NCBI GenBank assembly: GCA_964023275.1 | Contig: OZ029921.1 | Coordinates: 19,219,109-19,283,108 of the forward strand | DNA: 64,000 nt | Direction: 5' to 3' | Origin: Norana najaformis | Lineage: Eukaryota > Annelida > Clitellata > Crassiclitellata > Hormogastridae | In this document: positions 1 to 64,000 of the stretch, in pieces | Numbering within the stretch: the first letter of the stretch is position 1 | Layout of the letters: every line of letters begins with the position of its first letter | Position numbers and translations under genes: made by a program | Notes under the pieces: generated by a model | Database searches by the model: none | Told to the model about the DNA's origin: nothing | The model's input: the letters and a program-made list of their open reading frames with translations, nothing else

Positions 1-115
1 TTTATGTATGTAGGCCTATTTGTATATAGGTATATATGTATGTATGTATGTTTGTATATATGTATGTATGTAAGTGTATATGTGTGTGTGTATGTATGTA
101 TGTATGTATGAAGAC
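1..115. repeat. (GTAT)n/(GTGT)n simple repeat
   Basis: Degenerate tetranucleotide repeat of TGTATG type running from the window edge to about 115. The open frame across it (Tyr/His/Thr-rich on the minus strand) is a by-product of the repeat. From here to about 1,230 I see no gene, only AT-rich unique-looking sequence. Confidence 0.85.
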
Positions 116-1233
116 ACTTGATATACAATGTTCTAATATTTTCCGTGCGTGCACCGTCCTACCGCGTGGGCAGTAACATTTGAGACCTGCGCCCTGGTCC
201 GTGTAAGAATCCACATCTGTTGGGTCTAAACTAAAAGGCTGTAAAATCGCGCTGTATAAAAAGAAAAAGGCTACGAGGATAAGTTAAATTCATATTAAGA
301 TTGTCTCTAGTTTGTCTCTCGGATCGTCCGTAGAGAACGTCCTCAAAGAATGACCTGCATTGGACCCCTTGTCTGCATTTGTCCCCAGTTGGGGGTACCC
401 TCCCGATCCCCTCTGCGGACGTCCAATGGAGCACTAAAGCCTACAGATTGGGCTTCCCTGTTGATATTGCAGGGCTAACTGAGCTATGTAATGGGCTACT
501 TTGATGTTTGCCGCTTGCAGCAGCGAGACTGTTTGGCTTTAGTTTGGGCGCTGTAGAAATCTCGAGCTTACGATTACGAATTATATCCAACGCGATACGG
601 ACAATTGTCTGGTGTTTATGGCACACGCTGTATGAAAGAATAGTATGTACCAAATTTAGATTTGGACATCCCCTTTGGGCATAACCCTCTTCCCTGGGCA
701 TAACCCTCTTCCCCTGCCCGCATTTGGGTGACACAGACAGAACGAATTATACGAGTGAACGAATGCAAAAAATGCTCTTTTAACTATATTCGGACGTTCT
801 GTAATGGAATTGGTATAATTTTTTGTCAAGATTTCTTCTAAATAGAACCGTTACTGAAGATTTTCCGTACAATGTTGTCACCTTTAATTAAGTTGTGCAA
901 CACATCGTGTATCAAGCTGCAAATTATGGACTAGAATACAATGTAAAAACATGAAAATAATGCAAGAAAAATGGCCCAATATGACAAGTTTCGTAAAATT
1001 CACCTTCAGAGGGCTTCGTTCTCTTATAGCCGACCATAGGCTTTACCCCTGTATTCCAGTGAGGGCTTCGTCCGAGAAGCCCTTACAGGGTCGGGCTTTG
1101 CGCTCGCCATTTGCTGAAATCCTGGATCCGCCCTTCGATATAGGCCTATTATTCACTTGTGATTCAGGCGAATTCTCCGTCGATGCAAGGTATTCACTGT
1201 CTTTCTCCAGTTCCGCATTCTTCTCTTTATGAA

Positions 1234-1263
1234 ATCCTCCGCTGGATCATTCCAGCGGAGGAT
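1234..1263. other. Perfect 12-bp inverted repeat (hairpin)
   Basis: ATCCTCCGCTGG at 1234-1245 is followed by a 6-nt loop and its exact reverse complement at 1252-1263. The stem is GC-rich compared with its surroundings. It is not followed by a T-run and has no gene directly beside it. Its role is unknown. Confidence 0.7.
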
Positions 1264-1387
1264 CGTTAGGGACATTATCGTCTGCCCGAGGGTCTTGCGA
1301 ACAGCCTCCTCTAAAATTATAACGATTTAACGAGTCCGGCTACAGAATGTCAGATGTCAGCAAGTACAAAGCGCCGTCTGTTTACAG

Positions 1388-2981
1388 CATAATCTCAGCC
1401 ACTCCGAAGTGGAACCGAACGCCGAACAGGATGCTTCATCATCATCCGCTCCAGCAGCCGTTGCATCTGGTGCCAACAGCCAGACACTCGGCTACAGACA
1501 CAGCTTTCTCATCCAGAAGCCGTCCTTCGATGCGAACCAACCGGAAAGCCAAGTGCGTCGATTGCTTACACTTGACCATTCGAGTGGCGTTTCATAGGAC
1601 TAGTGCAGCGGTTCTCAATGTGTGGTCCGGGGACTCGTGTGGGTCCCCGAGACCATTTCAGGGGCCCGCGAGGTCTAAACTATTTTCATTAGGCCTACTG
1701 TCATTTTGTTGTGAATTATTACATTAATTTCTCAGCTTTAATTTCAAATGCGGTGAATAATGATAGATAAGTTTTATAACCCACATAAACAAAAGCTTTT
1801 TGGGGTATTCGATAATTTTAAGAGTGAAAAGTGGTACTGAGACCAAAAAGTTTGAGAACCGCTGCACTACTATTTTTACAATATAATACAGGGCCTATGA
1901 GGTAATATTTCCCCATATGAACCCATAATTACTGGTTAAAAACCGGTTCAAATAAGGCCTAGCATAAATTTTAAAACTGCTGTTCACCTCCATAAGCTGC
2001 CTTGCATATAGGATAGGCTACACTTTAAATTATAACAGTAACTTTATAGTGAATTTAATTTAAATGAAAGCGGGTATCATTTTGCAAGTGAATTCTCGAA
2101 GAATTTAGGCTACCTCTGAGAGTCAGTGCGATATAATAGGCCATAAACACCGCAGGTCTACATGTAAAGGACGTGTTATATGTAGGCCTATATAGCATGT
2201 AGTGAGATGTGGGCTATACGACGGTAACATAGGTAATTGTAATCGCAGTCGTAATCTCGAAAATTTCTAAAGCGCAGTTTCAAAGCTAAGCGCAGGGCAT
2301 TAGCCACAAGCGCTGCGTCAAGTCCGAAGGGTGTCCAAGGATGTCATGGGAAGAACAAAGTCCGGTTACCGGAATATCAGAGAGAGGAGAAAGAGCGGCT
2401 GTTACGGTGGGTTGCGTTTAGGTCGAGAGAAATGGGAAAGGGCGGATTGAATGGGTCAGAATAAGATATCTTGAAAAGGCGAGACCAGTTTTGTGCAACT
2501 TCTGAAGAGTAATAGACACGAAGCTTCAGATAGGTTATGGTGGGTGAAAGACAGAATGGATAAAAACGGAGAATTTGCGAAATTCAGTAGGAAGATCGTT
2601 GCAGAGTTGAGATGCAGTGTGGCATATGGATCCGTTAGAGAACTTAAGACGAGTAGTGACAAGGGGAGGGTCAAGAAAGAGGTATCTGGATGAACGGGTA
2701 GAGCGGAAATCCTTTCTTATGTCTACGGAAGCGTGAAACTGTTGATGCCTGACTTATCTCTATTGATTGCAGAACGTCATAAAGAACGTCGTTCGTCGGT
2801 ACATCTTTGAACGCCTCCTGGCCAGCGTCGTCCCAAACGAAGGTAATCAAGTGCGCCTGTTGTTAGCGCATGCCTATATTGACCTCACGCATGATTACGC
2901 ATTCCTAAGGATTGCATTTAATTTTGTTCTTTGACTCTCTCTGTCTCTCTGACTCTGTCTCTCTGACTCTGTCTCTCTCTG

Positions 2982-3015
<34 letters not shown>

Positions 3016-4002
3016 CTCACCTTCTTAAAGTTAAAGAAGTCTTTGACGTTTGTCATCTTCATTACATGTAGATCAAATGCTGTGGAGTGATGCATTAGGC
3101 CTACACCTATCGTTCGTCGATACATCTTTGAACACCTATCGTTAGAGAGCCATAGGTCTGTTGGCGATACAGCGGGTTTAGGCCTATAAATATAGGCCCC
3201 AAGTAGAAAATAAAAATTTACGAACAATTTTAACGCCGGCTTAGTCCTGTTTCGCGCAATCAAATAACTGGTTTCCACGACACACAGGCCCAGAGCTTAG
3301 TTTGCGTGGAGCTAAAAATTTGATGTAGGATGTGTTGCCTGACAAACATCAGTCGATTTTTTATTTCACACTTACTTTGTATTGCATTGCATTTTGTAAC
3401 AGTACACACAGCCTCGGTGAAATAACTTAAATAAGCTTCCATATTCTAATTGCATGCAGCCTGACCTTATATCGAATGTAGGTACAAATGACATGGATTG
3501 TCTGAAGCAGCAGACAGCAGCGATTCAGGACGACCTTCATTTCATCAAACCGAAGATGTTCGAACAGTTTGCGACGATCAGCAAAGAGTTCATCAGCCTC
3601 CAGAGAACGATGGTCCACATCAAGGACCAGCTGAACAACATCACTCACGCCGTGTCAGAGCTTTGCACCAGCTCCACCGCCGCGGCCATTCCATCCATCG
3701 AGCTTTCGTCGCACAGTGAATCCGATAAACCATCTCCACCAGGGTACATGGAGGTGATTCCACCCGACAGCGACGTCTCCTATTACCCGAGGGGTGATCC
3801 GCCATCTTCTCAGGACCGTTCATTACCGTTCCTGGCGGCAATCACGGCCACGGACTCTGCCCCACCGATGACTTCAACCCCATCTCGTCGACTCGGGATG
3901 TACGCACGAACACCCTTGCTAAACTTCCTTGATAGACAGACATCAAGTCATGCCCAGCAGGGGCCTTTACCAGGAGAACCAGAGTTCACATTCTCATTCT
4001 GA
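1388..4002 (+). CDS. TRPC-like cation channel, last exons (partial)
   Basis: Three exons can be joined in phase: about 1388-1552 (5' boundary uncertain; donor GTGCGT), 2773-2841 (acceptor TTGATTGCAG, donor GTAATC) and 3482-4002 ending in TGA. The join reads ...PESQ-NVIKNVVRRYIFERLL...-GTNDMDCLKQQTAAIQDDL. This matches the pattern of the TRPC post-transmembrane tail, where a 'YQ.VM..LV.RYV' segment is followed by a '.LK..KQDIS..R' helix. Downstream is a predicted helix up to about 'AVSELC', then a Ser/Pro-rich tail ending FTFSF. The final F-S-F could serve as a class II PDZ ligand (inference). The ankyrin repeats, six membrane helices, pore and TRP box are not in the window, so they must lie upstream. 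The family call rests on short motifs recalled from TRPC1/4/5. The exon structure is well supported; the name is moderately so. It converges with the minus-strand CAP-Gly gene. Confidence 0.55.
1601..1869. mobile_element. hAT-like non-autonomous element (MITE)
   Basis: Both ends carry inverted TAGTGCAGCGGTTCTCAA-type termini (1601-1618 and 1852-1869 in reverse complement), with 17-18 matching bases. The interior is 269 bp, AT-rich and has no ORF. The CAGxGGTTCTCAA terminus is typical of hAT-derived MITEs (established knowledge). I cannot find a clean 8-bp target duplication, so the class is an inference. It lies in the intron just after the first TRPC-like exon. Confidence 0.65.
2235..2700 (+). 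repeat. Dispersed repeat family R-B, copy 1
   Basis: About 460 bp related along its length to 40744-41210. Shared landmarks in order are: a GTAATCG-rich start, 'TTTCTAAAGCGC', 'AGCGCAGGGCATT', 'CACAAGCGCTGC', 'GAGAGAAATGGGA', 'CTTGAAAAGGCGAGA' and 'TTAGAGAACTTAAGA'. The 5' part resembles the (GATTACAATTAC)-type 3' tails of CR1/L2-like LINEs, so this may be the 3' end of a LINE or a SINE riding on it. It sits in an intron of the TRPC-like gene. Confidence 0.7.
2931..3016. repeat. (CT)n/(AT)n microsatellite
   Basis: A CTCTGTCTCT-rich stretch followed directly by an (AT) run ending near 3014, within the last intron of the TRPC-like gene. Confidence 0.9.
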
Positions 4003-5537
4003 AACTTCTTTTATCATGCTTCAAAAGTATTCGGATCTAACGCGTTAATGTTTTTAAGCTAAACGGAACCCAGAGAACGAGATCTCGCCAGTATCTCTAT
4101 TGCGAGAAGACGTCGATGGTATAAATGGGATGTCCAGTTTCTATTATGCCCTTTTGTGACCAAAGATTGTTGGTAACCATACGATACGTTTCTTATGGCT
4201 TCCTGATTCAAATAATCATAAAAGCATAGACGTTTCGACTGTGTTACTCTGCTAGTCGAAAACTCCCTCCAGCTCATCACTAAGCCTTTTCTTCTTGCAA
4301 TTTCTACTCCGGCCTTTCACTTAAAACTTAAGTTTCAGACATTCTCAGTATTGCAAGCTGTCCAATGGGGAAACGCCAACTTTTTTACAAGACCTTACTT
4401 ACCTTCATGACAGCGCATTCCGTACAATGCTCTTTGATAAGCTTGCACACTGCTTTTAAACTCAAGCTACCATTCCAGAAATAGTGGGAAAAATGTTAAA
4501 TAACCCTATTTAGAAGTTCTGGTGGTGGAAGTGGTGGTGATGGTGGTCATGGTCGTGGTGGTAATAGTAGTAGTACCAGTAACAGAAGTAGCTAGTAATG
4601 GTTGGAACATACAGAAGCCACATGCTGTCTAAACTTTTAACCTTAAGTTGCTCACAGAGCTTTTCAAAGAAACAAATCAAAGGTCACTGTCCTAATCAAT
4701 CAATGTAACAGATAACAGTATCAGTTAATTTATGTAGCCCAACATTAACAGAACAGCACAATACTTCCCAAAGACGCCGGTTCTACGTTAAACTGCTTTG
4801 TGACAGAGGCAGCTCAGAGTCACCACACGAAGTCAGTCCAGCAGTTTCAAACTCATAATCGTTGGATTACATATCAGGCACCCTAGCAAATACAGCACCA
4901 TGCCACACAATTTAAATGTTGATAACTGAACATTGTTAGGATATTTTAAGTTCATGTGCATTAAATAAAAGCATTGCTTTCACAATTTCAATGCATAAAT
5001 AAATAAGAAATTCTTCAAGCTTAGCCGAATAAAACTAGATTATGACAGTTGCATATATATTACACATTAATTTAACATTTATTAGAATCGAAGAAATAAT
5101 ATATTAGATGTATCACGGTAACTGGAATCTGCAATATGTGGAAACATGATGTCTGAATTTTGTAATTCAGCGTCACACCTCACTGCCACTACAGCCATTC
5201 TCTGTAAAACTCAGTTGTCCCATATTCTGATTAAATTCAAGCAATAAGCAAAAATGAATTCATAAATCAGACTAATTTTCTTGGTCACACAGGCAAACAT
5301 TGGACACGTATATACAGCATTACAGAAGGACTAATAAATATGTCTACTCAAGTGCAGTACACAGTGGTAAGGCTAGCAGGAACAGCTCAAAAGACAAAGG
5401 ATTTACAGCCAACTAAAAATAATCACAAGGAAATATTGCAAATCATTTTACTGTATATGGTCAATTAGATTAATTGCCACTGAACTTTTAAGCCTTTTTC
5501 ATGTTTGAGAAGATGGCATCTTGTGGAAGACACAGTT
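4003..5537. other. Convergent intergenic/3' UTR stretch
   Basis: AT-rich sequence between the stop of the plus-strand TRPC-like gene (4002) and the stop of the minus-strand CAP-Gly gene (5538). No credible coding exon is seen. A GGT/GGA trinucleotide run lies at about 4513-4580. Several AATAAA-type hexamers occur on both strands, so the 3' UTRs of both genes probably share this region. I could not pick a cleavage site. Confidence 0.6.
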
Positions 5538-24943
<19,406 letters not shown>

Positions 24944-25239
24944 TAAATGAAAATTCAAATAATTCAAGTCGGGCTATGTAACAAAGTTTAGGTCCAGGCA
25001 AAACATATCCAAGGTGAAGGACACTCACGGCCACCTTACTCAGGCATGTAATGTAATGTAATATGATACACTTACAGAGCACAGTTGCAAGGAAAAGGAA
25101 TATCATCAGCTGAAACTACATCCTTTTAAAATGTACTGTGCTTGTAAACATAGGTAGTAGTAGCAACGATGTCAGGTATAAGAAACTACAAAATTCCCAC
25201 GACTTCATTCATTTATTCATTCATCCATCCACTTATCCA

Positions 25240-25440
25240 TCCAATCTAATCCAATCTAATCTAATGACTTCTATGGTGCCGGTATCATTATGCCAAAAGC
25301 ATCAGTCGAAGGTCACTTCACGTATAAAATCACAGTCAAAAATCATAAACTGTTGGAGAAGTGGGGTCAAATTCCATCCAATAGGTCAGCGAAACCAGAA
25401 GCCAGGCTATGGTGATTAAGCAAGTTGGAAGAGAAAGTAA
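25240..25440 (+). repeat. SINE-like repeat R-S, copy
   Basis: Starts in (AATCT)n, then 'GACTTCTATGGTGCCGGTATC', 'ATGCCAAAAGCATCAGTCGA' and 'AAGCCAGGCTATGGTGATTA', ending 'AGCAAGTTGGAAGAGA'. The same series is found at 56825-57240 and 60415-60640, all in plus orientation. Confidence 0.8.
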
Positions 25441-25956
25441 AGACAGCTTTCAATCAATGCATCCATCCATCCATTCCATTCAATTCATTCAACTAATGCA
25501 TAAAGCATTCTTTCATGATATCTACTTAAGACACTTGCTGCCCTGTAAAGAAACAGCTTTCAGAAACTAAATTATCCTAACTAGCATTTGTGTCCTGCTC
25601 AAATGACTTTTCAGTTTGTGCTTACTCCCTAAATGAATATTATACATGAATCGCAAAGCAGCAGTCTGCAAAATGTTATTACAGACATTTAAAACTGGTG
25701 CATTAAAGTTTAAATTGAATTAGTTGTTGCTTTAATTATTATCTAGACTTACCAAGTAACTGGCAATGGCAACCTGATAACTGCTGGCGACTTTAATTCC
25801 AGTGGAACATGACCATTTGGTAAGTCTAAACTTACCAAATCAATTTAGGTAGGAATAAATAATGGCAAAAGCTCTTTCAATGCATGTGGCTCATTTATCG
25901 TTCATGTGCCTGTACTTGCATACGGCCTTTGTGGGTGTCTGTGTGTAGTGAGGGAG

Positions 25957-26103
25957 GGGGATTCTGAGGCACCCAAGTGTTTCATTATGTAAAGGCAATG
26001 GAACAGTAACAAAACAAATGTATTATGAGGATGGAGATTCTGAGGCACCCAAGTGTGTCATTATGCTGAAGCAATGAAGCAAAAACAAAACAAATGTATT
26101 CAA
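25957..26103. repeat. ~75-bp tandem duplication
   Basis: A block starting GATTCTGAGGCACCCAAGTG and ending AACAAAACAAATGTATT occurs twice in direct order with about 88% identity by eye. No gene is visible between 25440 and 26880 otherwise. Confidence 0.85.
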
Positions 26104-26884
26104 GTATGACAAGTTTGGAAAAGCAATGACTCAACCTACTTATTCCAGCCACATATCTGAAGAAAACGAATCACAACCATGCATAAAAACCCGAAATTGC
26201 AGTACTTCAAGTACTTAACTCAGTTAATTGATACTTGATTGTTACTTGTAGGAGTTAAAACTGTCACCAGAGGAACTCATTTCCACAAGGCTCGCACTGT
26301 GTATTGTTATCCAGCTCTGACTATCGCTATGCCTACCAATCTGAAATGTATGTCTTTACGGTTCCTCTCGTTTATCCTTAATGGCGCCACGTAAATCTAA
26401 GGCTATATTTTAATCGAGTAGGCCTAATTCATGGTCCTCGCGTTGGACGTACTTCGGATTAAGCAACGCACATCAAGTCAGGTTAAGCCCATTTTAAAAT
26501 AAAATATTTAATACAGAATTCTTGTTCAAAATCCACGACTTTCTTTAATCAGTTTCAATTTAAATATTTACGCAGTTTTCTGTGACTAAACTTTGGATTC
26601 TGTAGGCCTATAGTGCTATATAATTGTCTTACATTCCAAGCGTCTGCAATCACCGATGTTGGAAAGCTTTTAATTAGGGGAAATTTCGATCTCTGGAGGT
26701 TCTGTGCACCTGAAAGAAAATCATTACCCTAACAGACTGACACCAACGAGTCCTGCCACCAGTTAGCTTCTATCTAGGCTTCCATTCAAGAGTAGTCCCA
26801 GAGCCGAAATCAAATACAGATATTTTAATGTTTGGAAGTTCTAAAAATTAGTTTGTCTGAACTTTGCTCATATTCATATTACCC

Positions 26885-26962
26885 ACTATTATAGTGGTTA
26901 GCGTGCTGGGTTGTCAAGCGAGAGGTCGGGTGTTCAATTCTCCACTAGAGCAGAAATTTGTT
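26885..26962 (+). repeat. tRNA-Asp-like SINE head or tRNA pseudogene
   Basis: Contains an A-box-like TAGTGGTTAGCGTGC, an anticodon-position GTC within GGGTTGTCAAGCG and a B-box-like GTGTTCAATTC. The spacing is as in tRNA-Asp(GTC). The acceptor stem does not pair, so it is not a functional tRNA gene. It is most simply the 5' head of a SINE that continues to about 27080. Confidence 0.6.
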
Positions 26963-27150
26963 TCGAAATTTCAGCCCCATCTGCCCCCTTAACCAACTCA
27001 GCTATGATGAGTACACTGACTGTTCACTCAGTGGGAAGATCTGAGGAAGAGGACTGGCCACACGCTCTCATATGCCGAGGCTAAGAAAATGAAATCGTTA
27101 ACAATTCAGACATATGCCTGCTCTTGGAGTTTAGCTCAAGGATCTTCTAC

Positions 27151-27393
27151 CTCTTCATATTCAACATCAGCTGTCTTTGTGCGTGACTTCCTAGCCCTTA
27201 TAAAATATCGAATGGCTGAATTTATGGTTACTGATTTAGACAACAAACTCTTAATTATTCTATTTCTTTCAACATTAATTCGATTTACTCCTCTACTCTG
27301 GATGTTCTGCTTATATTTTTTATTTACTAGGCGACAATAGTTTTGAACAAGTGTGCTGATTGGATTCACTGGAAAGCTAGGAACTAACTGCAA
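27151..27393 (-). CDS. Candidate upstream exon of the CAP-Gly gene
   Basis: Minus-strand frame ending ...KSRTKTADVEYEE followed by a good donor (GAG|GTAGAAG) in phase 0. That is the phase needed by exon 24943-24615, which begins GDEDAIGLL. The joined acidic stretch (VEYEE-GDEDA) is coherent. The frame is basic upstream (NRINVERNRIIKSLLSKS) and has no ATG, so it would be an internal exon. Acceptors are possible at CCTAG| (upper limit 27326) or GTTGCAG|. The true first exon would then lie further right. Alternatively this is an unrelated chance ORF. Confidence 0.4.
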
Positions 27394-27681
27394 CTCAGAT
27401 AACGATGCATTTTATCACCTTTCAGCAATTTAGAACAATCTGTCGCGGGGCTCAAGCTCCTACTAGAACACAAATAGTTAACCAAATTCATTTTAAAGCA
27501 AATAATTGAGCTTTTTACTACCAAGTTTGCTTAAATTTAGTCACCCGCTTAGTGGCGCTCAACAGACCTTATCATTTTCGTTCCATCTATAAATATCAGG
27601 CGTCTTTGGCGGCGAAAAATGAAACCGCACGTTGTTTCAGTCTTTCCATCGCTAATCGTTTAAAGCAAATCCACTTATAAA

Positions 27682-27843
27682 ATGGCTAAAGTAGTCAATT
27701 ATCGCCCGGCTGGTTTTGAATTAAACGATAATTCTGATGACGATGACTTTTATGAATATGAAGGTCTGCCGGTTAATGTGTATGATCCGTGCGCATGTCT
27801 CCAAAGGCGGAATGCTGCGGTAGGATTACACTGGTCAACATAG
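27682..27843 (+). CDS. Short acidic ORF cut by a transposon insertion
   Basis: A 53-codon ATG-started ORF (MAKVVNYRPAGFELNDNSDD...) with an Asp-rich stretch and a 'YDPCACLQRRN' segment. A TATA-like CTATAAATAT lies about 95 bp upstream. Its last five codons are transposon sequence: the 3-bp target duplication TTA (27826-27828) lies in frame just before the inverted terminus. The original reading frame was therefore probably longer. I recognise no domain with confidence. Confidence 0.35.
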   Translation: MAKVVNYRPAGFELNDNSDDDDFYEYEGLPVNVYDPCACLQRRNAAVGLHWST

Positions 27844-28138
27844 AAATCGTTACTGACTGGAAAAGGCCCTAATGTGTAGCATCTTGGTGTGCTGAACACG
27901 AATATAACCATAAAAATTTTTTATTGGCTCTCGTTTTGAAAATATTTCATATAGTTCATTTTTTATGTTTCACCATGTAAATTTATGCAGTAGGACTGCG
28001 ACAATATCCTAAATAAGTCTAGAATGATGTAATATTCCACCTCATTGCATAATCCCATCATGGACACATCATGCACAGTTGATTACGTCATTTTCTGATG
28101 CAATGTAAAACTACAGCCAGTCGGCTGCTGACGTAAGA

Positions 28139-28163
28139 TGACGTCAGCAGTGTACTATATAAA
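28139..28163 (+). promoter_or_regulatory. CRE palindrome and TATA box of the transposon ORF
   Basis: TGACGTCA at 28139-28146 is preceded 11 bases upstream by a half-match TGACGTAA. TATATAAA lies at 28156-28163. The ATG of the ORF is 115 bp downstream of the TATA box, leaving room for a short leader. The layout suggests an RNA polymerase II promoter that could respond to CREB/ATF factors (inference). Confidence 0.6.
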
Positions 28164-28277
28164 GCGACTCGGAACGGTTGAGCATTTACAATATTACAGA
28201 CTTTGTGCGAGACAGTTTAAGTTACTGTTTTATAAAACTATTATTACTTTATCCATTTAGATACAATACAGACAGTA

Positions 28278-29968
28278 ATGCCTCGGAAGTGCGTAAATAC
28301 TGTGGACAACTTTTGTTACATTTGTGGGGAAGTGACATTTGCCAACCAGAAGAAAAGTATCACTTATCAAGTCAAGAAGGCATATCATGCTTACTTCGAA
28401 TGCAAGGTTGGTGACCAAGACAAGCCATGGGCCCTGCATATATGCTGTGCTACATGTACAACACAGCTTTCACAGTGGTTGAATGGCAAAAGACCATCAA
28501 TGCCGTTTGCAGTTCCCATGGTGTGGAGAGAGCAAAGCAACCACGTAGATGACTGTTACTTCTGCTTGGTTCCTCCTCTTTCCGGTGGAATAACGAAGCA
28601 AAAGAAGTCGACAATAGTCTACCCAAACATTCCGTCAGCATTGAGACCAGTTCCACATGGTGATGGACTTCCTATTCCAGAACCTCCAGCAGAATATATT
28701 TTCCTTGATTCATCTGATGAGGACAAGGGTGAGCCGACATGTTCTTCTCCTGGTCCGTCAGCGTGCAGTGATCCCGATTTTCACTGTGGTGCATCATCAA
28801 CCCCACACAGAATAACACAGGAAGAACTAAATGACCTTGTTCGTGATTTGGACTTATCCAAAAACAAGGCAGAATTGCTAGGATCAAGACTCCAACAATG
28901 GAATCTTCTAGAAGAAGATGTCACAATTACTTCATATAGAAAGCGCCATCAGCAGTTGGAACCTTTCTTTATGAAGGAAGTTAATCTGGTATTCTGTTCC
29001 AATATTGACGACCTCATGAATGCCTTACAGATCACTCATGACCCACAAGAATGGAGACTCTTTTTAGACTCTTCAACACTGAGTCTTAAGGCTGTGCTTT
29101 TGCACAATGGAAACCGTCTTCCATCTATTCCATTAGCGCATGCTGTCCACATGAAAGAGACATACGATAACCTAAAACAGCTACTGCATTCCATTGACTA
29201 TAACAGGTACAAATGGCACCTGTGTGGTGATTTGAAGGTAGTTGCCATTTTAATGGGACTGCAGCAAGGATATACAAAATATATGTGTTTCTTGTGTGAG
29301 TGGGATAGCCGAGCAAGAGAGTTGCACTACGTGCGGAAGGAATGGACTCCCAGACAAAACATGGCAGTTGGACAGAAGAATATCCAGCACCCAGCTCTGG
29401 TCGAGGCTCACAAAATCCTACTACCACCCCTTCACATCAAACTAGGTTTGGTGAAGAACTTCGTGAAAGCCATGGACCGCACTTCGCCAGCTTTCCGATA
29501 CCTGCATGAAAAATTCCCTCGACTCAGCGAAGCAAAGATTAAAAAGGGAGTTTTTGTGGGTCCTCAGATTAGAGAACTCTTCAAAGATGACCGCTTCAAC
29601 AACTTGCTGGAGGGTGATGCGAAACAAGCATGGAATGTTTTCGTCTAGTGTCTACAGACTTTCTGGGGAATGTTAGGGCAGAAAACTACAAGGAACTAGT
29701 AGAAGACATGCTCAAGCAGTACCAGAAATTTCGCTGCAATATGTCTCTGAAGATGCATTTCCTTCATTCCCATCTGGATTTCTTCCCTGACAACTGTGGT
29801 ATGGTTAGTGACGAACATGGCGAACGTTTTCATCAAGATATCGCAACAATGGAGCAAAGGTACCAGAGAAAATGGTCCACTACAATGTTGGCTGACTACT
29901 GCTGGACACTCCGCAGAGATGCTCCCGAACAGCTGTACAAGAGACAGGCAAAAAAATCTAAGAACTAG
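28278..29968 (+). pseudogene. Transposase-like protein of the CACTA-like element, one frameshift
   Basis: Intronless ORF starting MPRKCVNTVDNFCYICGEV. Frame 28278-29648 breaks near 29636-29641 in a T-run, and the frame 29630-29968 continues it (VSTDFLGN... to KKSKN, stop). One missing base explains the break. The N-terminus has clustered Cys/His pairs (CYICG; HICCATC), suggesting a zinc-binding DNA-recognition module. The middle has candidate catalytic residues: Asp264 in LFLDSS, Asp318 in LCGDLKV and a C-x2-C pair (337/340) in MCFLCEWDSR. A Glu/His cluster in VSDEHGERFHQD follows in the second frame. This order (D, D, C2C, E) is what CMC/hAT-type RNase H transposases show, so the catalytic reading is my inference. 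I recall near-identical intronless proteins as multi-copy 'uncharacterized' entries in other invertebrates. Confidence 0.8.
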
Positions 29969-30204
29969 TCTATGACCTGGTTTTTACAAATATTAACTGT
30001 AAGTGTATCACTATTGGCATGCATTGTGCAATATAAAATTACTTCATTTCAGATTACAAAAAAACTAGAGCCAATTCGGCATTTTCACTGTCATATTCGT
30101 GTTCAGCACATACAAATTGATAAGAACTGACTAATTTCATTTCAGTAACATGACTTTTGTAAAAATTTGTTGTCCAGTGTTATCGAGTCCTTGCATGCTA
30201 ACCC

Positions 30205-30520
30205 TCAAATCTGAAGACTTCTATGGCTCCGTTATCATAATACTCAAGAAGATCAGTGCGTTTAGCCAACCCCGAGAGAGGGTAATGGGTATGATGTGTT
30301 GGCGACTTCATGCATGCATTGGCATCAGTTGTGGGATGCAGCGGAGATAAGACCCATGGGCAAGAGCGAAATGTCTGAGGAAATGTATCTTCAGTGGGAA
30401 ATAGACCTATGGGCAGGAGTGGAATGTCTGAAGAAAACGTATCGTTTCCATCCAACAAAGTGCAGATCCACATCTCAAATTCATCCAATCTTCCAACAAA
30501 GTGCAGATCCGCATCTCAAA
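30205..30520 (+). repeat. R-S fragment followed by two short tandem duplications
   Basis: 30205-30262 matches the R-S landmarks 'GAAGACTTCTATGGCTCCGT' and 'TCATAATACTCAAGAAGATCA'. It is followed by a ~50-bp direct duplication (GACCCATGGGCAAGAGCGAA... / GACCTATGGGCAGGAGTGGAA...) and a ~45-bp duplication of 'CCAACAAAGTGCAGATCC'. From 30520 to 31600 I see no gene. The ASZ1 promoter should lie near the end of that stretch. Confidence 0.65.
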
Positions 30521-31621
30521 TTCATCTAGTCTTCCAATTTTATCCTTTCCTTTGATCCACGTTTCTGGTCCAAAAGCACTATGCTACATATCAGAGTTTT
30601 AACCTTCCATTTCTTTAAATTCTTGTTTAAGTTTTTTCTCAGCAGCTGTTTTCCCTCACTGGATGCCTCCTTGTCTAGGGTTATCAACCATCTTGGAATG
30701 GCTGGGGCAGGCCCAGAATTGAACCTTGCATACTGTGGGTGTGAATGAGTTTGTCCCAGAATTGTTTACTACCCTAAAGCTAACTGAACTCCATTTGTTA
30801 GCTACCTATTACTACTACAGTTCAACGAGATTATAAGCAATGATCACAATAAATCATGATACAGTAATCATGCATTTGCAAAGCATAGCATTTTGGCCAC
30901 ATGCTTTATTTCTTTCACCTGTCCCACTGGCTACTGATAGATGGTATGTCATGGTTACTGGGTAAGTCAGCAGATATATGGCCTATGTAGCAAAGAAAGT
31001 GGTTATGGGAAAAATCTGTCCTGAAATCCATTATTCAGGAGTTGGTAACCCAATCCTTGCTATTCTTATTTCTCTGTGATATTTGCAACTTGACCTGTTC
31101 TTGTCCCTTGTTATATTTGGGCTGAATTGCAGACAGAACAGCATTTCGACAAGTGGACAAACCAGTTTACAGGTTACGCGGCCTGAAAATGATTTATCAG
31201 TGTCACAAGATACACAAGGTTGCAGAGGTGAAAGATAACTGCATCTATAATCTGCCAAAAATACCACCATTACCAGAGTATCCTTGCTTTCTGTTTGCAG
31301 ATCAATAATTATCTCATTTCAGACTTCCATAGTGCGGTACACCGAAGTTGGCCTTTTATTAGGGAGTTGATTGTTGAGTAATTTAAGCAGAGTTTCTTTC
31401 TCCCTGGTTACTTATGGGTAGTGGTTGACGGCCCTCTTCCTTGACCTAGTTTGTCTCTCAAAAAACAGTGGAATCACACTGTCATGAGAAATTCTGTCAC
31501 ATTCTGCAAAATTATTAAAACACATTATTTCTAGCAGTACAGCTCATCTTGGAACCCTGTCCTATTGCAGTAGTTTTTATATTATTATTTGTCTTATTTG
31601 TTGCTTAAGAATAATGGAGCT

Positions 31622-40712
<9,091 letters not shown>

Positions 40713-40743
40713 TTTCAAAGATCTTCAAAATGCATCAAGATCA

Positions 40744-41215
40744 ATTATAATCGTAATAGTAACTCTAAATTTCTAAAGCGCTACTTAAAAGCTAAGCACA
40801 GGGCATTCAGCTTATTCACAAGCGCTGCTTCAAGTCAGTGAGGTTGTCCAAAGATGCCATGTCAAGAACCAAGCCTGGTTGCCAGGAGATCAGAAGGGAT
40901 GAAGAGAGGAGGTTAGAGTGGATTATGTTTAACCTGAGAGAAATGGGAAGACAGGGGATTCAATTGCTCAGGGTGGGATTTCTTGAAAAGGTGAGATTTC
41001 AGATTTGAATGGAACACCTGAGAAGTACTAGATGGAGTGAACGATGGAAGGGATAAGGAGCAGAGAATTTGCAAAATTCAGGAGGGAGATGATTCCACAG
41101 TCAAGGTGCATTGTAGGGTATGGATCGGTTAGAGAACTTAAGAAGAGTAGTTACAGAGGGACGGGCGAGAGTGAGAAGAGTAAGAAAAGTCAGCAGAGAG
41201 ATCCGATTAGATGGT
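40744..41215 (+). repeat. Dispersed repeat family R-B, copy 2
   Basis: Begins 32 bp past the ASZ1 stop with 'ATTATAATCGTAATAGTAAC', then 'TTTCTAAAGCGC', 'AAGCACAGGGCATTCAGC', 'CACAAGCGCTGCTTCAAGTC', 'CTTGAAAAGGTGAGA' and 'TTAGAGAACTTAAGAAGAG'. It is collinear with 2235-2700 and slightly better preserved. The ASZ1 3' UTR probably runs into it. Confidence 0.75.
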
Positions 41216-41753
41216 AAGTTGTTGTAAATTGTTTGCATGAGCTCACAAAATGCATCAAATTCATGCACAAAATTGTTCCGATCTGCATCGGAAATCTGTG
41301 ACAACTGCTGCTGTTTCTGCCAAGACAGTGCTGGAAAGCTTAGAACTATCTAGACCCAAGATAGGTTGTCCCACTCACCAGGCACGAGATAAGTTGCCCC
41401 ACCCTCAGCTCCCCCCATCAATTTTCCCTCAACTTTTGAGCTGAAGTGCTGATGTTATGTATAGTTATTCTTTGTTTAAGGGTGTATTAACCTCAAACTC
41501 TTAAAGATGGGATGAGATGATATGATTGTGGTCCACAAATGATGTTACTTCACTTTGTACTTTTAATTAGTTAGATGTAACAGAACATGAAATGTTACAA
41601 GGTCTGGTATAAGTTTCTGGCATTTACATATCAGCTGCAATTTGCATTCTAGCAGAGGTATGGCTTTGTCACAACTGTGAGCCCTTGTACTTTCTAGATT
41701 TTAGCACGAAACACACTGAACACAAATTATTAATGGTTATGCAGTCCACAGTC

Positions 41754-42452
41754 TTAGTGTGAATACCCACAGTTGGAACATTCATCAAGTTTTGTGATGT
41801 CATTAACGCTGCTGCACTGCTTGCCTTTTTCCTCACAATTTAAATCATCTACCAGATGTTCAGCATCTTGTCCGTTGCACCGTTGGGTTTTGAGGCTTTT
41901 TCTTCTCGCTTCAAAACTCTCTCGCAGCATCTCTTTGGCATGTTGGCTCCTTTCTCGAATTTCTCCAAATTCATTTAAAAGCTTCAAGAGCCTGTCCTCT
42001 CTTTCACAGTCACACAATCTTGAACTCCAACGTGCTGTTGAACGTTTGGAGTACACTGTGGAATCCTCTGTCTTTTGTTTGCCGGCAAACGACATACATG
42101 CGCTGGCAGGTGATGCACGTAGTACTGTAGCTGACGACACGCGTCTTTCCGAAGCCGGCTGCATGTCTATCTTCGTACCGGTTACCAAAAGATTACATGG
42201 CGATTCCATTTTAGTTGTCCATTTGCAATTTTTATGTGGTAGTCTGAGAAAATGTACTTCAAGTGCCGGATGTCCAGATTTGGGCTTTCTACGGCAGAGA
42301 GAACGACAAGGCTTTCTTGGTAATGAGTTTTGGAAATGTGTACTGGTAGTTTCGGCCAGTTCCAAATTGTCATCCATCCAGAGCAATCTCAAGAGAAGTC
42401 GGCACTGTTCTCGTCCCGTCGACATCTTTGCCGTACTGCCGCGGCAAGCCAT
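41754..42452 (-). CDS. Hypothetical single-exon protein, 232 aa
   Basis: ATG-started frame (MACRGSTAKMSTGREQCRLL) of 232 codons ending ...DECSNCGYSH. The start is preceded by a short inverted repeat (ATCGACCGTA...TACGGTCGAT at about 42449-42488). The composition is protein-like: a basic Ser/Arg-rich first half, then a charged helix (EDRLLKLLNEFGEIRERSQH) that could form a coiled coil, and a Cys-rich end (CSNCG). The opposite strand is also open for 232 codons. I prefer the minus strand because of its start context, helix periodicity and lower Ser/Leu bias. I recognise no family. It is divergent from the 43-53 kb repeat cluster and convergent with ASZ1. Confidence 0.5.
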   Translation of the reverse strand: MACRGSTAKMSTGREQCRLLLRLLWMDDNLELAETTSTHFQNSLPRKPCRSLCRRKPKSGHPALEVHFLRLPHKNCKWTTKMESPCNLLVTGTKIDMQPASERRVSSATVLRASPASACMSFAGKQKTEDSTVYSKRSTARWSSRLCDCEREDRLLKLLNEFGEIRERSQHAKEMLRESFEARRKSLKTQRCNGQDAEHLVDDLNCEEKGKQCSSVNDITKLDECSNCGYSH

Positions 42453-42959
42453 CGACCGTATTTACAATTAAGAACAGCCTACGGTCGATTTTAGAAGCAG
42501 AGTTTCAACGCGACTTTATAGATGTTGGTGATCTAGCATCAGTGACTTTTTAAGCGTAGCATCGTATGTATAACTTTAATATAAACACCCTGCTGTTTCA
42601 GACATTTGAAAATAGATAACAAGTTTTTTTGTGGTTATTACACTAAACAATTGATGGCGATTGCAATAGAGACGAATATGCTGACGATCGACGGAGATTT
42701 AAACGATTGATGATGACATTTACATACGTCATAAATAGAACTTCATATGCAACATAAGCCCAGAAGCAACAGTATATGTGACGTCAACGTACTGGGAGTC
42801 TGTTGGCAGTTCTTGACCAACACAGTAAACATATTCAGAAGATAGGAGATCTCTATGGGACTCTGACTGTGAAGGTCCTCTGCGTTTAAACTTCGCTATT
42901 TCCGCACAGACCTTCGTCCGACCTACGCACGATGGCCGTCCTCGCACTTCAGTCTACAT

Positions 42960-43190
42960 GCCTAGTTAGCTACATCGGTAAGCGCATACGCCAAAGAGCC
43001 TCTGTGCCTGAGGATCCCAGGTTCGCGTCCCGGTCGTTGCTTATTTCAGAGATTTAAAATCTGGGGCTAGTACGGTCCGTGCACGGGGACCTTAAATGGC
43101 GTGGCGTCCATTAAAACGGGCAGCGGTGGTGAATGATCTCACCCGATAAATTCATTGCAAAATGAGCAGGGTCGCTATATAAAACCTATA
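42960..43190 (+). repeat. tRNA-derived SINE (family T1), plus copy
   Basis: The head has an A-box-like TAGCTACATCGGTAAGCGC and a B-box-like AGGTTCGCGTCCC. The body follows: 'GATTTAAAATCTGGGGCTAG', 'GGTCCGTGCACGGGGACCTT', 'GATCTCACCCGATAAATTC' and 'AAATGAGCAGGGTCGCTATA'. The same body is found inverted at 59890-60150 and partly at 43615-43740. Confidence 0.8.
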
Positions 43191-43614
43191 CATTTACATT
43201 TATCTCCTAGCTGTGTGTTGTGACAAGCATATACGGAGTTGGTATCAACCGTGTTGACTCCTATTCAACGAGGTAATAGAAGAACTAGAGAAAGCGATGC
43301 CGTGTTTTGGGCTTTCCGCAGTTGTAGCTGCCGGAAGTGACGTATCACCAGGCCAGCTGGTAGACGGTCAGCTGTCAACAGCGCATCTGCCAAGGCAATT
43401 AGGATGTGGAATTTGGCCAAATTTATAACAAAAATAGGTTTTATCTTTGTCTCCAGCTCCATTGAATTTTGTTTGTTATTTCTAACTCATCTGTTGGACA
43501 CTAATTTTGTGTTTTCGTTACGTATGTAGAATAATTAAGCCTCACGTTAACATGTCGTCGGGCGCTTCTGTGCATGAGCATGGGCGGGTTCATGTACCGA
43601 TAGTGATCATATTT

Positions 43615-43740
43615 AAGAGGGTTTAATCTCGGGCTAGTTTGGTCCTACACGGAGACCTTAAATAACGTGGTACCCATTCATACGGGCCGCCGTGATGAAG
43701 GATCTCACCCGATGAATTCTCAGATCTGTATGCCCTCCGA
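43615..43740 (+). repeat. SINE T1, partial copy
   Basis: Shares the T1 body motifs 'TAATCTCGGGCTAGTTTGG', 'CACGGAGACCTTAAATAACG' and 'GGATCTCACCCGATGAATTC', without the tRNA head. Confidence 0.7.
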
Positions 43741-45039
43741 TCTCTTGTAAATAGGAAATAGCCTGAACTCCAAGGATATATCAGTGGCGGCTCCAGGATT
43801 GTTTGCGTGGGGGCAAGAGCATTTTTCGCGCCACATTCTCACAGTCCACCATGCACGGATCTGGACTGAGGGGCGCAGACACATAACCAAGAGTGGGCGG
43901 CTCTAGCTAAATCCGCCCATTGGGATATATGTAAATGTAACCCGAAATTTCTCAGCGCCACTCGAAAACCGCGTAAGGGAGACCAACTTATAGGGCCTAC
44001 AATGGCGTTAAAAGACCCATCGGGAGAAGCGAAATATATGAGAAAGATGTGTATTTTATGGGGATAGTCTGAGAAGTAAAGTAGTTTCTCATATCCCAGA
44101 AGTGAGATGTAGGGGAGGCGCTTATTTAATTTTCTTTAGGCCCTTGAGCCGACAGCGGATGACTTCCAAATTCCCAATATTCTGGACACAGGACCAGCGC
44201 ATCGCAGGACTTGCCGTTTACCTTCCAGGTAGGTGGCAGCACAATTTCGAAAAAGACTATTAGATCAACCCTGGTAACATGACTTCCATACACGTGGTGG
44301 CCACTCCTTTACATTCCTCCTTTATCCGTCTGTCATCTGGAGTAGGTTCGGATTAGGCAGGTCGCACGTGTGCTGCATGCAGGTGCGAATAGACTTGTTG
44401 GCGCCATTTCTAATTTAGTAAGCTTAGTTTCTCGGTTTGCATGTAATTATCCATCGTTTCCTATCCATCCTACAGCCCACCTGGTCTCAGATTTCGGCGC
44501 GAGTCCGCCAAAGCCAGCTGCGTTTTGCACCTGCCTACATACGCTAATTTTACCACTCTGTCTCAGCTGGATGACCGCCGATCCGTTTTTAATTGAGGGG
44601 GTTGAGGTAGTAGTCTGAAGCAGTGGGACATATGCAAATGTAAATGTAAACCTCCGAAATTTTTCAGCGCCACACAAAAACCGAGTCAGGGAGACCAAAA
44701 AAGACCCACTGAAAGAAGCGAAATGTATGAGGAAGATGTGTATTTTATGGGGATTTTCAGCATAAAGTAACGTTTCTCATATCCCACAGTGTGAGACGTA
44801 GATCCTTTCTCAATCCTTTTCCTTACGCCCTTGAGCTGACAGTGAACGAATCCCAAAATCCTGGACACCGGGGGCAGGGCATCGCAGGACTTTGACGTTT
44901 ACTTTCCAGCTAGGTGGCAGCACAGTTTTGAAAACGTCCATTAGATTAAATCGCGCGCTGGTTACACGAATCGCATAGAAGTGTTGACCATTAATTAACA
45001 ATCTGTATGTCTATTTGTCTCTGTGTTTGTTCGTCTATC

Positions 45040-45380
45040 GTTGGATCGAATTTCAAAACTTTGGACCAGCTTGAGAAGGCAGAGAGCCCACACTGTTGGA
45101 GTATAGAGCACAGTAAGAGTCACAGTGTCCATGAATCGAGTGCAATGTCTATTAGTTTTTTGGGTGAGCATGGAATGTAGATAGGTTGGCTGATTTAAAT
45201 GTAATACATTGTGAACTATAAAATAAATTTTTAAATAAATTCTTTGTTTAATGTGCAGCCAGTGCAATGAATGTAATATTGGTTTAATATGCTGATAGTT
45301 GGGGGTCTTGTTAACGCTCGGGCAAGAGAGTTTTGAAAAATTTGTAGTTTTTGCATATCCCCCTCAGTAATTGTAATCGT
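45040..45380 (-). repeat. LINE/SINE 3' spacer remnant
   Basis: Related to 57050-57200 through 'TTTGGACCAGCTTGAGAAGG', 'CAGAGAGCCCACA' and 'GCACAGTAAGAGTCACAGTG'. It ends in (GTAATCGTAATC)-type tail sequence at 45370. It is non-coding. Confidence 0.5.
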
Positions 45381-45429
45381 AATCATAATCGCAAGATTTC
45401 TACAGCACCCAACGAAAGCCAAGTCGCGG

Positions 45430-45730
45430 GAACCAGCTTATTCACAGGCGCTGTCAAAATAAAATCGATAGGCATCACTCTCAGTAATACCAATAGCAGT
45501 AGTCAAGCCTGCTAGAAAGAGTGCATCATCAGCTAGTTGAATTAAGACAGTCTGAGGCAAAAGAGATCTGATTCTACAAATATTCCGTATAAGAAATTGA
45601 GCTGATCTGCATATAGCCTGAACATGTCTGGAAAATGACATGGTGGAATTGAACAGCACACCCAAATGCGTGCACATTTGGTACGATTGGTAAGTCACAC
45701 AACGGAACAAATGTAAGGCAATCAACGTTC
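45430..45730 (-). mobile_element. LINE reverse transcriptase fragment
   Basis: The minus frame reads THLGVLFNSTMSFSRHVQAI followed by CRSAQFLIRNICRIRSLLPQ and TVLIQLADDALF. This is the thumb/connection region of CR1/L2-like reverse transcriptases ('LGV..D..L.F..H......A...LR.I..IR..L'). It is truncated on both sides. Confidence 0.85.
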
Positions 45731-45896
45731 ATTCACGAAAGTTCACTTTATCACTGCTGCAAAAATAATTAAGTTCCTTCTGGCTGTATTTATTTTTTCA
45801 TATTGTCCCAGATGTATTCGTTGGGTTTGTTTCTTGTCTGTATGTCTGTATGCAAAGTATGAAAAATATGTATAAATGGATGATGGTAGTTCTCCG

Positions 45897-45928
45897 AAAA
45901 ATATATATATATATATATATATATATAA
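45897..45928. repeat. (AT)n microsatellite
   Basis: About 30 bp of pure TATATA within the LINE-rich part of the R-A cluster. Confidence 0.9.
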
Positions 45929-46409
45929 AGAAATATATTCAAATCACAAAAGATGCAAACAAATCGAAGTATTAATCCGTTCTTGTTAGAATAATAATAA
46001 ACTTTGCAAACTGCGAATATCCCTTCTTGTCTAAGTCTACAAAATGGCGTTAACCAAAAACAAAAATCAATAAATAGAAGTTGGATTAAAAGTAAGTCGT
46101 GCTCTCTAGCGAATGTAGGCAAAACCAGTCAATGTGTCCACACCATAATATATTTTTCAAGCTTTTTTCATTTCTGCTTTTGTATCCTGGTGCTTCATAT
46201 TTAGTCTCGAACATGTAAAATATTTATGCCGAAAAACCGAGATATTTCGGTCAAAATGTTTAAGGACAACAAAAGGACCAATAACCCCTCCCGGTTTCCG
46301 CTTGTGGAGACATTCAGAACATTTAGATAGAGCCCGTTCAAGTAGTATACCCATAGGCGCTCCCAGTCCAGCTTCAGTTCAAGAAAACAGTTTTTAACTG
46401 TTGGTGAAA

Positions 46410-46700
46410 AGTTTATATAGCATTTCTCGTTAGAATGAAACGCAGATTAAGAGGGAGGCCAATCCACGTAGAGGGCCCAACCATCGAGAAGGCGTGACGC
46501 TGCGCCATTGCATTGCATCCAAAAGGACAACAATTTCGTCTCGGCTCCCAACCGTTAAAAGCCATCGATTGAGGCTTAGTACATAGAGTGTGGAGCTTAA
46601 TAAATGCAGATATGATAAAACAAAAAGCCAGAGGCCATCGTATACATAGCATAAATGGAGGTGTCGATCGGTACGCAACATTGAGTGGAGACGACATTTT
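46410..46700 (-). mobile_element. LINE ORF2 C-terminus fragment
   Basis: Minus-strand RHAFSMVGPSTWIGLPLNLR matches the 'R.FSV.GP..WN.LP..LR' signature near the end of LINE ORF2 proteins. It is probably part of the same insertion as 45430-45730 or a sister copy. Stops are present. Confidence 0.7.
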
Positions 46701-47730
46701 CGTTTTCCCTTCTAAAGTTTGAGTAATTTTATGCCCCAATTTTTTATTAATGAAAACGATGTTTCAGTTGAAGAAAATTCTTTGGACATGTGTCCTAGTG
46801 ACATCAAAATTCTATTACGATCTTTCACCTAAACAGACTTGCACTTATTGAAAATGTTTCCTTTTGCATTTGCTGTATGGCAGTTCGGTTTCAAAATCCC
46901 ATTCCATTAAATTCTGGCATTCGTCTCGCGAATCCTATGAGCTTACACGTATTGACTACTCCTTTAGAATCTTTCTGCCTGTACGTCTGGCTGTCTCCGT
47001 GCTTGTCCGTGTTTATAGCTGATTATACAGCTGGAATATATGCTGCGTGCAGGTGCAAAAGGCTCCTGGCGGTATTTCTAAATTTAGTACTCTTGAATAA
47101 TTTCTCTGGATATAATTAAGTCATGTATGTTATTTTCTGCCTGTTGCACAGAGCATCTAGTTTAAAAGATTTCCATATATAAGCGTCATGTGGTGCTAGG
47201 TCCACCATGCACTTAAATTGGCGCTTAAGAAATCTTGAGTTTACGATTACAGTTATAATTACAATAGCGGCTGTAAATAGACACGTCTGTTGAAATGTTT
47301 CGTTCGCATTCGCTAGGTGGCAGCACAGTTTGAAAGCGTCCCATTAGGTCAATTCTGTCAACCTTTACACGAATCCTGTGCACATACTGACCACTCCTTT
47401 ACATTGTTTCTCTGCCTGGATGTCTGCCTGTCTCTGTGCATATCTGTTTGTCTGTGTTCATGGTGCATTAGGCAGCGGGAACGTATGCCATTGCAGGTGC
47501 AAAGACTTTGTTATCAGTATTTCTGTATTTAATAAATTTTCCCTTTGCATGTAGGCTACGTGATCTACTTCATTGACCGCCCATCCCACATCGCCTGTGT
47601 TTCAAGATTTTGGTACGCATCTGGCGATAACAACTGACTAAAGCTCCGACCTATTTCTGTTCTGCCAATCAATAATCAATGATGTCCTCGTTCATAAGGA
47701 TTCTATATAGAGATACTTAGACATGCATGC

Positions 47731-47737
<7 letters not shown>

Positions 47738-47763
<26 letters not shown>

Positions 47764-47832
47764 TGTATGTATGTATGTATGTATGTATGTATGTATGTAT
47801 GTATGTATGTATGTATGCATGTATGTATGTGT
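47738..47832. repeat. (GTAT)n microsatellite
   Basis: About 90 bp of ATGTATGT. A shorter equivalent lies at 49543-49616 in the duplicated unit. Confidence 0.95.
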
Positions 47833-48189
47833 GTGTATTTGGGGTGTATTTGGTTATATTAACTTGCGCTTTATAAATCTTCTTATAGTAATAATAATAA
47901 TGAATGTATGTATATATGTATCTATGTATACCTTTTCTCGTGGCAAAACCAGTGGATCTATAGTATCATGTAATGAATCTGTGAGGCAGATCAGCCAATT
48001 AACTTACTAAATAGAGATGTCGATCCATAGCCCACATTCAGTGAACACATTTTCCCTTTTCACTTTCTCCTCTTTTAAAATTACTTAGCTAATTTTATGC
48101 CAAAATTTTTATTTATAAAAAATGAGGTTTGACTCGGAGAGACATGTGCACAAGTGAAGCCATAAGTCTTTACGATCGCTATCGTAATC

Positions 48190-48395
48190 GTGGGACTAAG
48201 TGGTGTAGTGGTATGGTCTGTGCCTCAATAGCAGGGTCGCGGGTTCGAATCAGCCTCAAGCCACTGCGTAGCGACTATGGACAAGTTGCTAACCCACAGT
48301 TGTCTGTGAGGAAGGCAGCGAAAAACCACCTCACTCGTCTCATTCCGGGGCCATAAAGCCTATTGACCTGCCTTCGGGCAGAGAACTCATCATCA
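48190..48395 (+). repeat. tRNA-derived SINE (family T2), copy 1
   Basis: The head GTGTAGTGGTATGGTCTG is A-box-like, with a B-box-like GCGGGTTCGAATC 35 bp downstream. The body includes 'GACAAGTTGCTAACCCACAG', 'TGTCTGTGAGGAAGGCAGCG' and 'ATTGACCTGCCTTCGGGCAG', and ends in an (ATC)n tail. The SINE layout is complete: head, body, tail. Confidence 0.85.
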
Positions 48396-49944
48396 TCATC
48401 ATAATCATCATCATCATCATCATCATCACGGTAATTACACGCTTGCGCTATTGGAAATGTTTCATTTGCATTCGCCAGGTGGTAGCACAGTTTTGAAACA
48501 GACCATTAGATCAAATCGCGCGCTTTTTAGACGAATCCCATACACGTGTTGACCACTCCTTTGCATTCTGTATGCCTTTGTGTCTTTTTGTTTCTGTGTT
48601 TGTGAGTGTGTCTGTCTGTCTGCAATTGGTTCGGTTTAGGCAGGTGGCATGCAGGTGCGAATAGACTTGTTGACTCCTTTTAAGTCTCTGTTTGCATAAA
48701 TTACAGGTCAATTCTTGCCCATCCTACAGCGCACCTGCTCTCACCAAAGCCAGCTGCTCCATGCACCTGCCTACACAAACTAGTTTTGCCGCCCTCTCTC
48801 AGTTGGTTGACCGCCGATCCGTTTTTAATTGAGGGGGAGTCTAAAGCAGTGAGAGATATGTTAAACTAACCTCCGAAATTTCTCAAAGCCACACAAATGC
48901 CTCGCCAGAGAGACCAACTTTTACACGACTCATTGGGAGAAGCGAAATGTATGAGGAAGATGTGCATTTTATGGGGATAGTCTCATCACTAAAGTACAGT
49001 TTCCTATATCCCATATTAAATAAGTGAAACGTAGGGGGAGCTAATTTTCTTTTCTTTAGGCTCTTGGACTGACAATGGACGAATCCCAATGTCCTGGACT
49101 GGGGGCCAGTGAATCGCAGGACTTGTCACTTACTTTCCAGCTAGGTGGCAGCACAGTTTTGAAACAGACCATTAGATCAAATCGCGCGCTCTTTACACGA
49201 ATTCCATACACGTGTGACCACTCCTTTGCATTCTGTATGTCTGTGTGTATCTGTTTGTCTCTGTGTTTATTCGTCTGTCTGGAGTTGGGTCGGATTAGTC
49301 AAATGCGCTGCATACAGGTGCGAATAGACTTGTTGGCGCCATTTACAATTTAGTAGCGAAAGTTCTCTGCATATAATTATCTGCCATTTGCTGTCCATCC
49401 CACATCGCCTATGTTTCAAGATTTTTGGTACGCATGTGGCGGTGACAACTGACTAATGCATCGGCCTATTTCTCTTCTGTCAATGAATTAATTATCAATG
49501 ATACCCTCGCTCTTAAGGATGCTATAAAAGAGAGATTTAGGCATGTATGTATGTATGTTGAATTCATACATGCATGTATATATGTATGTATGTTTGTATA
49601 TATGTATGTATGTATGCCTTTTCCCGTGACATAGTTATGGCTGCATACTACTGATGCATATGCGTCACATTTCTCAAAACCAGTGGATAGTGTCATGTAA
49701 ACCTGTGAGACGGTGCTGCACGGATTCTGTGAGGCAGACCAGCCAATTCACTTTCTAAATAGAGATGTCGATCCACAGCCCACATTTAGTTAACACATTT
49801 TCCCTTTTCACTTTCTCCTCTTTTAAAATTACTTTAGCTAATTTTATACCCTAATTATTATTTTAAATATTATGAGGTTTTTGACTCAAAGAGAGACAGG
49901 TGCACAAATGAAACCATAATTGTTTTACTATCGGTATCGTAAAT

Positions 49945-50160
49945 CGTGGGACTCGGTTTCGTAGTGGTATGGTCGGTGCCTCGTAATTGGAGGGTCGGGG
50001 GTTCCAATCTACCTTAAGCCCCTGCGTAGCGGCCTTAGACAAGTTGCTCACCCACAATTGTCTGTGAGGAAGGCAACGGAAAACCACCTCTCTCACCTCA
50101 TCCCCGGGTGGCATAAAGCCAATGGACCTGCCTTCGGGCAAGAGAACGCGTCGTCATCGT
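49945..50160 (+). repeat. tRNA-derived SINE (family T2), copy 2
   Basis: Same head, boxes and body as 48190-48395, with scattered changes. It ends in a short GTCGTCATCG tail. It was carried there by the 1.75-kb duplication rather than by independent insertion, because the flanks match too. Confidence 0.85.
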
Positions 50161-53100
50161 GCGCTGATGAAAATGTTTCATTTGCATTCGCTAGATGGCA
50201 GCACAGTTTTGAAACAGACCATTAGGTCAAATAGCGCACTTTTTACACGAATCCCATACACGTGTTGACCACTCCTTTACAATCTGTTTGTCTGTGTGTC
50301 TGTTTGTCTCTGTGTTTATTCGTCTGTCTGTCTGTCTGGAGTTCGTTCGGATTAGGCAGATGGCATGCAGGTGCGAATAGACTTGTTGACACTATTTCTA
50401 AATTTAGCACTCTTAAGTCTCTGCTTGCACATAATTACCTGTCATTTCCTGCCCATCCTACAGCGCATCTGCTCTCAGATTTCGGCGCGAGTCCATGAAA
50501 GCCAGCTGCGTTATGCAACTGCCTACACGCATTAATTTTGCCGCCCTGTCTCAGTTCGATGACCGCCGATCCCTTTTCAATTGAGGGGGGTAGTCTAAAG
50601 CAGTGTGAGATATGTAAATGTAACCTCAGAAATATCTCGGCGCCAAACAAATGCCTCTTCAGAGAGACCAACTACGACAATGGCGCTACACGACCTATTA
50701 GGAGAAGCGAAATGTATGAGGAAGATGTGTATTTTATGGGGATAGTCTCAGCACTAAAGTACAGTTTCCCAGATTCATAAGTGAGACGCAGGGGATGCGC
50801 TAATTTTTCTTTTCTTTAGGCCCTTGAACCAACAACGGACGAATCCCAAAGTCCTAAGCACGGGGCTAGTGAATCGCAGGACTTGTCATTTACTTTCCAG
50901 CTAGATGGCAGCACAGTTTTGAAACAGACCATTAGATCAAATCGGGCGCTGGTTACATGAATCTCATACACGTGTTGACCACTCCTTGACAATCTGCATA
51001 TTTGTTTGTCTCTGTTTGTTCGTTTGTCTGGAATTGGGCCGGAATAGGCGCCATTTTCAAATTTACTAGCTTAAGTTCTCTGCATATAATTATCTGTCAT
51101 TTGCTGTCCATCCTTCAGCTCACCTGTTTTCAGATTTAGGCGCGAGTCCGCCAAAGCCAGCCGCGTTAAGCACCATCCTACTTACAATAGTTTTGCTGCC
51201 CTGTCTCAGTTGAATGACCGCCGACCCCTTTTTATTGAGGGGGTAGTCTAAAGCAGTGGGAGATATGTAAACGTAAACCTCCGAAATATCTCAGCGCCAC
51301 ACAAAAGCCTCGTCAGAGAGACCAACTTTTCTACAATGGCGCTACACGACCCATTGGGGGAAGCGAAAGATGTGTATTTTATGGGGTTAGTCTCAGCAGT
51401 AAAGTTTCCCATATCCCACAAGTGAGACGAAAGGAGGCGCTCAATTCCTTTTCTTTTTGACGGGGCCAGTGAATTCCAGGACTTGCCGTTTACTTTCCAG
51501 CTAGGTGGCAGCACAGTTTTGAAATAGACCACTAGATCAATTGCGCGCTGGTAACACGAATCTCGCACGTATCGACCACTCCTTTACAATCTGCATGTCT
51601 GTCTGTCTGTCTTCCTGCTTGGAATTGGGTCGGATTAAGGCAGGTTGTACGTATGCTGTGTGGAGGTGCGAATAGAATTGTTGGCCACATTTCTAAATTT
51701 AGTAGCTTAAGTTCTCTGCATATAATTATCTGTCATTTGCTGCTCATCCTACAGCGCACCTGTTTTCAGATTTCGGTTGCGTTAAGCACCTGCCAACTTA
51801 AAATAGTTTGTCGCCCTATCTCAGATCTAGATGCGCGCCAATCCCATTTAAAATGGGAAATAGCCTGAATCCCTGGGATATATCAATGGCATCTCCAGGG
51901 TTGTTTTCGTGGGGGCAGAGCATTTCCAGAGGGGCGCCATAATCCACCATGCACTGTTCTGGTCTGAGGGGCGCCGGCATATAACCAAGAGGGGCGTCTC
52001 TAGCTAAATCCGCCACTGGGATATATGTAAGTGTAAATGTAAACCTCCGAAATTTCTCGGCGCCACACAAAAGCCGTGTAAGGGAGACCAACTTATTTAG
52101 CGCAATGACCCATCAGGAGAAGCCAAATGTATGAGGAGGATGTGTATTGTATGGGAACAGTCTCAGCAGTTATATAAAGTTTCCCATATCCCACAAGTGA
52201 GACTTAAGGGAGGGTTATTCGTTTTCTATAGGCCCTTTAGCTGACAATGGACGAATCCTAATGTCCTGGACATGGGGCCAGTGCATCGCAGGACTTGCCG
52301 TTTACTTTCCAGCTAGGTGGCAGCAGAGTTTCGGAAAAAGACCATTAGATCAATGTTCGGTGGTAACACGACTTCCCCACACCTGATGACCACACCTTTA
52401 CATTCCGTCTGTCTGTCTGTATGTATGTATGTATGTATGTCTGTCTGTCTGTATGTGTGTATGTCTGTCTGGAATCAGGTCGGATTAGGCAGGCGGCACG
52501 TCTTTTCCATGCAGGTGCGAATAGACTTGTTGGTGCTATTTATAAATTTTGTACAATACATATAATTATATCTGCCATTTGCTGCCCATCCTAAAGCGCC
52601 GCTGCTCTCAGATTTCGGTTGCATTATGCACCTGCTAACTTAAAATAGTTTTGTCGCCCTCTCTCAGATCTGGATGCCCTCCAATTCCTTGCTAATGGGA
52701 AGGAAGTAGCCTGAACAAGAGGTATATATCTATGGCGGCTCCAGGATTGTTTGCGTGGGCGGAAGAGCAATTCCAAGGGACGCCACATTGTGGCAGTCCA
52801 CCATGCATTGGTCTGGACTGACGGACGCCGGCATTAAACCAAGAGAGGGAGGTGACAAACCGCCTGTAGCTAAATCCCACGTCTACAGCTAAATCCGCCA
52901 CTGCGATATACTGTATGTAAATATGAACGTAAGTCTCCGAATTTCTCGGCGCCATACAAAAGCCGCGACATGGGAGACCAGTTTAAGCAATGGCGCTGAA
53001 AAGCTATTGTGAGCTAGCTATCTAACTATCTAAGCATTGTTTGCATATTGACATCAGTTAGGCGCTTTTGTGAGGTACTCAAAAGGCGACGATATATTAA

Positions 53101-53439
53101 ATGTTTCGAAAACTAACAAACACGATGAGCTTCCCAGACAGCTGTCGATAATAACCGCGCAATGCTTTTAATTCTTTTTCAAAATTGAACTTTATTTAGT
53201 TAGTTTGGTTAAATTATTTGTGGAAAAACATAGCGCTGCTTTAAATTTAATAGCATGAAGTTATGGATCTGCAGCTGGGATCAGAAATTTCTGCAAAGTT
53301 GAGCGATAAAATACTGTAGGATTCTCGTGTATATGTATCTTGACACTGTTGCTTGCCTCTCTCCTGGAACATTTCACTGAACAGATTGAAGACTGAACTT
53401 TTCAGACTGTCCGATCCTGGACCATCGTACAACCACAGC

Positions 53440-53640
53440 TGCGATCGTAATCGCTTTTGACCTGAGCAACACGCTGTCCTCTGCTGCCTGACCGGCCTCG
53501 GATTCTGACCTGGGACCGAAACTGACCCAGTAACCTGGTTTTTACTGAGTTGATTCGATATAGCTTCGGTGAATAAGCTAGTCTCGAAGACGCGGCTTTT
53601 GTGTGGCGCTGAGAAATTTCTGAGATTTACATTTACATTC
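53440..53640 (-). repeat. Repeat shared with 7120-7250
   Basis: In reverse complement: 'AGCGCCACACAAAAGCCGCG', then 'GACTAGCTTATTCACCGAAG', 'GTTTCGGTCCCAGGTCAGAA' and 'TCCGAGGCC'. The 7.1-kb copy has the same series in plus orientation. The first block also closes the R-A units (for example at 52062), so this is probably the right-hand part of R-A or a partner element. Confidence 0.65.
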
Positions 53641-54534
53641 AGGCCTACAGTAGTTACATTACACAGCGCCGCTGAAAAGTATATCTGCAAGCCAAAAAAT
53701 GCTGCAGGTAACTGTGCGGGTCATTGTGATCGGTATAACAGGTTGGCCACAATAGGATTTGTGTCCGTCATCAATCGTTTCAGAAGAACTGTGTGTGTGT
53801 GTGTGTGCCGATTGCGAGTTGATATTGAGCATCGGAGTAGGATCGAAGAATGCATGCATGCATGTATGACCCTGTGTATGTGCGTGCGTGTGTATGTATA
53901 TTTACACGTTTATATGTTATAATCGCCCCTCCCACTAAATCCGCCACTGAGCGAGAACCCTCTCAAAAGTGTCGTCATACTATGTAAGAGTTAAAAATAG
54001 ACGCGCCTTAATTAAGATGGGAATAAGACGAAACAGTAGGTCCTACGGGTGTTTGGAGGAAAACTGTTCACCGCAGTTTCTATGTAAAAGGTCATAGTTA
54101 GGTGACCTTTAATAGTCACGGTTGGGTGACGTTTTCTGCTTTAATGGTCACGGTTGAATGACAGTTTCGCGTCCTTAATGGTTGCGGTTGAATGATGGTT
54201 TTGCGCCTTCTTTGTCACATGATGACACTCTTGAACACTCGAGACTTTACTACATGAAAAGTTAGATGGATCAGTGCAAACAGTCCTGAGAGAGACGAAA
54301 AGTGAATACGCATCGTAATCGTAATCTCAGGTTTCTTCAGAACTCCAGAAAGCCAAGTCGCGGGAACCAGCGTATTTACAGGAGCTCAGTCAAAACGAAA
54401 TTGACAAGGCAGAGGTGGCTGGGATTGGACTGACACGACATGATACGAAAGTACAAGCTTTGGAGCAAAGGTAAAACCAGTAAACTGCTGGAACATCTAT
54501 TTCTTGCGAGTTTTCAGTGGCAGCTAACATCTCC

Positions 54535-54645
54535 GAAATTTATGTATGTGTTTGTGTATGTATGTGTGTATGTATGTATGTGTGTATGTATATATGTGTG
54601 TATGTATGTGTATATGTATGCATGTATGTATGTATGTTTGTAGAG
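54535..54645. repeat. (GTAT)n/(GTGT)n microsatellite
   Basis: About 105 bp of TGTATGTGTGTATG units. 53785-53910 nearby holds (GT)n and (GCAT)n runs. Confidence 0.95.
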
Positions 54646-55324
54646 ACTTATTTTAGCGCCATTTATGTAACTCAGAAAAGCAAGAACAAAAGGTTTCTCA
54701 GTAAGCAAGGAAACGTTCAGTCCGCTTATCATAGACATGATTCAACTAGACTGCTCTCGGTGGCCCATTTAAGAACACAACAACACATTTCATTCAGTGT
54801 ATTCTGATGTAACATCTCTTCTTTTATCTTTTGATTTGAGTCATGCATTTGATGATGTATATTATCATGGTATTTCGTTGTCACGACTCTATACGTCTTT
54901 TGGAGTTTCAGAATTTGCTCTTCTCTGGTTTCTTCTTATCTAAATGAACGAAACGATCTCATCAAACATAGGCACATGTCGGTCTGATCCTATTGCCTGT
55001 CGGTTTGGTTGCCACTGGGTTCATTCATTGGGCCTTTCCTTTACCAGTTTATAGTTCTCTTTTTTGACAAATTGGACACATGCATAGCACAATGTTGCAG
55101 TTATATGCTGATGATACTCTGCTCTGCGTTGCTCTATCTACTAAAGATCCATCAGCTAAAACTGAACTCGAACACTGTTTGTCCTCTCTTCGCATTTGGT
55201 TATGCTTTAGTCAACCCAGATAAGTCAGAAGCAATTCTTTTTGCAATCCACCAGAGTATGCAGTCATTCTCTTCACATTCATCTATTGACCTTGCAAAAT
55301 CATATTATCACCCTTTATAATAAT

Positions 55325-55510
55325 AATTATTCTGCATTTATGAAGCGCCACTATCAAACATCTAAGCATCATCAATCGATGGCGCTGAACAATTGTGAGT
55401 GAAGGACTTGCTCAAAGTCACTACACATGTAGTCACTGTCTTGGGGACTATCGAACACGTACTCTTCGCGCTACAAGCCGAACGCTCTAACCAATCGGTT
55501 ACCGTGTTAC
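55325..55510 (-). repeat. tRNA-derived SINE inserted in the LINE
   Basis: In reverse complement the head reads 'GTAACCGATTGGTTAGAGCG', with a B-box-like GTGTTCGATAGTCCC. The body has 'CAAGTCCTTCACTCACAATTG' and a 'GGCGCTTCATAAATGCAG' end with an ATT-rich tail, typical of a SINE that uses a LINE-like 3' end. Confidence 0.75.
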
Positions 55511-55689
55511 ACAATTTACAAGTTAGACTTCACATTGTTTTCCACTTGTAGGTATTTTTCCTACTGCATCATGTCAATTAATCACGTCAGGCATTTCTGA
55601 CTGATGATATAGTCACAAGGATAAACAATGGCTTGTGCACTTATTGGTTGTGTAGAGTAGGCTATGCAAATACTGGTTTCTTTTGCACA

Positions 55690-55955
55690 CTGGTTTCTTT
55701 CAGCGTATGTTTTCTTAGCGTCACACGATGGCTGCTTTTCATGTATGTTTTCTTTTTCTTGCACATTGGTTTCTTTTCATGCATGTTTTCTTATTCTTTC
55801 ACAGTGGTTTCATTTAATGTATGTTTTCTTATTTTTTAACATTGTTTCCATTTCATATATGTTTTCATATTTTCCCATGTTGGCTTCATTTCTGTTATGT
55901 TTCCTTATTTTTCCAAAGTGCCTTTTTTCATGTATGTTTTCTTATTTTCTTAGTG
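55690..55955 (+). repeat. ~37-bp TTTCTT-rich minisatellite
   Basis: Five to seven degenerate copies of a unit around 'TTTCATGTATGTTTTCTTAT'. The hydrophobic Phe/Ser/Cys frames over it are repeat artefacts, not membrane proteins. Confidence 0.75.
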
Positions 55956-56824
55956 GCTAAACAGTAGCTTGTGCACTTGTTTGTTCTGGACTATGCGAAT
56001 GCAGTGTTCTGCAGTATATCCGCATTTATTCTAAAAGCTCCATGTGGTTCAAAACTATTTTGCTTTGGTTTTTGCATGTTACTTCTTCAATATAAAATGC
56101 AAATATCTTTCGTCAGCTTCACTGGCTTCCTACTGAATGTCGCATTATATTTAATATTGCATTCTTGACCTCGAGGCTTACTTTTTCAGTTGGCTTATCC
56201 ACCATAGGCATCCTCTCTGTCTTATTGGACTGACCTTCTGGACGTTGACCTGAGTGCGGCTTGGATTTGTTGCGCCATCGGTTGATGCTTCGTGCAATAG
56301 ACACCGCCGCGATAGAAGTCACTAATTACGTTTTATTATTAAATTGAAGTTCAAGTCTAGAAAGTTCTTTCTATCTGCGGAATCTACCTTTATAGAGCTG
56401 CTTAAAACATCAAAAGACAACTGTGACCTTTTGCATAAAAAACTGCTGTGAACAGTCTTCCTCCAAAAACATGTGAAGCCTACTATTGTCTCTAACTCAG
56501 CTCAAGTTACGTTATCTTCCTATCTTAAGGCTCGCCTATATGTAACTTGCATTCTTGTATTCTTGTTGATTGCAACTTGCAACTATGTAGCAATAGCACA
56601 AAATCCGTGAGGTATTTCGAGGCGCGTTGGGTAAATGGGGCGTTTGTAGCAGTCTATTGTAACAGTTTGTAATCCCTATTGGGACTTTTAAATAATCTTT
56701 TAAAATTATTTTCGGAGACTATATAAAGATTTTCTCGCAGACTCTCGACATTTTTAGAATTAAAGTCTGAATTTGTACCGTAGGCCTACATAGCAATGGC
56801 GCAATGCAGATAGGGGCGTAGTAC

Positions 56825-57245
56825 GAGAGATCCAATCTAATCTAAGGACTTATATAGCGCCGTTATATTTATGCCAAAGGCACTAATCGATGGTCGCTTC
56901 AAGTTAAATCGTAATCCAATCATAATCCACAGAAGAAGCCAGGTCGAATTCCAATAGGCCAGAGAAACCAGCAGCCAGGCTACGGTGGGTAAGCAAGTTG
57001 AAAGAGATGTGTCTTTAGTTTAGACCTGAATGACATCAAAGAATTCACAGATCGAACTGAACGGGGCAGTGAATTCCAAAGCTTTGGACCAGCTACCGAG
57101 AAGGCCCGAGAGCCCAACATTTGGTACTCGGCCACAGCAAGAGTCAGTGTCCTTTGATGAGTGCAGTGATCTAGTGCACTTGGTCAATGCTGATAAAGGT
57201 GTAGTCCTATAGAGCGCAGATGTGATCAGAGTCTCCTTCTGGAAC
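56825..57245 (+). repeat. SINE-like repeat R-S, longest copy
   Basis: Runs from (AATCT)n through 'TATATAGCGCCGTTATA', 'ATGCCAAAGGCACTAATCGA', 'CAGGTCGAATTCCAATAGGC' and 'CCTGAATGACATCAAAGAAT' to 'TTTGGACCAGCTACCGAGAA' and 'AGTCAGTGTCCTTTGATGAG'. It is the reference copy for the 11790, 25240, 30205, 60415 and 45040 fragments. There is no coding capacity: the frames crossing it are interrupted in other copies. Confidence 0.8.
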
Positions 57246-57579
57246 CTCTTTATTCTATATTCTCTATATTCAATGCACTGCTGATATTTCCTCGCTCTTT
57301 TTGCAGGGTTTGGAGCAGAAAGGACTCTGATGGATCTCCTCCAAGACAGAAAACCAGCGCCTTCCAGCTGACGAAGCCAGAGGATGGGACAGAAGAAGAG
57401 TTGAGTCTCAAACGCATCTTAGAAATGTTGATCAAGAACAGGCTTTGGATGGTTACAATAAGCAAAAACCGACGATGATATTCATTCATTCGTGAAGCTG
57501 ACGATTTTGAAGAGTTGGAAGTCATGAGAGAAATGAGAAGGGTGTGTAACAAGGTATTCATTTTGCATTAATTCAGCTT

Positions 57580-57860
57580 TTCATTGATTCAACTTTAAAT
57601 GATTCAGTATATAATTTTCATTCATTCAGTTTTCTATTCCTCAAGTTTTCCATTCATTCCGTGTTTTCCATTTATTTTGTTTCAATTCCTCCAGTTTTCT
57701 ATTCATTTAGTTTTCTCTTCATTCAGTTTTCAATTCATTCAGTTTTCTATTTCTTAAGTTTTCTGTCTGTTTTCCATTTATTCTGTTTCAATTCCTCCAG
57801 TTTTTCATTCATTCAGTCAGTTTTCCATTCATTCAGTTTCAATGCATTCAGTGTTGCCTA
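57580..57860 (+). repeat. Degenerate TTCATTCAGTTTTC minisatellite
   Basis: Roughly 15-nt units of the form ATTCATTCAGTTTTCT, with T-rich variants, repeated for about 280 bp. Confidence 0.8.
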
Positions 57861-59189
57861 AAGAATTTTCGTAGGAAGGATGGACACTGGACGGAATTAA
57901 GGCTAACAAGCTTCAGAAAGATTGACATAAGCGTATCGCTCTTTCAAATGTTTGAATTTTTGAAAGTACGATTCAGTTCTTGTAATTAATCTCGTGCTTT
58001 CTTTTTTGTACACCGTGTAGATGAGAAATTCACTTTTATTAGTTTAGCTTCTACTATTTCTAGTTATGTCTGTTCAGAGGTGAACTGTGTTCCGTTGATG
58101 TTCTACACCTACTATTTGAAGAGCCAGTCGAGCGCGGAACGGTTTTCTAACGTATGGGGCTACGTCGACAATCAGGAAAGTCAATGACTTTAGAAGATGG
58201 CAGCCTCAGTAACATTCTCTAGACGTATGTAATCCTTTCCTCTTCCATATTTTCTTAATCGTTATTATACTTTCATATCAGCAGCGCCAAAGAAAGCTAA
58301 GTCGCTGGAACCAGCTTATTCACAGGCGCTCAGTCACCACAAAATCGGTAGAAAACCACAGTTCCACGCTCGACTGACCCTTGCATTCAAATTCGAATCC
58401 TGGTCAGTGTACAAAGGTGAGGCAGGTAGACGATCAGACGGATACGGTGGGTGGTGTTTAGAATTGGAGCGGAGAGAGAGAGAGAGATCTGCGCAAGAGG
58501 AAGAGGAGAAATCAGATTAGGATTTGTTGAAGAGGAATTTTTCAGTGTTGAATGAGAGACTTGCGCAGAGATAGAAAGGGGTTCATAATTAAGTGCATAC
58601 ATGATTCGCTGCCTTTGCTCTTGGTGTCGCTTGCACTCCGGGTTTCGTTTCTCAGTTCTTTCTGTCCATCACCCGACTTGTTTGGCCAACACAGTGTTCT
58701 GAATCTAGTATATTGCAAAGCGCCTGTGATTAGTACCTGAATACTACCACCTAACCATCCTCCTCTTTTATCCAGGCTTCGGACTTCGCATGGCACAGGC
58801 GAACCTGCGGTTGAGCTCCGTATGCCTAAAACTTCAGAACACAGTATGATTGCAGTAATTCTTATTATTGATGCCTCAGTTGAGCGATGATGTGCACGAG
58901 ATGGTTAGCACTTGGAGATGGATGGCTGTTTGTCATATACCACTCAGCCCTCCATCCTTTCGGGATCGGTAGATGAGTATGCGCAACGCGACTTTGGAGG
59001 CTAAAAGATGTCCTGTCGATGGATTGCTGTGGTCGCTTATTCGCCCAAGACGGAAGATAGGAAGCCTGACCTCTGGAAAAAGTGTTTCAGGAGTCTCTAT
59101 GCAGACGCGTAAAGCAATGCGTTACCTTTACCTTTACCTTGTTACATGTCTCAGCATAAGTCTCCAAAATATATCAGCGCCACTGTGCG

Positions 59190-59460
59190 GCACGGTGGTC
59201 TATCGGTAACGCGTTTGGTCAATGATCATGCGGTTGTGAGTTCGACTTCGTGTAACGACCCTAGGCAAGTTGTTTGCGCACATTGTGCCTCTGTCACCAA
59301 GCAGTATAACCTGGTACCGGCGTGAGCTGGGAAGTAAACGGCAAGTCCTGCGATGCAATGGCCCCGTGTCCATGACCTTGGGATTTGTCCATTGCCGGTT
59401 CAAGGGCCTAAAGAAAAGGAATTGAGCGCATCCCCTGCGTCTCACTTGTAGGATATGGGA
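59190..59460. repeat. SINE head plus inverted R-A copy
   Basis: 59190-59300 has a tRNA-like head (GGCACGGTGGTCTATCGGTAA; B-box-like GTGAGTTCGACTTC). 59325-59460 is R-A in reverse complement ('AGTAAACGGCAAGTCCTGCG', 'GGCCCCGTGTCCATGACC', 'TAAAGAAAAGGAATTGAGCGC'). This is the only inverted R-A copy in the window. Confidence 0.75.
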
Positions 59461-59884
59461 CAGTACTTTTTACACAAATCTGCCTCAGGCAGACCAACAT
59501 CTAGGCCTAATTCACCAGCGCTGTATCAGTGAATTCCACAAGAACCAAGTAGTTTGTTCAGCTTCGGTGCCAGACAGAAGTTGCTATTGTCGTGTTTGCG
59601 CCTCAGCAATAGAGCAACAGAAATTAGGGGTGAGGCATTTCGAGGGCGTAAGACGTAGAATGAACGCAGTAACAGTTGATCTTGGCAGCTTGATGTATCG
59701 CTGTAGTTAGTTTTGGGAGATATAAATAGATTTTATCATAGATCTTCAACAGAAGTCCGAAAGAATATGATGGAGAATATTGGGTTCTTTGTAAACAGAG
59801 TTTCTGGAAGTTTAAACGAGAGTTTCTTGTAGAACTTTCGAGCTATAAACAACTCCTGTAATGGTTGTTGATGGTCTCTGATCT

Positions 59885-60160
59885 ACTGTAAATGTAAATA
59901 TACACGGTTTTATATAGCAACCGTAGGGCCTCGACTCTGCTCATTTTGCGATGAATTTGTTGGGTGAGATCCTTCATCACCGCTGCCCGTTTGAAAGGGT
60001 GCTAAGCCCTTTAAAGTCCCCGTGCACGGACCGTACTAGCCCGAGATTTAAATCTCTGAAATACGCCACGATCGGGACGCGAACCGGGATTCCTCATGCA
60101 TAAAGGCTCCTTGGCATACACATTTCCCGCTATAGCTAACTAGGCCAGTTATATAGCAAC
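59885..60160 (-). repeat. tRNA-derived SINE T1, inverted copy
   Basis: The reverse complement matches 42960-43190 from the tRNA head ('TAGCTATAGCGGGAAATGTG') through 'GGTTCGCGTCCCGATCGTGG' and 'GGTCCGTGCACGGGGACTTT' to the 'AAATGAGCAGAGTCGAGGCC' end. Confidence 0.8.
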
Positions 60161-60333
60161 ACTTCATATAAGACTGTGGGGGTATAAGACCTACTCTATA
60201 CTTTATTTAAATCTAAAGATCTATATAACACACAGTGGTGTGTACATCTATGGATTCGTTCCTCCTCGATGCTTCGTGCTTTAGAAACTCTGAACGTCTT
60301 TCAACTCTAGCTGGAAATCTGTTAGTAGGGCTC

Positions 60334-60368
<35 letters not shown>

Positions 60369-60414
60369 CCTTGCCACTGTTTACTCTTCTAGTTATCTCA
60401 GCAGTGTTTACTAA

Positions 60415-60740
60415 ATCTATTCTAATCTAATCTGATGAATTTTATAGCGCCGTTATCATAATGCCCAGGACATGAGTCGATGGTCACTTCAAGTCAGAAT
60501 AGCAGTCAAAATCATAATCCGTTGGAGAAACTGGGTCGAATTCCGATAGATCAGAGAAACCAGAAGCCAGGCTACAGTGAGTAAGCAAGTTGGAAGACAT
60601 GCGCCTTTAGTTTAGGCCTGAATGACATCAAAGAATTACTGAATGAATGTTCTATTCTTAATAACATTCAACATTGTTAAGGCTAGATTAGTTTCTCTTG
60701 AAGAGGCGCTATATAAATGTATGATTACGATTACAGTTTA
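60415..60740 (+). repeat. R-S copy followed by a LINE 3' tail
   Basis: R-S from '(AATCT)n GATGAATTTTATAGCGCC' to 'CCTGAATGACATCAAAGAAT', then a tail 'TTGAAGAGGCGCTATATAAATG' with 'GATTACGATTACAG'. This tail is identical in kind to the LINE end at 23760-23815, which links R-S to that LINE for mobilisation (inference). Confidence 0.75.
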
Positions 60741-60889
60741 AAGAAGCATTCATAAGCTTAAATCTAGCGCCAGATTAGATCACTATTAGATCCATCTGAT
60801 ATGTTTCATAAAGGTCTCTAAACTGTTTTAGAAACGCACATAAAGACTTTGGAAGAAGATCCGCTTCCTGCCAGAGAGACTTCCTATAT

Positions 60890-61475
60890 TCGAACGTCGT
60901 ATCCTTCTGTCCGCTCTCCTCCTACTTCGGATCAGAAAAGCTTCCTATTCAAGCGTCGTATCCTTCTGTATGCTCTCCTACTTTGGATCAGAGAAGCTTC
61001 CTATTCGAACGTCATATCCTTCTGTCCGCTCTCCTCCTACTTCGGATCAGAGAAGCTTCCTATTCAAGCGTCGTATCCTTCTGTATGCTCTCCTACTTTG
61101 GATCAGAGAAGCTTCCTATTCGAACGTCATATCCTTCTGCCCGCTCTCCTCCTACTTCGGATCAGAGAAGCTTCCTATTCAAGCGTCGTATCCTTCTGTA
61201 TGCTCTCCTACTTTGGATCAGAGAAGCTTCCTATTCGAACGTCATATCCTTCTGTCCGCTCTCCTCCTACTTCGGATCAGAGAAGCTTCCTATTCAAGCG
61301 TCGTATCCTTCTGTATGCTCTCCTACTTTGGATCAGAGAAGCTTCCTATTCGAACGTCATATCCTTCTGTCCGCTCTCCTCCTACTTCGGATCAGAGAAG
61401 CTTCCTATTCAAGCGTCGTATCCTTCTGTCCGCTCTCCTCCTACTTCGGATCAGAGAAACTTCCTATTCGAGAGT
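60890..61475 (+). repeat. 115-bp satellite (59+56 dimer), about five units
   Basis: Each unit joins a 59-nt half beginning GAACGTCATATCCTTCTGTC and a 56-nt half beginning AAGCGTCGTATCCTTCTGTA. Both end in 'GGATCAGAGAAGCTTCCTATTC'. Successive units are nearly identical. Because 115 is not a multiple of three, each frame cycles through the same peptides, and all three plus-strand frames stay open for about 560-680 bp. No start context, splice sites or homologous protein support coding. Confidence 0.9.
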
Positions 61476-61649
61476 CACGCGTTCGACATCTCGAGGTCAT
61501 CTGTCTGTCTGCTCTCCACATAACTTCTGATCGTCCTCGGTTCCCAGTTGCTGAAGAAAGGCATCTCCTTCTTGAAGAAGAACAGCCAGCGACGTCATCG
61601 ATTTCCGTGAACTGCCCAAAGATCTGAATTGGTCCTCAAACCCATCAAT

Positions 61650-61800
61650 GATGCGGTAGCGCGCTGGGTCTATAATCCAACGATTGTGGGTTCGAACCTG
61701 CTAAGGGAACTCTGTGTAACAAACTTAGACAAGTTGCTTGCACACACTTGTCTCGCGCCTGGGGATCAGATTTACTGATCTTGAGCGCATAATAAATTCA
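61650..61800 (+). repeat. tRNA-derived SINE copy
   Basis: The head GATGCGGTAGCGCGCTGGGT has A-box-like spacing to a B-box-like GTGGGTTCGAACCTG. The body 'AGACAAGTTGCTTGCACAC' is related to T2. Confidence 0.75.
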
Positions 61801-62115
61801 TGACGTGTCCCGTTTATCCGCCTTCTCTTTCTCTGGTTATAAATAAGACTAGAGCTGTTCCTGGTGAATGGGCTTTTTCGGTTGCTGGATCTAAATTATG
61901 GAACTCCATCTATGTGTCTGTTCGTTTTGCTCAGTCGCTTCTCTCATTTCGTTCTCAACTTAAAACTTACCTTTTTCAGATTGTTTATCCACCGTAGGCT
62001 GCCTCTTTATCTTAGTGGACTGACCTTCTGGATATTAGCCTGATTGTGTATTGGCTTTGATGCGCCAGCGATTGATGCCTTGTGCATTAGACATCGGCGC
62101 ATTAGAAGTTAATAA
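61800..62115 (+). mobile_element. LINE 3' end (ORF2 C-terminus plus 3' UTR)
   Basis: Reads KTRAVPGEWAFSVAGSKLWN followed by SIYVSVRFAQSLLSFRSQLK and TYLF. This is the C-terminal signature of CR1/L2-like ORF2. The 3' UTR ('GTGGACTGACCTTCTGGAT', 'GCGCCAGCGATTGATGCC') and the (ATT)n tail match the degenerate element ending at 56335, and this copy is the less decayed of the two. Confidence 0.88.
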
Positions 62116-62639
62116 TTATTATTATAGTATTAGGCCTACTACACGCAATTGTGCGGGCGCCCAAGCAAGCAAACAGCTATCACATTCGTCTAAGAAACCA
62201 AGGAAAATGCCTTCGTGTATACAATTAGAAGTATTTATTGTTTGTGTTTATAGGCCTAAGTAGAATGCAGAAGTATTTATTGTTTACGTTAGCAACATTT
62301 GTAGCGGCTGCCAGAAACGTAGACTTCGAGCCCCCTTATCTTATGTCTCGAGTAGAGTTTTCCACCACTGCCTATAGCGCCTACCGTTTTTAACCCTAAT
62401 CGTATGTCTAAAGGGTTCGGGTTACTTGACAAAATTCATTTTAGGTTTAGGTACCATGTTCAAAAAGTATGATGCAATGCTATAAGTAATGTTAATTAAC
62501 GTAATGTAATGTTACTCTTAAGAAGCTTACGTCTGCGAATAGTTGATCACAAGGTTGAGATTTATACAGCGCCCAACGAAAGCTAAGTCACGGGAACCCC
62601 CTTATTCACAGCTACGGGAGTGAGTCTAATTATTTAAAT

Positions 62640-62860
62640 CTAAATTAGACAGTTTCAGGCTTATTTATTTTTATTTACATATTTATATATATTTACATAT
62701 TTATTTTATATGTTTAGATTATATTTCTTAATATTTTATTTATATATTTATTTCTATTTATAATAAATTTTTATTTTTATATTTAAATATTTTTTATTTA
62801 TACATTTATTTCCTAGGCATAAAAAAATTAGGGGCCTAAAATATTATATATATATATCTA
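62640..62860. repeat. AT-rich TTTATTTATA low-complexity tract
   Basis: Over 85% A+T with many TATTTATTTA runs, directly before the AGGCCTA array. Confidence 0.9.
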
Positions 62861-63300
62861 TCTTAGTAGGCCTACTAAATTTCCTAGGCCTAAAGGCCTA
62901 TTTAGGCCTAAAGGCCTACTAAATTTCCTAGGCCTAAAGGCCTATTTGGGCCTAAAGGCCTACATTTTAAAACGAATTTTCTAGCCCTAAAGGCCTATTT
63001 AGGCCTAAAGGCCTACTAAATTTCCTAGGCCTATTTAGGCCTAAAGGCCTACATTTAAAACGAATTTCCTAGGCCTAAAGGCCTATTTAGGCCTAAAGGC
63101 CTACTAAATTTCCTAGGCCTAAAGGCCTACACCCGTTCCTAGGCCTAAAGGCCTACTAATTTTTAAGTAAATTTCCTAGGCCTAAAGGCCTATTACCTTT
63201 CCTAGGCCTAAAAGGCCTATTTAGGCCTAAAGACCTATAACCGTTCCTAGGCCTAAAGGCCTACTAAATTTCATAGGCCTAAAGACCTTTCTAGGCCTAA
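62860..63300. repeat. AGGCCTA palindrome array
   Basis: Dozens of palindromic AGGCCT cores arranged as CCTAGGCCTAAAGGCCTA, separated by TTT or CTAAATTT spacers. The combined unit (about 43-48 bp) recurs irregularly with ACCCGT/ACGAAT variants. Both strands carry the same motif, so the array can form many nested hairpins. Confidence 0.95.
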
Positions 63301-63740
63301 AAAGCACAAAAATGGAGAAAAAGGTAACAAGAAAGGTAAAGATGCAGAAAGAGGAGAAAAAAGACAAAGAGAAAAAAGCTAATAAGAAAGGTGCAGATGT
63401 AGAAAGACAAGGTGCAGATGTAGAAAGACAAGGAAAAAAGCTAATAAGAAAGGTGCAGATGTAGAAAGACAAGGTGCAGATGTAGAAAGACAAGGAAAAA
63501 AGCTAATAAGAAAGGTGCAGATGTAGAAAGACAAGGTGCAGATGTAGAAAGACAAGGAAAAAGCTAATAAGAAAGGTGCAGATGTAGAAAGACAAGGTAC
63601 AGACGTAGAAAGACAAGGAGAAAAAATCTAATAAGAAAGATAAATATTTAGAAATACCTAACAAGGAGAAAAAAGCTAATAAGAAAGGTAAACATTTAGA
63701 AATACAAGTTAAACATGTAGAAAAAAGCTAATAAACAAGA
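63300..63740. repeat. 61-62-bp minisatellite (Lys-rich on plus)
   Basis: The unit is GGTGCAGATGTAGAAAGACA twice, then AGGAAAAAAGCTAATAAGAAA. The period measured at GCTAATAAG is 62, 62 and 61 bp. It decays toward 63740. From there to the end of the window no gene is visible. Confidence 0.9.
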
Positions 63741-64000
63741 TCGCTAATAAAGAAGGGTACAGATGCAGAAATACAAGCAGACAAAAGGAGAAATGAGAGG
63801 GAAGAAAAACGAAAGAAATAGACCTAAGCAGACATATAAATTGGCAAAAAAGAAAGTGTTCAATGTCCCGTTATTTACAACTGAAGGTCATGAACGGGCC
63901 TTCAACTCTTTCACTGCTTTTCCCTAAACATTTCTCTAATGCATCTTGGTTCATTTCCTTTTACTCTCTGCTTAGACAGAAAAACACACGAAGACAGACG

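Follow-up and report, generated by a model that had tools for sequence, protein, structure and literature searches.

A young EnSpm/CACTA-like transposon whose truncated copies carry long target duplications, with one-ended integration as a possible origin

The genome of Norana najaformis carries about 1,060 copies of a recent, recently active DNA transposon, and many of its copies have an orderly kind of damage. Of 118 copies that we examined, 34 have lost at least 10 bp of one end, and in these truncated copies, a direct copy of the target sequence that adjoins the intact end has taken the place of the lost end. Where this duplication is at least 8 bp long, it grows with the number of bases lost. 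We propose, with moderate confidence, that these copies formed when a single end was transferred into the target and the insertion was finished by microhomology repair. The element itself is probably EnSpm/CACTA-like.

We analysed a window of 64,000 nucleotides (C9:19219109-19283108) and searched the genome to which it belongs (608 Mb in 17 contigs). The window contains one copy of the element (Table 1), with ends that read CACTGGTCAA...TTGTCCAGTG. A first-pass annotation of this single copy had described inverted CACTGG termini, a second inverted block inside the ends, a TTA direct duplication, and one long ORF with a broken frame, and all of these hold up. The terminal repeats (CACTGGTCAACA and TGTTGTCCAGTG) are complementary at 11 of 12 positions; the subterminal block lies 59 bases in from the left terminus and 69 in from the right; TTA lies on both sides; and the ORF of this copy is frame-broken near its end. 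The same annotation saw a promoter framing the ORF. TATA-like and CRE-like sites are indeed present, as consensus matches only, and the CRE-like TGACGTCA occurs four times in the window, versus 0.62 expected. Elsewhere in the window, positions 60887-61476 have 59- and 115-base tandem units (about 10 and 5 copies) with three overlapping open frames; this is a repeat array rather than a gene. A cluster of tandem repeats with 44-, 62-, and 48-base units lies at the window's right edge (62868-63741). An Rfam scan of the window returned nothing informative.

Table 1. Features of the transposon copy in the window (positions are those of the window)
Feature	Position	Strand	Basis
Element, one of about 1,060 copies	27829..30179	+	sequence, inverted-repeat analysis, genome probes
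TTA target duplication, left copy	27826..27828	.	sequence
TTA target duplication, right copy	30180..30182	.	sequence
Left terminal inverted repeat, CACTGGTCAACA	27829..27840	+	inverted-repeat analysis
Right terminal inverted repeat, top-strand letters TGTTGTCCAGTG	30168..30179	-	inverted-repeat analysis
Small inner inverted repeat, left arm (15 nt, 80%)	27849..27863	+	inverted-repeat analysis
Small inner inverted repeat, right arm	30135..30149	-	inverted-repeat analysis
Subterminal inverted block, left arm (50 nt, 80% complementary)	27888..27937	+	inverted-repeat analysis
Subterminal inverted block, right arm	30061..30110	-	inverted-repeat analysis
CRE-like TGACGTCA, 5' of ORF	28139..28146	+	consensus match only
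TATA-like TATATAAA, 5' of ATG	28156..28163	+	consensus match only
Putative transposase ORF, first part in this broken copy (456 aa)	28278..29648	+	ORF list; role inferred
Putative transposase ORF, remainder in another frame	29618..29968	+	ORF list

Probes of 35 bases, allowing up to 2 mismatches, matched the genome 950 times for the left end, 929 times for the right end, 1,063 times for the interior at position 648, and 1,053 times for the interior at position 1,552. Reversed control probes had no matches genome-wide at the same threshold, so the family is multi-copy well above chance. The end counts are about 11–12% below the interior counts, which are flat, so the losses are terminal and about equal on the left and the right (some of the uncounted ends may merely carry more than 2 mismatches). 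The mean pairwise difference is just 0.43% among 31 full-length copies from the 40 that were found by DNA search. When we paired the listed exact ends (96 right and 100 left), we obtained 76 pairs and were left with 20 right and 24 left ends. Of the pairs, 71 span 2310-2359 bases and only 2 are shorter, so internally deleted derivatives are not numerous among them. Some of the unpaired ends reflect mismatches in the partner only: copies L171, L172, and L183 possess both ends. On contig 2, three copies lie within 60 kb (C2:6911819, C2:6959941, and C2:6969936).

The 118 examined copies comprise the 40 found by DNA search, 58 more from the ORF list, and 20 that were picked for having an unpaired end. 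(One of 59 further ORF-list copies, C2:21672319, was left out, as was L022, which is part of L048.) Eighteen of the 40 DNA-found copies are also on the ORF list. The DNA-found list (40) and the protein list (77) are the best of 1,502 and 6,565 candidates, so both are biased towards intact copies. Furthermore, the DNA-found copies are left-anchored: 38 are on the plus strand, all begin at the left end, all 40 share the first 10 bases of the left terminus, and 32 attain the right end. For rates we rely on the 76 ORF-selected copies, whose selection is independent of the element's ends. (For most of these, just about 80 bases of flank were read, and longer duplications would escape notice there.) Among the first 40 copies only the right end seemed to be lost, but this asymmetry is an artefact of the search: the ORF-selected copies include 13 with 5' truncations and 5 with 3' truncations (at least 10 bp lost from one end), which accords with the 450 bases to the left and 214 bases to the right of the ORF.

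Thirty of the 76 ORF-selected copies are intact to within 3 bp at both ends and carry an exact duplication of 3 bp (TTA in 11, TAA in 11, and other triplets in 8). (One of these copies lies in TTA repeats.) Because mispaired flanks agree at 3 or more bases in 0.19 of trials, a few of the 30 may be due to chance. Besides the 18 truncated copies, 4 have exact duplications of 4-5 bp, 23 are full-length without an abutting 3-bp duplication, and 1 is intermediate or otherwise. Across 40 copies whose ends are intact and whose 3-bp duplication is exact, the first base of the duplication is T in 0.90, the second is always A or T, and the third is A in 0.90; the preceding base is A in 0.88 and the following base is T in 0.72. 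The element prefers to insert into a small palindrome, A-TWA-T.

These results confirm the first-pass annotation's main claim, mobility: the family is multi-copy and recent, with CACTG ends, exact duplications that are mostly TWA, and an intronless ORF. Its expectation that further copies would share the termini and have a 3-bp duplication was only partly right. Many copies do share the termini, but many others end elsewhere, and among the ORF-selected copies 46 of 76 either are truncated or have no simple 3-bp duplication, which could not be seen from a single copy. These deviating copies follow a pattern and do not undo the evidence for mobility.

In all 34 truncated copies one end is intact, except in L133 and, by one base, in L055. 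The less damaged end adjoins TTA, TAA, TAG, or TTG in 26 of the 34, versus a background of 0.10. In 23 of the 34, the abutting duplication is at least 8 bp (range 10-76 bp), a length that mispaired flanks reach in 0.0013 of trials. These 23 copies lost 24-387 bases, and the loss is correlated with the length of the duplication (Spearman 0.87; 1 of 20,000 permutations was as high). For instance, losses of 36, 90, 203, and 305 bases go with duplications of 13, 30, 45, and 76 bases. The median ratio is 0.25, or about 1 bp duplicated per 4 bp lost. The correlation is seen for 5' losses (0.94, n=12), for 3' losses (0.89, n=11), and among ORF-selected copies alone (0.73, n=12). Two copies, L045 and L168, are off the trend, and without them rho is 0.96. 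If all 34 truncated copies are included, rho falls to 0.42 (p 0.013), or to 0.25 (p 0.16) by the strictest measure.

The other 11 truncated copies have a duplication of under 8 bp or none. Three of them lost little: L038 and L169 lost 14 bp each, with 4 and 6 bp duplicated, and L170 lost 25 bp, with 7 bp duplicated. L099 and L175 sit in simple repeats. L087 and L129 are 5'-truncated, and their left flanks are related foreign repeats (87% over 92 bases), possibly from another mobile element nested in them. L042, L113, L155, and L185 are without explanation.

The joints of the truncated copies also show microhomology. All 22 joints with a duplication of at least 6 bp and no filler have 1-5 bp of it. 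By chance, 24% of joints would have any, and none of 20,000 resamples attained the observed mean. (This count omits the filler joints L187, L046, and L143, duplications of under 6 bp, and L099, L113, L155, and L175.) Among all 34 truncated joints, microhomology is absent from four: L042, L046, L087, and L129.

Empty sites were another proposed check, with a mixed outcome. L187 lies in a repeat. When its flanks are joined across one 22-bp segment, the resulting sequence aligns unbroken to all 40 scored places (of 4,236 candidates). As the empty site holds one 22-base segment, the second copy arose with the insertion. A search for an empty site of L061 gave none: L061 lies in mostly unique DNA, which matched itself in two overlapping pieces and had 27 weak partial matches.

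We propose that the transposase would act on the CACTGG ends and join them to A-TWA-T targets with a 3-bp stagger, but that in a large share of insertions it would join a single end only, usually beside TTA, TAA, or TAG. This first joining would open one target strand and leave a 3' end from which the target can be copied. The other transposon end would stay a free break and be trimmed, by the 24-387 bp seen in the 23 copies. During trimming, the opened target strand would be extended, so that neighbouring target is copied and the future duplication becomes longer. The free end would then be sealed to the target by microhomology-mediated end joining, perhaps of the polymerase-theta type. The slower the joining, the more of the transposon would be lost and the longer the target duplication would be. 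Either end of the transposon could be the faithful one.

What we observe is one faithful end in most truncated copies, a trimmed other end, long duplications, their scaling with the loss, and microhomology. From these products we infer the order of events, the displacement synthesis, and the repair enzyme; no transposition intermediate was seen. Our proposal would explain why one end is faithful and why it can be either end, why losses are close to the ends while the interior counts are flat, why the two lengths are proportional, and why the joints have microhomology.

We also considered that both ends were inserted and that one end of a heterozygous copy was cut later, followed by interrupted gap repair. 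The flank would invade the empty homologue, copy the target, release, and join the trimmed transposon end by microhomology. It is well established that other transposons undergo interrupted gap repair after excision, which counts in favour of later cutting, and the final structure, the scaling of synthesis with trimming, and the microhomology would all be identical. The states of the two ends bear on this as well. Among the 76 ORF-selected copies, T[A/T][A/G] adjoins both intact ends in 25, only the left in 20, only the right in 15, and neither in 16. If one end were always faithful, few copies should be in the last class, but 14.7 are expected if the ends are independent (Fisher p 0.64), and this counts against one-ended transfer. 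(Six of the 16 have exact 3-bp duplications of other triplets.) Similarly, damage of at least 4 bp at both ends is seen once, in L133, versus 1.2 expected. Separate later cuts would give such independence. We had argued that damage at both ends was too rare for later re-cutting, but we dropped this argument because such damage is as frequent as independence predicts, and this lowers the odds of one-ended transfer and raises those of re-cutting. On the other hand, re-cutting would need to have affected one end in 18 to 46 of 76 copies in a family with about 0.4% divergence. This objection is an argument from economy and not a test.

One-ended transfer and later cutting with gap repair yield the same product, and the present data fit both. 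We consider later cutting to be a serious contender, if somewhat short of probable. Our sole reason for favouring one-ended integration is how often the scars occur in so young a family. The stronger claim, that this transposase uses one-ended integration regularly and that the length of the duplication records how long the break stayed open, is tentative, and we would not yet count on it.

A single fixed end with long variable duplications also resembles the insertions of non-LTR retrotransposons, so we considered replication into the target from one end, with early stops giving truncated copies. This seems very improbable. Losses occur at either end and, among the sampled copies, mostly stay under 310 bp; abortion predicts a gradient of interior counts instead of the flat counts at positions 648 and 1,552. 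Furthermore, we know of no scaling of duplication with truncation for non-LTR-type elements. Least credible of all is ordinary cut-and-paste followed by unrelated deletions and assembly errors: this may account for L042, L113, L155, and L185, which have no duplication, but deletions do not make abutting duplications of 10-76 bp, which exceed the chance matches of mispaired flanks, and the empty site of L187 carries one copy.

The element is a mobile DNA transposon, and intact copies encode an intronless protein of 563 or 565 codons. Among the DNA-found copies (the best 40 of 1,502 candidates), 35 have a frame of at least 563 amino acids, and among the scored protein matches (the best 77 of 6,565 candidates), 73 are stop-free. 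No Pfam family matched the protein at E up to 10. A single-sequence search of PDB had no match at E up to 10, and a profile search of PDB had one unrelated chance match (E 1.1). PHROGs gave one chance match only (E 0.3). No match to the protein turned up in viral contigs, in plasmids, or in contigs of prokaryotes, and these scans lend no support to the first-pass annotation's suggestion that the ORF family is a widespread orphan one. An AlphaFold model, built without divergent relatives, has a mean pLDDT of 34 and is unusable. By eye, and unaligned to known members, we placed candidate residues in the 563-aa frame: D264, D318, C337-x2-C340 (19 residues past D318), and H494-x4-H499, which precedes E513/E516. 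These could be the D, D, and E of a catalytic site. The spacing of C(2)C and H(4)H-type motifs in RAG1 is, we presume, similar. A DDE transposase of the clade with CAC ends (EnSpm, Mirage, Chapaev, and Transib/RAG1) is the most likely identity of the protein. A second, related family codes the motif DEHGERFHQD differently at 305 places in the genome (such as C1:5453463 and C1:7257387), with TTC where the family studied here has TTT.

The first-pass annotation's class, CACTA-like, fits the termini, the duplication, and the motifs placed by eye, while Pfam and PDB lend it no support. EnSpm/CACTA-like (CMCT clade) is probably the best class; we say probably because neither a profile nor a structure match backs membership. 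The termini do have the form 5'-CAC...GTG-3' (CACTGG...CCAGTG), and a 3-bp duplication is exact in the 30 ORF-selected copies, with the other 46 deviating. No profile of a known transposase in Pfam or PDB matched. Chapaev3 elements also have CAC ends and a 3-bp duplication, with a transposase lineage of their own, so ends and duplication alone do not tell Chapaev3 from EnSpm. The target duplication is TTAA for piggyBac and 5 bp for Transib; the duplication here speaks against piggyBac, since it is 3 bp and TAA is as common as TTA, and against Transib, since precise copies show 3 bp. It speaks against hAT as well, whose duplications are 8 bp, or 5-7 bp, according to the accessible part of PMC12730594. 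In that same text, EnSpm/CACTA transposases have C(2)C and H(3-4)H between the second D and the last E, and the likeness to our element extends to the CAC...GTG ends, the 3-bp duplication, the inverted subterminal block, and, if our placement by eye is right, these motifs. The differences are that our element is 2.35 kb, with a single intronless 563-aa ORF and no Pfam match, and that its one-ended scars are frequent, whereas the portions of the EnSpm/CACTA literature that we examined describe none. The element is young and its frames are intact, and it would be an autonomous transposon of the EnSpm/CACTA type.

Whatever the mechanism, the CACTG ends could also be convergent and the protein a member of a different superfamily, be it piggyBac, hAT, Transib, or one not yet described. 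The protein has no profile match to any family, and some piggyBac elements start with CACTAGA (PMC4298943, as far as its text was available). However, the 3-bp, mostly TWA duplication is unlike the TTAA, 8-bp, and 5-bp types, and the C(2)C and H(4)H pairs, as placed by eye, would be located as in the available part of PMC12730594. We think another superfamily unlikely.

Other animal elements have been assigned to CACTA, namely the TRC elements SmTRC1 and Spongebob, but in the available parts of PMC1636069 and PMC4298943 these start with CCC and have 2-bp duplications, instead of CACTGG and 3 bp. Only 7 of 14 SmTRC1 copies have duplications (PMC1636069, same part), which may or may not be an imprecision similar to that of our family. 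Replication-coupled alternative transposition of maize Ac/Ds also involves ends made by transposase, extra copying of flanks, and breaks joined by microhomology. As presented in the accessible portion of PMC4270019, it uses the ends of two elements, copies kilobases, and makes 8-bp duplications, whereas here one element and tens of bases are involved. In the literature we examined, including parts of PMC8289069 (ProtoRAG) and PMC4270019 and with most subscription papers outside its scope, no such one-ended insertion scars with microhomology are described; this absence does not show that they are unpublished.

DNA transposons are classed by duplications of fixed length, so copies with a trimmed end and 10-76 bp duplicated would be discarded or misclassed. 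In this family such copies are common, occur at both ends, and are quantitatively ordered. If they formed during integration, then the transposase does not need both ends for a viable insertion, and the copies are a genome-wide record of how breaks are trimmed, extended, and sealed. If later cutting produced them, the repair steps on record are the same. And if the one-ended route is true, the kinetics of repair would be recorded naturally in this family, at about 1 copied base for every 4 trimmed.
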